A DNA stretch of 64,000 nt from Shewanella sp. UCD-KL12 (lineage in GTDB: Bacteria; Pseudomonadota; Gammaproteobacteria; Enterobacterales; Shewanellaceae). Position numbers and translations under genes: made by a program. Where the stretch lies: contig NZ_MPHJ01000013.1 in NCBI RefSeq assembly GCF_001957125.1, positions 62,001 to 126,000 of the forward strand, in the 5' to 3' direction. Positions 1 to 64,000 of the stretch are shown here, in pieces (within the stretch, counting starts at the first letter, position 1; each line of letters starts with the position of its first letter). The notes beneath the pieces were generated by a model. That model saw only the letters and a list, made by a program, of their open reading frames with translations. It searched no databases and was not told the DNA's origin.

Positions 1-2
1 AC

Positions 3-473
3 CACATTGAATGGACAAATGACGATATAGGCATTCTTTTAGAAGGGATGTTTATTCGAAGTTTAGAAATTTTGCGTAATGCTAGGCCCCGCAATAAACT
101 CTTTAAAGAGGAGGTTGTTTGGCAGGCTACCCCTCAGTTCGCTGAGATTGCAAAGCTTCTTGGATATGACGCTCACGCTATACGCCATGAAGTTAAGCAA
201 ATAATGAAGAAATATGGCAAATCATCCGAAATGGATTTGTTGTTAGAGTTTCATCATTGGGTTGGTTTATTTGCAGATATGTTTAAAGAGCAAATGAACA
301 CAAAAGTAACTCATATAAATGTTTTCAAAAATGTATTGGCTCAGTGCCAAGATCATTATGAACTTAAAGTGTTACTTAAACAGATTGGTGAGTTAATGGA
401 TGACCTTTATTTAGAAGGTTATCCACGTCAAGCATTGCTTGAATCGCTTACTGAAACTATCAACAAAGCTTAA
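3..473 (+). CDS. Hypothetical protein, 5' partial at window edge
   Basis: The reading frame is open from base 3, with about 15 sense codons before the first internal ATG at 48. The gene therefore most likely starts outside the window, and 156 residues are visible. I recognise no family. The product is soluble and helix-rich, with a basic N-terminal part and an acidic, Leu-rich C-terminus. Its stop codon lies four bases before the first of the repeated intercistronic hairpins, so it belongs to the long rightward unit that ends near 11.9 kb. Confidence 0.75.
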   Translation, partial: HIEWTNDDIGILLEGMFIRSLEILRNARPRNKLFKEEVVWQATPQFAEIAKLLGYDAHAIRHEVKQIMKKYGKSSEMDLLLEFHHWVGLFADMFKEQMNTKVTHINVFKNVLAQCQDHYELKVLLKQIGELMDDLYLEGYPRQALLESLTETINKA

Positions 474-476
474 CTA

Positions 477-546
477 CCCTATGGGCACAATCTCCCATAG
501 GGGCTGATTGTGTCCTCAAAACCTTACGTCTTTGGAGGACGCACAT
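477..546 (+). promoter_or_regulatory. Intercistronic structured leader, copy 1 (MoxR gene)
   Basis: CCCTATGGG (477-485) pairs perfectly with CCCATAGGG (494-502). The loop contains CACAAT, complementary to ATTGTG at 507-512. That same arm (ATTGTGTCCTC) can instead pair with the Shine-Dalgarno/start region GAGGACGCACAT (535-546). The two alternatives exclude each other, as expected of a translational switch. Confidence 0.7.
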
Positions 547-1584
547 ATGTCAGTACAATCTATAAACCAAAATACAAACACATCAATCGATTACTCAGAA
601 ATGGAAAGTGTGCCAGCACACGTATTATTTCCAGAAATCTTTGACCCGTCAAAAATCACGCTTAAGCGTCGTAAGCATCGTCATGAGGATTGCATACCTA
701 GTAACCCTATGTATGTACCCGATGAAGAAAATACCAAGCTAGCCTTGGTTTGGCTTCAAGCGCCTGAGCAAATGTTAGCTTTAGGTCTACAAGGTCATAC
801 AGGAACTGGTAAAACAGAACTTGCTATGTTCCTTGCCGATAGACTTAATCTGCCACTCTATATTGTGAAAGTTCATCCTCGAATGAATCCACAAGATTTA
901 GAAGGTAGCTACGTTTTAGATAATGACAACGGTTCAACGGTTACTCGTAAAGAGTATGGTCCTGCTGCAAAGGCTTACATTAACGGTGGCATTATGCTGC
1001 TAGATGAAGTCGATAAAGCATCTGAAGAGCTAACTAGTGCGATGCATCTGTTAGTAGAAGGAAAGCCATGGCCGCTTGAGATGTTCAAAGAGACGTTGAT
1101 TGCGCACAAAAACTTCTTTTGCATGGCTGCAGCTAACACATATGGTGGAGGTCACGATGATATTTATATTTCATCTCGACAACTTGATGGTGCATTCATT
1201 TCACGTTTTATGTGGATTGAAACCCGTTATCCAACACCAGTTACCGAAGCTAAAATTCTTGAAAAGGTAGGCGCGAAATTACCGGTTGGTATCAGAAATG
1301 ATGCGATCAGGTTAGCCAATGCTTTTCGTGATGCAGCTTTGGGTGTTCAGCGGGATGGAGATGTAGAAGATCCAATCAAATGTATATTTTCAACTCGAGT
1401 CTTGGTCGCCTGGATTTATTATATTCAGGGGTTCGGTAGGTTTCGTTCATTAAAGCAATCACTGGATGCAGTTTTCATGCGTTCGGTTAGCGTTGATGAC
1501 AAGCATATCGCTCAAGATATTGTCGATAAAATCTATGGTGATGATATTAATCTGAAGCTGAATGATTTATTGGCAAAAAAGTAG
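547..1584 (+). CDS. MoxR/CobS-type AAA+ ATPase
   Basis: A 345-residue AAA+ ATPase of the MoxR/CobS group. Walker A is GHTGTGKTE near residue 85 and Walker B IMLLDEVDKAS near 150, followed by a sensor-1-like stretch (AAANTYGGG). MoxR ATPases act with VWA-domain partners as chaperone-like machines that remodel protein or metal-cofactor complexes; a VWA gene lies two genes downstream. The ATG at 547 is chosen over an upstream one at 508 because it follows GGAGGAC at the right distance and sits at the end of leader copy 1. SXT/IncC elements carry a gene called cobS in a comparable cluster. The substrate is unknown; cobalamin synthesis is not implied. Confidence 0.88.
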   Translation: MSVQSINQNTNTSIDYSEMESVPAHVLFPEIFDPSKITLKRRKHRHEDCIPSNPMYVPDEENTKLALVWLQAPEQMLALGLQGHTGTGKTELAMFLADRLNLPLYIVKVHPRMNPQDLEGSYVLDNDNGSTVTRKEYGPAAKAYINGGIMLLDEVDKASEELTSAMHLLVEGKPWPLEMFKETLIAHKNFFCMAAANTYGGGHDDIYISSRQLDGAFISRFMWIETRYPTPVTEAKILEKVGAKLPVGIRNDAIRLANAFRDAALGVQRDGDVEDPIKCIFSTRVLVAWIYYIQGFGRFRSLKQSLDAVFMRSVSVDDKHIAQDIVDKIYGDDINLKLNDLLAKK

Positions 1585-1604
1585 TAAAGCCTTCGGTTCA
1601 GGAC

Positions 1605-2147
1605 TTGAACACGATTCCTAGTGAAGCCGTGTTTGAGGCATTTTGTCTGAACTCCGATTTTTGGGGAGAAGGCGATAGATGGGTTGCTCAATCATTGGAT
1701 AAGCAATTCGTAATCGAAGGCATAGTTGAAAAGGGTGAGCCAGTAGCAAAGTCTATGATAAGTGATAGTGATGCATTAAATGCAGGCTATAAACACAGTC
1801 ATCGGCATCTGCTGACGGTTCATGTAAATAAGAAGTCATCATTTACCTTTGCTCCATATCGTGCATCTAGGGTAACTACTACTCATCGTAATGGTAAGTA
1901 TTTGTTACTAGAGAACAATAATGGACGAAAGTATGCGATTAGCGTAAGTGGTGTTGGAAATAAAATTGTTGTTTTATTCAAGAATGAGCAATCAGACGCT
2001 CATTGGGTGCTCTATGAGTATCCTGATGTAAGTACTGATACACCTCTAGGTGTAAAACATCATGCAGATCTTTTCATTGAAAAGAAGCTAAAAGGTTATA
2101 CAGAAAAAAGCACTTATAAATATGCTGATTTAATCAAAAACGTTTAA
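1605..2147 (+). CDS. Hypothetical protein
   Basis: 180 residues, no recognised domain. It starts with TTG, 20 bases after the ATPase stop codon, with only a weak CAGGAC ribosome site, so it is probably translated by coupling to the ATPase gene. Unlike most genes in this block it has no hairpin leader of its own. The composition is that of a soluble mixed alpha/beta protein. The position between the ATPase and the DUF3150-like gene suggests a partner in that system. Confidence 0.7.
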   Translation: MNTIPSEAVFEAFCLNSDFWGEGDRWVAQSLDKQFVIEGIVEKGEPVAKSMISDSDALNAGYKHSHRHLLTVHVNKKSSFTFAPYRASRVTTTHRNGKYLLLENNNGRKYAISVSGVGNKIVVLFKNEQSDAHWVLYEYPDVSTDTPLGVKHHADLFIEKKLKGYTEKSTYKYADLIKNV

Positions 2148-2151
2148 ACAA

Positions 2152-2217
2152 CCCAATAGAGGTACACCTATACCCTATTGGGGATTGGTGTGCCTTTTTG
2201 TCTTTGGAGGACAAATT
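2152..2217 (+). promoter_or_regulatory. Intercistronic structured leader, copy 2 (DUF3150-like gene)
   Basis: CCCAATAG (2152-2159) pairs with CTATTGGG (2175-2182). The loop GGTACACC complements the downstream arm GGTGTGCC with G-U pairs, and TTTGTC pairs with GGACAAA around the ribosome site. It starts four bases after the preceding stop codon. Confidence 0.65.
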
Positions 2218-3384
2218 ATGAACACATCAATAAACCCAACAACAACTACCGTCACTGACTCAGCTGTACTTTGTTCTAGGCTTCAGCAATTAGAGCAAGG
2301 CATTTGCGTCGTCAATATTATCTCGCAGGCTGCATGTGGCGAGAAAAGTTTACCTAAAGTGAAAGTTGAACTCGATGGACAATTACAGGATTCAGACACC
2401 ATTAAGGGGTCGAAAATTCGGTGGTTTCCAAAAGAACCTCTTAACTTTGTGAATAAATCAAAACAAGCGATATCTCGGACTTTGAATGCTTATGGTGTTC
2501 GTTGGGGAGATATGACAATCGTTCCTTTGGCTCGATTGGATGATTTACAGCAAGAGATTGAATCTATTCAAATTGAATGGCAGAAAGATCTTGATGCAAT
2601 GCTTATTGATTTTGACAATTTGGTAAGTGACTGGCATATGAACAATCTTGATGTTGCAGATATTATGCGACGATACACGATGGATAAAAACGAGTTTGGT
2701 GGCAGATTCAAGTTGAAGATGTTACCCCCTGTAGCGTTCAAACCATTGATTGATGAAAATGATGAGGATGCTGCAGAAGAGCTTGCAAATTCAATGCTTG
2801 ATAATCTGTACAACGAAGTAGCTAAAATGGCGAGTGACGTTTATGAACGTTCCTTTTTTGTTAAAGATGATAAAGGCCACAAAGTAGCTCGTACTAGGGC
2901 AAATAGACGGATTAAAGATTCGTTTAAAACCCTTATCGAGAAGCTGGGTGGTTTATCTTTTCTTGATAGTAATATTGAGAAAGTGATATCTGAGACAGAA
3001 CGTGTACTCAATTCAATGCCTAAAACAGGTTGGATTGAGGACAATGATTTAGCTGCTTTAGCTCATTGGACGTGCGTAATGTCCAATGCAGACACCTTGA
3101 AGAATCATGCCAACGATGATCTTGTTGATTATGAAGAAGAGGTCATTGTCGATGACTTTGGTGTACTAGGTGAAGAGGTTAGTAATAACCTAGATGAAGA
3201 CTTAAGCAGTGTTGCGTCAAATCAAGTAGAACAAGAAATACCTCAAATCGATTCAAATTCACTTTCTGATGAGCAATTTGGAGGTTTCGGTGATTTTGGC
3301 ATTGTTGATGATAACGATGATGAAGTTGTTGAAATACCGGAAATTGCAGAAGAGGAAGATGGTTTGTTTGGCCTCGGTTTTTAA
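2218..3384 (+). CDS. DUF3150-like protein
   Basis: 388 residues. The N-terminal 250 residues resemble the DUF3150 family: a short beta start, a helical middle with paired Leu/Trp positions, and a conserved region around LNAYGVRWGDM. The C-terminal 80 residues are very acidic and probably disordered, ending EEEDGLFGLGF. DUF3150 genes are often found between a MoxR/CobS ATPase and a VWA protein on conjugative elements, which is the order here. The role is unknown; an adaptor between the two is an inference. The start is the ATG at 2218, which has GGAGGAC and leader copy 2 in front; an upstream in-frame start at 2185 lies inside the leader. Confidence 0.75.
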   Translation: MNTSINPTTTTVTDSAVLCSRLQQLEQGICVVNIISQAACGEKSLPKVKVELDGQLQDSDTIKGSKIRWFPKEPLNFVNKSKQAISRTLNAYGVRWGDMTIVPLARLDDLQQEIESIQIEWQKDLDAMLIDFDNLVSDWHMNNLDVADIMRRYTMDKNEFGGRFKLKMLPPVAFKPLIDENDEDAAEELANSMLDNLYNEVAKMASDVYERSFFVKDDKGHKVARTRANRRIKDSFKTLIEKLGGLSFLDSNIEKVISETERVLNSMPKTGWIEDNDLAALAHWTCVMSNADTLKNHANDDLVDYEEEVIVDDFGVLGEEVSNNLDEDLSSVASNQVEQEIPQIDSNSLSDEQFGGFGDFGIVDDNDDEVVEIPEIAEEEDGLFGLGF

Positions 3385-3388
3385 ATAA

Positions 3389-3457
3389 CCCCAATGGGCG
3401 TACATATTCCCATTGGGGGTGAGTGCGCCTTCAATTAACGTCTTGGAGGACGCATTC
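3389..3457 (+). promoter_or_regulatory. Intercistronic structured leader, copy 3 (VWA gene)
   Basis: CCCCAATGGG (3389-3398) pairs perfectly with CCCATTGGGG (3409-3418). The arm GAGTGCGCC pairs with GGACGCATTC just before the start codon, and alternatively with loop GGCGTAC. It starts five bases after the preceding stop codon. Confidence 0.7.
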
Positions 3458-5275
3458 ATGTCAACTCAACAACAACTTTTGAGAAAGTTTAAAAATCTCT
3501 CTCGTGTACTAACCCGATCTACAGATATGGAGATTGTTTTCCATGGAAAGAGAGCGGGTCACAGTCCTGGGAGAATAGTTTTACCAATGGGTGATTTTAG
3601 TGATGATGATTTCGTTACTATGTCACTCGGTTACTGTGATCATGAGCTTGGTCATGAGAATTACACCGATAACAATTGGTACCGCATTGCTCAAAACAAA
3701 TCGCCATATTTAAGAGGGTTATTGAATAGCCTGGATGATGCACATCAAGAGAGACGTTTGATGGCAGACTTCAAAGGTTGTACAAAAACACTTAATAATC
3801 TAGTCAAACTGTGTATTGAAAAAGGGTTGTTTGCTGAACCCTATACAGAGCATAAAGAGACCTTGATTTTAAAGGGATGGGTTCTTTATGGAGCTAGAGT
3901 ATTTATAGGCAATCCGCTTAATGGTTATTTCCTTAAAGCAGATAATTTGTTGAAAGCAAAATTTGGTGATGATTTTTATCGAGAGGCTAACTTAATCTTT
4001 AACGAGACAGTTTTTCAAACAATGGATAGCACTGAAAAGTGCTTTGTCGTTGCTGAAAAGTTGTACTTGTTGTTATTGGATTGGGTTGACCAGCAAGACT
4101 CTCAGGATGATCCAAGCGACTCAGATGATGCCGATGGCTCAGAAGGTAGCAGAGATGATTCAAGCGACTCAGATGATGCTGATGGCTCAGAAGATAGCAG
4201 AGATGATTCAAGCGACTCAGATGATGCTGATGGCTCAGAAGATAGCAGTGATGATTCAAGCGACTCAGATGATGCTGATGGCTCAGAAGATAGCAATGAT
4301 GATTCAAGCGACTCAGATGATGCTGATGGCTCAGAAGATAGCAGTGATGATTCAAGCAGTGGTAAAACAACAACTCGCAAAAAAGATATTTTGGCTTCTT
4401 TAGAAGATGAAATAGATGATTTGCATGAAAAGCTTAGGGCTGAATTAGATTCTATGGCTAAAGATTATGATGGTTCTCAGATTGCTCCATTGAAGTTAAA
4501 AATAGACGATAAATCTGAAAGAACGAACTGTTGTTCTGACCCTCATAATGTTGAAGAAGAATGTCATAAATTAATATCTAACTTGAAAAGCCCACTAAAA
4601 AGGATTTTTCACGATCAAAACTATCGCCATGTAACGCTAGATAAGAAGGGCTGTTCTTTGAGCTCATCAAGACTATCAAGTGTTGTGACCGGAAATAAAC
4701 GTATATTTGAGCAAGAATCCATAGGAAGATCTCCAAACTCAGCAATTGCATTGCTGGTGGATAAGTCTGGTTCTATGAGTGCTGCCGAGATGTCTATGGC
4801 GTCAAGCGTTGCCTACTCCATGAGTGCTGCGCTAGATAGCATTAAAGGTGTTTCAAATATGGTCGGATATTATCCTGGTCTTAGCTTTATAGATGGTAGC
4901 AATAGTGTTTTAGATTTTTATGATCACTCTCTCAATATAGTTAAACCGTTTGAAACAAAGGTAAGAAAAAATTCATTCAACATTATTTCTGAAGGTGGTA
5001 CACCAACGGCCGAAGCTATAACTAGTGCACTGGCTTTGTTAGTAAATCAGTCGGCACCGCGAAAGTTATTATTCGTGATAACTGATGGTGACCCAGACAA
5101 TGCAGCGAAAGTACAGCGAGCAATCGTTGAGGCTAATTGTATGGGAGTTAGAGTTTTTGGAATAGGAATACACAGAAAAGTTGATGGGTTTGACGATGCT
5201 GATTTTTCAGTTATCAATGACTCAAATGAGTTAGTTCAAGCTTTAACAAAAGGTTTAAAACACGCTTTTAAGTAA
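3458..5275 (+). CDS. VWA-domain protein (CobT-like), with acidic repeats
   Basis: 605 residues. The N-terminal half is conserved in style with CobT-like proteins and contains HELGHEN near residue 65, a possible metal site. An acidic Asp/Ser linker of five 16-residue repeats follows (about residues 217-296). The C-terminal part is a von Willebrand factor A domain with the metal-ion-dependent adhesion motif DKSGS at 435-439 and a later ITDGDPD strand. VWA proteins of this kind partner MoxR ATPases, and the ATPase lies two genes upstream. Length and domain order fit a CobT-type partner. The ATG at 3458 follows GGAGGAC and leader copy 3. The target is unknown. Confidence 0.87.
   Translation: MSTQQQLLRKFKNLSRVLTRSTDMEIVFHGKRAGHSPGRIVLPMGDFSDDDFVTMSLGYCDHELGHENYTDNNWYRIAQNKSPYLRGLLNSLDDAHQERRLMADFKGCTKTLNNLVKLCIEKGLFAEPYTEHKETLILKGWVLYGARVFIGNPLNGYFLKADNLLKAKFGDDFYREANLIFNETVFQTMDSTEKCFVVAEKLYLLLLDWVDQQDSQDDPSDSDDADGSEGSRDDSSDSDDADGSEDSRDDSSDSDDADGSEDSSDDSSDSDDADGSEDSNDDSSDSDDADGSEDSSDDSSSGKTTTRKKDILASLEDEIDDLHEKLRAELDSMAKDYDGSQIAPLKLKIDDKSERTNCCSDPHNVEEECHKLISNLKSPLKRIFHDQNYRHVTLDKKGCSLSSSRLSSVVTGNKRIFEQESIGRSPNSAIALLVDKSGSMSAAEMSMASSVAYSMSAALDSIKGVSNMVGYYPGLSFIDGSNSVLDFYDHSLNIVKPFETKVRKNSFNIISEGGTPTAEAITSALALLVNQSAPRKLLFVITDGDPDNAAKVQRAIVEANCMGVRVFGIGIHRKVDGFDDADFSVINDSNELVQALTKGLKHAFK
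4106..4345 (+). repeat. Five tandem 48-bp coding repeats (Asp/Ser-rich)
   Basis: Five in-frame 48-bp units encode DDSSDSDDADGSEDS plus one variable residue. Differences are confined to a few bases, mostly in the first unit. This is an acidic linker in the VWA protein, likely prone to length change by slippage. Confidence 0.9.
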
Positions 5276-5291
5276 GCGATAAACAACATAA

Positions 5292-5358
5292 CCCCAAGGG
5301 TCATATTAATCCCTTGGGGATTAGTGTGTCCCAAATTTACGTCCTTGGAGGGCACACT
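5292..5358 (+). promoter_or_regulatory. Intercistronic structured leader, copy 4
   Basis: CCCCAAGGG (5292-5300) pairs with CCCTTGGGG (5311-5319). AGTGTGTCCC pairs with GGGCACACT (5350-5358) across the ribosome site, with one bulge. Here the bases before the ATG changed together with the opposing arm. Confidence 0.7.
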
Positions 5359-5481
5359 ATGAAAACTACAACATACACAGAAACTAGAGCGAGTGGCGCA
5401 ATAGCTGTTTACGAAATACGTAATGGCACGAAGGTACTAATTGGGGCCTCATGGACTATGAGACCACTTCTAACACGGTAA
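5359..5481 (+). CDS. Small protein, 40 aa
   Basis: A 40-codon frame starting with ATG directly after the ribosome site GGAGGGC and leader copy 4. It begins MKTTTYTETRASGAIAVYEI and looks like a small beta-rich protein. No family is recognised. The leader in front is the main reason to believe it is translated. Confidence 0.6.
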   Translation: MKTTTYTETRASGAIAVYEIRNGTKVLIGASWTMRPLLTR

Positions 5482-5489
5482 ACAAAGCA

Positions 5490-5510
5490 AGCGCTTCAAT
5501 CTGAAGCGCT
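5490..5510 (+). terminator. Hairpin after the 40-aa gene
   Basis: AGCGCTTCA pairs perfectly with TGAAGCGCT across a 3-base loop. No T run follows, so it may be a processing or stability hairpin rather than an intrinsic terminator. Confidence 0.4.
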
Positions 5511-5594
5511 ACTTACCCAAGACTCGCGGAAACCACCAAAGTTTCTTTTTGCGAGGAAATTTTGGGGTTTTCGTGAGTTATTAGGAGAAGAATT

Positions 5595-6698
5595 ATGTAT
5601 TTAGCCACTCAATCTAAGATTCAAAAAGTTAAAACGCTGGTAAGTAAAAGTGGTGGTTGGCGTAATGTTTATGAGCACTTTAGTGGTCTTAAACTTGCTG
5701 TTGATCGCTACCCTGCGCAAGTTCCATGTCCAGCTACTGGAGACGGGAAAACTGTCTTTAGATTAGTAACGGGCTGGGAAGATTCAGGACAAGCGTTTCA
5801 TAATAACGAAGGCCGCTTAACGGATGGATTGAATGTTATAGCATTTTATTTGAAGTGTTCTATTAAAGACGCAGCTGATGAAGTGTTGAGGATCACAGGT
5901 GGTGATCTAACAACAGTCAAACGTTCAGAGGTAGCCAAGCAAATACACCAACAGAACATCAAAGCATCTACGTATTGTAGTGATGAAGTAAAGCAAAAGC
6001 GTCTAGCCAAGTTGCAGAAGGTACATTCTGAAGCAATGCCAGCTTACAAATCGCCTATTGCGATGAACTATTTGCGAAGTCGGGGATTAACCTTAACTGA
6101 AACAGAAGTTCAAAGATTTTCATCAACCCTCGGGTTTCATCCAGGGTTACCCTACTACTGTGATGATGAAAAGAAGTTCAAAGGTAAATTCCCAGCTTTA
6201 CTCGGGATTTTCAAAGATAAAGAGGGCAACAACCTCACCATTCATCGTATTTACCTCAAGCCTGATGGCAGTGGTAAAGCTGACGTTAGCAATCCTAAGA
6301 AATTAATGTCACCACCAAACTATATGGGTGGAGGTGCGTTTCGCTTAGGAGAGCCAATTAGTTTAGACGGTGGTGGTAAATACATAGGAGTTACTGAAGG
6401 TATTGAAACTGCGCTTGCGTTGTTTAATGCTAACAATCTCCCTTGTTGGCCATTGTACTCTGATACTGTTTTAGCACTTTTTGAGCCTGAATCTGACATA
6501 ACACATGTCGCGATTTGGTCTGAAAAAGAGCCAAGCAAAGCAGGTTGGAATTCTGCTGTGAAGTTACGTGACAAACTTAGAAATAAAGGTCTCTATTGCC
6601 AAATAGAATATCCTGATTTTCTTAACACAGAGAAAGAAGATTGGTTAGACGTTTTCATTAATTGTCCAACTAATATTCGAGGCTATATAGCTAAATGA
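5595..6698 (+). CDS. Toprim-domain primase-like protein
   Basis: 367 residues. The N-terminal 110 residues resemble the zinc-binding/primase start of P4-type and plasmid primases (CPATGDGKTVFRLVTG, then ITGG), but most zinc-ligand cysteines are missing. The C-terminal part is a Toprim-like fold with VTEGIETALALF near residue 260, where the Glu would coordinate metal, and a later acidic HVAIWSEKE strand. Such proteins are thought to make primers or act on nucleic acid during conjugative entry. No helicase domain is fused. The start follows AGGAGAAG. Its job here is inferred from fold only. Confidence 0.75.
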   Translation: MYLATQSKIQKVKTLVSKSGGWRNVYEHFSGLKLAVDRYPAQVPCPATGDGKTVFRLVTGWEDSGQAFHNNEGRLTDGLNVIAFYLKCSIKDAADEVLRITGGDLTTVKRSEVAKQIHQQNIKASTYCSDEVKQKRLAKLQKVHSEAMPAYKSPIAMNYLRSRGLTLTETEVQRFSSTLGFHPGLPYYCDDEKKFKGKFPALLGIFKDKEGNNLTIHRIYLKPDGSGKADVSNPKKLMSPPNYMGGGAFRLGEPISLDGGGKYIGVTEGIETALALFNANNLPCWPLYSDTVLALFEPESDITHVAIWSEKEPSKAGWNSAVKLRDKLRNKGLYCQIEYPDFLNTEKEDWLDVFINCPTNIRGYIAK

Positions 6699-6707
6699 AT
6701 GCTCCGT

Positions 6708-6785
6708 CATAGGCCCCTTTTGGGGTCTATGGCTGGGTTGTTCACTCCTAAGTCCATTCATAAATGCACTTAGGGGTGAGCAACC
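6708..6785 (+). promoter_or_regulatory. Two consecutive hairpins before a small gene; divergent leader?
   Basis: CATAGGCCCC (6708-6717) pairs with GGGGTCTATG (6722-6731). A second long stem, 6736-6753 with 6768-6785, has 18 pairs including two G-U. The order GC-rich hairpin then second hairpin recalls the repeated leaders, but the second stem ends well before the ribosome site. It may also serve as a terminator. Confidence 0.5.
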
Positions 6786-6814
6786 TTATTAATATCATTA
6801 CTGGAGTGTTTATT

Positions 6815-7006
6815 ATGCAAGTGCAAGGTATTTATGATGAGAGCACCCAAATTCTAACCATTAGTGGCAAAAGTGGTATCGGCCAGAAAGCGTTTAAAAT
6901 TTCTAACGTTAACCAACTTGAAGTCGGTGCAAGGTTGGAACGACTCACTAATTGGGCAAGGGAAAAGGGCTTAATTCGGAATAACAGTGTAATAGCTGAA
7001 ATTTAA
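6815..7006 (+). CDS. Small hypothetical protein
   Basis: 63 residues starting at the ATG after GGAG with 8-base spacing; an upstream in-frame ATG at 6764 lies within the hairpin and is unlikely. The sequence begins MQVQGIYDESTQILTISG and looks like a compact alpha/beta protein. No family is recognised. It is followed by a strong hairpin at 7013-7047. Confidence 0.7.
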   Translation: MQVQGIYDESTQILTISGKSGIGQKAFKISNVNQLEVGARLERLTNWAREKGLIRNNSVIAEI

Positions 7007-7012
7007 CTGTGG

Positions 7013-7047
7013 ATCACAGGGCATATGTTTTCATATGACCCTGTGAT
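7013..7047 (+). terminator. Long hairpin, possible terminator
   Basis: ATCACAGGG (7013-7021) pairs with CCCTGTGAT (7039-7047), continued by CATATG pairing inside. A short A run follows instead of T's, so factor-independent termination is uncertain. The stretch 7048-7281 holds no credible gene. Confidence 0.45.
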
Positions 7048-7281
7048 AAACCTAAGTTGATTTACGAGTCTGTTTAGGTTTATTCAGTTCCACCAATCGT
7101 TTTAATTATTATCTTTGTCCTTGTACCTTTTTTGGTACTCGTCAATTTATTAAATAAAGCGCATGCAAGCTCATCATGGGAAACCTGAGCGGTTGTTTCA
7201 TCTATCTAGATAAACAATGACCGGTATATAAGTATTCAAAGCGAATATAGATATGCGAGAGCCATCTGGCTAATCAACTTA

Positions 7282-7346
7282 CCCAAGAGGGAGATACTTT
7301 ATCCCTCTGGGATCATTGTATCTTCTCAAATCTGGAGGATACACCT
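7282..7346 (+). promoter_or_regulatory. Intercistronic structured leader, copy 5 (ferredoxin gene)
   Basis: CCCAAGAGGG (7282-7291) pairs with CCCTCTGGG (7303-7311) with one bulge. Loop AGATAC is the perfect complement of GTATCT in the arm, and TGTATC in the arm also pairs with GATACA next to the start codon. Confidence 0.7.
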
Positions 7347-7565
7347 ATGTTAACAATCAAAAAAAATACCAACCTTATAGAGCACCCGAATATTGGAAAA
7401 GTTACAGATTTTCAATGTAGGGATGGCTATTGCGGCTTCTGTAAAACCAAACTAATTAGCGGGGAAGTAACATATAACGTAGAGCCTTTAGTGTTGCTAC
7501 GTGACGATGAAGTGCTTCCTTGTGTAGGAAGATCTCTTACAACTGTTGTTCTAGAAACACGATAG
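7347..7565 (+). CDS. 2Fe-2S ferredoxin, YfaE type
   Basis: 72 residues with the plant-type ferredoxin cluster motif QCRDGYCGFCKTKL followed about 30 residues later by LPCV. The stretch around SGEVTYNVEPLVLL closely follows YfaE, the ferredoxin that maintains the diferric-tyrosyl cofactor of class I ribonucleotide reductase. The N-terminus is shorter than in YfaE. No reductase gene is in the window, so it may serve the host enzyme or one elsewhere on the element. It has leader copy 5 with GGAGGAT before the ATG. Confidence 0.85.
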   Translation: MLTIKKNTNLIEHPNIGKVTDFQCRDGYCGFCKTKLISGEVTYNVEPLVLLRDDEVLPCVGRSLTTVVLETR

Positions 7566-7576
7566 GAGATCAGGTT

Positions 7577-7912
7577 ATGCAAAGCATTGTTATAGATAAT
7601 TTACTAATGGCAGCACTGATCAAGTCAATGGGTAATATTTTGACTGCAGCAGTACCTTCGTTAGTTACCTATCTGATTGGACGTAAAGTATTTAAAGAAA
7701 AAGAGTTGTTGAAAGAATTGCGCCTAGCGTATTCAGATTTGCAGTTTTTATTGCAAGTAGAAATACATCATTGCCGGGAGCACAAAGAAAACTCTGATCA
7801 AAGCCTCAAGTTGAAAATTCGAAACAGCGTTAAGCATGAGTCGGATTGTCATTGGAGTGGAAAAAATACTTTATCTCGTTTATCAAAAAAGTTGGAGCAA
7901 ACAAATGTTTAA
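7577..7912 (+). CDS. Hypothetical membrane-anchored protein
   Basis: 111 residues. A hydrophobic segment at about residues 8-35 (with TAAVPSLVTYLIG) is followed by a charged helical tail containing EIHHCREH. The ATG at 7577 follows AGGAGATCAG and replaces a longer frame starting at 7520 inside the ferredoxin gene. It overlaps the next gene by 8 bases, indicating coupled translation. Confidence 0.65.
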   Translation: MQSIVIDNLLMAALIKSMGNILTAAVPSLVTYLIGRKVFKEKELLKELRLAYSDLQFLLQVEIHHCREHKENSDQSLKLKIRNSVKHESDCHWSGKNTLSRLSKKLEQTNV

Positions 7913-8204
7913 ATTATTTAGTAAGTATCGTCTAGATATCATCATATTTACTTTTATTGCTGTTTGTGTCCATTCTTGCACCGAGTTCGATTCAACTGAT
8001 GATGTTCAAAATAAGGTGAGAAGTGGTCTGAAAATTTACATTGATCACTTAACTGGCTGTGAATACATTAGCACTCTTCTTGGTGGCCCAACTCCACGAA
8101 TGTCGGAGGATGGTAAATCCCACTTAGGTTGTGGAAATGTTGAACCGAACCTCAGTTCTTACAACCTTAAAAGTATTGAAACCTGGAGAAGTGAAAATGA
8201 CTGA
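7905..8204 (+). CDS. Small membrane protein, DUF6440-like tail
   Basis: 99 residues. An N-terminal hydrophobic segment (about 10-27, containing IIIFTFIAVCVHSC) could be a signal anchor or lipoprotein signal. The remainder has the pattern IYIDHLTGCEYI, then a Gly-rich turn and PRMSEDGK, which resembles DUF6440, a small domain of unknown function. It overlaps both neighbours by 8 bases (ATG inside the previous stop region and vice versa). Confidence 0.65.
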   Translation: MFKLFSKYRLDIIIFTFIAVCVHSCTEFDSTDDVQNKVRSGLKIYIDHLTGCEYISTLLGGPTPRMSEDGKSHLGCGNVEPNLSSYNLKSIETWRSEND

Positions 8205-8403
8205 TCACTTAGTCAGTGCTCAATTATCAAAGGAGTTATTAGGGTTGGTTGATGATTTCAAAGATAACGAAAAATTAGCCGAACAATTTGACAATATAGA
8301 AGGGCGTCGTGCATTTCAATATTGTCGTGTTTTACTCGAAGAAAGCCTTAAAAAGAATGGTGTCCATATCGGTAGGTTAATCGATATAACACCTGAAAAA
8401 TAA
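8197..8403 (+). CDS. Small helical protein
   Basis: 68 residues, acidic and helical, no family recognised. The ATG at 8197 follows CTGGAGAAG and overlaps the preceding stop by 8 bases, so translation is probably coupled. It is the third gene of a tight trio starting at 7577. Confidence 0.65.
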   Translation: MTDHLVSAQLSKELLGLVDDFKDNEKLAEQFDNIEGRRAFQYCRVLLEESLKKNGVHIGRLIDITPEK

Positions 8404-8420
8404 CTCAAACACCCCCCCAC

Positions 8421-8481
8421 CCCCATAGGGCACTTCACCCTACTGGGCTGTTGTGTCCTCAAACATTTGGAGTGACACAAT
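8421..8481 (+). promoter_or_regulatory. Intercistronic structured leader, copy 6
   Basis: CCCCATAGGG (8421-8430) pairs with CCCTACTGGG (8438-8447) with a bulge. TTGTGTC in the arm pairs perfectly with GACACAA immediately before the ATG, across GGAG. A run of C's precedes it. Confidence 0.7.
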
Positions 8482-8847
8482 ATGAATGAAGTTATTGAAC
8501 TTATCCCATTATCAAATAAATCCTTGGACGCTCAATTAATTGCTTTAACTGGCGATGGGTTTGGGTATTCAAGTTTTCATAATGAAGGAGATAAATCAAA
8601 ACTTGAACCTGCAGGGATTTTGGTCCACATCAAAACAGGTATGCGCTTTAAAGTACCTTTACCTGTCATGTCGCTGGCTGAGTATGAAAAGCACCCTTAT
8701 AAGAGTGTTTGGACAACTGAGCGTGACGATATGGAGTGTTGGCCTGAAGTTAGAGAGCAGTACATCGGGAAAAGAACGATTCTTTCAAATGAGAATGGTT
8801 CTACTGTATTAAATATCGAAGATATAGACTTTGTAATTTCAAACTAA
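8482..8847 (+). CDS. Hypothetical protein
   Basis: 121 residues of soluble composition, rich in Trp and charged residues in the second half (KSVWTTERDDMECWPEVREQ). No family is recognised. Its stop is followed after three bases by leader copy 7. Confidence 0.65.
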   Translation: MNEVIELIPLSNKSLDAQLIALTGDGFGYSSFHNEGDKSKLEPAGILVHIKTGMRFKVPLPVMSLAEYEKHPYKSVWTTERDDMECWPEVREQYIGKRTILSNENGSTVLNIEDIDFVISN

Positions 8848-8849
8848 CC

Positions 8850-8909
8850 CCCTTAAGGGCACTTCACCCTTAAGGGCGTTGTGCTCTTTAAACTCTGGAG
8901 AGACACAAC
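8850..8909 (+). promoter_or_regulatory. Intercistronic structured leader, copy 7
   Basis: CCCTTAAGGG occurs twice (8850-8859, 8867-8876); each copy is a palindrome and the two pair with each other. GTTGTGCTC in the arm pairs with GAGACACAAC before the ATG. Confidence 0.7.
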
Positions 8910-9458
8910 ATGTTAAATCCCGCATTAATCAAAAAACTGATGGAAGAAATTTCAAATGCTTACGACATGCCAAAAGCATATCGAGAGGATTTGAATATAG
9001 ATTACTCCATGATACAAAAAGCAGGAATTGAATCGTGTTCTAACGAATATATTTGGATTTTGCGACCTAGTGGTACTTGCCTTATTCCTTTGTATCGTGG
9101 AGCTAACCCAGTCCATGTGTCACATTGGAACAATGAGGACAATTTGTTTTTTCATATAGCCGGTTCATCAGTGAACAAAATAAACTATGAGTTTGCTTTG
9201 AACCTGGCTAATGAATATCCATTCCCTTTATCTACCGTATCATCGATGAGAGAGTTGATGGATAAAATGGACAAACTGCTAAGTGACTCAGTTGTACAAT
9301 CTTCAGCTTTTGAAGTTGTGCACTTGAATTCAAGAGTCAGTTCTTGGTGTGAGTGGCGTGAGTGGTTTAAGCGCACTGATAACTCGATGATGACTGAGTT
9401 TATGGACAAGGCCATTAATCAAAACAAGCGATTAAATCAACTTAGATTAGTTGCATAA
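8910..9458 (+). CDS. Hypothetical protein
   Basis: 182 residues, soluble, starting at the ATG just after leader copy 7 (GGAGAGAC). Features visible: a beta-rich middle with WILRPSGTCLIPLYRG and a Trp-rich C-terminal part (SSWCEWREWFKR). I recognise no family. It sits in the leader-controlled rightward unit. Confidence 0.7.
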   Translation: MLNPALIKKLMEEISNAYDMPKAYREDLNIDYSMIQKAGIESCSNEYIWILRPSGTCLIPLYRGANPVHVSHWNNEDNLFFHIAGSSVNKINYEFALNLANEYPFPLSTVSSMRELMDKMDKLLSDSVVQSSAFEVVHLNSRVSSWCEWREWFKRTDNSMMTEFMDKAINQNKRLNQLRLVA

Positions 9459-9473
9459 CTTAATATCTACCTA

Positions 9474-9535
9474 CCCAATGGGCACAACTACCCATTGGGA
9501 AGTTGTGCCTTCAATTTGTCTTTGGAGGACGAACT
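9474..9535 (+). promoter_or_regulatory. Intercistronic structured leader, copy 8
   Basis: CCCAATGGG (9474-9482) pairs perfectly with CCCATTGGG (9491-9499). Loop CACAACT is the exact complement of AGTTGTG just downstream, which also partly pairs with GGACGAACT before the start codon. This is the clearest case of competing partners. Confidence 0.75.
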
Positions 9536-10057
9536 ATGTCATTAAATAAATACGGTTTATTAGAACAGAAAAAATACGAAGATTTTAAGGGAGGGTTGCT
9601 AAAACGGTCGGTAATACCTTGTGAGTTTGAGGTTGGTGACTTTGTAACTTTTACTAATGAATATGGAATATTTTTTCGTAAACCAAAGCAGGTAATTGGG
9701 TTTGATGATGTTTGTGATTCATCAGATCGATTTATCTATACAGAAAGTGAAGCATGGTGGTTTCCATCAAGTGCGGCACAATTAAAACTTGCAGAGCGTA
9801 CCTCTACGGGTTGTCTACTTGTTCGTGAACTCACACCTCAAAGTTTGTATAAATTTGAAAATGAGTTGATAGAGGATGATGACAACTGGCAAAGGATAGC
9901 TTCTGAGAGCTCGCTACACGCAGTATGGGCTAATGATGAAATTCTTGAATTAGTTACTTATTGTGAAGGCGATATTATTTGGGCTACAGCATTATCCAAA
10001 GAGTCTTATGATGCTGAGGTTGTGCGCAATCTTAAATATTTCTTAGAGAATAATTAA
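9536..10057 (+). CDS. Hypothetical protein
   Basis: 173 residues, soluble, acidic. The N-terminal 70 residues contain a beta-strand pattern (CEFEVGDFVTFTNEYG) that could be a small beta-barrel. No family is recognised. The ATG at 9536 follows GGAGGAC; an upstream frame from 9503 lies in leader copy 8. It is followed after 11 bases by the methyltransferase gene, which has its own strong ribosome site. Confidence 0.7.
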   Translation: MSLNKYGLLEQKKYEDFKGGLLKRSVIPCEFEVGDFVTFTNEYGIFFRKPKQVIGFDDVCDSSDRFIYTESEAWWFPSSAAQLKLAERTSTGCLLVRELTPQSLYKFENELIEDDDNWQRIASESSLHAVWANDEILELVTYCEGDIIWATALSKESYDAEVVRNLKYFLENN

Positions 10058-10068
10058 GGAGGCGCCAA

Positions 10069-10950
10069 ATGTTCAAATCTAGTGTAGTTAGTTACCCTGA
10101 ACGAGGTCACTATGGAAATGCACGTTACAGAGGCAATACCACTGGCAAAATAATAGTCGACTTGATTGAGAGTTTTTTACCTAAAAATGGACTCTTTATC
10201 GATCCTGCTATTGGAGGTGGGACGTCGGTAGATGTGGCTAAGGAGCTCGGTCTAGGTGAAAATCAATTTGCTGGTTTCGATTTGCACAGTGGGTTTAACC
10301 TACTTCGCGATGACTTGCTTAATGCAGTTGGTCGCCCAGCTGACCTAGCCCTATTTCACCCCCCCTACGGCGGAATGGTAAGGTACTCCGGCAATATGTG
10401 GGGGGCAGAGCCGCATAAAGATGACCTTAGTCAAATGAGCGATGATGATTTCCCTCAAGCTTTAAAACTAGCATTAGTTAACATTTCTGATGCAGTGAAA
10501 CCTGGGGGGCATTATGCTGTCTTAATTGGTAACCAGCGCAAAAATGGCAAATATCTCAATTGGTCTAGTTTGACAGAGAGGTTAGCTCCAGATCCGCTGG
10601 TGGACGAAATTATTAAGCAGCAAAGCAACTGTACCAGTGATTCTAAAGTCTACAGCAAGCAGATAGTGAGGATTTCGCACGAGAAGCTTCTTGTATTTCG
10701 AAAGTCTCCAACAGTTAATGCTATTTCTAGCCTTGAGCGTTCGATAGCTAGCATGTATTCCGTTTATATGGATGATCTGCTTGTTACCTTAAAACGAATG
10801 ATGCAGTGCTATGAATGGTCTGAATCTGAATTGGTTGGGAGTTTGCAACACTTAAACCAGTTGGGCCCGTTTGACTTACCAAGTTCAATTTCAACCTTAC
10901 TTAATAGCGAACATTTCGTTATGAGAAACGGTCGATATAAAATCTCTTAA
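10069..10950 (+). CDS. DNA methyltransferase (N4/N6 amino-methylase type)
   Basis: 293 residues with the two signature motifs of S-adenosylmethionine-dependent amino-methyltransferases. FIDPAIGGGTSVDVA (about 43-57) is the cofactor-binding region and HPPYGG (97-102) the catalytic D/N/S-PPY-type motif with His in the first position. The motif order suggests the beta-class or a related group. A further PGGHYAVLIGNQR strand follows at about 145. No restriction endonuclease gene is adjacent, so it is an orphan methylase, perhaps for host modification or anti-restriction. AAGGAGG precedes the ATG. The target sequence cannot be read from the gene. Confidence 0.8.
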   Translation: MFKSSVVSYPERGHYGNARYRGNTTGKIIVDLIESFLPKNGLFIDPAIGGGTSVDVAKELGLGENQFAGFDLHSGFNLLRDDLLNAVGRPADLALFHPPYGGMVRYSGNMWGAEPHKDDLSQMSDDDFPQALKLALVNISDAVKPGGHYAVLIGNQRKNGKYLNWSSLTERLAPDPLVDEIIKQQSNCTSDSKVYSKQIVRISHEKLLVFRKSPTVNAISSLERSIASMYSVYMDDLLVTLKRMMQCYEWSESELVGSLQHLNQLGPFDLPSSISTLLNSEHFVMRNGRYKIS

Positions 10951-10970
10951 CTAAAATCTTAACTTACCAA

Positions 10971-11033
10971 CTCTATGGGAAATAAATTATCCCATAGTGG
11001 TAATGTTTCCCGCTAATCTAGGAAACATTTGTT
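10971..11033 (+). promoter_or_regulatory. Intercistronic structured leader, copy 9
   Basis: CTATGGG (10973-10979) pairs with CCCATAG (10991-10997). AATGTTTCC pairs perfectly over 9 bp with GGAAACATT, which holds the ribosome site, and alternatively with GGGAAA in the first loop. The ribosome-site sequence itself differs from other copies (AGGAAAC instead of GGAGGAC), yet its opposing arm changed to match. Confidence 0.75.
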
Positions 11034-11516
11034 ATGTCAATCAAAGTACAAACCAAAATGAGCGCAACTTTTGAAGCTTTTAACATGGGTAGTGATATTC
11101 GTGTTGAAATTAATCATGAAGTTGCAGAAGTTACGACTGAACGTTGTTTCTCAATCCACCAGCATAGTGATGAGCCCTTTATTGTTGCGGCATTCAGAGC
11201 TTTTGAAACACTAGCTATTGAGTACGAAACGGAATGGTTTATCGAAGATTCATGTCACTCAAATAATGTATCAATAACAGCATTTGACGGAAATCGAGTC
11301 TCTAATGCAGTAGTCATTAGCATGGGGCGGGATGTGAACATTTCAACGTTACCATTGCTAAAGCATATCGTTAATCAACAAAAGAAGGGCATGTCGAAGG
11401 TTCATATTCTTTATTCACACGGTTTATTTATGGCTTTTGAGCTACCGATGAATCTGAGTGTATTAGAAAGTGAATTACATCGAATTGTCAGATCTAGATT
11501 AAACGATAATTTATAA
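11034..11516 (+). CDS. Hypothetical protein
   Basis: 160 residues, soluble, mixed alpha/beta, no family recognised. Starts at the ATG right after leader copy 9. Acidic N-terminal half (VRIEINHEVAEV-like strands) and a C-terminal helix rich in Arg. Part of the leader-controlled unit. Confidence 0.65.
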   Translation: MSIKVQTKMSATFEAFNMGSDIRVEINHEVAEVTTERCFSIHQHSDEPFIVAAFRAFETLAIEYETEWFIEDSCHSNNVSITAFDGNRVSNAVVISMGRDVNISTLPLLKHIVNQQKKGMSKVHILYSHGLFMAFELPMNLSVLESELHRIVRSRLNDNL

Positions 11517-11563
11517 CATTGAATTCGAGTTATTTACTTAACTCAACCCTGAATTCAAAACTA

Positions 11564-11621
11564 CCCCGGCGGGAACACACTCCCCAAGGGGAATGTGTAT
11601 TCGCCAATTGGAGGATATACC
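11564..11621 (+). promoter_or_regulatory. Intercistronic structured leader, copy 10
   Basis: CCCC (11564-11567) and GGG (11571-11573) pair with the CCCCAAGGGG block at 11582-11591, leaving an internal loop. The arm GTGTATTC pairs with GGATATAC around the ribosome site through G-U pairs. It is the weakest first stem of the ten. Confidence 0.55.
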
Positions 11622-11900
11622 ATGTCATTACGTGACTATTCAATCGAAGAAAATACCCAAAACCCACATCTACTTTTTGCCGGATTATCTGAAGGACACC
11701 CAATTAGGCGTATTCACACTCAGTGGCAAAGAGCAAACTCAACATTTAACGTAGTTTCATACGGGATTCCGAAAAAAAACCTGGTAATGCACCTTAGCCG
11801 ATCTGGAAGGGAATGCTTGTCAGTTGATATTCGTGAACTCGAACAATATTCAATGGCCACTGCGATCACGCAAGCCAAAGCAATACTGGATGAACTATAA
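11622..11900 (+). CDS. Small hypothetical protein
   Basis: 92 residues starting at the ATG after GGAGGAT; an upstream frame from 11595 lies in the leader. Soluble, with a basic middle and a helical end. No family is recognised. It is the last gene before the terminator-like hairpin that closes the long rightward unit. Confidence 0.65.
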   Translation: MSLRDYSIEENTQNPHLLFAGLSEGHPIRRIHTQWQRANSTFNVVSYGIPKKNLVMHLSRSGRECLSVDIRELEQYSMATAITQAKAILDEL

Positions 11901-11908
11901 GCAACCTT

Positions 11909-11948
11909 AGCCCTTGAAGTTAACCATATGGTTAACTCAAGGGCTTTC
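11909..11948 (+). terminator. Strong hairpin closing the rightward unit
   Basis: AGCCCTTGA plus GTTAAC on the left pair with GTTAAC plus TCAAGGGCT on the right around a CATATG centre, followed by TTTCTC. Likely transcription terminator. Confidence 0.65.
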
Positions 11949-12046
11949 TCGTTATTAACTTCCTGTAAGGCATGCAGTGAGCACATGGATACTAATATTT
12001 AACGGCAATTTGAAACTCTCCCGACAAAAAGTGAGGAATAATCAAG

Positions 12047-12346
12047 ATGGAAAATTCTGAAGTGGCACTCTATATTGCAAAAATAACTTCCGTTGAAGAA
12101 ATGGGAGTCAGTTACAGCGATGACCTGTACCCTAACTCGGATACAAACCCTGATAGAACATTAATTAAGTTTGAGCCAGTTAGCTGCTCAAAAGCAGCAT
12201 TCATAGAAGCATTGTATAGCACTATGGAAGGGAGAAACTTTGTTCATACCTCTGAGCACACATTGATAGATATTGGTGGTAGTAGACTGGCTCTGGTTGA
12301 AGGGAAGCAAATCGTTATTTATTCAGACTTATCTGTTACTAACTAA
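12047..12346 (+). CDS. Small hypothetical protein
   Basis: 99 residues, acidic, soluble. Preceded by GTGAGGAAT with suitable spacing. No family recognised. It converges with a leftward gene and the two stop codons overlap (TAA and the reverse-strand TAG share bases), so the two ends are tightly packed. Confidence 0.6.
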   Translation: MENSEVALYIAKITSVEEMGVSYSDDLYPNSDTNPDRTLIKFEPVSCSKAAFIEALYSTMEGRNFVHTSEHTLIDIGGSRLALVEGKQIVIYSDLSVTN

Positions 12347-12702
12347 GCCGATACATTATATGGGAAGTGATCAATATACTTTGCAGTGCTTCGTGAATGG
12401 TTAAGTGTGAATGGATTAACAACAGCTTCTAGTCCATATCGTTCTTGGACCTCAAGATATGAGAGAATTGACTGATATTCATCGGGTAATGCTGTGTGAA
12501 TGCTAAAAAAACGGCAAACAAAATCTATGATCACTTCTTCGGGTGTGGTGTCCATGCTTGATACCCGGCAATCAAACAAGCAGCGGCCAGCTATCCCTCC
12601 CCAAAAAAATTGGCTGTCAATTAGCTCTAACGAAAGAAAGTGCTCAGGTATCCCAACGGATGCGCATGCGTCTCTACAAAGCGCTCTTGTGTCGTTAATC
12701 AT
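12343..12702 (-). CDS. Hypothetical protein
   Basis: 119 residues, soluble, Cys-containing (five Cys), no family recognised. The ribosome site is weak, and the gene starts four bases after the end of the upstream leftward gene, so it is likely co-translated. Last gene of a three-gene leftward unit starting at 13484. Confidence 0.6.
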   Translation of the reverse strand: MINDTRALCRDACASVGIPEHFLSLELIDSQFFWGGIAGRCLFDCRVSSMDTTPEEVIIDFVCRFFSIHTALPDEYQSILSYLEVQERYGLEAVVNPFTLNHSRSTAKYIDHFPYNVSA

Positions 12703-12706
12703 AAGG

Positions 12707-13222
12707 TTACTTTTTAATAATGAAATGAAACTCGCTGCTATCAGGCGCTTTTGGAATTAAATATTCTGTGCCACTCGCAAGAGAAATTAGTAAACCATGT
12801 TTGGTCATTGCGCTGCTCAGGCCAAGCATAGAAAGTTTTTCCATACACATCAGCAAACCATTTTCAAAGTTTTCAGTTCTAGATAGCACTGTCAGCAGTG
12901 ACAACAGAATTTTTTCTTTAGTTGTTGCTACACACCAATCAACTGCTATTTCATCAAGCAGTAGAAGGTATCCTCCCTCTACATACACACAGTGAACAGA
13001 CTTTACCATTTGTAAAACAGTTGCGTCTGTAAAGCGGCATTGCGACTCATTTTGGAATCGCAGGTTGTTAAAGTTTTGAGAGCTGAGACTGAGGAAAATT
13101 ACCTCTCCATCAGTTAGCTGTATACAACTATGCGCTGCTTCAGGCCATTCAAAATCTTTGAATGCTAGGAGCTCTGATAATGACTTATCTGACAAGCTAT
13201 ATTGAAATGAAATGTTTTGCAT
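12707..13222 (-). CDS. Hypothetical protein
   Basis: 171 residues, no family recognised. Strands alternate with helices (QLTDGEVIFLSLSSQNF; HCVYVEGGYLLLLDEIAVDW), which looks like a compact globular protein. Middle gene of the leftward trio. Confidence 0.65.
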   Translation of the reverse strand: MQNISFQYSLSDKSLSELLAFKDFEWPEAAHSCIQLTDGEVIFLSLSSQNFNNLRFQNESQCRFTDATVLQMVKSVHCVYVEGGYLLLLDEIAVDWCVATTKEKILLSLLTVLSRTENFENGLLMCMEKLSMLGLSSAMTKHGLLISLASGTEYLIPKAPDSSEFHFIIKK

Positions 13223-13241
13223 TTTGCACCACTACAAGGAT

Positions 13242-13484
13242 TTAAAATGTGCCGAATTGGGTCATCAAATCTAAAAGGAAATTCTGTTGTGCCTTATTAC
13301 ACATGACTGGAGAATGACTAGTTATGTTGAAAAAATCTCCATTTGAGTACAGATATTTAGATGGAGTAGATTGAACGTCACTATGATCATGTTTTAGACC
13401 TCGGTTGGTACACACGAAGATTGTTAGCATCTCATCAGAGTAAACAGGTTTTATTTTCTCAATCGACATAATGTTTAGACTCAT
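13242..13484 (-). CDS. Small hypothetical protein
   Basis: 80 residues, first gene of the leftward trio; GAGGCG lies upstream of the ATG. No family recognised. The 280 bases to its right contain no gene and probably hold divergent promoters. Confidence 0.6.
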   Translation of the reverse strand: MSLNIMSIEKIKPVYSDEMLTIFVCTNRGLKHDHSDVQSTPSKYLYSNGDFFNITSHSPVMCNKAQQNFLLDLMTQFGTF

Positions 13485-13763
13485 AAAGTAAATCGCCTCT
13501 TCTAATTATTTGCTGCAGTTTATCAAGCTCATTGAAAGCTAAGGTAAAATAAGATGGTTAATTTGAATATTTAGAATATGAATTTTGAGTAAAACCTTCA
13601 TCAAAACTTTTCAAATAGGGGAAGTACACAAATAGACTACATACAGGTTTCCAAACTATGGCCCAATGGAGCAACGAACTTTTATTGCATAATCTGATTT
13701 TTGAAAAAAAAGCCAAGTGCTCTAACCTCGATAGTTGAAATTTAACAACAATTAAGGATTATA

Positions 13764-13943
13764 ATGATTACAAATCTTTTTCTATTTATATGCGCTGTTG
13801 GTTTTGCTATTGGTCTTTGGGGAGTGTTTGTTGAAGGGACTCAATTCAGTATAAGTTTGGGTCTTTTTATGTGCTTTGTGACACTTCTGATTGCGATATT
13901 TCTTTCATTGGTTTGTAAACCGTCAAAGAGTAAGGGTAAATAG
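13764..13943 (+). CDS. Small two-helix membrane protein
   Basis: 59 residues: MITNLFLFICAVGFAIGLWG starts a first membrane span, a short polar loop follows, then a second span and a basic tail ending KPSKSKGK. TAAGGAT lies before the ATG. The topology suggests both ends in the cytoplasm. No family recognised. Confidence 0.55.
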   Translation: MITNLFLFICAVGFAIGLWGVFVEGTQFSISLGLFMCFVTLLIAIFLSLVCKPSKSKGK

Positions 13944-14036
13944 GTAATAAGTCAGTATGTTAGCCTTCTAAGAGCTACAAGCAGTGTTTGCTTTAGCTCT
14001 TTTTTAAGTCTTAGAATGAGCATGTTTGAGGTGTAA

Positions 14037-14837
14037 ATGATAAATGATTTTGGTGATCTGCTTATACGTTTACTGTTGAGCACATCATTTTTACTTATCC
14101 CACTGATCTGCTTTCATTTTGTCCAGCGGTTATTTTTGGCAAGCATAACAAGCAGGTTAATGAGATCCTATGGCCTGATATCGGTCCCTATTCACGAATT
14201 ATCACACGTTGTGGCATGTTTAATATTTAGGCATAGAATTGATAGAGTCGTGTTATTTGACTTCTATGCCAAAAATGGCGCTCTAGGCTGTGTTCAGCAC
14301 AGCTATTCATCTAGATCGTTATGGCAAGTTGTAGGTAACTTTTTTATTGGAATAGCTCCAATATTTGGCGGCATATTAGCTACAGTTTTATGTACTTCCT
14401 TATTGGTTAGTAATGGAGACCATTGGATCACAGACTTAATCAACCTGGAAGCACTTTCACCATCAGAAGGTAGCCAGTTAATCATGTATTCACAGTTTTT
14501 TATGAAGTGCACAGTTCTTAACTTTGAACATCTAACTGCTAGGTTCTCAGATAACATGATAATGACATTAGTTTGGGGAGGGCTGGTGGCTACCATTGGT
14601 CTTTACTTAACACCTTCAGTCGAAGATTTGAAAGGAAGTTTCAAGGGGTTTATTGTTTTAACTTTGGTTCTATTCCTTTTACAGTTGGTAATTCATGAAA
14701 AAATCGATTTCGAATTTATAGAAAGGAGCTCTGTAGTTTTAAGTTCAATTTTATCACTAGCTTTGACCGCTTCGGTTTGCCTTCTTCTCGTTACGCGGCT
14801 ACTACTAGGTGTATATTCAGCAGCTACAGATAAGTAA
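14037..14837 (+). CDS. Membrane protein with HExxH motif (M50-like)
   Basis: 266 residues with about six hydrophobic spans. The motif HELSH at about residues 57-61 lies at a membrane segment, as in site-2-protease (M50) zinc metalloproteases, and GNFFIGIAPIFGG about 40 residues later could be the conserved core helix. The usual NPDG motif near the end is not visible, so it may be a distant member or a non-peptidase relative. GAGG precedes the ATG. The strong terminator at 14972-15000 follows. Function unknown; regulated membrane proteolysis is a guess. Confidence 0.6.
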   Translation: MINDFGDLLIRLLLSTSFLLIPLICFHFVQRLFLASITSRLMRSYGLISVPIHELSHVVACLIFRHRIDRVVLFDFYAKNGALGCVQHSYSSRSLWQVVGNFFIGIAPIFGGILATVLCTSLLVSNGDHWITDLINLEALSPSEGSQLIMYSQFFMKCTVLNFEHLTARFSDNMIMTLVWGGLVATIGLYLTPSVEDLKGSFKGFIVLTLVLFLLQLVIHEKIDFEFIERSSVVLSSILSLALTASVCLLLVTRLLLGVYSAATDK

Positions 14838-14948
14838 GAGCGTTGAAGTTTATCGCACGTAGAGCAGATGCTTTCTATACATAGGCAAACTAATACAATA
14901 TAATGAAATTTGATACATTGTGATGATTCATAGTGTGTCCTCCAAATC

Positions 14949-14968
14949 GCAGGAGGGGTCCTGCGAGG
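14949..14968. repeat. Perfect 8-bp inverted repeat
   Basis: TCGCAGGA and TCCTGCGA are separated by four bases, next to the terminator. It may extend the termination structure. Confidence 0.4.
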
Positions 14969-14971
14969 GGA

Positions 14972-15000
14972 AAAACCAACAGCAATGTTGGTTTTTTTTC
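14972..15000. terminator. Bidirectional intrinsic terminator
   Basis: AACCAACA pairs with TGTTGGTT around GCAA, with an A run on the left and eight T's on the right. It lies between the converging M50-like and UmuD-like genes and would stop both transcripts. Confidence 0.85.
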
Positions 15001-15019
15001 ATCTGTAATTCCTGTGTAT

Positions 15020-15427
15020 TCAATCAAAAATTGACGTATTCAGTTTTCGAAAACAACGGACTGTTCGCGTTACTACTCCCACTATTATTAAGTCATCAAA
15101 CTCTTCAATAAATTCGAGAGTAGGGTTACTGCTGTGGCATGGTTTAAGGGCTTTAGGATGAAGGGCTAACATTCTGCACTTTAACTGCCCGTTGAGTAGC
15201 ACGCAAACTATGTCAGCCTCTTTAGGAGTAAGGTCTGAGTCCAAAATCACTAAATCGTTTTTATATAGGCCGATCTGGTTCATTTGATCATCTGACATTA
15301 TTGTGATGTATGTTGAACCACTTTTTTCAATAAGAATATCGTCAAGACATAACCTTTTAACGGCATAGTCTTTTGCTGGGGATTCAAAACCATGTATTGG
15401 TGTTGTGGTTGATGTAGGTGATCTCAT
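15020..15427 (-). CDS. Orphan UmuD-like protein with altered catalytic residues
   Basis: 135 residues aligning along nearly the full length of UmuD: GFESPAKDYAVKRLCLDDIL at the start, DLVILDSDLTPKEADIVCVL in the middle and IVGVVTRTVR at the end. UmuD is cleaved after RecA stimulation and joins UmuC as polymerase V. Here the catalytic Ser (ASGDSM in UmuD) is replaced by Gln (MSDDQM), the Lys (FTVKK) by Arg (LKCRM), and the Cys-Gly cleavage site by His-Gly. No umuC follows; a terminator does. A LexA box overlaps its promoter. It could act as a decoy subunit or regulator of host SOS mutagenesis; that is inference. Confidence 0.8.
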   Translation of the reverse strand: MRSPTSTTTPIHGFESPAKDYAVKRLCLDDILIEKSGSTYITIMSDDQMNQIGLYKNDLVILDSDLTPKEADIVCVLLNGQLKCRMLALHPKALKPCHSSNPTLEFIEEFDDLIIVGVVTRTVRCFRKLNTSIFD

Positions 15428-15433
15428 TTTTAC

Positions 15434-15468
15434 ACTGGTTATTTATACAGTGCATTAATGATAGTCAA
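15434..15468 (-). promoter_or_regulatory. SOS promoter with LexA box
   Basis: ACTGGTTATTTATACAGT (15434-15451) matches the palindromic LexA operator at 15 of 18 positions, including both CTG/CAG ends. On the reverse strand TTGACT (15468-15463) and TATAAA form a -35/-10 pair, with the -10 inside the box. The UmuD-like start codon is only 7 bases away, leaving little room for a ribosome site. Confidence 0.8.
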
Positions 15469-15835
15469 TAAAGATAATTTTTAATAGTGATGTTGGAAAG
15501 GATACTTGTCTTTGGTTGCTATTAATTTCCTTTTGCTATTCGTGCTGTATAAGTATGATGTTAGAGCATATAGCTTAATTGGTTTTACCACTAAAAAAGT
15601 AAGTTAGACCGTAACCAGTTGTAATATAAGTCCTTGCTAACTCATCCGACCAGTTGCTATGCGATTTTTATGGCTATTATGTTTATTCCTTAATACTATT
15701 ATCACAGGTGAACAGCAGAAAATCGCCGATGCTGCTCTACTTAGTCTTAGTCGATTAAGAAAAATGAAGGGAAAGTATTAGACAATTTTCTTATTCTCAT
15801 TAAATTGAGGAAAGAAGTTTAATCGGGCGTCCTTC
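15452..15835. other. Intergenic stretch without a credible gene
   Basis: Apart from the SOS promoter at its left edge I see no gene or RNA. The stretch 15700-15780 looks like the decayed 3' end of a rightward frame (ending RLRKMKGKY then a stop), but no start or homologue can be named. Confidence 0.4.
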
Positions 15836-16336
15836 TCACCTACCAGTCTTAGACTCGAATCGAGCCCTGTTGCCAGCGTAAGCTGTCACGGGGCTTATTT
15901 CGTTTTCAACACGAAAAACTGAGATGGCGTACTGAGACTGCCCTGCTACTGTCACTCGCTTTTTACTATTAAACATCAACCCTTGTCTGTAGTGCTGATT
16001 GCTAACATTTGATGCTATTTCAGAAGTGGCATGAAACGATAAGCTTAAAATTTCAGCGCATTCTACCCAACTCGCGCCATCTTTGGTCATTCGAGCTTTC
16101 ATTACATGTGATATGAATGAACCTGTGATCGTGATACCTCTGATATCTTGAGCATCCAACCCCCACTCATGCTCATTAGAGAGCTTTAAGATTCGGTTCT
16201 TCTGTTTTTTCGTCGGCAGATAAGTAAAAAAGCCGGCTTTCCAAACATGATCTGGAAATTGAGCGTCATTATGTACTAGTTCGACATAATGATAAAAAGC
16301 ATCTTTAAGCGCTTCTGAGCCTGTTTTATTCAACAA
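15836..16336 (-). CDS. Hypothetical protein
   Basis: 166 residues, soluble and basic, with FISHVMKAR near the middle and a C-terminal strand region ending in Arg-rich sequence. The His/Arg/Thr pattern recalls small phage-type nuclease folds, but I cannot place it with confidence. It stands alone with about 250 noncoding bases on the upstream side. Confidence 0.6.
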   Translation of the reverse strand: MLNKTGSEALKDAFYHYVELVHNDAQFPDHVWKAGFFTYLPTKKQKNRILKLSNEHEWGLDAQDIRGITITGSFISHVMKARMTKDGASWVECAEILSLSFHATSEIASNVSNQHYRQGLMFNSKKRVTVAGQSQYAISVFRVENEISPVTAYAGNRARFESKTGR

Positions 16337-16580
16337 TTACCATACCTTAAAAAGTAATCTGACAACCTGTAACACACGATAAATGTTAGGCTAACACAGC
16401 TCGCGCTTCTCTTAAATCGAAATGCTCATCAACTTTTAAATATGCGACTTTCTCTTATGAATATTGATATTGCGATTTGTATTGGGGGGAGGTAAGCAAT
16501 TTGTAAAGTCAGGTACATGCCCTTAGCTAATGAAGCCAGGGCAGCGAAATAACCTTGTATTAGGCCGAAGGTTTATCTCT

Positions 16581-17153
16581 TCATTGGATTTGATTAAGGC
16601 TAACCACTGCTAGCGTTCCTTTAGAAGACTTTAGGTTTGCATTGAACGCCTTTTGCTCATTTATCCTTGCGATTAATTCATTGACCTTGCTAGGCGTGAT
16701 ATATAGCTCAATTGGCTCCTTCTGATAGCCACCAACAAAAACTGCATCCAGTTCTTGCTGGTGGGCCACTATCACTCCTACCGCATTGCTTCCTGGAGAT
16801 CCAACATATCGAGATTCGAGGTTGTGATTTACATATAGTTCTTCGAGCAAACTATAGAAAGGCTCAGAACCGCATGGCTTGTGCTTTGGGCTGATGATAG
16901 GTTTATGAAGATTTAGTAAATACTGCTCTAAGTCGTAGCGTTTTAATTTTGAATATTTCCTGATTATCTCAAAGTCTGACCCAAATGCTCTCAAGTTCCT
17001 ACATTTAGAAATCTGCCCAATATACGTGGTTAGGATCTTATTTCTTTGTTCAATAGAATAGTGGCCCTTTTGGTTAATTGTCAGATAAAGGTGGATTAAG
17101 CACAGTTCAGCTATGTAGGTAAAGCTATGGGGTTTTGAAATAGATATTTTCAC
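16581..17153 (-). CDS. Hypothetical protein
   Basis: 190 residues, soluble, with a helical N-terminal half (TYIAELCLIHLYLTINQKGH) and a C-terminal half of short strands. No family recognised. It stands alone and lies next to the transposon-relic region, so it may be an acquired cargo gene. Confidence 0.55.
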   Translation of the reverse strand: MKISISKPHSFTYIAELCLIHLYLTINQKGHYSIEQRNKILTTYIGQISKCRNLRAFGSDFEIIRKYSKLKRYDLEQYLLNLHKPIISPKHKPCGSEPFYSLLEELYVNHNLESRYVGSPGSNAVGVIVAHQQELDAVFVGGYQKEPIELYITPSKVNELIARINEQKAFNANLKSSKGTLAVVSLNQIQ

Positions 17154-17227
17154 AATCTGCCTCAGAATAATTTCTATACTAGAATTTTGCTTCTATGAAG
17201 CTTATACAACCTAAGATGTAGGCTGTT

Positions 17228-17431
17228 TTAAGTGCTTGGAACTGAAGCACGTTTATTTCTAAGTTGGGCATTCCTGTTCATTTTTCGCTTGTGCTCTTTC
17301 ATTGCGTACTTAAATAACTCAATTGTGAATATGGTTTTTCGATTATTACAACGAGTTGTCACTGGCTGTGGTTTAGGCTTTGAAAACTCTTGAGGATCAA
17401 ACCATTGGTAAGCCCCTAGAACAGTAGACAC
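17228..17431 (-). CDS. Small basic protein
   Basis: 67 residues, strongly basic (many Lys, Arg, Asn), with RCNNRKTIFTIELFKYAMKE in the middle. No family recognised and no clear ribosome site, so it could be a fragment of a larger decayed gene. Confidence 0.4.
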   Translation of the reverse strand: MSTVLGAYQWFDPQEFSKPKPQPVTTRCNNRKTIFTIELFKYAMKEHKRKMNRNAQLRNKRASVPST

Positions 17432-17470
17432 TTCATAGAGTTATAATGAATCAAAAATATGAGGTGTTAC

Positions 17471-17563
17471 ATGCGCGGAAAACGATATATCGATGAGTTC
17501 AAAATCGAAGCTGTTAAACAGGTCACGGAGCCACGGGGTTTTCATGAACATTTTCTGACCTGA
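17471..17563 (+). pseudogene. IS3-family transposase OrfA fragment
   Basis: The frame starts MRGKRYIDEFKIEAVKQVTE, the typical first 20 residues of IS3-family OrfA (helix-turn-helix start). It then departs from the family and stops after 31 codons. The rest of the insertion sequence is missing. Confidence 0.75.
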
Positions 17564-17795
17564 AGTGAGCCTTAAAAGCCTGATTTTTTTATGGAAAAAG
17601 TTAGTTCATCTGTTAAACAGCGGCAGCTAGTGTAAATTAGCTTTATTCTATCCATTTTATTTCTGAATTCTCGAATTTTAGGCGCAACTATCCTCTCATT
17701 TCTAAACTAGTTTACCTAGCTATACAAACAATAGGGTCACTAGATAATCTAAATCCCAGCCGACACGCTTTAAATTGGACCGGACGCCTACAATC

Positions 17796-17900
17796 TAGTC
17801 TCTCTGTACGGCTAAAGTTTGGAAGAGCGTAAAGCTCGTCTATTTCGGATTCACTTAGAATTTGAATCCTTTTAGTAGTTAGTTTATTGATGATGGGCAA
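17796..17900 (-). pseudogene. Tn3-family transposase N-terminal fragment
   Basis: On the reverse strand the residues LSESEIDELYALPNFSRTER match the N-terminal DUF4158 region of Tn3-family transposases. The match ends abruptly and unrelated residues follow. Only about 35 of roughly 1,000 residues remain. Confidence 0.7.
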
Positions 17901-17952
17901 CCATTCTTGTTGATTTTCATCATCATAACTTATGATATTGGTTGAAAAACTC

Positions 17953-17990
17953 TCTTAAGGTTAATTTCGAGGGGATGGGCGCAAAACCCC
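17953..17990 (-). mobile_element. Tn3-family terminal inverted repeat
   Basis: Read on the reverse strand, this 38-bp block starts GGGGTTTTGCGCCC and ends CTTAAGA, the GGGG...TAAG pattern of Tn3-family ends. It lies 52 bp from the transposase fragment. It ends exactly where a 97-bp repeat begins at 17991. Confidence 0.65.
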
Positions 17991-18087
17991 TATAAGATAG
18001 ATTTGTACGAGCGCTCCACTTAGTGCATTGAACTTGTGTACTTAATCACCTACTTTATTTATCGCTTACACGATATACGTTGTACTT
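17991..18087 (+). repeat. 97-bp direct repeat, left copy
   Basis: Matches 25071-25167 with a single difference (A at 18070, C at 25150). In the right copy this sequence holds the ends of two converging small genes. Here both genes are cut off, on the left by the Tn3 end and on the right by unrelated sequence. Confidence 0.9.
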
Positions 18088-18119
18088 ACTATATATTCAC
18101 ATACTAACAAGGAAGTTTG

Positions 18120-18518
18120 ATGAAAACTGGTAGAAATGACCTTTGCCCATGCGGTAGTGGCTCAAAATTTAAAAAGTGCTGTATTAATACCATCACACCT
18201 TCGATTCCCAGCTCACAGCTTATGGACGCCGTTCGCCCCAGATTGATTGAATTAATTAAAAGCGAAGATCAATATCTTGACTTGTTTAGATCCCTCAAAC
18301 GTGGGCAGATTTATCTTGTGGCAACTGAGGGAGAGCAAACTATGCATTTGATTCTCAATGAACAAGAATATTTGGATATGATGCCAATTGAAGATAGAAA
18401 GCCTTTAGCGACAAGGCTGGCGCTGTATGAGAAAGAAAAAGTAGTTGCTTACACAGAAGATACAGGTGGTTTTATGACTTACGCATTTACTGATGAAGAA
18501 GTATTGAGGTGTAGATAA
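18120..18518 (+). CDS. SEC-C motif protein
   Basis: 132 residues with an N-terminal SEC-C zinc-binding motif, [18 protein letters not shown], as at the end of SecA and in many stand-alone small proteins, where it binds zinc and mediates protein or nucleic-acid contacts. The rest is helical and acidic. ATG at 18120 follows AAGGAAG; a TTG three bases earlier is less likely. First gene of the small-gene region. Confidence 0.75.
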
Positions 18519-18622
18519 GAAAAGTATTTCGGCTACGAATGCTCAGTCTGTAATAGTTCATTTGTTACTTCCACTTTCAAGACTGAGCTTGTGTTGATTC
18601 TGTTGCAATTGAGGATATTTAT

Positions 18623-18982
18623 ATGTTGAAAGAAAGGATGCTTAGAAGTGCAGGAGATTTTCCCAACAGGACTGTAGTTGAGTACGCCACTGTATTAGCA
18701 AAGATGATGCATAAGGATTTGCCGAAAAATTTGCAGGATAATCTTAGTGCAGGCGAGTCTATGGTCTCTTTATCCTTTTCCCCTACGGGGCGCTTGACCT
18801 ACAAGAAGCTTTGTCTTGATAGTGTTGAACTTGCTGATGCATTTTCCGAACACCTCAAATCCTTGGTAGCTAAGCGCAGTTATAATGTTGAAATTTCTGT
18901 ACTGGTACAAACTTCAACTTGGACAAAAAGAACCACAGCCAAGCGGAAAGAACACTCGGAAATGGTTAGAAGAAAACTATAG
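18623..18982 (+). CDS. Hypothetical protein
   Basis: 119 residues, basic, helical, no family recognised; TTGAGGA precedes the ATG. The C-terminus is rich in Lys, Arg and Thr, which may indicate nucleic-acid binding. Confidence 0.55.
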   Translation: MLKERMLRSAGDFPNRTVVEYATVLAKMMHKDLPKNLQDNLSAGESMVSLSFSPTGRLTYKKLCLDSVELADAFSEHLKSLVAKRSYNVEISVLVQTSTWTKRTTAKRKEHSEMVRRKL

Positions 18983-18993
18983 GGGAATATGTT

Positions 18994-19149
18994 ATGGGTA
19001 CCAAGAATGAATCCGTTTGTAGCACTCATTGCATGAAGTGTGATCATGGTAAAAATTATGATGAAGATGATCTAGTGCCAGAGTCTTGTCCTGTTTGCGG
19101 TGAGCATAAAGAATTTACGATTTTGCATCTAGACTCTCTTCAAAGCTGA
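18994..19149 (+). CDS. Small zinc-ribbon protein, 51 aa
   Basis: 51 residues with two metal-binding pairs, CSTHCMKC near the start and CPVCGEH later, the spacing of a small zinc ribbon. TAGGGGAAT precedes the ATG. No family name can be assigned. Confidence 0.55.
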   Translation: MGTKNESVCSTHCMKCDHGKNYDEDDLVPESCPVCGEHKEFTILHLDSLQS

Positions 19150-19156
19150 TAAAGTG

Positions 19157-19303
19157 ATGGATTTATCGGGTATTGCAATAACTGAAGGTGCGCTGTCTCA
19201 TGAGGGGGAATTGCAATATTATCGTGATGATCTTACTCAATTTGCTCAAGAGTTGGCGGCTTCTCACGACTTAGATCGCGTGGTGAAGCGCATCGCTTTT
19301 TGA
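19157..19303 (+). CDS. Small frame, possibly a gene remnant
   Basis: 48 residues, acidic and helical (YYRDDLTQFAQELAASHDLD). The ribosome site is weak. The following 150 bases continue to look like decayed coding sequence in another frame, so this may be the surviving part of a frameshifted gene. Confidence 0.3.
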   Translation: MDLSGIAITEGALSHEGELQYYRDDLTQFAQELAASHDLDRVVKRIAF

Positions 19304-19461
19304 CTCACATTGAAGTAGCTACTATCGATAAATACGTATTATTTTAAGATTGTCACCCAAAAATTTGATTGAATTGACTCGTGTCCTTGCAGGGGCTTTA
19401 GCAAAGCTAAGTGATCATCCAAAGGTGACATTTTCGATTAATTTGTAATGTAGGATATAGC

Positions 19462-19836
19462 ATGAAAAAGCATGGAATGATTAGATGGTTGCTATCGATA
19501 GCATGTATTGCGTTCACCGGTTGTAGCGACCCTTCTATAGAAGCTGAACAATTAGAGCTGAAAGCTACTGCTGAACGTTTACAAACACAACTCAGAGATC
19601 GTGTTATCTACTTAGAAGAACAAGAAAAGCTCCACGGCGAATTAGCTGTATTGTTTGATGTTCAAGGGCAGCAGATAGCCAAAGATTGGAATGATGCTTT
19701 GAGTTATTGTGAAGACCAAAATACAGAAAAATGCAAACAACTAAGAGAATCGATAAATAGCTTTAAAGTTGCAGTATCTAACAATGTAAAAATTACACAA
19801 GAAGCGGCTGAAAAAGTTTTACTCGATAGCAAATAG
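19462..19836 (+). CDS. Putative lipoprotein
   Basis: 124 residues. A basic start, a hydrophobic core and the lipobox FTGC (Cys at about 21) indicate a type II signal peptide and lipid attachment. The mature part is a charged helix (coiled-coil-like, about residues 30-70). Leader GGATATAGC lies directly before the ATG, one of the shared junctions of this region. Confidence 0.7.
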   Translation: MKKHGMIRWLLSIACIAFTGCSDPSIEAEQLELKATAERLQTQLRDRVIYLEEQEKLHGELAVLFDVQGQQIAKDWNDALSYCEDQNTEKCKQLRESINSFKVAVSNNVKITQEAAEKVLLDSK

Positions 19837-19849
19837 CGATAAAGGAAAC

Positions 19850-19913
19850 AGAGCATCTATTTAATTACAGTGTAATTATTTAGTTCAAATATCATAGGAT
19901 ACTAAGGGGTAAT
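19850..19913 (+). repeat. Diverged intergenic repeat, copy 1
   Basis: Shares 26 identical bases (19865-19890) and several flanking matches with 21522-21585. It begins GGAAACAGA, like the start junctions of this region, and contains the palindrome TTACAGTGTAA. Confidence 0.65.
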
Positions 19914-20075
19914 TATCTGGCTTTTGCCTATGGCATTCAATGAGTGCTATTCACAAAAGCAAACTGTTTAGCTGGTTTTAAATTGCTTTCTCAAATCTTT
20001 CTAAAACTGCCGATTTGCTGCCGTAAGCCGCTTAAATTATTCAATTCAGTTAAACAACGAAACGGAGTTCTATCT

Positions 20076-20198
20076 ATGCAAGATCCAATGGACAAAATTT
20101 GCGATGGTTGTGAGCAAATGGGGAGCAATTGCGAGTGTAATTATTGTGTCGAATGTAACGAAAAAGAACATGATTGCATCTGCGAGCCAGATAACTAG
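20076..20198 (+). CDS. Small Cys-rich protein, 40 aa
   Basis: 40 residues with nine cysteines in closely spaced pairs (CDGCEQ, CECNYCVEC, CIC), a likely metal-binding peptide. ACGGAG precedes the ATG at 20076; a longer frame from 19944 has no such support. Confidence 0.5.
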   Translation: MQDPMDKICDGCEQMGSNCECNYCVECNEKEHDCICEPDN

Positions 20199-20319
20199 CC
20201 AAACATTTTTCTAAACTGAACTATAGCCGTTGACCGCAGAACAAAATTTTTGCTCCAGGTCATCGGCTCACAGGTTCGTTTGTAGACCGAGATCTTAATT
20301 TTCTATGATGGGATACAGC

Positions 20320-20724
20320 ATGGAAACCACCCTTTTTTTAAGGACGATATTTTGTTGCTCCAATAGAAAATACAAGCATAACACCTTACAACTTGGCGGT
20401 AATGGTCAGACATTTGTTATCGTAAATGGAGAAGAGTTTTGGATAGTTAAAGCCGAGAATCAGCGAGAAGCGCTCGATAAATTGGTATCGCAAATATGGA
20501 ACAATTCGCATTTCGACTATCGGATAAATGGTTGCGGGTGGGGTGATTTCGAATACATCGTTGCAACGCTGAAAAAGCCTGTACTCAGCTACCAAGAACA
20601 TACTGGTACTGACACTGAATACCTAAAGTTACTCGCTACAGTCAAAGGCAGTGAAAGCGTTTACATAGCGGAAGAGTATATCGATCCAGAAGATTATGAA
20701 TTGTATCCATCTATGCCAATTTAA
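20320..20724 (+). CDS. Hypothetical protein
   Basis: 134 residues, no family recognised; alternating strands and helices (GQTFVIVNGEEFWIVKAENQ). The ATG at 20320 is used because GGATACAGC precedes it; an ATG at 20305 lies before the junction. Confidence 0.6.
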   Translation: METTLFLRTIFCCSNRKYKHNTLQLGGNGQTFVIVNGEEFWIVKAENQREALDKLVSQIWNNSHFDYRINGCGWGDFEYIVATLKKPVLSYQEHTGTDTEYLKLLATVKGSESVYIAEEYIDPEDYELYPSMPI

Positions 20725-20735
20725 AATCAAGATCA

Positions 20736-20983
20736 TAAAGTAGGAAATACCGATGGAATTTTCAGGTCAGTTTTTTGCTGTGTTACCTACCGATCCGATT
20801 GGTCTAACGCCCGTTCGAGTCACCTCGGTAAACGTAGATAATTTTACTGTTGTACAGCCGAACAATTGTCTAATTAATGTGTCTCTATTGGAGTCGCACG
20901 AACCTTGCGGTGTATGGTCTGTGAACGAGGGTAATGCAGAGTTTGCTGCGCTACCATTTTAATATTTTGATGATGGGAAAATT
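20736..20983 (+). repeat. 248-bp exact duplication, copy 1
   Basis: Appears base-for-base identical to 24640-24887 and contains a complete 69-codon gene with its ribosome site. The lack of differences suggests a recent copy or ongoing gene conversion. Confidence 0.95.
20753..20962 (+). CDS. Small protein, 69 aa (duplicated copy 1)
   Basis: 69 residues, beta-rich (VRVTSVNVDNFTVVQPNNCL), identical to the product of 24657-24866. TAGGAAATACC precedes the ATG. No family recognised. Confidence 0.65.
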   Translation: MEFSGQFFAVLPTDPIGLTPVRVTSVNVDNFTVVQPNNCLINVSLLESHEPCGVWSVNEGNAEFAALPF

Positions 20984-20989
20984 GCACAC

Positions 20990-21304
20990 ATGAAAACAAG
21001 TGAATTAATCAAGTTACTCGGCACATTTTTGCCTTCATCACCAGTAAAAGTGTCAATTGATGGTGAGCTAAATCCTATAGGTAAGGTTTACCATGAGCCG
21101 TCTAATACGTTCATACAAGCGGGCAATGGAGGTGAAATTGCTACAGTGTTCGATCTAATAGAACGGTTGAATGCAATTGATAAATCAGTTCCATTCGATG
21201 CTTCAGTTGTATCAGGGGATGATTGGAATTATATGGTCGTGCAAGGAGTATCTACAGTCGGTGAAGCACTTGTAATTAGTCTGTCAGAACCAGTATTTGG
21301 TTGA
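20990..21304 (+). CDS. Hypothetical protein
   Basis: 104 residues, soluble, starting MKTSELIKLLGTFLPSSPVK. The pattern of a helical start followed by VSIDGELNPIGKV recalls small phage-encoded proteins of unknown role. Its ATG lies just beyond the right end of the exact duplication. Confidence 0.6.
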   Translation: MKTSELIKLLGTFLPSSPVKVSIDGELNPIGKVYHEPSNTFIQAGNGGEIATVFDLIERLNAIDKSVPFDASVVSGDDWNYMVVQGVSTVGEALVISLSEPVFG

Positions 21305-21331
21305 ATTATCTTATAGAGGGGTATTCGTCTT

Positions 21332-21511
21332 ATGAAAGATTGGTTAAGAACACGGTTTGAGGTCGGATTAATACGCTTAGCTAGATTGATATTGATTGGC
21401 AGGAACGTACCAAGATCATCTGTAGTGAGCCGAAGCGATAATAACGATATGTGGTCTATGGCGGAGAAATTAGAGGCCATAGAATTGCGCATGTTAAGCA
21501 AATATGAATGA
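21332..21511 (+). CDS. Small protein, 59 aa
   Basis: 59 residues, amphipathic, basic N-terminal half (RTRFEVGLIRLARLILIG) and acidic C-terminus. TAGAGGGG lies upstream of the ATG. No family recognised. Confidence 0.5.
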   Translation: MKDWLRTRFEVGLIRLARLILIGRNVPRSSVVSRSDNNDMWSMAEKLEAIELRMLSKYE

Positions 21512-21521
21512 TGGGAAACAG

Positions 21522-21585
21522 ATCAACTCCATTGAGTTACAGTGTAATTATTTAGTTCAAATGTCATAAGATAATTGAGGGCGTT
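21522..21585 (+). repeat. Diverged intergenic repeat, copy 2
   Basis: Second copy of the 19850-19913 repeat; the core at 21537-21562 is identical. Confidence 0.65.
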
Positions 21586-21753
21586 CATTAACGCATTAAA
21601 AGTCTCTGCGAAAGCATACTTAAGGGGAGTACAAACCCCTTCCTCTACCAAAAATTGCTTAATAGTAATAAAGGAAAAAAGAGTTTCTCTGCTAAATGCC
21701 TAGGTTCTTGGGGCAGTCCAGTAGTGTATTTACACTTTTACTAAAGGGTATCT

Positions 21754-22761
21754 ATGGAATCATTAAAACAAAAATCATTATGGGAATGGATGGAGCTACT
21801 ATTTATTCCAGCGGCATTGTTAATCTGTGGATATTTTTTGAATGTAAGCCAAGCAACACGGCAACAGGAGATAGAGAATAAACGTATAGAGGCCCAATTA
21901 AAGCTAGAGAATAAACGTACAGAGACTCAATTAAAACTAGAGGAAAAACGATATATATCCCAAGCTAAATTCGAACGAAACAAGTTTAATATAGAGAGAC
22001 TTCATAATTTTCAGTACTTAATCATAGGTTTAATGGCTAACAATGGGCTCGGTAGAGCAAATTCTAGTTTAGCTACAGTGGAAGCCGCTACAGCATTGAC
22101 AATTTCAACTCTTACCCAGTTAGGTGGTAATGAAAAAGGTCAGTTGATAATTTTTTTGTACTCGTTAAATTTGATAGCGAAAGAGAGCCCTATAATATCT
22201 TTAGAAGGAGCAGATCTATCGAACATTAGCTTTACAACGCATTTTATGGACAGTGTTAATCTTAGTGGGATAAACCTTAAAGGCTCATTACTTAATAGTG
22301 CCGATTTCTGGAGAGTTAATTTGTCTAACTCTGATTTGTCACACACGTATTTAGTGGACTCTAATTTTGGCAAGGCTAATGTGTCTTTGTCAAATATATC
22401 ACACTCTAATTTAAATAATGCAAGGTTTACTAATGCAAATATGGCTGGTGTAGATTTGTCAAATTCGTCGCTCGTTGATAATGATATGTCATACTCTAAT
22501 TTATCCAATGCGAAAATTTTAAATTGTGAAATCATGGATGTAGACCTGCACGGTACCGATATAGAACATGCGGAAATAAGCTTCTTGCCATTTGGTAATC
22601 CATACTATTCAGTAGAGAAGGCTATACGAGACGCAGCCAAAAGCTTGTATCGTGCAAAGAACTTTGAAAATGCCGCTTACAAAGGAGAATTGAAATTAGA
22701 AATGAAAAAAATCATTGATGAAATCAATAGTGAAGTCACTAATTTTAGAGTGATTGACTAA
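21754..22761 (+). CDS. Membrane-anchored pentapeptide-repeat protein
   Basis: 335 residues. One membrane span at about 12-32 (LLFIPAALLICGYFL) is followed by a charged coiled-coil (about 35-80, many E/K/R/Q) and then about 20 pentapeptide repeats of the A(D/N)LXX type (about 150-270), e.g. LSNSDLSHTYLVDSNFGKAN. These fold into a right-handed square beta-helix. Some relatives mimic DNA and protect gyrase; others have no known role, and no quinolone-resistance claim is justified here. The ATG follows AAAGGGTATCT. Confidence 0.8.
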   Translation: MESLKQKSLWEWMELLFIPAALLICGYFLNVSQATRQQEIENKRIEAQLKLENKRTETQLKLEEKRYISQAKFERNKFNIERLHNFQYLIIGLMANNGLGRANSSLATVEAATALTISTLTQLGGNEKGQLIIFLYSLNLIAKESPIISLEGADLSNISFTTHFMDSVNLSGINLKGSLLNSADFWRVNLSNSDLSHTYLVDSNFGKANVSLSNISHSNLNNARFTNANMAGVDLSNSSLVDNDMSYSNLSNAKILNCEIMDVDLHGTDIEHAEISFLPFGNPYYSVEKAIRDAAKSLYRAKNFENAAYKGELKLEMKKIIDEINSEVTNFRVID

Positions 22762-22808
22762 CTTGAGTCATAATTATCCTAATCCCCTTTTTATGGGAAA
22801 GAGAGTAC

Positions 22809-22997
22809 ATGGATTTAAGCGATAAAAGGCGTGAGATCAGCATCATATCTCTAACGACTGCCGCTAGCATGATTGAAGATTATGTCAGTTCTGGGGTTAC
22901 AACTGAAGATATCGATCTAAGCGATGATGAAATCGAAATGCTCGGTACTGAGAACAAAAAACGGCTGCTAAATTACGAGCTATGGCAGCAAAACTAG
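22809..22997 (+). CDS. Small acidic protein, 62 aa
   Basis: 62 residues, acidic and helical (GVTTEDIDLSDDEIEMLGTE). GAAAGAG precedes the ATG. No family recognised. Confidence 0.5.
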   Translation: MDLSDKRREISIISLTTAASMIEDYVSSGVTTEDIDLSDDEIEMLGTENKKRLLNYELWQQN

Positions 22998-23021
22998 AAA
23001 AATCTTGATATGGGATACAGC

Positions 23022-23273
23022 ATGGCTCGAATCAAACTCCGACTGATCGATGAGATTACAGGCAGAGAAATAGGCAACATGCTTGTAGATGTTGAAAGCA
23101 TTGAAACTGTAATTGAATACGATGAACCAAAGAATGTTGACCACTGTTCGATGATTACCATGAAGCCAGTTATTGATGGTTCAGATGGCAATGGCGGCTT
23201 TAAAATGCAAAGTACATATCATGTTGCACAGTCAGTAAATGAGATTGAAGCATTAATTGAAAATGCACAATGA
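23022..23273 (+). CDS. Small protein, 83 aa
   Basis: 83 residues, mixed strands and helices, starting MARIKLRLIDEITGREIGNM. The start is taken after GGATACAGC. Converging neighbours overlap or abut (the next junction begins three bases after the stop). No family recognised. Confidence 0.55.
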   Translation: MARIKLRLIDEITGREIGNMLVDVESIETVIEYDEPKNVDHCSMITMKPVIDGSDGNGGFKMQSTYHVAQSVNEIEALIENAQ

Positions 23274-23283
23274 AGGAAATAGC

Positions 23284-23481
23284 ATGGTTGTCTTTGCTAA
23301 AAAACTCAATAAACAATGGCGTGTATCGTTTGAAAATTATGAGCGAATTAGCGGTTTTGGGCCTTTATTTCAAGAAGAAATAGACTCTGGTCAATGCGAC
23401 GTAGAAGAGGCTTGGTCAAGGAATATCAAGTTTTTGGAAGATGTGTTTGCTGATGTTTCACACGTAAGACCGCCACAATAG
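23284..23481 (+). CDS. Small protein, 65 aa
   Basis: 65 residues starting MVVFAKKLNKQWRVSFENYE, with junction GGAAATAGC before the ATG. No family recognised. Confidence 0.5.
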   Translation: MVVFAKKLNKQWRVSFENYERISGFGPLFQEEIDSGQCDVEEAWSRNIKFLEDVFADVSHVRPPQ

Positions 23482-23503
23482 TTAATAATGGATACAACAT
23501 GCC

Positions 23504-23923
23504 ATGAGTCTAGCGGCACAAGAAAGCAAATCAGATCTGCGAAAAGCAAAGGTTTTATATATTGAGGCTCGTAGAAACTTACAAATAGCAATCACAACAC
23601 CTCCAAGCATGAAAGTAGAGTCGTTTGTTTCTTGGGAGCAACAGGAACGCTCGATTAGTGGCGGTTGTCACCATAATCATGATTGCGGGCTCAGTAGTTG
23701 GTTTTTTGTGCGAGATAACGAAGTGTGGTCATTAAATTCTGATTCGTCCGACGGTGGGTGTTGGAACTCTAAAGGTCCACTAGTTAGTGGATACAAGTCT
23801 GCGATGACTAAATGCATCATGAATGCCCTTGAAGAGTTGGATAGCAGGAGAGAAGTTCTTGATGCTGCCGAATTGAAATTTCGTGCAGAGAGTTATGGCT
23901 ATGAACGCAAAAGAATGAAATAG
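23504..23923 (+). CDS. Hypothetical protein
   Basis: 139 residues, with a His/Cys cluster (SGGCHHNHDCGLSSW) near the middle that could bind metal, and helical ends. The junction GGATACAAC is followed by an ATG at 23499 that stops after one codon (ATG CCA TGA); the real frame starts at the overlapping ATG at 23504. Its stop TAG forms the beginning of the next TAGGATACAGC junction. Confidence 0.55.
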   Translation: MSLAAQESKSDLRKAKVLYIEARRNLQIAITTPPSMKVESFVSWEQQERSISGGCHHNHDCGLSSWFFVRDNEVWSLNSDSSDGGCWNSKGPLVSGYKSAMTKCIMNALEELDSRREVLDAAELKFRAESYGYERKRMK

Positions 23924-24213
23924 GATACAGCATGTACTATGTAGATCTTTTTCTGGAAAGCTAGACTGTAGATTTTTGACTCTGGAAAACCCAATTGGGA
24001 ATCCAGCTTAAAGCCTTTTAATCGCTTATTCTAAAAGGCTTTGAAGTGGATTTAACAAGCGAAGTGCGTTAGTTGAACTCTGGACATTGTTCCAGATAAT
24101 TAGCGCTTAGAATCAGTTTTAGGGCCGTTTTGGTCAAACTCTGGAAAAGTCTTACGCCCATTGCCAGGGCAAGGTTTCCAGACTTCCTCCAGAACGCTAC
24201 CTACGGAGTATGC
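23924..24213. other. Gap with an empty start junction
   Basis: GGATACAGC-ATG at 23923-23934 leads into a frame of only ten codons, so this junction is no longer attached to a gene. CTCTGGAAAA/CTCTGGACAT-like direct repeats occur between 23980 and 24150. No gene is seen. Confidence 0.5.
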
Positions 24214-24642
24214 ATGATGTTAGATAGATATTTTATCGATGCGAAAGGTGGTAATACAGAACCGCATAAGCAAGCTTTTCAGCTAGCGCTAGTCCAGGCG
24301 AAATTAAAGAAAACAAACATAACACTTGTAGTTCCGACTAAAGACCGACTTAGTGTAGGAATTATTCGCGATTTAGTTGGTGGGGGTTCTAGTAAGCAGC
24401 TAGCGAAGGGTAACATCATCAATTATTCAGGGATTGAAATAAGGCCTGCATCTGAGCGAACGCTAAAGCACGATGATATCAACGGAGTAATTTTCGCATT
24501 ATGGTTGGGGGAAAGCGGATTAGAGCGAGTTGATGCATGTTCTAATGCTCAGGCTATAGTCGCAGTACATTGGGCCCTTGGTGCTGTTTTAGAGTGGGCA
24601 TCGAAACACAACGCGACGGATCTTTCTTGGTCTAAAAGCTAA
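24214..24642 (+). CDS. Hypothetical protein
   Basis: 142 residues, soluble alpha/beta (ITLVVPTKDRLSVGIIRDLV; INGVIFALWLGESGLERV). The pattern suggests a small Rossmann-like fold but I cannot name it. The ATG at 24214 with GGAG in front is preferred to a longer frame from 24130 that begins in repeated noncoding sequence. Confidence 0.6.
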   Translation: MMLDRYFIDAKGGNTEPHKQAFQLALVQAKLKKTNITLVVPTKDRLSVGIIRDLVGGGSSKQLAKGNIINYSGIEIRPASERTLKHDDINGVIFALWLGESGLERVDACSNAQAIVAVHWALGAVLEWASKHNATDLSWSKS

Positions 24643-24887
24643 AGTAGGAAATACCGATGGAATTTTCAGGTCAGTTTTTTGCTGTGTTACCTACCGATCC
24701 GATTGGTCTAACGCCCGTTCGAGTCACCTCGGTAAACGTAGATAATTTTACTGTTGTACAGCCGAACAATTGTCTAATTAATGTGTCTCTATTGGAGTCG
24801 CACGAACCTTGCGGTGTATGGTCTGTGAACGAGGGTAATGCAGAGTTTGCTGCGCTACCATTTTAATATTTTGATGATGGGAAAATT
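24640..24887 (+). repeat. 248-bp exact duplication, copy 2
   Basis: Identical to 20736-20983, offset 3,904 bp. Its right end supplies the start codon region of the gene at 24874. Confidence 0.95.
24657..24866 (+). CDS. Small protein, 69 aa (duplicated copy 2)
   Basis: Identical in sequence to the product of 20753-20962, with the same ribosome site. Confidence 0.65.
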   Translation: MEFSGQFFAVLPTDPIGLTPVRVTSVNVDNFTVVQPNNCLINVSLLESHEPCGVWSVNEGNAEFAALPF

Positions 24888-25080
24888 TTTTCCAGCTTTG
24901 GCAGCTATGTTTGTAGGAAATATGATGGAACCCCCAGTTGTTTTAGTTAAAACGTGGTTATCTCTGGCTTGGTCGAATGAAGATCAGGACATCAAAGAAC
25001 GCGCATTAAAAATGCTTGAAGAAAAAGTTGGTGATCATAAAGCTATCGCAGCTTACATGGAAAAACACGGTATAAGATAG
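24874..25080 (+). CDS. Small protein at duplication boundary
   Basis: 68 residues: a hydrophobic start (FFPALAAMFVGNMM) and an amphipathic helical end (RALKMLEEKVGDHKAIAAYM). The two possible ATGs (24874, 24877) lie inside the duplicated block while the rest of the gene lies outside, so its present 5' end was probably formed by the duplication. No good ribosome site is seen. Confidence 0.45.
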   Translation: MMGKFFPALAAMFVGNMMEPPVVLVKTWLSLAWSNEDQDIKERALKMLEEKVGDHKAIAAYMEKHGIR

Positions 25081-25167
25081 ATTTGTACGAGCGCTCCACT
25101 TAGTGCATTGAACTTGTGTACTTAATCACCTACTTTATTTATCGCTTACCCGATATACGTTGTACTT
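25071..25167 (+). repeat. 97-bp direct repeat, right copy
   Basis: Matches 17991-18087 with one difference. Contains the last codons of the rightward gene ending at 25080 and the 3' end of the leftward small frame ending at 25146. Confidence 0.9.
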
Positions 25168-25241
25168 GCCTTAACTCCCAATAATAAGTAAGCAGCCAAA
25201 GTAACAAACGCAGTTAATAGCAATCGATGACGACACTTCAT
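25146..25241 (-). CDS. Small hydrophobic peptide, 31 aa
   Basis: A 31-codon leftward frame with AAAGGGAG well placed before the ATG. The peptide starts MKCRHRLLLTAFVTLAAYLL: a basic end and one membrane span. It could be a small membrane protein or a toxin-like peptide; there is no further support. Its 3' end is inside the 97-bp repeat. Confidence 0.4.
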   Translation of the reverse strand: MKCRHRLLLTAFVTLAAYLLLGVKASTTYIG

Positions 25242-25519
25242 AATTAACTCCCTTTAGAAATTGCTACTATTTTATCATATTTATTTGTTGGTTCTCCGGA
25301 TGACTCGTATTCAATTCTTATATATCAGTTCCAGTTTCAAAATTTGATTTAGCATGGCTTAATTCGCAATCTTGAATGCAATGTTTTGCCTTAAATCGTT
25401 TAACATATCTTTGATCACCCTAGATGATTAGCATCGTACTTGCTTCAGTTGCGCCATTTGAAGTTTGTAGAATACTATGCGAACTATACTCATCGGCATT
25501 AATATTTGGAGAGCCAATT
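25242..25519. other. Intergenic stretch
   Basis: AT-rich sequence between divergent small genes; no gene or conserved structure seen beyond likely promoters. Confidence 0.4.
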
Positions 25520-25735
25520 ATGTTACTAGGAAAGACTAGATTTGTGTCCGGAGCCTTTTTACTTGTACCAATTGTATATTTTGGACTTGGGTTAGTAGGT
25601 TTCGGCGTTGATGATCTGACATTAATAACAGGCAATTATACACTATCTAAGCTTGTGCTTGGCGCGATCACTTCTGCCAGTATTATGTTGATGGTTAATG
25701 GATATCTAACCATGAGAGACGGCGTTTGCCCTTGA
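25520..25735 (+). CDS. Small membrane protein, 71 aa
   Basis: 71 residues with two membrane spans (FVSGAFLLVPIVYFGLGLVG and LVLGAITSASIMLMVNGYL). TTGGAG precedes the ATG at 25520; a longer frame from 25424 lacks such a site. No family recognised. Confidence 0.55.
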   Translation: MLLGKTRFVSGAFLLVPIVYFGLGLVGFGVDDLTLITGNYTLSKLVLGAITSASIMLMVNGYLTMRDGVCP

Positions 25736-25785
25736 GTGGCACTTCCTGATTAAAACCACTAACAATAATATAGGCCCTCCAGTTT

Positions 25786-26193
25786 ATGAATAAAACAATA
25801 CTTGTAAAGGCTTACTTCAAAGATACAAATGAAACGCAAAAAAAACCTGCAATTAAACCAGATGTTTGGGGGAGCTCAGATGCTCATCCAAAGACACCAA
25901 AAAACGATAAAACTGAAGTTCAGAAACCTGAGAGTTGCGTTGACTCTGAAAGACTTGAAAGAGACTTAGGGTTAGCATTAGTAAGCCTTAATGGCTCAGG
26001 CTATGAAGTGCACAGTATCGTCCCAGTTATCTCAGGTGCTTACAGTTACCAATTTCGAGATGATGAAATAACCTCTTCACCAAGGCTCATGGGTGATACT
26101 GAGGCGGTAGCTGGTGGTGTTAGTTACGGATATGGTTATGGGTACTCTTATACAGACAGCCTAATAGTTATTGCACGTAAAATGACAAGCTGA
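25786..26193 (+). CDS. Hypothetical protein
   Basis: 135 residues. A polar, Lys/Pro-rich first half is followed by a globular part ending in a Gly/Tyr run (GGVSYGYGYGYSYTDSLIVI). The C-terminal half resembles small domains that follow HTH or DUF regions, but no family is named. Confidence 0.6.
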   Translation: MNKTILVKAYFKDTNETQKKPAIKPDVWGSSDAHPKTPKNDKTEVQKPESCVDSERLERDLGLALVSLNGSGYEVHSIVPVISGAYSYQFRDDEITSSPRLMGDTEAVAGGVSYGYGYGYSYTDSLIVIARKMTS

Positions 26194-26205
26194 AGAGGTG
26201 AACGT

Positions 26206-26451
26206 ATGGCTTTTAGCAGTATTTTTGTAACCAGTATCATTTTTTCTCTAGTATTTACAGCAATATATGGCAAACAAAAGTTGTTCGCTTGTCTTGCAAT
26301 TGGTGTTCTTTCCTTAAATTCGGTCCTATATCATTTTAGATTATATGAAAAACCGGTGGCTCATTTTTTTGTAGCTATAGGAATGCTGATAATCCTGTTT
26401 ATGATAATGAATTGGCTGAATTATAAGGTTAGTAAATATTGGGAAAGGTGA
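26206..26451 (+). CDS. Small membrane protein, 81 aa
   Basis: 81 residues with about three hydrophobic spans; AGAGGTG precedes the ATG. No family recognised. It forms a tight series with the next two small membrane proteins. Confidence 0.55.
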   Translation: MAFSSIFVTSIIFSLVFTAIYGKQKLFACLAIGVLSLNSVLYHFRLYEKPVAHFFVAIGMLIILFMIMNWLNYKVSKYWER

Positions 26452-26457
26452 ATATCG

Positions 26458-26634
26458 ATGAAAAAATCTACAGTATTAATGGCGGGGGCTTGTTTAATTG
26501 GGCAACCAATTATGTGGGGTATCCTCAGTTATGAGAACAACCCTACATTATTCGGACTTTGTTTTATTGTTGCCATGATTATTTTCCTTACCGGCTGCTT
26601 TTATATGTTAACCGGCGACAAAGATGAGATATAG
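26458..26634 (+). CDS. Small membrane protein, 58 aa
   Basis: 58 residues, two spans (MAGACLIGQPIMWGILSY; FGLCFIVAMIIFLTGCFYML) and a short acidic tail. AAAGGTG lies upstream. Its stop TAG is the start of the TAGGATACAGC junction of the next gene. Confidence 0.5.
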   Translation: MKKSTVLMAGACLIGQPIMWGILSYENNPTLFGLCFIVAMIIFLTGCFYMLTGDKDEI

Positions 26635-26644
26635 GATACAGCAA

Positions 26645-26752
26645 ATGGATTTACCGAAGCGAATAGCAGTTGTGCTCGTTCTGTTGATAATCGTTCTTTC
26701 AATTTTATATCAATTACCAACCGAATCTGCATTTAGGCCATTTGGGCGATAG
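26645..26752 (+). CDS. Small membrane peptide, 35 aa
   Basis: 35 residues, MDLPKRIAVVLVLLIIVLSI then a polar end. One membrane span. Junction GGATACAGCAA precedes the ATG. Confidence 0.45.
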   Translation: MDLPKRIAVVLVLLIIVLSILYQLPTESAFRPFGR

Positions 26753-26757
26753 AGGAA

Positions 26758-26856
26758 ATGAGCATTATGTTTAGAACGTGCCAACTTTGCCAGTCACCTG
26801 GTCAATTGGTGAAAATTAATTTGAGTGATCGAGAGACATTTTCTTTGCAGAAATAA
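26758..26856 (+). CDS. Tiny Cys-pair peptide, 32 aa
   Basis: 32 residues with one CQLCQ pair; GAGGAA precedes the ATG. It could be half of a zinc ribbon, i.e. a truncated gene. Confidence 0.3.
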   Translation: MSIMFRTCQLCQSPGQLVKINLSDRETFSLQK

Positions 26857-27041
26857 ATCTTCAACTTCATGTTTGCTCATCTTCGTCTATATCTTACTTA
26901 TGAGCCAGGTCTATCAAATTAGATATGCAGAAATAACATATTCCTAAGAAGTGCCTGTATAACCATAAACCAAGCTGTTGCGGGTTTGATTTTATAGATT
27001 ATGGTTAATGTGTTGATTGAATTTATTGATAAAGAGAGTAT

Positions 27042-27956
27042 ATGAGTAAAGTTGTTGAGGTTAAACCTGTATCTACGGTAAAAGAATTGTTCAGGCGCCT
27101 AGCCTTTCAGTTTGGATTGAAACTGAATCAAAGAGCCGAAATAGCTGAAATGCTGGGGGTTGCCCCATATCGTATCAGTATCTGGAAGCAAAGAGATACA
27201 TTGCCTAATAAAGCCTTGATTATATTGAGTATAATCACTAAGCAGGATGTTAGATCAATTATTGGTCTGCAGGAGTTAGACCTTCCTTTAAAGGTTTATG
27301 GTAACTTTGAAGAACTTGAATCTACTATCTCCAAAAAAACCGCCGCAATCCTTAAGCGTATAGCTTCAGCTTATGGCTTTACTTCATCGTCACACGCAAA
27401 TTTTAAACTAAAAATGCGAGCTATACATGGTAATTACTATCAGAACGTTTACAAAGGTGCATTTCCAGCAGAAATAGTCTTACAGGCTCACTTTGAAACA
27501 GGGCAAAGTCTGAAGACTTTATTGCTTGATTCAAAGGCTATTGAGTCCGATAACATTGAGAAAAAGCATGTAAACATCAATAGTTTTGAGTTTTATCTAA
27601 AACGTCATTGTTCCAACGATACTAAGATTGCAGCGAAGATGAACAATACCCAAAGCAGGAATGTTGAGCAATGGTCAGTTGGTAACTACATTGTTATTGG
27701 CAAGAAGTTATATAGATATTTTAGGGATTTGAAATTAGCCGACATAGACAAACCTATTCACTTTTCAGATGGAGTATTTACTGGAGTTGTCTACTCAATG
27801 GCGGAATACGAACATAAATACTTGGAAGGTAGATCCTCTGGATTTATGAAGTTAACAGGAGTGAGTCGGCAGGCTGTAAGTACTTGGTACAAATCTGACA
27901 AGGTGATTGTCAATAACAGAATATATTCATTTGCTCGAACATTGCAAACTCGTTGA
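27042..27956 (+). CDS. Multi-HTH transcriptional regulator
   Basis: 304 residues. The N-terminal 70 residues resemble the helix-turn-helix of phage CI-type repressors (RAEIAEMLGVAPYRISIWKQ). Two further regions, about 175-225 and 255-300, show the same layout (TKIAAKMNNTQSRNVEQW; FMKLTGVSRQAVSTWYKSDK), so it may have three or four tandem HTH-like units with no peptidase domain. It would bind extended DNA sites. It lies next to the recombinase module and reads toward it; control of that module is an inference. Confidence 0.7.
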   Translation: MSKVVEVKPVSTVKELFRRLAFQFGLKLNQRAEIAEMLGVAPYRISIWKQRDTLPNKALIILSIITKQDVRSIIGLQELDLPLKVYGNFEELESTISKKTAAILKRIASAYGFTSSSHANFKLKMRAIHGNYYQNVYKGAFPAEIVLQAHFETGQSLKTLLLDSKAIESDNIEKKHVNINSFEFYLKRHCSNDTKIAAKMNNTQSRNVEQWSVGNYIVIGKKLYRYFRDLKLADIDKPIHFSDGVFTGVVYSMAEYEHKYLEGRSSGFMKLTGVSRQAVSTWYKSDKVIVNNRIYSFARTLQTR

Positions 27957-28053
27957 TAAGAAAGCATTATATAACTGAAATATTTTACGGCATACAGACA
28001 AAATATAGTACAATTACTACTCACTACAAACTCATTTTAACCGCAAATATTTA

Positions 28054-28623
28054 TTACTCTATTTGCACTAAACTTAGCTTTGCATGATTATCAAAGGAAA
28101 TCTGTTCATCGATGTTATAACATTCATCTTGTTCAATCAGTGCACTCAGCTTGTCAATGTCATCCTTTGACGACAAGTAGGCAAATAGTGATAATGGTCC
28201 AACGGTGCCTGATTGTTCCAAGGTGTTAAATATTTCATCTTTAACCACGTAAAGCCTATTTTCTTGAGCTGGTTGCTTAAGGTTGGAAACCTCCACCACA
28301 TAGCCGCTGTCAGTTAGACGAACTAAGAAGTCAACCCAGTTGGTTTCGGCGCGTTTCAACACCTGGTTATTGGCAATGAGTCTATTTAGCTTAAGCAATT
28401 GCCCTTCTAAACTCACCGATTGGGCCCTGACTATCATCTTCTTAATATCAGATTTTATCGGTTTATTAATGGGCTTCTTATACTGTGCTTTTAATCGCTT
28501 AAGTAAGTATTGATTGCGCTTTTCGAAGGGCATGAAGCGCGGTTGCTCAGCCACCTCTAAATACAAACTGATGAGGTTATTATGACAACACTCAGATAAC
28601 AGAAGTTGGTACGCTTGTGCCAT
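28054..28623 (-). CDS. Recombinase-module protein C
   Basis: 189 residues, helical and basic in the first 110 residues (KRNQYLLKRLKAQYKKPINK), followed by a strand-rich end. It starts on the last base of the recombinase stop codon (TAATG), so it is translationally coupled. No family recognised; an accessory factor for the recombinase is inferred from the arrangement. Base composition is more GC-rich than the neighbours. Confidence 0.7.
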   Translation of the reverse strand: MAQAYQLLLSECCHNNLISLYLEVAEQPRFMPFEKRNQYLLKRLKAQYKKPINKPIKSDIKKMIVRAQSVSLEGQLLKLNRLIANNQVLKRAETNWVDFLVRLTDSGYVVEVSNLKQPAQENRLYVVKDEIFNTLEQSGTVGPLSLFAYLSSKDDIDKLSALIEQDECYNIDEQISFDNHAKLSLVQIE

Positions 28624-29744
28624 TATTTACTCCACCTTGCTTGTGCCATGGCCGATTCTTTAGCCAAAATATTGCGGCCGTAACGATAGACCATTTCTGA
28701 AGATGACCAACGCCCTGCTTGCTGCACTTCTAATACCGAATAACCGGCACTTAACAGATCCTGACAGGCGCCGACTCGTGCACTGTGGCCAGACCAATCC
28801 GATATGCCCCGGATAAGTTGTGGTCGATGCGTACAAAAGCTCAAATAAGCCTGTTTAAATACGCGGTCAATGGTGAACCGTGAGATCGGGTTATGTTGCG
28901 TTGCAGGGTTACCATTCTTAGCCATTTTTTTAAATAAATACACGCTGTCATTGATGCTATGTGACAGGTAGCGTTCAAGGATCTCAACGCATTGGCGACT
29001 AAGCATCACGACATCTGGCTCGCCTGATAAGTTAGTTTTGGTAAACGGGATAAGCAGTGTCGCCCGTCCATCATCATGATATGTAATATGAGATAACTCA
29101 ATCCTGGCTAACTCACTTTCACGCAGCATGGTTTCATACGCGGTGATCATTATCGCCAAATTTCTGCACTCAAGCGGTGATTGATGGTTTACCCACAGGC
29201 TAACCAGTTCATCAATGTGGTGCGAGCGGAACGGACTCGCCTGCGTCACCATCTCACTGGCCCTTGCTTTTTGCTTACGAATACCGCCAACGATATCCAT
29301 CACTTTTTGGGTGTGTGAAGGGGAAGGTAACCCTGCTGCAAGGTGGATTTTACTGACCGCCCAGCGGTATTGGCTCAAGGTATTCATTTTAACGACAGAC
29401 TTTTTATCATTAATGTACGCAATAAATGTCGCGGCCGAAGCAGGCAATGAAACATGATTATGTTCATTACACCACTGTTCAAATACATTCCAATAAATAA
29501 ACAATGACTTTAGGGTGTTGTCGCTCAAGGCGCTATCATTGTTAGCAAAATCTGCTAAAAGCTGGTTTATCAGAGACTTAACTAGGTCATTATCAATATG
29601 CTCTGCCGTCAAAGATAGCTGAGATTTAAGGCGTTTTTCCAATAATGATCGGTTGTCTAACAATGACTCTTCAAGCGTATTCGGGGTCAGTGTATCTGCG
29701 TTCGCCAAACTTGAGTTGACTGCAGCGATAAGATTTTTAGTCAT
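28623..29744 (-). CDS. Tyrosine site-specific recombinase
   Basis: 373 residues with an N-terminal SAM-like core-binding domain and a C-terminal catalytic domain. Visible active-site pieces are ETMLRESELARIELSHI (first Arg), HSARVG (His-x-x-Arg) and AGRWSSSEMVYRYG (Trp and nucleophile Tyr). The ATG at 29744 overlaps the stop of the upstream gene by 8 bases and is preferred to a start at 29807. Such enzymes integrate elements or resolve dimers. A loxP-shaped inverted repeat at 30381-30414 is a candidate substrate. The three-gene module is richer in G+C than the window, so it was probably acquired. Confidence 0.88.
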   Translation of the reverse strand: MTKNLIAAVNSSLANADTLTPNTLEESLLDNRSLLEKRLKSQLSLTAEHIDNDLVKSLINQLLADFANNDSALSDNTLKSLFIYWNVFEQWCNEHNHVSLPASAATFIAYINDKKSVVKMNTLSQYRWAVSKIHLAAGLPSPSHTQKVMDIVGGIRKQKARASEMVTQASPFRSHHIDELVSLWVNHQSPLECRNLAIMITAYETMLRESELARIELSHITYHDDGRATLLIPFTKTNLSGEPDVVMLSRQCVEILERYLSHSINDSVYLFKKMAKNGNPATQHNPISRFTIDRVFKQAYLSFCTHRPQLIRGISDWSGHSARVGACQDLLSAGYSVLEVQQAGRWSSSEMVYRYGRNILAKESAMAQARWSK

Positions 29745-30246
29745 GGTCGCCCCCAACTTGGTCTGCATGATCCTTATAAAAAGCCAGTAGATGATCCACC
29801 GCTTCATCGAGGCTCGATAACCCCAGCTCTTGTTTAAAATGGTGTAACTCTTTGACTATCGTCGCTGAGATCTCCGGGCGAACTTTACGCTTGCGTTTGC
29901 TCTGTTGACTCATTTTTTGCTTCATGGCGCGCCAACCGGCATCACTAAAAATGCGATTGAGCTCATCATTAAGTGCATCCATTTCATACTTGTTGACAGT
30001 TGCAGGCTCACAAGTGCGAATGGTTTTTATTAATCGATTACAATACAGCCACAGATTTTCATAGTCGTTGGAGTAGACAATGGCTTGGTACCACGCTTTA
30101 TTATCCAGTGCACTGGTGGGTTTCAGCCATAGTTTGAGTAGATCTGCAGAGAGGAACAGCTCATCGACTGACAACAAGCGCAAATTATAGCCGCGCCCTG
30201 TTTTGCCATATTGATAACGCCATTTTGGCGGCTGATAATCAGACAT
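29737..30246 (-). CDS. Recombinase-module protein A (possible RHH)
   Basis: 169 residues. The N-terminal 110 residues are Trp/Tyr-rich and helical. The C-terminal 50 residues (RPEISATIVKELHHFKQELG then LSSLDEAVDHLLAFY) have the strand-helix-helix pattern of ribbon-helix-helix DNA-binding proteins, preceded by a Lys/Arg-rich stretch (KRKRKVRPE). It overlaps the recombinase start by 8 bases. It may bind the adjacent GGTGACACC boxes; that is inference. Confidence 0.7.
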   Translation of the reverse strand: MSDYQPPKWRYQYGKTGRGYNLRLLSVDELFLSADLLKLWLKPTSALDNKAWYQAIVYSNDYENLWLYCNRLIKTIRTCEPATVNKYEMDALNDELNRIFSDAGWRAMKQKMSQQSKRKRKVRPEISATIVKELHHFKQELGLSSLDEAVDHLLAFYKDHADQVGGDHD

Positions 30247-30336
30247 GCCTCACTCCTTATTATGACGGAAACACCATGACTGAACATTCTCGTCAAACAG
30301 TAGCATCACCCCGAAAAATGACAAACCCTCAATTAG

Positions 30337-30451
30337 GGTGACACCATTTAATAAAAGCTATTATAACGCTGCTACAATCCTTTATGCAACATAATGCTAA
30401 TTATGTTGCATAAAACTGATATTTTCAAGAGTGATTATAAATGGTGACACC
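30337..30451. promoter_or_regulatory. Paired GGTGACACC boxes flanking the loxP-like site
   Basis: GGTGACACCATTT (30337-30349) and AAATGGTGACACC (30439-30451) are near-inverted copies, each a palindrome around its centre base. They flank the inverted repeat at 30381-30414 almost symmetrically. They could be operators of the module or accessory arm sites for recombination. Confidence 0.55.
30381..30414. repeat. loxP-shaped inverted repeat, candidate recombination site
   Basis: TTTATGCAACATAAT (30381-30395) and ATTATGTTGCATAAA (30400-30414) are perfect 15-bp inverted arms around GCTA. Read as 13-8-13, the centre ATGCTAAT is asymmetric, which is the layout of loxP-type sites. It lies 135 bp from the start of the recombinase module. 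An operator is the alternative. The rest of 30247-30638 holds no gene. Confidence 0.6.
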
Positions 30452-30638
30452 ACAAAAGAAATCAACGGTAAATCGATAGGGTAAGTAAGGCTTGAGGGGT
30501 AATCGGCTTATCAGTTTTTCTTTAACACAACAATTTAATTACAATTGGTGACGAACCACTCATTTCGTACAACGATGCATTGAAAATACGCTAAAAAACA
30601 ATGATGTTAATACCATACCTACTGAAAATGGAGAGCTC

Positions 30639-32267
30639 ATGCAGAAGCCAGAGAGGGAAAAGCCCACGTCTAATCATGGTGAAGAAACAATTAGGTACAG
30701 GCTGATATGCTGGGCACTATTTGCAAAACATAATGCGACTGAAATTGCTTTAATTCCTCATCATTTTATCTTGTACATTTTTAGACTCGAGGTGGAACCT
30801 AAGTATGGCTTTTTTAGAGGTTTTGCTTCAGTCATGCTTATACTTATTACAGCGAGCACAGTCACAGGTGTAGTCTTATCATATTGCAGTTTAAAAAATG
30901 CTGAAGAGTCATCACTCAATTCATATAGAATGTCACTATACCAAACGATAGGAAGTAATAACTATAGCTCTGATGCGGTTAAAAGAGCTTTAACAAACTT
31001 ACTTGATATGGAAACAGTTAGTGGTATATCTATTGGGACAAAACAGTACAGAAAAAACATATATGATATAAATTTATCAGGTGAGTTATGGAACACATCA
31101 ATAATTAACCACTATATTTCCGGTGATATGGAAAATCTCAGCCTATCAGGTAATCTACTAGACAGCACTTTAGATATCTCAACAATTGAAAATTCAACCC
31201 TCCACCTTAAAGGAAACAATTACTTGGTGAAGGTTGATAAACTTGGCAATGAACAGTTTAATGAAAGTAAGGACAATTTACATGACGTAAATGTTCACTC
31301 TAGCAATGGCAATGCATATTTAAAAATAAATAAATGTAATAATAGCCTGTTAGAAATCTCTTCGATGAACAACTCTAACCTGCAGAGTGATGAGGCTGAG
31401 GAGTTTTTTTTAGATCTTGACGCTGACTACTTATCAGGGTTCACGAGAGACCGTAATGGCTCTATAGTCCAGGTTCCACAAACACATCCATATGGTCATT
31501 ACGATAAGATTAAGGTCTTGTTAGATAGGCAAATATTCAAACTGAATAGGGATGAACTAACGCGTCATTTTAGCTCTCAATTAAGTAAAGTTAACGAACA
31601 ATTAGCACTTGTACACTTTAAAAGAGCATTAACAGTAGACACTGGCAATAATTGTGACTTTGAGCTATCAGGAGATTTCGGCACATTTTCTGTTAAACAC
31701 GGATCAAATATAAATGTTGAGATCAAAGATTTTTTTGGCATTAACTCATTTCTAGCCCTTGGCAGTACTGCGGCAATAATTAATTCAAGTGATTTAATTA
31801 ATGGGTTTGAAAATTCAAGTATCGCTAAACAGAATAAACTTTATAGATTACCAATTCATTTATCTGAAGGTAACTTCACAATAAATTCAATTGATTCTGA
31901 TTTGAAAGGTGGGATTATCCAATATAGGGAAGGATCACAAGTGCTCATCAACACTGAAATATTGAATTCCACAATTTTTTATGGAAAGACAACTAATAAT
32001 ATTAAGTTTAATATAACTAGAGGGCATAACCTCAGCTTTGTCTTTGTTGATAATGTAGACTGTGAACAATTAAGCAAGATAGAAGGTCATGATACTTTTA
32101 TCTTTAATGACTCTTCAAGTTGCTCATTTGGCCACTCCACCAATGAGTCGGATTACTTGTTGAATGACATCAGCATTTGGGACTTAAATTCAATATTATA
32201 CCTAGGCTATCTCAAGCACTACCAAAATGTTACTCAAAAAGTAGTGTACCAGATAGTAAAACACTAG
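30639..32267 (+). CDS. Membrane-anchored beta-rich protein
   Basis: 542 residues. A cytoplasmic N-terminal part, a membrane span at about 64-88 (ASVMLILITASTVTGVVLSY), then a long outside region of short strands rich in Asn, Ser and Leu (e.g. LSGNLLDSTLDISTIENSTL), which suggests an irregular beta-helix or pentapeptide-like solenoid. GGAGAG precedes the ATG. No named family. Surface or envelope function is plausible. Confidence 0.65.
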   Translation: MQKPEREKPTSNHGEETIRYRLICWALFAKHNATEIALIPHHFILYIFRLEVEPKYGFFRGFASVMLILITASTVTGVVLSYCSLKNAEESSLNSYRMSLYQTIGSNNYSSDAVKRALTNLLDMETVSGISIGTKQYRKNIYDINLSGELWNTSIINHYISGDMENLSLSGNLLDSTLDISTIENSTLHLKGNNYLVKVDKLGNEQFNESKDNLHDVNVHSSNGNAYLKINKCNNSLLEISSMNNSNLQSDEAEEFFLDLDADYLSGFTRDRNGSIVQVPQTHPYGHYDKIKVLLDRQIFKLNRDELTRHFSSQLSKVNEQLALVHFKRALTVDTGNNCDFELSGDFGTFSVKHGSNINVEIKDFFGINSFLALGSTAAIINSSDLINGFENSSIAKQNKLYRLPIHLSEGNFTINSIDSDLKGGIIQYREGSQVLINTEILNSTIFYGKTTNNIKFNITRGHNLSFVFVDNVDCEQLSKIEGHDTFIFNDSSSCSFGHSTNESDYLLNDISIWDLNSILYLGYLKHYQNVTQKVVYQIVKH

Positions 32268-32470
32268 TTATTCATAAAATTGCATAACAATTGATTATAG
32301 CCCCGTGATTTTTCTATTGGCTATTCACTCTGTTGCATATAGAGTCAGATAAGAGAAATTTTCATACGCTACCCCTCATGGTAGCAAACTTTAATGTCAC
32401 AACTCAAAATGATTGACCAGCCTAAAAAATAGGCATAGACTATAATTATTGACAGTATGCCGTAACACAT

Positions 32471-33385
32471 ATGAGTAATCGAGCAACCTTAAATTCATAC
32501 ATATTAATCAACTATCAAAGGCTAGAAGAAGCGCTTGCTGAACTGGCAGAGTTTGTTTGTTTGAATTTGATTCAGGTAAATATTTATCAATTACCAGTTA
32601 ACAATCTCGGGGACGAATCTGAAGTACCGACCCAAATTGAGATTCTTTCACAATTTACAGAAGTTAATGATCAGTCAAAAACATTTGTTAAGAAGGCTAT
32701 TACTCAAAACAAGATAAATCCCTTCAATGAAAATACATATTTAGCGAAAAGATATCCAGGCATCATCGTTTTACCTCAGAACCTTAAGCAGCAGTTTACA
32801 GATTTAAATGAGCAAGCTAATAGATTAAGAGTCATTTTTAGTGATTCCGTTAAGGTTGGATTCGACAAAAGACAAGATATACATGAAAACCTGCATAAAT
32901 TGCTCCCGAATGTAGTTCTTCTGAGTGCAGTTAGGCAAATAAAGATCTTAGATGGGTCCTTTGAACATGTAAGCTCCGTTAATTTCTATTGGCGAGCTAA
33001 GAAGATAAAAAAGCACGTAAAGCATGATGACGCCCTGAACATACTCGACTCAGGGCTTAAGGCTAGAAATTTCGAGTGCTTTGGATTAACAAAAGATGAA
33101 GTTGTTAACCGGCATGGAAAGGAAACAGAGTTACTCACTCATGTGCCCACCAGCTCTAAGATCTTTGAGATCCGCTTCGCACGAGTGCAACCATTTATCG
33201 ATATATGGTGCAAAGGTAGCGGAGAAACACGAGCAAAACGGCACATAAGTAGTAACGCTACAATACCAATTGTTTTGTTTAAGAAGCCCGAAAAAATTAA
33301 TGATTTGAAAGATTATGTGTATCGCGAACCACCAAAAATTGAACACCCAGTACTGATTCAACGGAAACATTGGTACTTAATCTAA
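32471..33385 (+). CDS. tus: Tus-like replication terminator protein
   Basis: 304 residues, close to the 309 of E. coli Tus, and collinear with it: PGIIVLPQNLKQQF in the first half, then FYWRAKKIKKHVKHDDALNI (Tus has [20 protein letters not shown]), and near the end RFARVQPFIDIWCKG (Tus KRPVKVQPIARVWYKG). Tus binds Ter sites as a monomer and stops replication forks from one side. It stands with its own promoter region. Ter-like motifs (TATGTTGTAAA) cluster at 42457-42908. On a plasmid it may order or end replication, or handle collisions with transfer; this is inference. Confidence 0.85.
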   Translation: MSNRATLNSYILINYQRLEEALAELAEFVCLNLIQVNIYQLPVNNLGDESEVPTQIEILSQFTEVNDQSKTFVKKAITQNKINPFNENTYLAKRYPGIIVLPQNLKQQFTDLNEQANRLRVIFSDSVKVGFDKRQDIHENLHKLLPNVVLLSAVRQIKILDGSFEHVSSVNFYWRAKKIKKHVKHDDALNILDSGLKARNFECFGLTKDEVVNRHGKETELLTHVPTSSKIFEIRFARVQPFIDIWCKGSGETRAKRHISSNATIPIVLFKKPEKINDLKDYVYREPPKIEHPVLIQRKHWYLI

Positions 33386-33400
33386 TGAAAGGATGGCAAC

Positions 33401-33733
33401 ATGATTTGTCAAATTTTATGCGCAATAACTTTATCAGTCACTACTCCTGCAAATGAACTACCAAAGGGGTTAACCTTTAACCAGACAGAAAGTTTTTCTA
33501 GCCAAGTACAACTACATCCTGTTAATGTACATATGACTACACAGCAGGAGTACATTAACAAACTTTACCAGGCTCAAATGGTTTTACTAAATGGTAAAAT
33601 CAATCGTCAGTTTATTGCTACTCCAGCGCGTGTTAATGACAAATATATGCTTGGCGGTAAAATATTTAATGACCCTCATAGGCAATTCACCTTCCACGGA
33701 GATACCTACTTCATGGATAGGAAAGATCAATAA
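33401..33733 (+). CDS. Hypothetical, probably exported protein
   Basis: 110 residues with a short hydrophobic start (MICQILCAITLSVTTPA) that may be a signal peptide. The rest is polar. AAAGGATGG precedes the ATG. The next gene starts at its stop (TAATG). Confidence 0.55.
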   Translation: MICQILCAITLSVTTPANELPKGLTFNQTESFSSQVQLHPVNVHMTTQQEYINKLYQAQMVLLNGKINRQFIATPARVNDKYMLGGKIFNDPHRQFTFHGDTYFMDRKDQ

Positions 33734-34095
33734 TGGAATATAACCTTTTTCGGAAAAATAGATTGTTTCAGGCCACGATAATTGCACTGATGATGCCTTT
33801 TTGTATTTTTATGCTTTCTACGATAACTTCGTATAAATTGTATGAGATTACTTTACCTTGGGTTTACATAGTAGCAAGTGCTGTTCCCATACTTGGAATT
33901 TTCATAAAAGTAAAAATATCTACAACAGACACATCACTGGTAGTCACTAGACATTTTTTTTCTATACTTTTATCAAAAAGGCACATAAGTAAAACTGTTG
34001 ACCAAACAGTTTCTTGGAAACAATCTCAGAAGAACAGAAAGGTTTTTACACTCTTTGTAGGAGATACTTCTACGCAGATAACAGTTAACGGCTAG
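33733..34095 (+). CDS. Small membrane protein, 120 aa
   Basis: 120 residues with two membrane spans (ATIIALMMPFCIFMLSTITS; LPWVYIVASAVPILGIFIKV) followed by a basic strand-rich tail, a layout like PH-domain-type bacterial membrane proteins. It overlaps the preceding gene by one base. Confidence 0.6.
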   Translation: MEYNLFRKNRLFQATIIALMMPFCIFMLSTITSYKLYEITLPWVYIVASAVPILGIFIKVKISTTDTSLVVTRHFFSILLSKRHISKTVDQTVSWKQSQKNRKVFTLFVGDTSTQITVNG

Positions 34096-34115
34096 TTGTC
34101 GAATGTTGTGTTACA

Positions 34116-34676
34116 ATGAATTATATGAACTATAAGTTAACTTACCAACAAGCCTTAGAGCTGATCCGTGATAACAAAGTCACCAGTGCTAATGATTATA
34201 TGCGTTTCAGAAATTCTACCCCTGATTTGAAATCACAACTTCCTTACCAGCCTATGGTTTTCTACAAAGATCATTGGAAGGGGTGGGATGAATTCACAGG
34301 CGTTGAATATTTAACTTCTGAACATGATATAGAGTCATTGCAGAAATTGGCATTGTCTCTTAATTTGAAAACTAAAGAGGAATGGCAGTTAGCAATCAAC
34401 ACTAAGCAGATAGAAGCTCCAGTACATATAAACAAGATCAAAGGGTTTAAGAACTGGAATGAATTTTTCAATAAACCAACCTACATTGATTTTGCAAGTT
34501 TGCTCGTATTTACAAGAAGTCTTAAATTAAAAACTCAAATGGATTGGCGTGAATGGTGTAAATTGAACACTCGGCCCAAAGATGTTCCTTTCAATTTAAG
34601 AAAAAACTACTTCGATGATTACCTAAAAGCATGCCCAACAAAAAAGCCTAGTTTCTGGCGCTACATATTTCAGTAG
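34116..34676 (+). CDS. Integrase-repeat-type protein
   Basis: 186 residues with the small repeat seen in some phage-integrase-associated proteins: TYQQALELIRDNKVTSANDY ... LPYQPMVFYKDHWKGWDEFTG, and a second copy around SLKLKTQMDWREWCK. The repeat is thought to be a DNA- or protein-binding helical unit. It converges with traG, 17 bases between the stops. The partner is unknown. Confidence 0.65.
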   Translation: MNYMNYKLTYQQALELIRDNKVTSANDYMRFRNSTPDLKSQLPYQPMVFYKDHWKGWDEFTGVEYLTSEHDIESLQKLALSLNLKTKEEWQLAINTKQIEAPVHINKIKGFKNWNEFFNKPTYIDFASLLVFTRSLKLKTQMDWREWCKLNTRPKDVPFNLRKNYFDDYLKACPTKKPSFWRYIFQ

Positions 34677-34693
34677 CAACCAGAGATTTAGTT

Positions 34694-37600
34694 CTATGAA
34701 CGACTTCCTACATTTGAGGTGTTACTAGGTGTAGTGTTTGATATAGATTCAGTTTCAAACCTTTCATTATATTCATCCATATAACTATCAAATTTTGTTT
34801 TTTGCTCTTCTGACATGTATGGCTCTAATTTATCAGATAGCTCGCCCAGTTGATTTGAGACTGATTGTTGATGACCTGCATGCACAGCCATTTCATCAAA
34901 CCTATGGTTAAGGAAGCTGTAGGTACCTGGCTCTATGCCTGAACCTGAAACACCTAGATCATTACTTACCCCCCAGAACTTTTCCCCTTCGATAATGCTA
35001 CTAAAGCCTTCAGAAATAGATGAGTCAGGTGATGATTGATCCATTGCTGATGACACCATTCCACGGTTGTCCAATGCATTAAGATATGATCCAACTACGT
35101 CACCATCTCTATCAGAAGCCTTTTCAATAGCTTTATCAATTAATGAAGATCCTCCTCCAGATTGAGAGTAATTTTGGAACCATTGGTTAGCGGCAGAGAG
35201 TTGCTCCTTTTGCTCAGTTGTAAAAGCGGTACTTCCGCTATTTCCATCTTTGCCCACAATTGAATCAACCATTTCTTGATCTGATATCAAGCCGATCATG
35301 GCCTCAAAGCTTTCAGACGAATTATATCTATCATCAGCTTTCAATCCATTTTCTAGAACCTTAGTATTTATATTTCCAACATCGCTAAGTTTCTCCATTC
35401 CATCAGCATAATCCTCTTTAACCGATGTGGGTATTGTTCCACTGTTTGTTGAGCTGACAATAAACTCATTCATGTTTTCGGCTGCATCACCTTTTACATG
35501 ATCAACAACCTGGCCTGCTACACTTTGAACTCCCCCTAAAACTCCAGCAGTATTTGCATGAGTGTCATGTAAATTTGCTGTTGAGTTGTTTAATCTTTCC
35601 TGATCATCTTCACTAATGCTTCCGACATTTGCTATTGATTGACCATCTTCTTCAAATTGAGCATTACCGTCTGAATGAGCAGCAACAACTGCAGCTTGTC
35701 CATTAGCTGTAGATGCCTGTGTGGTATCAATCCTGCCACTCGCATTGCCCTGTGTTTTGTCTGCACTGGAAGTTGGAGTTTGGTTAGAACCGGCAATATC
35801 TGCAGTACTTTGATGTTCACCTAAAACATCCTTAAGCTCATAGTCACCGAGAATTGAAGATGTTGTACTCTGCATTTGTTGAAGATTGCCTTCGCGATTT
35901 TCATATACGTCTGATGCTTGTGCAGCGCCCTCAACACCATGATTTTGGAGAGCATTAAATATTCCCTTATTAATTGAGTTATCATTCATTTCCTTATCAA
36001 AATCTACCCCCTTTCCTGATACATCAAGGCCATCATTTTGTTTTACGTAATCCATTAATGCATAAGCTTTTGCTTCACCATATGGGGTTGCAGAGTAACC
36101 ATCTCGAGTAGCAAACCGTTCAGCAGTCTGATTTTCCAAGTATTTCTCTCCAGAAATCATCCCATTTTCAGTTTGAATTTGAGAATTTGAAATCTGCTCC
36201 CATAATTTGGGATCAACACTTTTAAGGTAATCCTCGATAGACTGGCCATCGAGTTGCCTTGTCATTGTTCCTGTATCAATTTTTGCAGATTGAGAAATCT
36301 GGCCACTGGCAGTATTCATATTACCAACTGAAGCACTTTGCTCCTGCAAAACTGACTCTTGTTTTGCTAATTGAGCAGCCTTGGAAGTACTTTCTGCAAA
36401 CTGAGCACTTTCTGTAAACTGACTGCTATCACCTGCAGTTTGAATCTGAGATAAGGCAGCATTAATCTCTTTACTTTTACTTTGTGCTTGTTTAAGTGTA
36501 TCGCTAAATGATTCCTTACTTGATTGAGACGCTTCGTCATTCACACCCATTGCAACTTTAGCTTTTGCACCTAGCGATACTCCGTTTCCTCCTTTATTAA
36601 AACCAAGTTGACCACCGGCGCCAATCTCGACATTACCATTTGCAACCAATCGTTGAGCCTCTGATATATCCATGCCAGTAGCTTTAGCAATTGCCTGTGA
36701 TGCTTGAGCCATAAACGCTTCTTTGCTTCCCACTGTGGATTGGGTTTGGGACCCAGTGGTAAAATCGGAACTTCCACTTTGTCCAGATTGAAACATTTCT
36801 TGGATTGCTGCATTTTTTTGTTGAGATACCGTTTCTGAAGCTTTATTAATGGCTGTTTGTCCACTAGTCGCCCCAGCTCCAACAGAGCCTCCTGCAGTTA
36901 TATCTCCAGCTGTTGATGATGTCGCATTGTCACCACGATTATACGCCCCAATATTATTCATATATTGGCTATTATGATTACCAAAACTAGCGTTTCCTGA
37001 GTTCATTGTTGCACCAGTATCAGGCGCAAACCTCTCAGCTTTTATACTTGGATCTGCCATACTTTTCGAAGCCATACCTTGCATTGCATGGACTCCTCGA
37101 TACATAACGAATACACAGATAGCAGGAATAAAGGTATATAACATCCCTCCCATAGAGATATAACTATTAGCAGATGCAAACTGAGAATCGATAGCGGTTA
37201 AGCTAAACACACTTTCACCTGCCACCACTCCTTCGGTAAACCGTCCAGTCATTGCCATACCCATGAATCCATTTACGAGAACAATCATAATGGTCCACAT
37301 TTGCACAAAGACCCATACCATCATGTATTGGCCTACAGCCATTAGCCCCTTACTTGAGATAGCCAACATTAAGCCAATAAATGGCGTTAAAAACACAGCT
37401 AAAGCTTCAAAAAATGACTGCATTATTTCTGCATTTTCCATCCAATACTCTTTCTTCTGAGCATTAGCTAGGTGCCTTTGGTTAGCAGTATCAAACATAC
37501 CTCTAGCAACCTGGTTTCCGTAATTAGAATTGGGAAAGTAATTTACAAACTGACTTTTCAAAAACATAGCATTCGCTAAAGTCAAAGATGATTCAGCATC

Positions 37601-38449
37601 AGGCATTGTTCCTTGAGATGTTTGTTGGTCAACAAAAATCTGTACTTCATTTAGATCTATACCCTGAGCTTTTAAAGACTTATCCAACGAATCATTGAAT
37701 ATAGGACTTTTAATTGCTTCATCAAGTTTTGCGTAGGCAATCGTACAGCTACTCATTACCCCTTGAGTAGCTGTTCCTGATGGGTCTAAAAAATACGTAG
37801 TTTGCAATGCTTTATTAGTCGTTTGGATAGTTGCCATTAAATCGGCTGGTTTAACTTTAAAGATTGCTTCTATAGGCTCACTTTTGCCGTCTTCAAGTAA
37901 ATTTGAAGGCGTATAACATTCATTTAGGTATAAGTTCATTGACTTACATATGTTATATGACTTCTCTGCGTTTCGATAAGGTGTGCAAACAGACTCATAA
38001 TTCACACTGGCAAGACCAACAAAGTGTTGGATAGGTGAAAACGCACTCCATGTATTGTCAACGCCAACGATACTAAATGCTTGAGCAAATCCATCTGCAA
38101 GGTAACTAACTGAGTTAGTAATTAGCCACCCACTAAAAGCAGGCAATAAAGGTACATTGCTTACATCTTGGAAAGAATTGTCACGCTTCGAAATAACAGT
38201 AACATCAACTAATGACTGTGGGCCTAATAGTCCAACGACCAATATAATACTTAAAATAAAGCCTTTAGCAGGAAATGGAGATTTATCCTGGTCTATCGCC
38301 CATTGGAAAGTGCTCCAAATAAGACCAAGAATTAACCCGGTCCCAAGGAAAAGATAAATATCACCTGAAGACCAAAGTCGTGAAATTCCCGTAAATATTT
38401 CTATAAGAAATGCAGGGTTACCCACTGAAAATATTTCATAACTTCCCAT
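34694..38449 (-). CDS. traG: Conjugation protein TraG (mating-pair stabilisation)
   Basis: 1,251 residues. The N-terminal third is the TraG_N membrane region with several spans (DIYLFLGTGLILGLIWSTFQ; FLTPFIGLMLAISSKGLMAV; FIPAICVFVMYRGVHA). The rest is a long Gln/Ser/Gly-rich, coiled and repetitive periplasmic region. In F the N-terminal part is needed for pilus assembly and the C-terminal part for mating-pair stabilisation and entry exclusion. It is last in the leftward traF-traH-traG unit and starts 5 bases after traH ends. Confidence 0.9.
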   Translation of the reverse strand: MGSYEIFSVGNPAFLIEIFTGISRLWSSGDIYLFLGTGLILGLIWSTFQWAIDQDKSPFPAKGFILSIILVVGLLGPQSLVDVTVISKRDNSFQDVSNVPLLPAFSGWLITNSVSYLADGFAQAFSIVGVDNTWSAFSPIQHFVGLASVNYESVCTPYRNAEKSYNICKSMNLYLNECYTPSNLLEDGKSEPIEAIFKVKPADLMATIQTTNKALQTTYFLDPSGTATQGVMSSCTIAYAKLDEAIKSPIFNDSLDKSLKAQGIDLNEVQIFVDQQTSQGTMPDAESSLTLANAMFLKSQFVNYFPNSNYGNQVARGMFDTANQRHLANAQKKEYWMENAEIMQSFFEALAVFLTPFIGLMLAISSKGLMAVGQYMMVWVFVQMWTIMIVLVNGFMGMAMTGRFTEGVVAGESVFSLTAIDSQFASANSYISMGGMLYTFIPAICVFVMYRGVHAMQGMASKSMADPSIKAERFAPDTGATMNSGNASFGNHNSQYMNNIGAYNRGDNATSSTAGDITAGGSVGAGATSGQTAINKASETVSQQKNAAIQEMFQSGQSGSSDFTTGSQTQSTVGSKEAFMAQASQAIAKATGMDISEAQRLVANGNVEIGAGGQLGFNKGGNGVSLGAKAKVAMGVNDEASQSSKESFSDTLKQAQSKSKEINAALSQIQTAGDSSQFTESAQFAESTSKAAQLAKQESVLQEQSASVGNMNTASGQISQSAKIDTGTMTRQLDGQSIEDYLKSVDPKLWEQISNSQIQTENGMISGEKYLENQTAERFATRDGYSATPYGEAKAYALMDYVKQNDGLDVSGKGVDFDKEMNDNSINKGIFNALQNHGVEGAAQASDVYENREGNLQQMQSTTSSILGDYELKDVLGEHQSTADIAGSNQTPTSSADKTQGNASGRIDTTQASTANGQAAVVAAHSDGNAQFEEDGQSIANVGSISEDDQERLNNSTANLHDTHANTAGVLGGVQSVAGQVVDHVKGDAAENMNEFIVSSTNSGTIPTSVKEDYADGMEKLSDVGNINTKVLENGLKADDRYNSSESFEAMIGLISDQEMVDSIVGKDGNSGSTAFTTEQKEQLSAANQWFQNYSQSGGGSSLIDKAIEKASDRDGDVVGSYLNALDNRGMVSSAMDQSSPDSSISEGFSSIIEGEKFWGVSNDLGVSGSGIEPGTYSFLNHRFDEMAVHAGHQQSVSNQLGELSDKLEPYMSEEQKTKFDSYMDEYNERFETESISNTTPSNTSNVGSRS

Positions 38450-38454
38450 GACTG

Positions 38455-39840
38455 TTACTCCGCTGACTTCAATGCATAGAAATTTGCAAATTGAGCTGTA
38501 ACTTCGTTGATATGCTCTTTAAGTTTTGATTTAACGGATAACTGATATTGTTCACGAAATGTTTCAACTGACTTCAGTGATTGAGGTAAACCGGCTTTGG
38601 CTACTTTTGAATTTTGGTTTTCAGATTTCTCCTTCTCCAAAGCTTGTTCAGTTTTCTCCATCATATCTTCAGCTAGATGCTCGAGAACAGTTCGTGTCAT
38701 TTGAAGAGATTTAAGCATTTTATAAGCCTCCTTATTCCCACTATTGGTTCCAAATTTAACCATGTTGGAAATCATATCGTTGCCTAGATAATAATTGAGA
38801 ATTTGTTGGTCTTGAGTTAGTGCTTGATCGCCTTTTGCCATAACATCCCATAAGTCATCGATACTTTCCGCTATGAGGGGCAGGAAACGCTTAGAAGTAT
38901 TAGTAGACTCGGTAATTTCTGTGCATTGCGGATTGCTACACTTATAGTAGGTAATGGTCACATCAGAAGTGTTATTAAAATTTTGTACATCGAAGAAAAG
39001 GTCGAAAAAATAACTAGGCCCTTTTGCAGGGTAATATGAAATACATGTACTCTCGCCATCTTGCGCTGGAGAGGAACAGCCGATGCCGCTTGTATTAGTA
39101 ACTGTAGTTCCAAAGAAGGTCATGGCCAGTTCATTTCTGTTCATTGAACCAAAGCTTTCGAAAAATGCTCCCATTGCCCCATGCTTATCAAGAGCTGCTT
39201 TTGTGGAGTTATAATCAACGGACACCGCAGTCTCACCAGCATTTTCAGCGATGCTATTTGAATCATTTTCAGCAGAAAACCAATCCGGTCTAGTTCCCAA
39301 TGCTGACTTAATCGAAGAAAATTGTGACTCCATCAATTTTAACTCTGTAATAGCAGTCGTATTCTCTTCTCCAACTGCTGACATCATCATGTTGCGGCCC
39401 ATTTGACAGCCATTTTTTGAGAACTTGTTCATATCAGTGATTAACTTTGTGAGCTCTTTTTTTATGTCACCAGCCATAGGTGAGATAGAATTCAAAGCTA
39501 AATCGAATGCATAGGTTGCGGCGCCTTGCATAATTGCTCTTGCCATTTGAGATAACTCATCACCACTAATCATTGAAAATGAACCTGCAAACATATCAAT
39601 ACTTCCACAATCATCCATTTTAAAATTGGGTAATCTAGCTGCTACAATATTTGCAGGTTGACTGATATTTGGTCGGTAACTAAAAGAGCCAAAAGAAACT
39701 CCATAGCGTCCATTGCCATGCTGAGAAAAGCTTGGTGGAGTGGCGTTATACATATCGTTAAAAATTGTTTGCATCGGATCTGAGTATGCCGGTGATACAA
39801 ACATAGAAAAGGCAACTATAGAAATTTTTAGCTGTTTCAT
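38455..39840 (-). CDS. traH: Conjugation protein TraH
   Basis: 461 residues with a signal peptide (SIVAFSMFVSPAYSD) and the TraH pattern: a GRYGVSFGSFSYRP-type start, paired Cys (DDCGSIDMFAGSFS), a coiled-coil C-terminal part. TraH acts in the periplasm with TraF in pilus assembly of F-type systems. It overlaps traF by 4 bases. Confidence 0.88.
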   Translation of the reverse strand: MKQLKISIVAFSMFVSPAYSDPMQTIFNDMYNATPPSFSQHGNGRYGVSFGSFSYRPNISQPANIVAARLPNFKMDDCGSIDMFAGSFSMISGDELSQMARAIMQGAATYAFDLALNSISPMAGDIKKELTKLITDMNKFSKNGCQMGRNMMMSAVGEENTTAITELKLMESQFSSIKSALGTRPDWFSAENDSNSIAENAGETAVSVDYNSTKAALDKHGAMGAFFESFGSMNRNELAMTFFGTTVTNTSGIGCSSPAQDGESTCISYYPAKGPSYFFDLFFDVQNFNNTSDVTITYYKCSNPQCTEITESTNTSKRFLPLIAESIDDLWDVMAKGDQALTQDQQILNYYLGNDMISNMVKFGTNSGNKEAYKMLKSLQMTRTVLEHLAEDMMEKTEQALEKEKSENQNSKVAKAGLPQSLKSVETFREQYQLSVKSKLKEHINEVTAQFANFYALKSAE

Positions 39841-40835
39841 TTTTGCAAAGTCCTTCGGTTAAATGGAGTCCCGACTGGAGAGCTAGATAGGTCAATCTTG
39901 GATTTAAGAGCGTTAAGCAATACTGTTGGATTATCGATCTCTGAAGCTTTTACTGCGACATTCCCATTTGCTAAAGCATTCGACCCTCGAATATGTTGTG
40001 CTGACTGATACTCTTCATCAGTTATCCAGTCCATCGTGTGGGCATTCGCAATTAACTGAGTTTGAATTTTGTCTAAGGATGCTGCCCCTTGAGCAATCAT
40101 CTCGAATGACTGGCCGTCATTTGATACAAGAACAGTTGTAGGGGTAACTTGTATATTGAAGTCTAAGGCTACCTGTCCAGTCGTGTCATACACCACATTA
40201 TCTTCTGGTATGCCCGGTAAAACACCGCCATCAAGAGAGACATATAAAACATTCACCTCATAATAATCAGCCAATATTTTCATTAATGGCAATTGCTTTT
40301 TACAGTAAGGGCAAGTGCTAGAATAGAAAAACCATAACCCACCTTTCATCCCAATTTTTGCTAAAACAGGTTTAGATTGTTCCTGCCTTTGTCGTTTAAA
40401 GTTGGATAACATAAAACTTTCAGTTGGACGACGATGCTCCTCTGATAAGAAGTTACCTTCTTTACGAAAATAGTCCGTTGTCTTTGTTGCAAAATTTGAT
40501 GACATATCAATCATGATTCGTTGAGCAGAGTAAAAAGCGCCTAGATTTTCTGAAGAAGGATTGTTAATAGCCTTCATCTTTAAAATTGGGATGTTATCCT
40601 TTAGCCATTCAGCATTAATTTCAATCATTTCAGGTTCTGATTCGCCTTGTACTTGAATAACTTCTTGAGTTATTTCAACCTTACTTTTCACCTCGGGTTC
40701 TTCTTCCTCTATTGGTGGTGATTCGTGCCAAAACCATCCTTTTTCACGAGCTTTGTAAAATGCATCATCACCACTAAATACCGATGAACAAAAAATACAG
40801 GCGAATAAACATGTTAAAAAAACCAATAATTTCAT
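39837..40835 (-). CDS. traF: Conjugation protein TraF (thioredoxin fold)
   Basis: 332 residues. A signal peptide (VFLTCLFACIFCSSVFSG) is followed by a Glu-rich stretch and a C-terminal thioredoxin-like domain with CPYC at 175-178 (WFFYSSTCPYCKKQL) and a cis-Pro region near VTPTTVLV. F TraF has lost the CXXC, while SXT/IncC-type TraF keeps it, so this protein may still be redox active. First gene of the leftward unit; the shared operator lies 52 bp upstream. Confidence 0.88.
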   Translation of the reverse strand: MKLLVFLTCLFACIFCSSVFSGDDAFYKAREKGWFWHESPPIEEEEPEVKSKVEITQEVIQVQGESEPEMIEINAEWLKDNIPILKMKAINNPSSENLGAFYSAQRIMIDMSSNFATKTTDYFRKEGNFLSEEHRRPTESFMLSNFKRQRQEQSKPVLAKIGMKGGLWFFYSSTCPYCKKQLPLMKILADYYEVNVLYVSLDGGVLPGIPEDNVVYDTTGQVALDFNIQVTPTTVLVSNDGQSFEMIAQGAASLDKIQTQLIANAHTMDWITDEEYQSAQHIRGSNALANGNVAVKASEIDNPTVLLNALKSKIDLSSSPVGTPFNRRTLQK

Positions 40836-40886
40836 ACATACCTCCGTTCCAAATAGTGTACTGGTGGTACAAAAGTAACGGTGTAT

Positions 40887-40913
40887 TTAAGATTGCGAAT
40901 AATGGTATCTAAA
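40887..40913 (-). promoter_or_regulatory. Transfer operator, copy 1 (traF unit)
   Basis: TTAAGAT-N13-ATCTAAA, 52 bp before the traF start. On the reverse strand the core ATTCGCAATCTTAAAT matches the other three copies. Proposed site of the FlhDC-like activator. Confidence 0.7.
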
Positions 40914-41041
40914 GTTGATTTTTAGCAAGAATAGCAATGTAGAAGGTTGTATTAATTGAAGGGGGCAGATATTTCAATAGATAATTGCGTCATTTACTAG
41001 ATGACGCAATTACTATGCAAGGAGCAGTTAAAGTAAAGTAG

Positions 41042-41692
41042 CTATTTACTGGAGATCGAATGCGGGAAATGTTTACTTATGTCCACATGATTATTACTTG
41101 CTGCAAGTGAAACCGCTTTTTTACTGGGAGAACAAGTTGGAACAGAAGTTGGCTTTGCACAACCGACTTTGGTAATTCTTACAACCTCCCTCTTCTCAAT
41201 ACAACACCAGCATTCTTTTTTTAAAAATGAATAATGGCGAATGAATTGCGATTTACATTTTTTATTACTGCATGACTCAACAATATATGAGTGATCAATA
41301 ATCCCTCTAATTAGATATGAAAACCTTGTTATGTCACAAATTTGATCGGTAATGATTTCGGGGTATAGTATCTGAGCAGCAGTCCAAGTTGCGACAATAT
41401 CTGACACTTTGGGCTCTTTACTTAAACTCAAATCACCGGAAACATTTATATATAACTTAAATAAAATATTTGAGAACTTAAACCCAGACTTTTTAAATGT
41501 CCAAGCAGCTGATGAACCTCTTGAAAACTGAAGTTGAGGGTTTACATTTTTAAACCTTCTTACATTGTTATAAGTACCAGCAACAAACTCATCAATGCAT
41601 TTCGGTGTCATGCCTAGTGAATGTAACTGCATAGCCTGATTGTTATTAATCAATAATGACTCTGATAATGAAATACTATCTCTTTTTGACAT
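41042..41692 (-). CDS. FlhC-like transfer activator (SetC/AcaC type)
   Basis: 216 residues. The C-terminal half has the FlhC zinc site: SCSNKKCKSQFIRH followed by CWCC (FlhC: CNCCGGNFITH, then CSLC). The middle has an FlhC-like helical part with NVNPQLQFSRGSSAAWTFKK. FlhC homologues (SetC, AcaC) with an FlhD partner activate transfer genes in SXT and IncC elements. AAAGGGAAG precedes the ATG at 41692, a better start than 41770. It lies 25 bases after the FlhD-like gene, as in flhDC. Confidence 0.8.
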   Translation of the reverse strand: MSKRDSISLSESLLINNNQAMQLHSLGMTPKCIDEFVAGTYNNVRRFKNVNPQLQFSRGSSAAWTFKKSGFKFSNILFKLYINVSGDLSLSKEPKVSDIVATWTAAQILYPEIITDQICDITRFSYLIRGIIDHSYIVESCSNKKCKSQFIRHYSFLKKECWCCIEKREVVRITKVGCAKPTSVPTCSPSKKAVSLAASNNHVDISKHFPHSISSK

Positions 41693-41717
41693 GATACTTC
41701 CCTTTAAACACTCATCA

Positions 41718-42347
41718 TCAGTTAATAGAATAGATACCAGCTTCAACAGATAATAAACTCTCTCGACCATCCCTTAAAAATAACGGGACGTTGATCTTTT
41801 TATTAATGGTAAAAACAGGAGAGAGGCAACGTAATGACCTCATTTTCATAGGACTAAACCAACTATTTACTAGTTTGCTTATCAAACTATTATCTATGCC
41901 AGTCACACCAACTGTAAAACCTCGAGAATGATAAGCTGAGTCACCAAGCGATAATAAAAGTGCAGATTGAGCTTCTAGTATATCATCGAAATATTTCCTA
42001 TTTTCAATTGACAAATTGTCTGGATAATTAAATTTATTATTATAATTAATTTCCGCACTAGATTCAGCACATACATTATCAACCCAGTCATCTAACTTGA
42101 AGCCGATAGATAGAGATCTTTGTGATTTATAGGTCATTGAAGAGAGAACCCAATGGTTCAAAGATTGGCAAATTTTATCGAACTCTTCGTGGCTGATGCC
42201 TGATAGAGTTGAACAAGTTTTCTCATCTAAATCGAAAAAAGTTGAACACAAAACCGAGTCATGAACCGATAGGCGATGCAAGGCCGTCAAGTACATTCTC
42301 TGACAGTCAATTAGCAACCTATGGAAACTTATATTTTGCTCAATCAT
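41718..42347 (-). CDS. FlhD-like transfer activator (SetD/AcaD type)
   Basis: 209 residues. The first 85 align with FlhD: a helix with RLSVHDSVLCSTFFDLDEKT (FlhD: [20 protein letters not shown]), then STLSGISHEEFDKICQSLNH. A C-terminal extension of about 120 residues (with YHSRGFTVGVTG and FSPMKMRSLRCLSPVF) is absent from FlhD of flagellated bacteria. An in-frame GTG at 42359 is an alternative start. Together with the FlhC-like gene it should form the activator of the transfer units; no self-regulating copy of the operator is seen in front of it. Confidence 0.75.
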   Translation of the reverse strand: MIEQNISFHRLLIDCQRMYLTALHRLSVHDSVLCSTFFDLDEKTCSTLSGISHEEFDKICQSLNHWVLSSMTYKSQRSLSIGFKLDDWVDNVCAESSAEINYNNKFNYPDNLSIENRKYFDDILEAQSALLLSLGDSAYHSRGFTVGVTGIDNSLISKLVNSWFSPMKMRSLRCLSPVFTINKKINVPLFLRDGRESLLSVEAGIYSIN

Positions 42348-42456
42348 ATCTACTACCACGTAAATTTTTAAAGTCGAATACAGCCTAAATTTAAAATAGG
42401 CTCACAATCCATATGGACAACTTTACAGCAAAACAGATTCTACACCTGCGGCTATG

Positions 42457-42908
42457 TTTTTACAACATAAAGAAACCAATTGTCACAAAACACCTCAAGC
42501 CATTGATACAGAAGCTAATGACGACACAAGAAGACAACAAATGTGACACCCAAGATCACAAACTTGATAATTACCCGGCATTTTCTATACATAAATTTCT
42601 ACATTGATTTATTTTGATACAAACATAACCAAAGCATAAATTAGCAACCCGCCATAAAAGCGTTTGGTCGCTTACATAGGTTGTAAACTAGCCATTGTAA
42701 GAATAGTCATACCTGAGTTTTGTCCCTGCACACATTTGCAACCTCTATTTGTTTACAACATATATAGCAATTTCTAGCTCAGTTTATTGAAGATTATGAT
42801 TTAACAACTTTTGGTTTCGTATATATGTTGTAAACAATTCTCCAAACACCTCTAACGAGCAAAAAATGGCTCATAGTGAAGTTGTAAACTTAGCCGCATT
42901 TACAACAG
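42457..42908. repeat. Six TGTTGTAAA-type motifs, both orientations
   Basis: Forward: 42678 (AGGTTGTAAACTAG), 42821 (ATATATGTTGTAAAC), 42878 (GAAGTTGTAAACTTAG). Reverse: 42457 (TTTTTACAACATAA), 42751 (GTTTACAACATATAT), 42897 (CATTTACAACAGAT). The copies at 42751 and 42821 are a perfect 15-bp inverted pair. The core shares TATGTTGTAA with E. coli Ter sites. Confidence 0.75.
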
Positions 42909-42988
42909 ATAGTTATTTTATAAAAATGACTACAAGGACTTTTCTTAATGTTTTTAGCTAATGAGTTTCAAATTTCTAATTTCTACGT

Positions 42989-43015
42989 TTAGTGTGTCGA
43001 TATTTGCAATCTTAA
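42989..43015 (+). promoter_or_regulatory. Transfer operator, copy 2 (mobI-traI unit)
   Basis: TTAGTGT-N13-ATCTTAA with the core GTCGATATTTGCAATCTTAA, 66 bp before the MobI-like gene. The left half-site is degenerate. Confidence 0.65.
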
Positions 43016-43080
43016 TCCCCTTCCATAGAAACCATTCATGATTAAATATTCTTAGTAGCATTGCTCATTGAGGAGTAAGT

Positions 43081-43581
43081 ATGGGCCAAACCAACACCCT
43101 TACCGCTGAAAGTAAGGGCGAAGTGATTCTTTCAATGATAAAGAACTCACATGAATTAAAAGATCAACTTCAAGCAGAAGTACAGTTCAAAGTAGATGCA
43201 TATTGGGAGGAGTGGCAGACTGAAAACAAAAGGATTAAGTCTCTACACATTTCAGTAGGCTCTGCTGACTATATACACACAGGACGATTGGCACCTAGGG
43301 TATATTCCCCAAAAAACACTCACCGTGTTTACTTGGAGTGGTGGGACTTTAAAAAAAGTCCATTAAGAAAGCATATAAAATCCTTTGGCGTTCGCATTAA
43401 GCCAACTAAAAAAGGGTATACATGGTCCAGCGTATCTAAGCATGCAAACTCATGGGAAAAGAAATTATATGATAAATACGAAGCTCAATTTAACTCTTTA
43501 AGAATTTCTCTTAATGCTATCTGTGACCATATTAACCATTTAAACAAAATCCTACGAGTTCTTAGAAAACCAGCTCAATAA
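43081..43581 (+). CDS. MobI-like auxiliary mobilisation protein
   Basis: 166 residues, basic, mostly helical at both ends with a strand-rich middle (HTGRLAPRVYSPKNTHRVYL; GVRIKPTKKGYTWS). Length, basic character and position next to the presumed oriT and upstream of the MobH relaxase fit MobI of SXT/IncC elements, which is needed to start transfer. The family call rests partly on context. GAGGAG precedes the ATG. Confidence 0.6.
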   Translation: MGQTNTLTAESKGEVILSMIKNSHELKDQLQAEVQFKVDAYWEEWQTENKRIKSLHISVGSADYIHTGRLAPRVYSPKNTHRVYLEWWDFKKSPLRKHIKSFGVRIKPTKKGYTWSSVSKHANSWEKKLYDKYEAQFNSLRISLNAICDHINHLNKILRVLRKPAQ

Positions 43582-43603
43582 AGGCAACATAAGGAATTAT
43601 CAA

Positions 43604-44359
43604 ATGTCTAACTCAACTCAAGTAAATAACAATGAAAAACCAACAAGGCGAAAGACTGGTGTAGTTAAACAGAGCTTCAAGTCTGAATCTGTTTACTTGT
43701 CAATGCGAAAGACCCCAGGCACTAACCTGAACAATGCAATGTATCGAATGGGAGAGTTATTTAAAATGACATCCCGTTCTCATGATAAGCAACTTCACAA
43801 TCAATTAGTGGAATGGTTCAACACAGAAGTATTAATTCCAGCTGAACTTGAGATTGCTTCACTAGAAAGTCAACTTGCTGCTTTAAGAGATGATTCAGAT
43901 TCAGGAATAGAATTTATATCTATTAAAAATCCTGACATGTTTCTAGAAATAGATATCATTCATAAGAGCCACATTCAAATACTGTCATTATTAACTAAAG
44001 TTGACTTTTTAATGGAAGATATAGAGTTGTTATTATTATCAAACATTGATGATGATGATGGTATTGAAGAGTCAAGCAGAACAAATATGAATCTGATAAT
44101 TAATAACATGTCGAGAAAGATATTTACTGTAACAAAACCTGGTAAACGAAATGGTGGTGCTTTTAGCGCTGTATATTTCATTCAGCAACTTCAACAAGGA
44201 GTATTCTCACTTTTTCCAGAAATTGGCACTACCCTACCCTCAGATAGTTCTGAAAACCAACCAAATATCGAAACCGAGAATGTTTCTGAAATATTAAACA
44301 GTGATAGTCCCAACAATGAATTAAACGCTGACCAACCAGAGTTAGCTAAGGCTGTTTAA
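43604..44359 (+). CDS. Hypothetical transfer-operon protein
   Basis: 251 residues. A basic start (KPTRRKTGVVKQSF), a helical middle (about 60-160), FTVTKPGKRNGGAFSAVYFI near 185-205, and an acidic disordered tail. Not recognised. It shares a TAATG junction with traI and so is probably made in step with the relaxase. Confidence 0.65.
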   Translation: MSNSTQVNNNEKPTRRKTGVVKQSFKSESVYLSMRKTPGTNLNNAMYRMGELFKMTSRSHDKQLHNQLVEWFNTEVLIPAELEIASLESQLAALRDDSDSGIEFISIKNPDMFLEIDIIHKSHIQILSLLTKVDFLMEDIELLLLSNIDDDDGIEESSRTNMNLIINNMSRKIFTVTKPGKRNGGAFSAVYFIQQLQQGVFSLFPEIGTTLPSDSSENQPNIETENVSEILNSDSPNNELNADQPELAKAV

Positions 44360-46866
44360 TGATAAAAATAAAAATGTGGTCTCATAACATCAAGTCGAAG
44401 TTACAAAGTTCATTGACTTCACTTTTAAAAAGTGACCACATTTCTGAAATGAGAGAAGATGAAGCGAAGTTGGATGCTTTGCTTCATTATCCTATAAAGC
44501 CTGCAGCAATACCTTTAGTAAGTGTTGAATCTTTATATGACCGACACAAATCAAAAATCATTCAAATTGAAAACAATATTGGCCTTGTTAAGACTGGTAG
44601 TAAATACAATTCCACAGAAATGGTTGAAGAGATATTAAAAAACTTCATCAGTTATTGCCACTTATTCCCTGCTAGTGAAATGGATCATCATCAATATGTC
44701 GGTGGGCTACTCGAGCACTCTTTAGATGTTTCCCTAAGATCTTTACAGGCAGCTATAGGGTCAATGCTGGATGAGCAAGGTTTAATTGATGAGGACCAAG
44801 TACGCCGCCCAAGATACGAATACGCAGCATGGTTATGTGGACTGTTACACGATGCAGGAAAAATTATTTCTAACCTGCAAATAATAGAACCCAAAACGGG
44901 TCAGCAATGGCAACCCCTTCATAGCAACCTAATGGACTGGGCTGGGGTTAAGTCATTTACTGAATACACTGTTCTACATAACAAGAACAGGATACATAAT
45001 GAGCACGAAACAAACTCTATTCATTTCCTTTCTTTAATTTTAAATGACACCACTAAAGATTATTTGCTTAGCGGTCCCGATGATCTCTATTCAAAGATAA
45101 CTCAAACCCTCATTGGCTATCATTCGAATAAAGGATATCTATTTAACGCTGTTAGGTTCGCAGATGGCGCATCAACCTATAATGATTACGCTAGGGTTTG
45201 GAGACACGACTCTCACCGTGATAAGGCTATGGTAACGGCTGTTGTGGACGTCTTACGCTCTTTGTATTTTGATTGGACTGTTAATACACCCAATTCAGAA
45301 ATGTTTATTCTCAATGGTGAAATATACCTTGATATGAACAAACCAATAAAGGCAGTTATCAAAAAATGCCAAGACCTTCGTATTGCCGTTCCTAACTCCC
45401 CAAAGTCGTTAATTGAAATTCTCATAGAGAAGAGAATTATTGGAAAGGTATCTAACAAGTCTACATTTGGTAACTTTTATTGTGGAAAGTTTTCCGTAGA
45501 TGATATCCACCAGTTCAACGAACACAAGTCTGGGCCCTTAGCATCCACCAGCCCCAAATCAGTAATAAAGTTTGTCTGGGCCAACTTCGCCATTGGTGAT
45601 AACCCCATTCCAGATAATGCAAATGGAGCGTTACGCTACAACACAAAAAGTGAAGACAATGTGCATACTCTTTTCAACGGTGATAAATCAATTGTTGTCA
45701 TCCAAAAGCCCATTGTTGAAGATATCGATACAGCTAAGGTAGGTTTAGCAAAGGACAATATTAAGACCAAACCATCAGATTCCAACAGTGAGTCAATGAA
45801 GACCGCTTCAACCTCAGCTGTAGATACCAACAAAGAATTACCTGTACCAACTAAAGTAACTACTCGTAAGCGTCAACCAAAAGCAAAGAAAGTTACAAAT
45901 GCATCCGCTCAATCAGGTGATCAATCTAAATTAACTGAGTCGACTCCAAATAAGTCAAATTTGCAGAGCAGTAACGAGCCATTGAAGCAAAACGCCAAAA
46001 ACGGTAGGGATGTGGCAAATGAATTAAAACCTGATTTACCTGGTTGCGAATCATCCACACAAGAAAAGAGTAAGGCTAATGAATGCGGAAGTAAGTCAGA
46101 CATAAAAAGTCCACCTTGGGTAATTAAACGACCGGTTAAAGCTGTAGATCTAGCTCTTTGGGAGTTAGTGTCGAACCGAGATAAAGCAAGTGCAACAATT
46201 GAGAATGGTTTTGTAGTTGTATCAACAAAGTTCTTATCTGAGCACCTGCAACAACCAATTAAGTCTATCCAGCAAGAAATGGATTATTTAGGTTTACTGA
46301 TTGACACCCCAAAAAATTTTCCTAAGAAAGTTCCTATTAACGACATTCTGACCAAAGTAATTGCAATATCTCAATCTGCAGCAGTGACGTTTACGTATCT
46401 AAATATCCCATTGAACAATGAAATAGAGAATGTAGTGGATGAACATAATGCAGAGGAAGATAAAGTAAAACCAACACAATCAAGTAAGAAGCCGATTGTA
46501 TTTGTGCCTCTACAAACAGAAATACCGCTAGCCCAACCTCAAAATGTTGACATTGAACAAGTAGAACCCAACGAAACATCAATGACAACAACGGTACAGC
46601 AATCCATTGTCGCGGATGAACCACTAAACACGTCACACCAACTACCTGATGAATCTAAGTATCTTTACCAAACGTTAAGCACGTTTGTGTCTAGTTTGCA
46701 GAAAGACTATCCAGGGGTTTCAGCGTCAAGTTTACGCCCATATTTAAAGACACTAAACATTAAACCAACTATGGACCAATCTGGGACTTTAATGGTCAGT
46801 AGTACACAAACTCAAAGAGATGAATTGCAATATAAAATTCAAAAAGGAATAACTGATGGCCAATAG
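44359..46866 (+). CDS. traI: MobH-family relaxase TraI
   Basis: 835 residues. The N-terminal TraI_2 domain has the HD-hydrolase layout used by MobH relaxases: HLFPASEMDHHQYVGGLLEH (His at about 110-120) and GLLHDAGK (His164, Asp165). A Lys/Ser/Thr-rich disordered linker (about 480-590) leads to a winged-helix C-terminal domain (LWELVSNRDKASATIENGF), repeated once near the end. MobH relaxases nick oriT and pilot the strand. No helicase domain is present. It starts at the TAATG junction and overlaps traD by 11 bases. Confidence 0.9.
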   Translation: MIKIKMWSHNIKSKLQSSLTSLLKSDHISEMREDEAKLDALLHYPIKPAAIPLVSVESLYDRHKSKIIQIENNIGLVKTGSKYNSTEMVEEILKNFISYCHLFPASEMDHHQYVGGLLEHSLDVSLRSLQAAIGSMLDEQGLIDEDQVRRPRYEYAAWLCGLLHDAGKIISNLQIIEPKTGQQWQPLHSNLMDWAGVKSFTEYTVLHNKNRIHNEHETNSIHFLSLILNDTTKDYLLSGPDDLYSKITQTLIGYHSNKGYLFNAVRFADGASTYNDYARVWRHDSHRDKAMVTAVVDVLRSLYFDWTVNTPNSEMFILNGEIYLDMNKPIKAVIKKCQDLRIAVPNSPKSLIEILIEKRIIGKVSNKSTFGNFYCGKFSVDDIHQFNEHKSGPLASTSPKSVIKFVWANFAIGDNPIPDNANGALRYNTKSEDNVHTLFNGDKSIVVIQKPIVEDIDTAKVGLAKDNIKTKPSDSNSESMKTASTSAVDTNKELPVPTKVTTRKRQPKAKKVTNASAQSGDQSKLTESTPNKSNLQSSNEPLKQNAKNGRDVANELKPDLPGCESSTQEKSKANECGSKSDIKSPPWVIKRPVKAVDLALWELVSNRDKASATIENGFVVVSTKFLSEHLQQPIKSIQQEMDYLGLLIDTPKNFPKKVPINDILTKVIAISQSAAVTFTYLNIPLNNEIENVVDEHNAEEDKVKPTQSSKKPIVFVPLQTEIPLAQPQNVDIEQVEPNETSMTTTVQQSIVADEPLNTSHQLPDESKYLYQTLSTFVSSLQKDYPGVSASSLRPYLKTLNIKPTMDQSGTLMVSSTQTQRDELQYKIQKGITDGQ

Positions 46867-48769
46867 GAGCAGCTTAACTTACAGCGAAACCTTATTCAGA
46901 CCATTATTGGAGCTCAACAGTGCGTATGTTTATATTGGCGCAGGTCTAGCTACAGGGGTTACTGCTGGTGTAAATGCAAATGTATCCAGTAATGACATAG
47001 CGACACCAGTGTTTATAGCTGGTGGTCTAATAGGTGTGGGGTTAATCAAACTCATGAATGCCTACCCAGTAATGAAAAGGCAGATGAGTCTCCATATCAA
47101 TAAACTGATGTTTATTGACCTAAAAATCGTTAGATTTCTAAACCGCTGGGAGCAGAACCCTAAAGTTGAGAATTTTAAACATACAAGCAAAAGAGAGATC
47201 TACATAGGCAATGGCTTTGAGTGGGGGCCAGAACATGCCCAACGTGCATACCAAATCATGGACATGAGTGTTGATCTTCAAGAGTTGCAGTTACCATTTG
47301 CCTTAAAGCCATATGTTAATTTGTACAAGAAAAATACCCGCTCTCTAGGTGGCAAAACTTGGATTCACTCTATAGGAGATGAGAAAAAGCAAATTGTTAG
47401 TGAGGAGACTTTCTTTGGACATACATTTATCACCGGTGTTGTAGGTTCAGGTAAGACAACATTATTACGGCTACTTGGTACCGGGTTCCTACACCTAGGC
47501 CATTCATTGGTCATCATTGATCCCAAGGATGATAAGCAACTAAAAAATGGTATAAAAGACGAAATGAAAGCAATGGGGATCTTCCATAAGTTTCATGAAT
47601 TTTGTCCAGCAAGACCTTCTGAGTCTTGTTCCATAGACATATTGAAAAACTTCGCAACTCCAGCAGAAATTCCCACACGAATCGCCAGTCTACTAAAATC
47701 TGGGAAATCTGGTTCAGATACATTTATCGATTTTGGTTGGCAGACAATAAGTCAAATAACAGATGGAATGATTTATTGCTCTGAAGCCCCTAGATTAACT
47801 GAAATCTATCGATATATGAGATCAGGCAAAACAGAACTATTAGAAAAAGTATTATCCGTATTTTACGAAAAACGTTTTGGGAAGCATTGGCGTGAAGAAG
47901 AACTGGATAAGATGTTGGAGATGGGGGATACGAAAGTTGAAGGGATGCTCGCTTACTACTCACTTAAGATAGCTAGTACTGAGAAAGTTGCTGCTGTTGA
48001 TGATGTAGTCCAGTTTGTGACCCACAACCATGAGCATGCTCAAAAAATGCTAGCTTCTGTTTTCCCTTTATTCAAAGTCCTATGCACAAATCCATTAGAT
48101 AAGTTGTTATCACCAGATCGCAATAAGGATGATTTCTCACGAATTATCGATATCAAGAGGGTAATTCTTGATGGAGGAGTTATCTATTGTTCACTTAACT
48201 CAATGAATGATCCTAAGACCGCCGGTCATCTAGCAAAGTTATTACTAGCTGATATCTCATCCTGCTTAGGCGATAGATACAATTATGGTGACAGTGAAGA
48301 ACGAAGAGTCTCAATTTTAGTTGATGAAGTGCACGCGGCTGTCGCTGGTAACGATGCATTACTCAACAACCTTGCTCAAGGCCGAGCAGCAAAAGCCCAG
48401 TTTGTACTTTCAACACAGACTATACCTGATTTAATTGATATGACAGATGAAGCAACTGCAGATCGCTACTTGGGCCTTTGTAATAACTTTATCTCAATGA
48501 AAGTCACTGATACGAAGACACAAGAGTACGTTTCTCAACAGTTCAACCAAACGAATATCAGTACAGTTGGAGTTCAATACTCAGTCCAATCGGCTACAGG
48601 TCATGGTCTAACTGAATTTAGCGGTGGCTATAAAGAGAACATTACAAAAGCACGAGAGGATATGTTTCCTCCTAGTCTAATTGGTGACCTTCCAAAACTA
48701 CAGTACATAGCCAGGTTATCAAACGGTCAAAAACTTAAGTGTAAATTACCAATAATTAGTGGGAGCTAA
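46856..48769 (+). CDS. traD: Type IV coupling protein TraD
   Basis: 637 residues. Two N-terminal membrane spans (about 22-65), Walker A VVGSGKTT near 197-203, Walker B VSILVDEVHA near 480, and a C-terminal region with STQTIPDLID. VirD4-type coupling proteins bring the relaxosome to the secretion channel and pump DNA. Length matches SXT-type TraD. It follows traI directly, as in SXT/IncC. Confidence 0.92.
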   Translation: MANRSSLTYSETLFRPLLELNSAYVYIGAGLATGVTAGVNANVSSNDIATPVFIAGGLIGVGLIKLMNAYPVMKRQMSLHINKLMFIDLKIVRFLNRWEQNPKVENFKHTSKREIYIGNGFEWGPEHAQRAYQIMDMSVDLQELQLPFALKPYVNLYKKNTRSLGGKTWIHSIGDEKKQIVSEETFFGHTFITGVVGSGKTTLLRLLGTGFLHLGHSLVIIDPKDDKQLKNGIKDEMKAMGIFHKFHEFCPARPSESCSIDILKNFATPAEIPTRIASLLKSGKSGSDTFIDFGWQTISQITDGMIYCSEAPRLTEIYRYMRSGKTELLEKVLSVFYEKRFGKHWREEELDKMLEMGDTKVEGMLAYYSLKIASTEKVAAVDDVVQFVTHNHEHAQKMLASVFPLFKVLCTNPLDKLLSPDRNKDDFSRIIDIKRVILDGGVIYCSLNSMNDPKTAGHLAKLLLADISSCLGDRYNYGDSEERRVSILVDEVHAAVAGNDALLNNLAQGRAAKAQFVLSTQTIPDLIDMTDEATADRYLGLCNNFISMKVTDTKTQEYVSQQFNQTNISTVGVQYSVQSATGHGLTEFSGGYKENITKAREDMFPPSLIGDLPKLQYIARLSNGQKLKCKLPIISGS

Positions 48770-48773
48770 TGGG

Positions 48774-49331
48774 ATGGATTTCAAGGTCGAAACTAACAAT
48801 ATCAACATGGTTCATGAAGGTGCTTCTACAGTTATTAGGAACTTACACTCCTTAGTTGCAGGGACGAATATACTCAAACATAACAACATCTCGTTTTTTG
48901 ACAAAGCTATTATCAAAGCAGACTTAGCTTGGGGAGATGATGATGATGAGCACATTGAAGACAAGTTCCGCAGGTTTTGCCTTTCGATTCTTGATGATCT
49001 CAATGAACTCACCAATTATTGTGTTACATACAAAGTGAAGCCGTCTGAAATAGTTCATTGGGATTGTGTTTCTCAAACACTCCCTCAATTTATCGAAAGC
49101 CAGCAAGAAGTATATAGAAAGAAAAAGAAATGCAACTGCTTCGATTCAAAGCCTACATGTAACTGCTTTCAAGTTCATTATGTAGAAAGACAATCATTTA
49201 TAGAGAATGAAAAAGTTTCCTATTTATTGTGTCATCACATTTTTAATCGTAAACGGTTGAACATTATTGGGTTGCCCCTTCCAGGTAGAGAGCGTGTCTA
49301 CTCACTTAAAAACTCAATTCAATGTAGGTGA
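48774..49331 (+). CDS. Hypothetical transfer-operon protein, Cys-rich loop
   Basis: 185 residues, mostly helical, with KKKCNCFDSKPTCNCFQ near 115-130, a possible zinc loop. Its ATG at 48774 follows GGGAGCTAATG (the traD stop). Not recognised; SXT-type elements also have a small gene at this position. Confidence 0.65.
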   Translation: MDFKVETNNINMVHEGASTVIRNLHSLVAGTNILKHNNISFFDKAIIKADLAWGDDDDEHIEDKFRRFCLSILDDLNELTNYCVTYKVKPSEIVHWDCVSQTLPQFIESQQEVYRKKKKCNCFDSKPTCNCFQVHYVERQSFIENEKVSYLLCHHIFNRKRLNIIGLPLPGRERVYSLKNSIQCR

Positions 49332-49335
49332 TCTA

Positions 49336-49995
49336 ATGTCAGAATTAGTTTATGAGCATGGAGTTACAAAACTCATTAGCCTCCTTTTATTAATTTTCAC
49401 AGCTTCACTTTTAGTGATATTAACGGCTGTCCCAAGCTCAATTTTTCAACGTGAAGTGGAGAATGAAGTAAAGTCACTTTCAAAGTTGATTAATGTTACT
49501 CAATGGATAGAGGTTACCGATAAAGTTAACGTCAACTATTCAGAGAAGTACATTGAAACAGGCATGCAAAGCGCGGTTGAGGAGACATTACTCCCCAGTG
49601 GTAACTATAAAATTAAGAAAATAATTGAAAACTTTAAGGGAGATTTTGTTCTTAATCGAGTAGTCAACAATCTGCATATACTGGCTTATCAATTGACCTA
49701 CCGCATTTCTATCCTTAGCTTCTGGTTTCTCCTTTTAATCCCATATTTTATCGCTGTAATTTATGACGGATATACTCAACGTAGGATTAGGCTATATGAA
49801 CCAAAACAAGTATCCATTAAGGGTTCAAGGGTTTGGACTCGCTCTATTGTGTACATCATTGTTCTAGCATTTAGTTATCTGGTTATTCCAAATTTTTTAG
49901 GTGTGACTTTTGCAGCTTGGTTCCCTCTACTTATGCTGATGCTGGTTGGATATGCATGTAAAAAAACAATCGAAAACTATATGAAGGTAGCTTAA
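49336..49995 (+). CDS. DUF4400-like inner-membrane protein (SXT TraJ position)
   Basis: 219 residues with four membrane spans: one near the start (ISLLLLIFTASLLVILTA), one at about 135-155, and two at the end. The loop with DGYTQRRIRLYEPKQVSIKG is typical of DUF4400 proteins encoded after traD in SXT/IncC-type transfer units, called TraJ there (unrelated to the F regulator TraJ). GTAGGTGAT precedes the ATG. Role in the membrane complex is unknown. Confidence 0.65.
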   Translation: MSELVYEHGVTKLISLLLLIFTASLLVILTAVPSSIFQREVENEVKSLSKLINVTQWIEVTDKVNVNYSEKYIETGMQSAVEETLLPSGNYKIKKIIENFKGDFVLNRVVNNLHILAYQLTYRISILSFWFLLLIPYFIAVIYDGYTQRRIRLYEPKQVSIKGSRVWTRSIVYIIVLAFSYLVIPNFLGVTFAAWFPLLMLMLVGYACKKTIENYMKVA

Positions 49996-49998
49996 AAA

Positions 49999-51033
49999 AT
50001 GGATGTTAAAGTTGAAAAAGCAATAATCGAATTTGGCAACGAACATTTAAAAATCTATAGACGATCTAGTTATGGGAAAATAATTATTATTGGCCTCATA
50101 TTCCTAACAGCTACAATTGCAAACTTAGCTCAATTCGTTGATTTTGGTGAAAAGGAGCACATAGCCCAAATATTGTTGCAGGGTGACATTGGAAATGGCA
50201 GTGACACTGGGTCTGGCTATTCTGTAGGTGATCATATCATCAGCGCTATCAACAACAGTAAAGCGAGTGCAATAGTGATAGAAGCTGATAGCAATGGAGG
50301 CTCACCTACCGATTCTCAGATCATTGATGGTGTTATCACTCAATATAAAGAGATAGCAAAATTAGATGTGGAAGTTCTACAACGAATATCAGATGAATTA
50401 CATTCAACGAACCGTATATTCAGCAATGATGTACTGCGTAAAGCAGAAGTTAATCACGTAGTAGTTCAAGGAGACTTTCAAGAACTGATAAAAGAGCTGC
50501 CAAGAAAATTGATTATTGCTGTGATATCCAAGTCTTGTGCAAGCGCATGCGTCCAAGCTATCGTCAATGCGGATATAATAATCGCTCAGCCTGCATCTTT
50601 AGTTGGTAATATCGGCGTCAGAATGGACTCCTATAATTGGCACGATCTGGCTAAAAAGCTGGGGATTACTAACACAGTAATAACTAGTGGTCCTCACAAA
50701 GATATGCTATCGCCATGGCAACATAGCAGCTCTGAGCAACAAGGATTGGCTCGAGATATGTTAGTCATCCCAGTATTCGAGCAATTCAAGCGAAGTGTAC
50801 TAACTGCTCGAAAGAATAAATTAAATGCTGATGAGAAAGTTCTATTCTCAGGGCTTATCTGGACAGGCCAAGAAGCAAAGCGAATTGGGCTGGTGGATAT
50901 TAATTCGGATAAACTTCAAACCCGTAAGAACCTTGAATCCATGTCTGGTTTAGAATATTTATCTTACTCAAAAACAGAGTACGGATTATCAAAAATTCTT
51001 TCTTCCACTTTAAACTGGTTAAGCTACCAATAA
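49999..51033 (+). CDS. S49-family (SppA-like) membrane peptidase
   Basis: 344 residues. One membrane span (about 25-43), then a SppA-like domain: IVIEADSNGGSPTDSQ near 90, the nucleophile region KSCASACVQA with Ser near 180, and NADIIIAQPASLVGNIGV; the Lys of SGPHKDMLSPW near 235 fits the catalytic base. S49 peptidases cut within the membrane or periplasm. It is last in the mobI-traI-traD unit and ends just before a hairpin. It might process or clear pilin or signal peptides, or replace another peptidase; that is inference. Confidence 0.8.
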   Translation: MDVKVEKAIIEFGNEHLKIYRRSSYGKIIIIGLIFLTATIANLAQFVDFGEKEHIAQILLQGDIGNGSDTGSGYSVGDHIISAINNSKASAIVIEADSNGGSPTDSQIIDGVITQYKEIAKLDVEVLQRISDELHSTNRIFSNDVLRKAEVNHVVVQGDFQELIKELPRKLIIAVISKSCASACVQAIVNADIIIAQPASLVGNIGVRMDSYNWHDLAKKLGITNTVITSGPHKDMLSPWQHSSSEQQGLARDMLVIPVFEQFKRSVLTARKNKLNADEKVLFSGLIWTGQEAKRIGLVDINSDKLQTRKNLESMSGLEYLSYSKTEYGLSKILSSTLNWLSYQ

Positions 51034-51042
51034 CCAGTCCAT

Positions 51043-51070
51043 ATGGCTGAAGCCAAAAGGGTTCAGCCAT
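51043..51070 (+). terminator. Hairpin after the traI-traD unit
   Basis: ATGGCTGAA pairs perfectly with TTCAGCCAT across a 10-base loop. No clear T run follows, so partial termination is possible. Confidence 0.55.
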
Positions 51071-51257
51071 TCATTAGTAGTACCGAACGCTACTCCCCCT
51101 TCCACCTTCTTAGTTCTATTAGATATTCATAGTTAAACAACAAAAAATGCGTTTTTATATTGCGAAATAGCCACCCTTATTTTGATCTACATTTTGGGGC
51201 CTGTAGTAAATTATCAATCGAGACATAACAACTTAGATACATCAAAGGATTTACTCT

Positions 51258-51599
51258 ATGACTAATACATTGCAATTACCTACTGTAGGTGTGACGCCTA
51301 TAGACAACAAAAAACTAACCTGTGGTGCAATTTTATTAGCATCATTTCTAATTACCTTACTATTTTCTATGGAAACTATTGCCGGTTCAGGCGGTGCAGC
51401 ATTTACCAGTATTTGGACCGAGGTCAGTGGTTGGGCTGATGGCGTTCCTGGGAAGATTATTACTCTATTGGCATTTTTTGCCGCTCTATTTAATGTACTA
51501 AAGCAAAACTTCTATATGGCTATCGGTGCTTTCCTTGGTGGTATGCTCCTTTCTCAGTCAGTCACAATCATTAACGTATTCCTAACTGGTACTGTGTAA
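51258..51599 (+). CDS. traA: Pilin precursor TraA
   Basis: 113 residues. A long leader with hydrophobic core (AILLASFLITLLFSMETIAG) ends at a likely signal-peptidase cut before SGGAAFTSIW. The mature part of about 70 residues has two membrane helices (IITLLAFFAALFNVL; MAIGAFLGGMLLSQSVTIIN) as in F/SXT pilins. It has its own upstream region, with AAAGGA before the ATG, and no copy of the transfer operator. Confidence 0.85.
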   Translation: MTNTLQLPTVGVTPIDNKKLTCGAILLASFLITLLFSMETIAGSGGAAFTSIWTEVSGWADGVPGKIITLLAFFAALFNVLKQNFYMAIGAFLGGMLLSQSVTIINVFLTGTV

Positions 51600-51712
51600 A
51601 CTAAATCCCAAATTGTGATAACCGAAGTTCTCTAACTTGGTAGGTTCTGTCTAAATCAAGACATTTCTCTATCAAGTTAGAATTACAACTCCCACCTACT
51701 TATCCTTTCAGT

Positions 51713-51739
51713 TTAAGACATCGATATTTCACATCTTAA
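51713..51739 (+). promoter_or_regulatory. Transfer operator, copy 3 (traLEKB unit)
   Basis: TTAAGAC-N13-ATCTTAA with core ATCGATATTTCACATCTTAA, 68 bp before the proposed traL start. Confidence 0.7.
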
Positions 51740-51806
51740 ATAGCCTTATTCAAAATTATTAGTGTCAAACTTTATTCATGCACAATTTCGTTTTGGAATG
51801 AATTTA

Positions 51807-52094
51807 ATGGCTACAACATACAAAATCCCTAAAAAAGTAAATGAATCATTGATCGTCTTATTCTTTACGCTTGAACAGTTCATACCAATCGCAGTTGCTA
51901 TTGCGTTGGGATATACATTTAAAGCGGTATTTGAATCAATAATATTCGCTATTTTGTACTTCAAAATTACCTCCTACTTTGCCCAAAACCACCCAAGAGG
52001 GTATGTAGAACATTCACTCTGGTACCTCGGAATCATGCCAATGAAACTCGGGTATAAAACACCTGATCCACTTAAGCGAGAGTTTATAAAATGA
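51807..52094 (+). CDS. traL: Conjugation protein TraL
   Basis: 95 residues starting MATTYKIPKKVNESLIVLFF, with two membrane spans and the TraL ending pattern (SLWYLGIMPMKLGYKTPDP). F TraL has 91 residues. The ATG at 51807 is chosen because homologues start just before the IPK-type motif; longer starts exist at 51762 (GTG) and 51798. It sits in the inner membrane in the VirB3 position of the F-type channel. Overlaps traE by 4 bases. Confidence 0.85.
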   Translation: MATTYKIPKKVNESLIVLFFTLEQFIPIAVAIALGYTFKAVFESIIFAILYFKITSYFAQNHPRGYVEHSLWYLGIMPMKLGYKTPDPLKREFIK

Positions 52095-52780
52095 CCGAAC
52101 TTTTGAAAAAGGCTAACGATGTAAAGGTCTCGTTAACCGAAGCCATCTCCGTAAGGAACGTCACCTTAGTATCAAACTTAGCACTTAGTTTAAGCATTCT
52201 GGTTTTTGCTTTTAAATTTGCAACCTTTGAACCTGGAGCCGTTGCAATTCCTAATGCGCCTTTAACAGATCCTATTGAGGTTAGAGGTAGTTGGGCAAAT
52301 TCATCATTCAAACAAGGTCACGCTATCGCTTTTGCTGAACTAATCGGAAATATCAGCAAAACAAACATTAAATTTGTAAAACAGAGATTTCTAGCGAGCT
52401 CAACACCACACCTTCGAGATCAATTCGAAGAAGAAATTGAGCGTCAAGTTAGCATTATAAGTGCTAGAAAGTTGAAGCAGAAGTTTACCATTGAAGACAT
52501 TTACTTTGATGAATATCAAGATGTTGTTTGGGTTTGGGGAAACAGAGAAATCACTATTCCCAACCAGAAACCGCTAAATAAGATTTGGACATATGAATTT
52601 AGAATTGGTGTCCACGGGGGAATGCCGAAAATATCTTATTTCAAACAATATCCAGGTAAGCCAAATACACGCCAGCGAACTGTTCCAGCCTCAGACACGA
52701 TTCCAGAATTAACAGAAGAAATGAGATTAGGACTTGAGGAATCAGGCTCTACTATTAAGGAAATAAATGATGCTAACTAA
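52091..52780 (+). CDS. traE: Conjugation protein TraE
   Basis: 229 residues with one N-terminal membrane span (SNLALSLSILVFAFKFATF) and a VirB8-like periplasmic domain containing VVWVWGNREITIPNQK and WTYEFRIGVHGGMPKI. TraE is the F-type VirB8 counterpart linking inner and outer membrane parts. Overlaps traK by 14 bases. Confidence 0.88.
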   Translation: MTELLKKANDVKVSLTEAISVRNVTLVSNLALSLSILVFAFKFATFEPGAVAIPNAPLTDPIEVRGSWANSSFKQGHAIAFAELIGNISKTNIKFVKQRFLASSTPHLRDQFEEEIERQVSIISARKLKQKFTIEDIYFDEYQDVVWVWGNREITIPNQKPLNKIWTYEFRIGVHGGMPKISYFKQYPGKPNTRQRTVPASDTIPELTEEMRLGLEESGSTIKEINDAN

Positions 52781-53915
52781 AAACAAACAAATAGCGTTAG
52801 TACTTACCTCATTATCGGTATTTGTACTAGATGCATCAGCAAATGAACCCGTTGATTTTTTTGAAAAACCTCAAGGTGATCCAATTAATGAATTTATATT
52901 ACCTGTAAACACATCGAATCAACGCTTACCTTCAGCAGCAGTAGAAGAGTCAAATGAGCAATCATCTGCTAACAATCCAGTGCAGTTTATTTATGACTCT
53001 TTAAAGTCCTCAGTTCCTAAAGAAGCCACACACACACCATCTGCTATGACCGTAGATAGCTTTGGAATGCCTCAAGTGCAAATGGCTTCTTCAAATGGCT
53101 CTTTTAGTCAAAGCCTGAGAGCAAGTTATAAGCCAGTTCAGGAGTATGAGTTACAACCGGGACAAAACATCGCTGTAGCCGTTGCAGCAGGTTTAATGAA
53201 TAGGATCAAAACTAATTTTAAGATGGTAGCTGTACGAACTTCTGATGAAAATTCAATTATCGAAGCGTCTGACGGTTACATCTATATCACGATAAACAGC
53301 ATGAGCCCTGTTGGATTGATGATCTATGAAGAAGGTATGCCAGAAACAGCTGTATCTTTGGTGTTGCAACCGGACAATTCGCCACCAGCAATGGTCGACG
53401 TGAAAGTTCATTTAACACAAACACAAAAATACATGGCATTAGAGCGTAAACGCGAACGTGACCGACTAGATAAAATTGAGCAACTATCTAAGGTCCAAGG
53501 AGGCAGTTCTACTACTACCAGCTATGTAGAGCGAATGAAGGAAATGCTAACCCCTATTGCACAAAATGGAATCCCAAAGGGGTTTACTGAAACATCTGAA
53601 ATACCAGTAGCTATGTTAAAGCCTTGCTCAGTGTCCATACGTCAAAAAACAGCTCAAAGACTAGTGGGCTCAAGAGAGTACATCGATGTAGTGGTTATGT
53701 ATAACCACACTAGTTACAACTATCAAATCAAAGAAGAGCAATGTTTAAGTCGAGATGCATTAGCTGTTGCGCTTGTAGATCAATCTATCCTGCCTCCAGG
53801 CTTCTCGACTGAAGTGTATATAGTAAGAGACAAACTCTACAAAGAGAAACAAGAGAAAAGTAACCGTAGGCGCCAATACAGCGCGTCAGAGCTTGGCCTA
53901 ACAAAAGGAGATTAA
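52767..53915 (+). CDS. traK: Conjugation protein TraK
   Basis: 382 residues with a signal peptide (IALVLTSLSVFVLDASA), a polar Gln/Ser/Asn-rich stretch and a TraK/VirB9-like domain around YELQPGQNIAVAVAAGLMNR and IIEASDGYIYITINSMSPVG. TraK forms the outer-membrane core ring with TraV and TraB. It is longer than F TraK (242), mainly through the linker. A second ATG lies three bases in. Confidence 0.88.
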   Translation: MMLTKNKQIALVLTSLSVFVLDASANEPVDFFEKPQGDPINEFILPVNTSNQRLPSAAVEESNEQSSANNPVQFIYDSLKSSVPKEATHTPSAMTVDSFGMPQVQMASSNGSFSQSLRASYKPVQEYELQPGQNIAVAVAAGLMNRIKTNFKMVAVRTSDENSIIEASDGYIYITINSMSPVGLMIYEEGMPETAVSLVLQPDNSPPAMVDVKVHLTQTQKYMALERKRERDRLDKIEQLSKVQGGSSTTTSYVERMKEMLTPIAQNGIPKGFTETSEIPVAMLKPCSVSIRQKTAQRLVGSREYIDVVVMYNHTSYNYQIKEEQCLSRDALAVALVDQSILPPGFSTEVYIVRDKLYKEKQEKSNRRRQYSASELGLTKGD

Positions 53916-53918
53916 CCC

Positions 53919-55250
53919 ATGTCTTTAATCGCCATTAAAGAGTTTTGGGGTGATCCCAAAAAACGACAAATTATCATATATGCTTCTGTACTCATTGGAT
54001 TATATTTTCTGGTGCCGGTCTTTTTTACCCCCAGTGATAAACCAAAGAATACTAAGGTTAAAAACAGTGGTACCGAGCTATTCTCTGTAAATGAAGTCAC
54101 TCAAATGGAAGAAAGGAAAACCAAGGAGTTATTCAATCAATTAGCTGCCGATGCACAAAATAGAGAGTTAGCAGCTAAAGCCCAAGAAGATAGACTCGTC
54201 GGCCGAGAGCAAAAGATGGAAATCGAATTTGCAAAAATTCGAGGTGAAATGAATGAACAAAAAAGGCAATACCGGCAACTTGAACAGGCACTAAAAAATA
54301 ACAAATCCTTTGGTTCTAATTCGAATCAACAATCTGAAGGGACAGGCAACGTTATACGAACTACCCCAAATGGGGCAGTTATGCAAACTGTCGAAAAGCC
54401 ACAAACTCAAGTGATAACCAGACAGCCATATGTAAAAGGAAACGTTTTAAGAACAGTGACTCAAGGAAAGGTTCGCTCAGTAAAAGAAACAGGGAAAATA
54501 GAAGAGTCTTATGTCGAACTGGTTTCAGTGAGCGAAAACTCACAGAGTGTAAGTAATCCCACCAAACAAGCTCAGGCAACTAAGACCGATCAAAACGCTT
54601 TACATGATGAAATAACAACTTGGCTTTCTGCAGGTTCCATAATTACAGGTACCACAATCAATGGTGTTGATGCTCCAACTTCAGGAGGGCAACAACAGAA
54701 AATGCCAATGCCTGTTTTAATAAGAATCAAACATGAAGCTATTATGCCTAATAATTATTCTCTAGATATTCGTGAATGCTTCATCATTGGTACATCAATT
54801 GGAGATTTAGCAACAGAGCGGGCTTATATCCGTAGTGAAACATTAAGTTGTATAACTGAATCAGACAAAGCTATCGAGGTCGGTCTAACTGCTTATGCGG
54901 TAGGTCGCGATGGAAAAAATGGTGTGGGCGGTAGGCTAGTAACTAAAGCTGGTGGGTTGCTAGGCAATGCTATGGCCGCAGGGTTCTTAAGTGGTATATC
55001 TCAAGCAGCAGCTCCAACATCCATAAATGTATTAAGTACAAATCCTGGTGAAGAATCCATGTTCCAAAAAGCTAATATGAGTGCCTTAGCAGAGTCTGCT
55101 GCTTTGCAAGGAGCAAGCACATCCTTTGATATGATCGCGAAGTATTACCTTGAAATGGTTGATGCTAGTTGGCCAGTGGTTGAAGTATTAGGCGGTCGAG
55201 AGGTCGACTTCATCGTTCAACGTGGTGTTTCTCTAAAATTAGGTAGATAA
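53919..55250 (+). CDS. traB: Conjugation protein TraB
   Basis: 443 residues. One N-terminal membrane span (IIIYASVLIGLYFLVPVFF), a charged coiled coil (about 60-125), then a VirB10-like C-terminal domain (MPVLIRIKHEAIMPNNYSLD; GKNGVGGRLVTKAGGLLGNA). TraB spans both membranes in the channel. AAGGAGA precedes the ATG. The length matches SXT-type TraB. Confidence 0.9.
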   Translation: MSLIAIKEFWGDPKKRQIIIYASVLIGLYFLVPVFFTPSDKPKNTKVKNSGTELFSVNEVTQMEERKTKELFNQLAADAQNRELAAKAQEDRLVGREQKMEIEFAKIRGEMNEQKRQYRQLEQALKNNKSFGSNSNQQSEGTGNVIRTTPNGAVMQTVEKPQTQVITRQPYVKGNVLRTVTQGKVRSVKETGKIEESYVELVSVSENSQSVSNPTKQAQATKTDQNALHDEITTWLSAGSIITGTTINGVDAPTSGGQQQKMPMPVLIRIKHEAIMPNNYSLDIRECFIIGTSIGDLATERAYIRSETLSCITESDKAIEVGLTAYAVGRDGKNGVGGRLVTKAGGLLGNAMAAGFLSGISQAAAPTSINVLSTNPGEESMFQKANMSALAESAALQGASTSFDMIAKYYLEMVDASWPVVEVLGGREVDFIVQRGVSLKLGR

Positions 55251-55253
55251 ATT

Positions 55254-55751
55254 ATGATGAATGAAGAAGTGAATGCTAAATCACCAAAGGACCAATGGAT
55301 AGAAATAGCATATACGACAATTAGACTATCTTTGATAGTGCTAACAATTGCGTTGATATCCTCAACACTCACAGAGTATCAATTGCGTCCCTTACAATCG
55401 GAAATTGAACAGCTACAGCGTAATACGGTTACGGTTAGAGTTTTTGATGAAGATGCTGTTCTTGAGTTGTTCGCCAGTGAAGGCTATGACATGAAGACTC
55501 AGTTCGAATATGTGGATATATTAAAGATCTTACTAGAACACAACAATATCTTAGTGGTGAAAGGTGAGTCAGTGAAGTTTAACTTAAATGTTTCAAATCT
55601 TAATGTTCACTCGATTGATATTCTTCGTAACAGTATTGCAGAACTTGGAATACCAAACCCCCGGTTAAATAATGAAAAAGCATATTCAGATCGAGAGCAA
55701 ACCCAAAGGGACATTATCAACGAATTACTGAAATCCCCTAACCTCAATTGA
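55254..55751 (+). CDS. TrbI-like conjugation protein
   Basis: 165 residues with one N-terminal membrane span (TTIRLSLIVLTIALISSTL), a short coiled region and a periplasmic part starting VTVRVFDEDAVLELF, which resembles the F-type TrbI pattern. TrbI affects pilus retraction in F. The match is partial, so the name is tentative. A start three bases later is possible. An intrinsic terminator follows. Confidence 0.55.
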   Translation: MMNEEVNAKSPKDQWIEIAYTTIRLSLIVLTIALISSTLTEYQLRPLQSEIEQLQRNTVTVRVFDEDAVLELFASEGYDMKTQFEYVDILKILLEHNNILVVKGESVKFNLNVSNLNVHSIDILRNSIAELGIPNPRLNNEKAYSDREQTQRDIINELLKSPNLN

Positions 55752-55768
55752 CATCCCTCCATGCAGAG

Positions 55769-55793
55769 CAAGTGTGGCTAACACACTTGTTTT
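55769..55793 (+). terminator. Intrinsic terminator after the traLEKB unit
   Basis: CAAGTGTG pairs with CACACTTG around GCTAA and is followed by TTTTG. Confidence 0.75.
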
Positions 55794-55822
55794 GCCACCA
55801 TCTTTAGAACTAAACAGTCTCT

Positions 55823-56050
55823 CTAGATTGTTATCAAGTCAAACGCTTTACTGGTTACCCTGCAATGATGAGTAACATGCAACTTAATTGCCTTCTCCAA
55901 TTGCTTGCAGTTCTGAGCTACAAATCTCCTAAATTTAGACAATGTTATAAAATACATTTTGACTACCTCTAAGTGCTTCCCCTTGGTTAGAGACTGTATA
56001 TTCATTAGTGAGATTTCATCAACAATCAATTCATCATTCATTACATACAT
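55823..56050 (-). CDS. Possible small leftward protein
   Basis: 75-codon frame on the reverse strand, basic and helical (LEVVKMYFITLSKFRRFVAQ). No good ribosome site or homologue. It lies between the traLEKB terminator and the dsbC operator and would be transcribed divergently from dsbC. Otherwise 55794-56103 holds no gene. Confidence 0.35.
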   Translation of the reverse strand: MYVMNDELIVDEISLMNIQSLTKGKHLEVVKMYFITLSKFRRFVAQNCKQLEKAIKLHVTHHCRVTSKAFDLITI

Positions 56051-56103
56051 CCATAAATATTGCTTTCAAATATTTTACTAAAATCCCCCCTTTCCCAATC
56101 CAG

Positions 56104-56130
56104 TTAAGATGTCGATATTTGCAATCTTAA
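56104..56130 (+). promoter_or_regulatory. Transfer operator, copy 4 (dsbC-traV-traC unit)
   Basis: TTAAGAT-N13-ATCTTAA, the most perfect copy, with core GTCGATATTTGCA, 61 bp before the dsbC start. Confidence 0.75.
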
Positions 56131-56190
56131 ATCCATTACTCCTTGAGCAATCATGTAATCATACAGGCAATATGTAAGAGGAATACTGTA

Positions 56191-56910
56191 ATGAGCATAA
56201 AAATCAAGACGTTATTAACATCTATATTTGTTGTAACTAGCTTTTCTAGTGTTGCAGAAACAATTTCAACAGAAGATGTAAAAACGAAATTCGAGAAACT
56301 ACTACCATTTGAAGTCACTACGGTTGCAGATGCTCCTATTGATGGTTTTTACCAAATAGAATCTGAGAAGGGTATTTTTTATGCATCTAAGGATGGTAAG
56401 AGTATTTTTTCAGGCTCATTGCATAAATTTGAAGAGGGCCTACTAAATCTAACAGCTGTACGTCAAAAAGAGCTAGCGTCAACGCAGCTTAACTCACTTC
56501 ACTCCAGTCTTATTGTTTACCCAGCAAAAAATGAAAAGTATTTCGTAACGGTATTTACTGATCCAACTTGTGGATACTGCAGAAAATTACACAGCGAAAT
56601 GTCCCAATACAACGAATTGGGGATAACAATTGCGTATGCCGCATACCCTCGCGGTGGTGTTAACTCGCAAATGGCAAATACTCTTAAAAATATTTGGTGC
56701 TCAGATAACCAGTTACAAGCCATGGACCGAGCAAAAGCAGATCAATCAATTCCAAGCAAAACATGCAGTAGTCCAGTTGATAAAATGTATAACATTGGCA
56801 GCGCTCTTGGTATCAACGGAACTCCAGCGATATTCCTTCCAAACGGAGAGCTTGTTCCAGGTTACCAACCAGCTCAACAACTACTTTCCACTTTGGAGAG
56901 TAAAGGATGA
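56191..56910 (+). CDS. dsbC: Thiol:disulfide isomerase DsbC
   Basis: 239 residues: a signal peptide (TLLTSIFVVTSFSSVAE), an N-terminal dimerisation domain (about 30-90, with DGFYQIESEKGIFYASKDGK), and a thioredoxin domain with DPTCGYCRKLH (CGYC 127-130) and cis-Pro NGTPAIFLPNG. DsbC repairs disulfides in periplasmic proteins; SXT/IncC elements carry one in the transfer region, presumably for Cys-rich Tra proteins. The ATG at 56191 after AGAGGAA is preferred over 56143. Confidence 0.9.
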   Translation: MSIKIKTLLTSIFVVTSFSSVAETISTEDVKTKFEKLLPFEVTTVADAPIDGFYQIESEKGIFYASKDGKSIFSGSLHKFEEGLLNLTAVRQKELASTQLNSLHSSLIVYPAKNEKYFVTVFTDPTCGYCRKLHSEMSQYNELGITIAYAAYPRGGVNSQMANTLKNIWCSDNQLQAMDRAKADQSIPSKTCSSPVDKMYNIGSALGINGTPAIFLPNGELVPGYQPAQQLLSTLESKG

Positions 56911-57746
56911 GACTAAACCCACGTTTAATATCAATTGTCACAGCATTACTTTCAGCTACTCCGCTAATGGGTAATACGCTTGACCTTGAAGCAGCTGCAA
57001 AAATGAAGATAAGCGAAACCAAAGTTGAAGAAACTTTTTCGCAAGGAATCAAGCAGATGATGGATGAACTTGGTGACGTTGAAGTAGTTAGAATGATGCC
57101 AATAAGCCAAGTGATGTTGATTCAACTTAAAGATAAACCACCAATGTTTATCTCTTCCAATGGCCGATTCCTTATTGAAGGTGAAATCAAAGATCTATGG
57201 AATATGACACCTGTAAAAACGGCTGAACAAGCTGACTCAACTTGGTTGTTGCACCTTGACTCTTTTGGCGATGGTAGCCTGATGTCTCAAATGGCTGTTA
57301 TCCCATATGGCAATCCATCAATTCCCAAACAAGCTCGCATATTTGTCTCACCAACAGCCAAAGAATCCCAAGAATTTGTAAAAAGCCTCGATCCAATGGA
57401 GGTCAATGTTGATCTGGTTATTTTTCCACATGAAAAAGGGGCAATAACTCCGGCAATGAAAGCATGGTGTGGTTACTCAACAACAGACACTATTCAGGCT
57501 CTCATCACTGGTAAGACAGAAAAAATTAACCAAAGAGAATGTTCAGAAGTTGACCTTAAGAAGGTTATGACTCCCATGCTAATGGCCACTTACCTAGATA
57601 TAAATAAGGTTCCATACCTTGTACGAATAGATGGTCGTCGTTCTTCTGGAGTGCCCAAAAATACATTGTCATGGCTGGAAAATAAACCCCAATTAGACGC
57701 TGAAACAACGGATAAAACCATTGCTATAGGAGCACATTCAGAATGA
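56907..57746 (+). CDS. DsbC paralogue lacking the redox motif
   Basis: 279 residues with a signal peptide (IVTALLSATPLMGNT). Residues about 45-100 match the DsbC dimerisation domain (VEVVRMMPISQVMLIQ ... MFISSNGRFLIEGEIKDLW). A thioredoxin-like part follows, but where DsbC has DPTCGYC this protein has GNPSIPKQARIF, with no CXXC. VPYLVRIDGR near 250 corresponds to the cis-Pro region. It probably acts as a chaperone or assembly factor. It overlaps dsbC and traV by 4 bases each, so the three are made together. The family assignment is mine by pattern. Confidence 0.65.
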   Translation: MRLNPRLISIVTALLSATPLMGNTLDLEAAAKMKISETKVEETFSQGIKQMMDELGDVEVVRMMPISQVMLIQLKDKPPMFISSNGRFLIEGEIKDLWNMTPVKTAEQADSTWLLHLDSFGDGSLMSQMAVIPYGNPSIPKQARIFVSPTAKESQEFVKSLDPMEVNVDLVIFPHEKGAITPAMKAWCGYSTTDTIQALITGKTEKINQRECSEVDLKKVMTPMLMATYLDINKVPYLVRIDGRRSSGVPKNTLSWLENKPQLDAETTDKTIAIGAHSE

Positions 57747-58582
57747 AGAAACTAGCACTAGCGATTTCTTTCACGTTAAGCACGCTTTCCTTATCTGGGT
57801 GTATGTTACAGGTCGGTGAGGATGAATTCAGTTGCCCTTATGATGGTAAAGGTGCAGCTTGTTCATCAGCACGTCAGATCCATGATTTGACCAATAACAG
57901 AGATAATCTAGAGGGATTGAATATCTCCAATGGAAGTGTAACTGGGTACATTGATGATGATGGTGTTGAATATTTAGACCAAGACCACACAGAGCATAAA
58001 CATAATCAAAAAGAGCAGAAAGAGTATCAAGATAATTCTACCGAGTCTGTTAGCACTGAAGATTATGATCTCATTGACAGACCATTTGGATACAGCGAAA
58101 AATCCAATGAAAATGAAATTGCTCAAGCAAAACCAGATCTAGTTGATCATGGTCGCGCTAAAGATGCTGCATACCAGCCATTATCTCAAAAAAGATACGA
58201 TACCTTTCCCGCAGCACAGTCAATTCCAGAGCCGATAAACCGAACGTTTGGTGCAGTAGAGGGAATCGAGACTGAACATGGACAACTAATGGTCCATCGT
58301 CAATCCCCAATGGCTTTAGCGCCTGAACCTTTAGCAGTGCTTCAACAACCCAAGACGATGAGAATTTTAGTGGCCTCATGGACTGATGATGCCGGTGACT
58401 TGCACATGCCTGGATACGTTTACGTCGAAGTTGCACCTAAGAAGTGGCTAGTTGGTGAACATGCCAACAAGCGTCCCGGTCGAATTGTTCCACTTCAAAT
58501 ACAGAAGACAACTCAAGAAGAAGAACGAAGACAAAGCAAGGCCAAAAAAGGCTATAGCAGTCTTGGCATTACAGAAAGATAA
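57743..58582 (+). CDS. traV: Conjugation lipoprotein TraV
   Basis: 279 residues with a lipoprotein signal ending LSLSGC, then DEFSCPYDGKGAACSSARQI, the Cys-containing start typical of TraV. A polar linker and a basic C-terminal domain (MRILVASWTDDAGDLHMPGY) follow. TraV anchors the channel core in the outer membrane in the VirB7 position. The length agrees with SXT-type rather than F TraV (171). Confidence 0.88.
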   Translation: MKKLALAISFTLSTLSLSGCMLQVGEDEFSCPYDGKGAACSSARQIHDLTNNRDNLEGLNISNGSVTGYIDDDGVEYLDQDHTEHKHNQKEQKEYQDNSTESVSTEDYDLIDRPFGYSEKSNENEIAQAKPDLVDHGRAKDAAYQPLSQKRYDTFPAAQSIPEPINRTFGAVEGIETEHGQLMVHRQSPMALAPEPLAVLQQPKTMRILVASWTDDAGDLHMPGYVYVEVAPKKWLVGEHANKRPGRIVPLQIQKTTQEEERRQSKAKKGYSSLGITER

Positions 58583-58589
58583 GGGATTA

Positions 58590-61187
58590 ATGATGGGTGT
58601 TTTTTCTAGTTACTTTCAGAAGCTTAAAAAGCTAACACAATATGAAAATGCTGAGCAGCTATTTGGGTTCGCTGCATATGAAGATGGGTACTATCTATTA
58701 GAGGGGGGTGGAATGGCAGTCATGTTTTGTTGCCAACCCACACCTGGGTGCAATGAAGATCTAAAGAATACATTTGATGCCATCTTTAAAAAGGACTTCC
58801 CTGCAAATACAACTATTCAAACCCAACTCGTTGCATTATCCGACATTAGCTACTTCAGTCAACAGTATGAACTTACCCGAGGAAATCGTCTTTTAGGTTC
58901 TGATAACGAGCTTACTACCTCTATGGCTCAGTCTTTACTAAACGATTTTGAGGGGAAAGTATTCAATGAAATGGATAATGGCGCCAAAATGCGAGATTTC
59001 GAGTTTTGGTTCACTGTGCGTATTCCAACTGCAGAACTGGTACCTAACGCCCGTGAACTAAGTCGGTTCAATGAAATCATATTAGACATTGAAGAAAGCT
59101 TACAGGGCGTAGGACATCACCCAAGAAAATTAGCTCCACAAGATCTCCTGTGGAGATTGCAATCCTTATTTAACTCATCAAAAGATGCTGCTTGGCGGAA
59201 TATAAACAATAAGCCCAATGCTTCACACAGCTTTAACCAGCAAATTGTTGAGTCTGGAAATTCAGTTCACTTTACTCCTAATGGAGTTATTACAGGCAAA
59301 CCGAAATCAGCAGATAAAAGTGGGACTATTGAACTAGAAGAAGATAATCAAACACACATACGAATTATGTCACTGCAATCATTACCAGACGAAATGGTAT
59401 ACGGACAAATGTTTGACATGATTGGGGATTGGCAAAATGGCCACTTTGCACACGGTGACCCATATATTATCTCAACACTTATGCACTACCCTGAGCAAAG
59501 CAAAGCTAAAAGCGACTTAGCCGCAGGACGGCAATGGTTACTTGCACAGGCAAAGGGAAAAGTACTCGAGTATTTTCAGGGCTTAGCTGACCAAAAACAA
59601 GACTATGATCAGATGTGGCGAGAAGTAGACCAAGAGGGCGCTAAAATTGTGCACTCCGGTACTCATGTCATCGTCTTTTCACCAAATGAAGCAGCTAGTA
59701 AGAAATCAGTTTCAAAAATGAAGCGGTACTATGATAGTAAACGCATTACATTTGTCACCGAATCGGTATTAACAGGTCCCCTTCTATTACAAAATATCCC
59801 CTGCATGATGGATGAGGGGTATTCAAATTTTCAACGACACTCAGTGTACTCCTCAGATGCTTTGGTCTTTTTGACACCACATATGTCGAATTGGAAAGGC
59901 AACACAAGCCTTCCAATAGTTCCACTGACAACTCGTTCAGGGCAAGTTTTCTTTTGGGACTTATTCAAAACCGATGGCGGATACAACTTCTTATTAAGTG
60001 CAGCAACCGGTTCAGGTAAATCTGTACTGATGAACTACATAGTTAACTGCTATTTGAATTCTGGTATTAAGCAAGGCGGTAGCTTGCGACGATTACCGCA
60101 TCAGAGAAACTACCAAATACCAGAGCCTGATGATGGAGCTCAAGTGTTTCTAATGGATACTGGCCGCTCATATCAAAACTTAGCCGAAATGTTTACAGAT
60201 AGTCAGTTCATTTCCTTTGACGATAGTTTTCAGTATTCCATGAATCCTTTTCCTACGATCACCCAATGGACGGGTGAAACAGGTCAAGGGCCGCTGATCT
60301 TGACAATGTTTAAAGCAATGGCCGCACCTAAGCATGGCGTATCAGAGGTACAACGTTCTGAGATGATGACCATGCTTACTGACATGTGGAATGAATATGG
60401 GCAAAAATCCACGGTTACTATTTTTGTTGAACGTTGCTCAAAGCATCCAGAAGATTACATGCGCCAAATTGGTAAACAACTTCAACTATTTGCTGAAGGC
60501 GGGGTTTACGGTCATTACTTTACAAATACAAAACCACCTATCGACTTTAACGGGCGCCTAATTGTCATTGAAACAGAAGAGTTAGCTACAGATATTCATT
60601 TACAACTTGTTGTGATCCTAGGAATCATCACGCAAATTCAAGACAAAATTTTCTCTGGTGGAACTGACCGTAAGAGCTTATTTATCCTCGAAGAAGCATG
60701 GCAATGGATGGCTGGTGATGCTGGTGGAGAAAAAGCTGCACTTATTGAGTTCGTAGGTGAGTTTTTACAAGCGGCATTCCGAAAGTTCAGAAAGGTACGA
60801 GCTTCTGGAGGAGTAATAACTCAGTCACTTCTTGATGCTACCCAAAACTCGGTTGGACAAGCCATTTTAGCAAACACTGACTGGAAGTTATTCCTAGGTC
60901 AAGACCCAACCTCAGTAGACAAAATTCAGAATACCAAGGCTTTTACAGCAACAGACTCTCAGTTCCGTCAAATGAAGTCTGTTCATACTCGAAAAGGACA
61001 TTATTCAGAGATTATGATTTTTCATAAGTCCATGTCTGAAGTTTGTCGACTAGAACTAGAACCTGAAACACTCATGATTTTCTCAACTGATCCAGACGAT
61101 CGGGAGCTTATGAAAAAGTATAAGGGGCTCGGAAATAACATTCAGGAGTCAGCCCGGTTATCTGTTCTTGAGAAAAGAGGGTTTTAG
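58590..61187 (+). CDS. traC: Conjugation ATPase TraC (VirB4 type)
   Basis: 865 residues. Walker A AATGSGKSV near 470-480, Walker B with FILEEAWQWM near 705, and QDPTSVDKIQN near the end. This cytoplasmic ATPase powers pilus assembly. The start is the ATG at 58590 after AAGGG; a longer frame from 58452 runs into traV. F TraC has 875 residues. In SXT/IncC, trhF-traW-traU-traN come next; here the origin of replication follows at once. Confidence 0.92.
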   Translation: MMGVFSSYFQKLKKLTQYENAEQLFGFAAYEDGYYLLEGGGMAVMFCCQPTPGCNEDLKNTFDAIFKKDFPANTTIQTQLVALSDISYFSQQYELTRGNRLLGSDNELTTSMAQSLLNDFEGKVFNEMDNGAKMRDFEFWFTVRIPTAELVPNARELSRFNEIILDIEESLQGVGHHPRKLAPQDLLWRLQSLFNSSKDAAWRNINNKPNASHSFNQQIVESGNSVHFTPNGVITGKPKSADKSGTIELEEDNQTHIRIMSLQSLPDEMVYGQMFDMIGDWQNGHFAHGDPYIISTLMHYPEQSKAKSDLAAGRQWLLAQAKGKVLEYFQGLADQKQDYDQMWREVDQEGAKIVHSGTHVIVFSPNEAASKKSVSKMKRYYDSKRITFVTESVLTGPLLLQNIPCMMDEGYSNFQRHSVYSSDALVFLTPHMSNWKGNTSLPIVPLTTRSGQVFFWDLFKTDGGYNFLLSAATGSGKSVLMNYIVNCYLNSGIKQGGSLRRLPHQRNYQIPEPDDGAQVFLMDTGRSYQNLAEMFTDSQFISFDDSFQYSMNPFPTITQWTGETGQGPLILTMFKAMAAPKHGVSEVQRSEMMTMLTDMWNEYGQKSTVTIFVERCSKHPEDYMRQIGKQLQLFAEGGVYGHYFTNTKPPIDFNGRLIVIETEELATDIHLQLVVILGIITQIQDKIFSGGTDRKSLFILEEAWQWMAGDAGGEKAALIEFVGEFLQAAFRKFRKVRASGGVITQSLLDATQNSVGQAILANTDWKLFLGQDPTSVDKIQNTKAFTATDSQFRQMKSVHTRKGHYSEIMIFHKSMSEVCRLELEPETLMIFSTDPDDRELMKKYKGLGNNIQESARLSVLEKRGF

Positions 61188-61245
61188 ATGGTTTAGGCAT
61201 CAGTACAGGACAGTTAGAGCCTGAGTCAATCTATAAATTTGTAAA

Positions 61246-62029
61246 CGTTACTTTGATTTGCGGATTCGCTGGATACCCTACTTTCGATAGGAGTTATCTG
61301 GCGATACCGTACTTTTGATCATGGGCGAATTTCTATACCCTACTTTTAATCAGTAATTGATTACATTTTGTTCTCACAGTCTTGTTCTATCGTGCTGATT
61401 ATTCCTTTCTTTATGCAATACTTCATAAGTTACAGGTAGTTAATAAACATTGATCTATTTAAGACTTACCCGAATAGCATGCGACATTGAGCTAAATAAG
61501 TTCAGAAATGATGACTTATCAGGAGCTAGAAGGCCAAACGGAAAATATGAATAAGTACAAATACTGGCTTAGGTAATGGGTTTAGACACCAGATATGGAT
61601 AATTTTAGACATAATTAGCAAAAAGATTATTAGTAACGTATTTTGGATCGTAAGTAAGGTATATTTGATTGAAAGTAGTGTATTCGTAGTAGGTGAATTA
61701 TTTTGAAAGCACTCAATTTAGAGATAAAACATAGTGGATGTGATCATAAGTAAGGTATAAATGATCGTAAGTAGGTTATAAACGATCTAAAGTAACGTAT
61801 AAATATGCTTAGTGATCGAAAGTAAGGTTAAATTCCTATGCGGTGATCAAAAGTATTGTATCTATGCGTAAAGTGGATCATTAGTAATGTTAATTAAATT
61901 TTGAACCACCAGCCTAAACAATAAACGAAAAACAAGAGTTGCGATTAAACGATGAGCAACTTTAGACTGAAAGTAGTGTATTTTGAATCTAAGTAGTGTA
62001 TATGTATTCAAAGTAGTGTATTAGTTCCA
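61246..62029. other. Iteron origin of replication (oriV)
   Basis: About sixteen copies of GATCNNAAGTANGGTATA or its reverse. Four read one way (61246, 61273, 61304, 61335). About twelve read the other way: 61625, 61646, 61667, 61742, 61763, 61784, 61814, 61844, 61876, 61965, 61985, 62006. Within clusters the spacing is 20-21 bp, two helical turns. The initiator gene follows. The stretch 61352-61624 has no iterons or gene that I can see. Confidence 0.88.
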
Positions 62030-62039
62030 TGAAACCTCG

Positions 62040-62048
62040 TTATCCAGA
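62040..62048 (+). promoter_or_regulatory. Candidate DnaA box
   Basis: TTATCCAGA differs from the consensus TTATCCACA at one position and lies between the last iteron and the initiator gene. Confidence 0.45.
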
Positions 62049-62087
62049 GATACCAAGTTTCAACTGAATCGAATAAGAGCAAGAATA

Positions 62088-63197
62088 ATGAATAAAAAAT
62101 ACCAATCACCTTCTGTAATTGATGACACTATTTACATCAACTCAGATGATATCATTGAGTATTCCGGCCAAAAGAACGTTTCATCTCGTGTCTTTAACCC
62201 TTTTTTCTGCATTAACAAAAGGGTGCCCAAGTGCTTAATGGATAAAATCAAATCTCAAGATGTAGATGATTTGGAAAAAATTATCTTTGGTGAATCCCCT
62301 CTTTTGTCAAAGAAGATCGAATTAGCTTATTGGGATAAATCTGAAACTATAGACTTTGATGAGATGAGAGTAGATCTGTATGGCTCTGTGGGTCTTGCAG
62401 ATGATAGAAGTGTCTTAGATGGTATTATTGCTAAGGGTGATCAAATAGTTACTAAAGGGAAAACCATTCGTCTTGGTGATGTATTTGAGTTTTTGGACAT
62501 CGATGTTTCTGATATCTACACTAAGCAGCAACTTTCAAAGCCATTGTTGAATCGTGGTACCTACTATCACATTACCACTTCGGACTTGTTCAAGCACTTG
62601 AATATGGAGTTACAGACAAAGAATAGAAAGATGATTCGAACTCGAATTGATCGGTTGTCTAAGATGTTGTTCCGTATCACTAAGTTCAGAGAAGGTATTG
62701 AACTGCCAAATCCAGAAAATAGGCAGTTTATTTATCCAGAAGAACAATATTTCATCCTGGATAAGAACAAGCTTAAGAATAAAAATAACTTCACAGCTGA
62801 TACATACACAAATATTTTAGTCTGTGTTAATGATGATTATGTAAAAGATCTTGATAGCGATGGGTTTCTCACTAGAACCCGGTTGCTGCAGGTTTACCAT
62901 GACTTCAATTCTATCAATGGTCTACCGGATTTTCTAAAATATCTAGACTCAAATAAGCGCTCTTTTATTCATACTAAGAAATTAAGTTGGTTGATTGATA
63001 GATACCTTGGTTCAAAGACCGAAGAGTCCATGCAAGGGCTCAACCTTTATCATACAAAGAAAAAGCTCACTGATGTCATAATCAAAAATGCACCTAAGAT
63101 TTTCGAGCATTTTCAGCTTAGGCTTGAGGTATTGATAAATGATGATAGCAAAAAAGTGGACTATCAGTTTTTTCATGCTCCTGGGGATAGCAACTAA
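62088..63197 (+). CDS. Replication initiator protein
   Basis: 369 residues, basic, with winged-helix-like stretches (YYHITTSDLFKHLNMELQTK, RTRIDRLSKMLFRITKF; later RLLQVYHDFNSINGLPDFLK). Position right after the iterons and the two-domain layout indicate the iteron-binding initiator. The family cannot be named exactly; the arrangement initiator plus RepA-like ATPase recalls IncQ-type replicons. Its stop overlaps the next start (TAATG). Confidence 0.8.
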   Translation: MNKKYQSPSVIDDTIYINSDDIIEYSGQKNVSSRVFNPFFCINKRVPKCLMDKIKSQDVDDLEKIIFGESPLLSKKIELAYWDKSETIDFDEMRVDLYGSVGLADDRSVLDGIIAKGDQIVTKGKTIRLGDVFEFLDIDVSDIYTKQQLSKPLLNRGTYYHITTSDLFKHLNMELQTKNRKMIRTRIDRLSKMLFRITKFREGIELPNPENRQFIYPEEQYFILDKNKLKNKNNFTADTYTNILVCVNDDYVKDLDSDGFLTRTRLLQVYHDFNSINGLPDFLKYLDSNKRSFIHTKKLSWLIDRYLGSKTEESMQGLNLYHTKKKLTDVIIKNAPKIFEHFQLRLEVLINDDSKKVDYQFFHAPGDSN

Positions 63198-64000
63198 TGA
63201 AGGCCCTGAAAGTAACGAAAAAGGTTGTTGATAACTTAAGCAACACAGCAAAAAACAATTATATTTTAAAAGGATTACAACGAAAGGGGGTAGCATTCAT
63301 CAATGCAGCGCCTGATACAGGGAAGTCGTTTTTATCATTAAGCATCGCAGTTGAATGTGCAACTAGCCTTAATCTTTTAGGGTTAAAGTTAACCGATGAT
63401 CCATTAAAGGTAGCCTACTGGCCAGCAGAGGATAATATCCATATCACTGGCGAAAGGCTTCAAGAGGTTTTAGATAATCTAGATTCGGATTCAATAGAAT
63501 CAATAGGTAGAAATTTTGCTCTTATCGATTCTATTGACCCTATCTGTTCATCAAAGAAAGCTTCTGAAGATGAAAAACAAGCTGTTAGTACAAATAAAGC
63601 TCGACTTATTAACATCCTAATAGGTAATAAAACAAAAGTGCTTATCATTGATACTGTTCGCTCTGCTATTGGTAGTGCAGATGAAGTCGATGATGATTAC
63701 CAGATAAAGAAAACAATTGTCGATATTGCTGAGGCAGCTGATTGTGCAATTTTTATTGTTCATCATGTAACTAAAGCGGTAGCCCAGGGGAAAGTAACTA
63801 AATCAGCGGTTTCGCAATCAGGTTTATCAATTCTCGGCTCTTATAGTAAGTTGCATCTCATGTTGCATCATGAGACACGTCGAGATGTCACAGAGACTAT
63901 CTTATCATTTAGTAAGGCCAACTATTTAAAGCAATCTGAAAAGGAACCGGTGACTGTTGCGATTAAAAATGGCTTGATGAGAGCTCAAGGCTTCACCCGG
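63197..64000 (+). CDS. RepA-like replicative helicase ATPase, 3' partial
   Basis: 268 codons visible, open at the right edge. A RecA-fold ATPase of the RSF1010 RepA/AAA_25 type: Walker A NAAPDTGKS near residue 40-48, Walker B VLIIDTVR near 150, then CAIFIVHHVTKA and a sensor region. RepA hexamers unwind plasmid origins. The TAATG junction with the initiator implies coupled expression. Confidence 0.82.
   Translation, partial: MKALKVTKKVVDNLSNTAKNNYILKGLQRKGVAFINAAPDTGKSFLSLSIAVECATSLNLLGLKLTDDPLKVAYWPAEDNIHITGERLQEVLDNLDSDSIESIGRNFALIDSIDPICSSKKASEDEKQAVSTNKARLINILIGNKTKVLIIDTVRSAIGSADEVDDDYQIKKTIVDIAEAADCAIFIVHHVTKAVAQGKVTKSAVSQSGLSILGSYSKLHLMLHHETRRDVTETILSFSKANYLKQSEKEPVTVAIKNGLMRAQGFTR

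Follow-up and report, generated by a model that had tools for sequence, protein, structure and literature searches.

The window analysed here, a 64,000-nucleotide stretch of a 129,609-bp contig (C5) of Shewanella sp. UCD-KL12, contains a three-gene module on the minus strand and, upstream of it, a long inverted repeat flanked by two boxes. The module opens with P2 (29737-30246), a 169-aa protein without a family match and the candidate box-binding protein, and continues with a Cre-type tyrosine recombinase of 373 aa counted from ATG 29744 (28623-29744) and a 189-aa DUF2913 protein (28054-28623). The initial annotation had described these genes as coupled and more GC-rich than their surroundings, and both statements are borne out: the P2 gene and the recombinase start overlap by 8 nt, the recombinase stop and the DUF2913 ATG overlap by 1 nt, and GC content at 28-30 kb is 42-44% as against 33-38% in the adjoining kilobases. 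DUF2913, previously listed simply as a third protein, was assigned by profile search; its single-sequence structure model is poor (pLDDT 37). On the other side of the repeat a 542-aa protein (30639-32267) with an apparent N-terminal membrane segment and a repetitive pattern is transcribed away from the module and has no family match better than E 0.05.

The recombinase matches Pfam Phage_integrase and aligns with Cre structures over residues 58-368, spanning the core-binding and catalytic domains (phmmer, E 5.6e-40), at 32.3% identity to P1 Cre. The catalytic Arg, Lys, His-x-x-Arg, Trp and Tyr positions are kept in all 16 aligned recombinases, so that the earlier assignment as a tyrosine recombinase is confirmed and narrowed to a Cre homologue. 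Among the tblastn matches listed, the best plasmid relatives belong to Shewanella, namely S. aestuarii (68% identity), S. xiamenensis (44%) and Shewanella sp. ANA-3 (38%), and a Vibrio sp. 0908 enzyme is 40.5% identical over a shorter stretch; the plasmid loci used for comparison were hand-picked from a listing of 60 out of 4,370 records that the recombinase matched. The same query gave two weak matches in genome contigs, both in Poribacteria bins, and no match in viral contigs.

The lox-like site itself occupies positions 30381-30414, with no strand assigned, and reads TTTATGCAACATA-atgctaat-TATGTTGCATAAA; it was recognised by an inverted-repeat scan and by its counterpart on the S. aestuarii plasmid (L002:8039). 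Its 15-bp perfect arms enclose 4 bases, as first described, and the 13-8-13 reading with an asymmetric 8-base spacer holds as well, the asymmetry being confined to the four central bases. Nothing else in the window equals the repeat: among perfect inverted repeats with spacers of up to 20 it alone has arms of at least 13 in the 64 kb, and 20 first-order Markov sequences yielded none with arms that long. A terminator at this position was considered and rejected, as the stem has just 3 G-C pairs. The initial annotation had seen no second copy in the window, and the site indeed proves to be single in the 5.69-Mb genome with up to three mismatches allowed and in the contig with up to six.

Sites of the same geometry recur at related loci. 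When the 1.2 kb upstream of the recombinase was scanned for 13-8-13 inverted repeats whose arms match at 11/13 or better, 16 of 25 loci proved to have one, VCre and Vika-like loci included, at a density of 0.57/kb compared with 0.099/kb elsewhere (26 in 261,484 bp); the Oceanisphaera repeat among the 16, whose spacer is unlike the others, may be of another kind. The 25 loci are related, in that two S. xiamenensis plasmids share one site and ANA-3, 11FHM2, G024 and pSA70-2 are close, and five further loci (L008, with its site on the 3' side, L009, L010, L011 and L024) were left out of the scan. Five loci (OS117, G024, pSA70-2, ANA-3 and S. baltica 11FHM2) carry the lox site 2.8-4.8 kb upstream of the recombinase, and lox is followed, in the four of these that are annotated, by a DUF4942 gene. 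In S. algae and S. putrefaciens pSA70-3 the recombinase and boxes are present, yet there is no upstream site of at least 11/13; of the remaining loci without one, an A. hydrophila record is cut and G060 (L038) has its nearest site 3' of the gene, the recombinase start used there being about 1 kb off. The site letters at p0908 are, we assume, those of VloxP, those at a V. coralliilyticus plasmid vox, and those in ANA-3 SloxP; ANA-3 is presumably the source of SCre, and Vibrio sp. 0908 that of VCre. At VCre-type loci lacking P2 (L018, L020, L025, L003) a different motif, GTTAC..TGTCAC-like, was noticed by eye about 30 bp outside lox, and is perhaps the site of a different partner protein. The most informative counterpart is that of S. 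aestuarii, TTAATGCAACATA-actgtaat-TATGTTGCATTAA, whose arms are 12/13 identical to those of the window while its spacer differs; constrained arms around a free spacer are as predicted for a recombinase site. Taken together, the neighbouring Cre homologue, the site architecture, the single copy and the kept arms with a changed spacer make it highly probable, on sequence grounds, that the locus is a plasmid-borne Cre-type recombinase with its native lox site, in line with the loxP comparison drawn initially and with the recovery of VCre and Vika-like sites by the same scan.

The site is flanked by two copies of GGTGACACC found by motif scan, neither assigned a strand: box A (30443-30451, extending to TGGTGACACCA at 30442-30452), centred at +49.5 from the lox centre, and box B (30337-30345), centred at -56.5. 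These are the only occurrences of GGTGWCACC in the contig. The earlier description of near-symmetric boxes on both sides stands, but its distance of about 45 bp is only approximate, because the centres lie at 56.5 and 49.5 bp and the edges 35 bp (box B) and 28 bp (box A) from the 34-bp site. Corresponding centres are at -55.5/+49.5 in S. aestuarii and -57.5/+49.5 in S. xiamenensis, and these two and the window are the three of six replicons in which lox has a box of at least 8/10 at 43-63 bp to either side; OS117, ANA-3 and p0908 have no such pair. Two-sided boxes fell around 0-5 of 20,000 random points in each of the six replicons (5, 4 and 4 in the window, S. aestuarii and S. xiamenensis lineages), although the window is not an independent case in this test since the motif was derived from it. 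Elsewhere the arrangement is one-sided: OS117, ANA-3, G024, pSA70-2, LC6 and 11FHM2 have a box of at least 9/10 at 112-115 bp from lox, the SCre clade carries its 9/10 boxes on one lox side only, and in AP025015 the nearest box is 272 bp away. S. algae and pSA70-3 have a row of four perfect TGGTGTCACCA copies that extends to the P2 start at intervals of 97, 100 and 100 bp (L017:3052-3359 and L039:8675-8982); two copies lie inside a 100-bp direct repeat, and by eye there is only a weak lox candidate, between the first two boxes. The asymmetry of the boxes follows the spacer in the window, S. aestuarii and S. xiamenensis; as a proof of coupling to lox orientation it was dropped, because OS117 has a weaker box (about 49 bp) on the opposite side.

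The boxes keep company with P2. In 15 of 16 loci pairing P2 with the recombinase, TGGTGNCACCA is matched at 9/10 or better no more than 300 bp from lox or, where lox was not found, no more than 450 bp before P2. The 16 loci are the window and G024 plus 14 of the 15 plasmid records with a P2 match. By contrast, none of 11 lox loci in which tblastn found no P2 has a 9/10 box within 300 bp of lox, a count that omits L021 (site cut by the record end), L026 (unlike spacer) and L038. The P2 loci are related, so these co-occurrences are not independent events. Six P2 plasmids were added to the count later, five with boxes and one, S. decolorationis pNi1-3, without: in the 6 kb upstream this plasmid has neither a site of at least 11/13 nor a 9/10 box despite the presence of P2 and recombinase, and an integron integrase gene lies there, the lox region being lost too. 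The weakest P2 match, in NZ_CP106875 (L024), has no adjacent Cre-type recombinase and no 9/10 box. That P2 presence tracks the boxes makes P2 likely to be the protein that binds them. P2 has no family, profile or PDB match and no recognised DNA-binding domain; ribbon-helix-helix (RHH) families, to which the initial annotation had provisionally pointed, were covered by these searches. Its conserved C-terminal stretch and the helices of a poor single-sequence model (pLDDT 42) are compatible with that fold but no proof of it.

A further box lies beside the operon start. In the window this is the degenerate box C (TGGTGTTTCCG, 7/10; 30266-30276, minus strand), found by motif scan with its centre 25 bp before the P2 start and a candidate operon operator. 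Equivalents sit 21-24 bp ahead of the start in S. xiamenensis (8/10) and in S. algae and pSA70-3 (10/10), and overall a box is present 13-25 bp before P2 in 10 of 15 loci tested, scoring at least 8/10 in four S. xiamenensis plasmids, S. algae, pSA70-3, OS117, pSA70-2 and pNi1-3; for three of the S. xiamenensis plasmids, where the annotated start is further upstream, the start of the fourth was used. It is absent in S. aestuarii, ANA-3, 11FHM2, AP025015 and LC6 (G024 was not among the 15). This placement suggests that P2 may repress its own operon.

Several features place the module on a plasmid. The contig encodes ParA and ParB (20.5-22.7 kb), a PRTRC ParB (17.6-19.3 kb), together with transfer genes of F type and MOBH type (TraI_2, TraG_N, TraH, TraF, TraC), and the lox module thus appears to sit on a ParAB/MOBH conjugative plasmid; no terminal overlap of the contig was seen. 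Outside the window the same contig carries its own DNA polymerase III beta clamp (22959-24059, L032:2959-4059; TIGR00663, 1.1e-50) and an NAD-dependent DNA ligase-like gene (12443-14284, L031:12443-14284), near the PRTRC ParB, an unusual private replication kit, and genes at its ends (L031:162-3290 and L035:1536-2723) show partial similarity to Dnd phosphorothioation proteins (DndC-like; DGQHR/DndB domain). Cumulative GC skew has its minimum at 19.2 kb, beside ParAB, and its maximum at 89.9 kb, 2.5 kb from lox (92.4 kb). The maximum is shallow: the curve rises steadily on the left, while on the right it falls over about 15 kb only and is then flat or slightly positive, and 1 of 200 block shuffles reached the observed range. 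The skew maximum, not the minimum, is the extreme closer to lox in all six replicons, the distances to the maximum being 2.5 kb here, 35.7 in S. aestuarii, 17.6 in OS117, 2.8 in S. xiamenensis, 38.9 in ANA-3 and 4.7 in p0908, which is a tendency and not proof. PMC11724359 places P1 loxP opposite the origin, with skew, and states that mid-size enterobacterial plasmids tend to encode their own resolution system. KOPS polarity at lox showed no bias, the numbers being small.

A Tus-like replication-terminus protein (32471-33385, plus strand; Pfam 1.7e-24) is encoded 2.1 kb from lox, linked to the module by co-occurrence alone. Tus matches occur in eight Shewanella plasmids, seven of them among the 15 with P2; in S. 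xiamenensis pHD6416-NDM the match lies about 69 kb from lox, so the closeness is not general. Nothing in the contig or in the stretches of six relatives matches the E. coli Ter consensus convincingly, and TATGTTG in the lox arm, considered as a Ter trace, was judged a chance match, with 28 occurrences in the contig on both strands. In AP025015 (L126) the recombinase has, about 3-4 kb away, a DUF2913 gene and a gene with a terminus-binding annotation; by tblastn the latter does not match the Tus of the window.

Two other accounts of the inverted repeat were weighed. It might be the operator of a repressor and not a crossover site, as it stands upstream of an operon and is overlapped by the second hexamer of a promoter-like sequence; the stretch holds three such promoter-like sites, against 1.7 expected by chance. 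The 13-8-13 geometry, in which the arms are conserved while the spacer varies, the recovery of that geometry at VCre and Vika-like genes and the presence of the site in loci with differing upstream genes render this account very improbable. Alternatively, the site could be one of the pair of attachment sites of an integrating element, attP beside its integrase. A tyrosine recombinase does adjoin it, integrative elements too can carry such conjugation genes, and of the 98 genomes searched 13 others match the arms at two to three mismatches, compared with 3 for a reversed control pattern. The enzyme is, however, Cre-like, the contig carries ParAB, the plasmid relatives are circular records, and a genome search of the kind proposed in the initial annotation gave no second copy in the strain's own genome at up to three mismatches and nothing at zero or one mismatch in the rest of the 98. 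We regard an attachment site as extremely unlikely. One lox copy was counted in each of six replicons (that of the window being a contig), which fits dimer resolution over an attachment pair, as originally proposed, and the site probably serves to resolve plasmid dimers. Similar sequences were noted in passing. The single-contig chromosome of a same-genus genome has a repeat of 13-8-13 shape that departs from the arm pattern at two positions (G047:C1:3807211-3807240). The inner 10 bp of both arms match exactly in two viral contigs, neither of which has a relative of the three module proteins better than E 0.5 (tblastn); one stretch stops 9 bp past the match. Such an exact match lies at L113:7217-7244, on a viral contig with phage-like genes by eye, about 0.6 kb from an apparent tyrosine integrase gene (5531-6634) that is no close relative of the module recombinase.

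The role of the boxes is more evenly contested. Granting the lox reading, the boxes could be transcriptional operators only, through which P2 represses its own operon and neighbouring promoters with no part in recombination, and we give this account a chance only a little short of even. The position 13-25 bp before P2 is the classic place for an operator, and the lox-side boxes of the SCre clade precede the DUF4942 gene, which could be the regulated gene. Against it, the box-lox-box unit of S. aestuarii is displaced 80 bp upstream as a block (lox centre 231 bp before the P2 ATG compared with 151 in the window, boxes 281/176 compared with 201/95) and leaves no box of at least 7/10 beside the ATG, the distances from the lox centre (49.5 and 55.5-57.5 bp) are constant in three lineages, and in the SCre clade the boxes stay beside lox with P2 2.2 kb (OS117) to 4.3 kb away. 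The block shift and the boxes remaining at lox tie the outer boxes to the site.

With the locus read as a recombinase and its native lox, two recombinase molecules would bind the 13-bp arms, a tetramer would pair the two lox copies of a plasmid dimer, and strand exchange across the 8-bp spacer would return monomers, to be partitioned by ParAB. P2 would bind TGGTGTCACCA-type boxes, repressing its own operon through the box beside its start, and on the flanking boxes would probably build up a nucleoprotein complex at lox, biasing the reaction towards resolution and away from fusion. Such an arrangement, in which P2, bound about 50 and 56 bp to the two sides of lox, forms a synaptic complex able to resolve dimers but not to fuse monomers, in a plasmid terminus region with its own Tus, is put forward tentatively, as a possibility we on balance doubt. 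A comparable role is described in PMC11724359 for XerCD at cer/psi, where ArgR or ArcA together with PepA, bound beside the core site, control resolution. The likeness, accessory proteins beside a core site, would hold only if control by P2 is real; XerCD differs in having two host recombinases, 11-bp arms and one-sided accessory DNA, and is no relative of the module.

The closest system is that of S. aestuarii pPN3F2_1 (NZ_CP050314), which shares the three genes and their order (recombinase 68%, P2 51%, DUF2913), the box-lox-box arrangement described above and a Tus homologue 3-4 kb away, but has another spacer and a unit lying further from P2; its genes are annotated only as recombinase, DUF2913 and hypothetical. 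The ANA-3 plasmid system, to which we take the names SCre/SloxP to belong, shares the site geometry, the spacer family, boxes beside the site and an adjoining P2 homologue (28-29%) next to its 38% identical recombinase, whereas its arms have another sequence, its site is 4.2 kb upstream of the recombinase with the DUF4942 gene and others between, its boxes are one-sided and no DUF2913 is annotated in the stretch. Cre/loxP of phage P1, VCre/VloxP, Vika/vox, Nigri/nox and Panto/pox have in common the enzyme family and a 13-8-13 site close to the recombinase gene; the VCre and Vika-like loci differ in having no P2 homologue and no 9/10 box near lox. To our knowledge the arms of the window are unlike those of lox, VloxP, SloxP and vox. 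The arm letters were not found in the text of open-licence papers, nor was a description of the P2-and-box architecture found there. Jelicic et al. 2023 (NAR 51:5285) reportedly present, by their title, further Cre-type enzymes, and the pair could be among them. By sequence comparison, the recombinase/lox pair is a new member of the Cre-type systems, of which P2 and the boxes make it a variant. The site-search logic used here is the same as that of PMC4957104.

With its distinct arms the recombinase/site pair is a possible orthogonal tool. Its main interest is that the clade containing SCre keeps a dedicated operon partner and conserved boxes beside lox. Cre is the textbook recombinase without directionality, and Cre, SCre and VCre are employed with nothing beyond their 34-bp sites, so that boxes are not needed for catalysis there. 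A natural Cre relative with an accessory complex, if that is what the module encodes, would make it possible to test directly how a Cre core gains selectivity for resolution, and, should P2 exert topological control, the tool enzyme SCre would be a member of the family with an unnoticed native partner protein and boxes.
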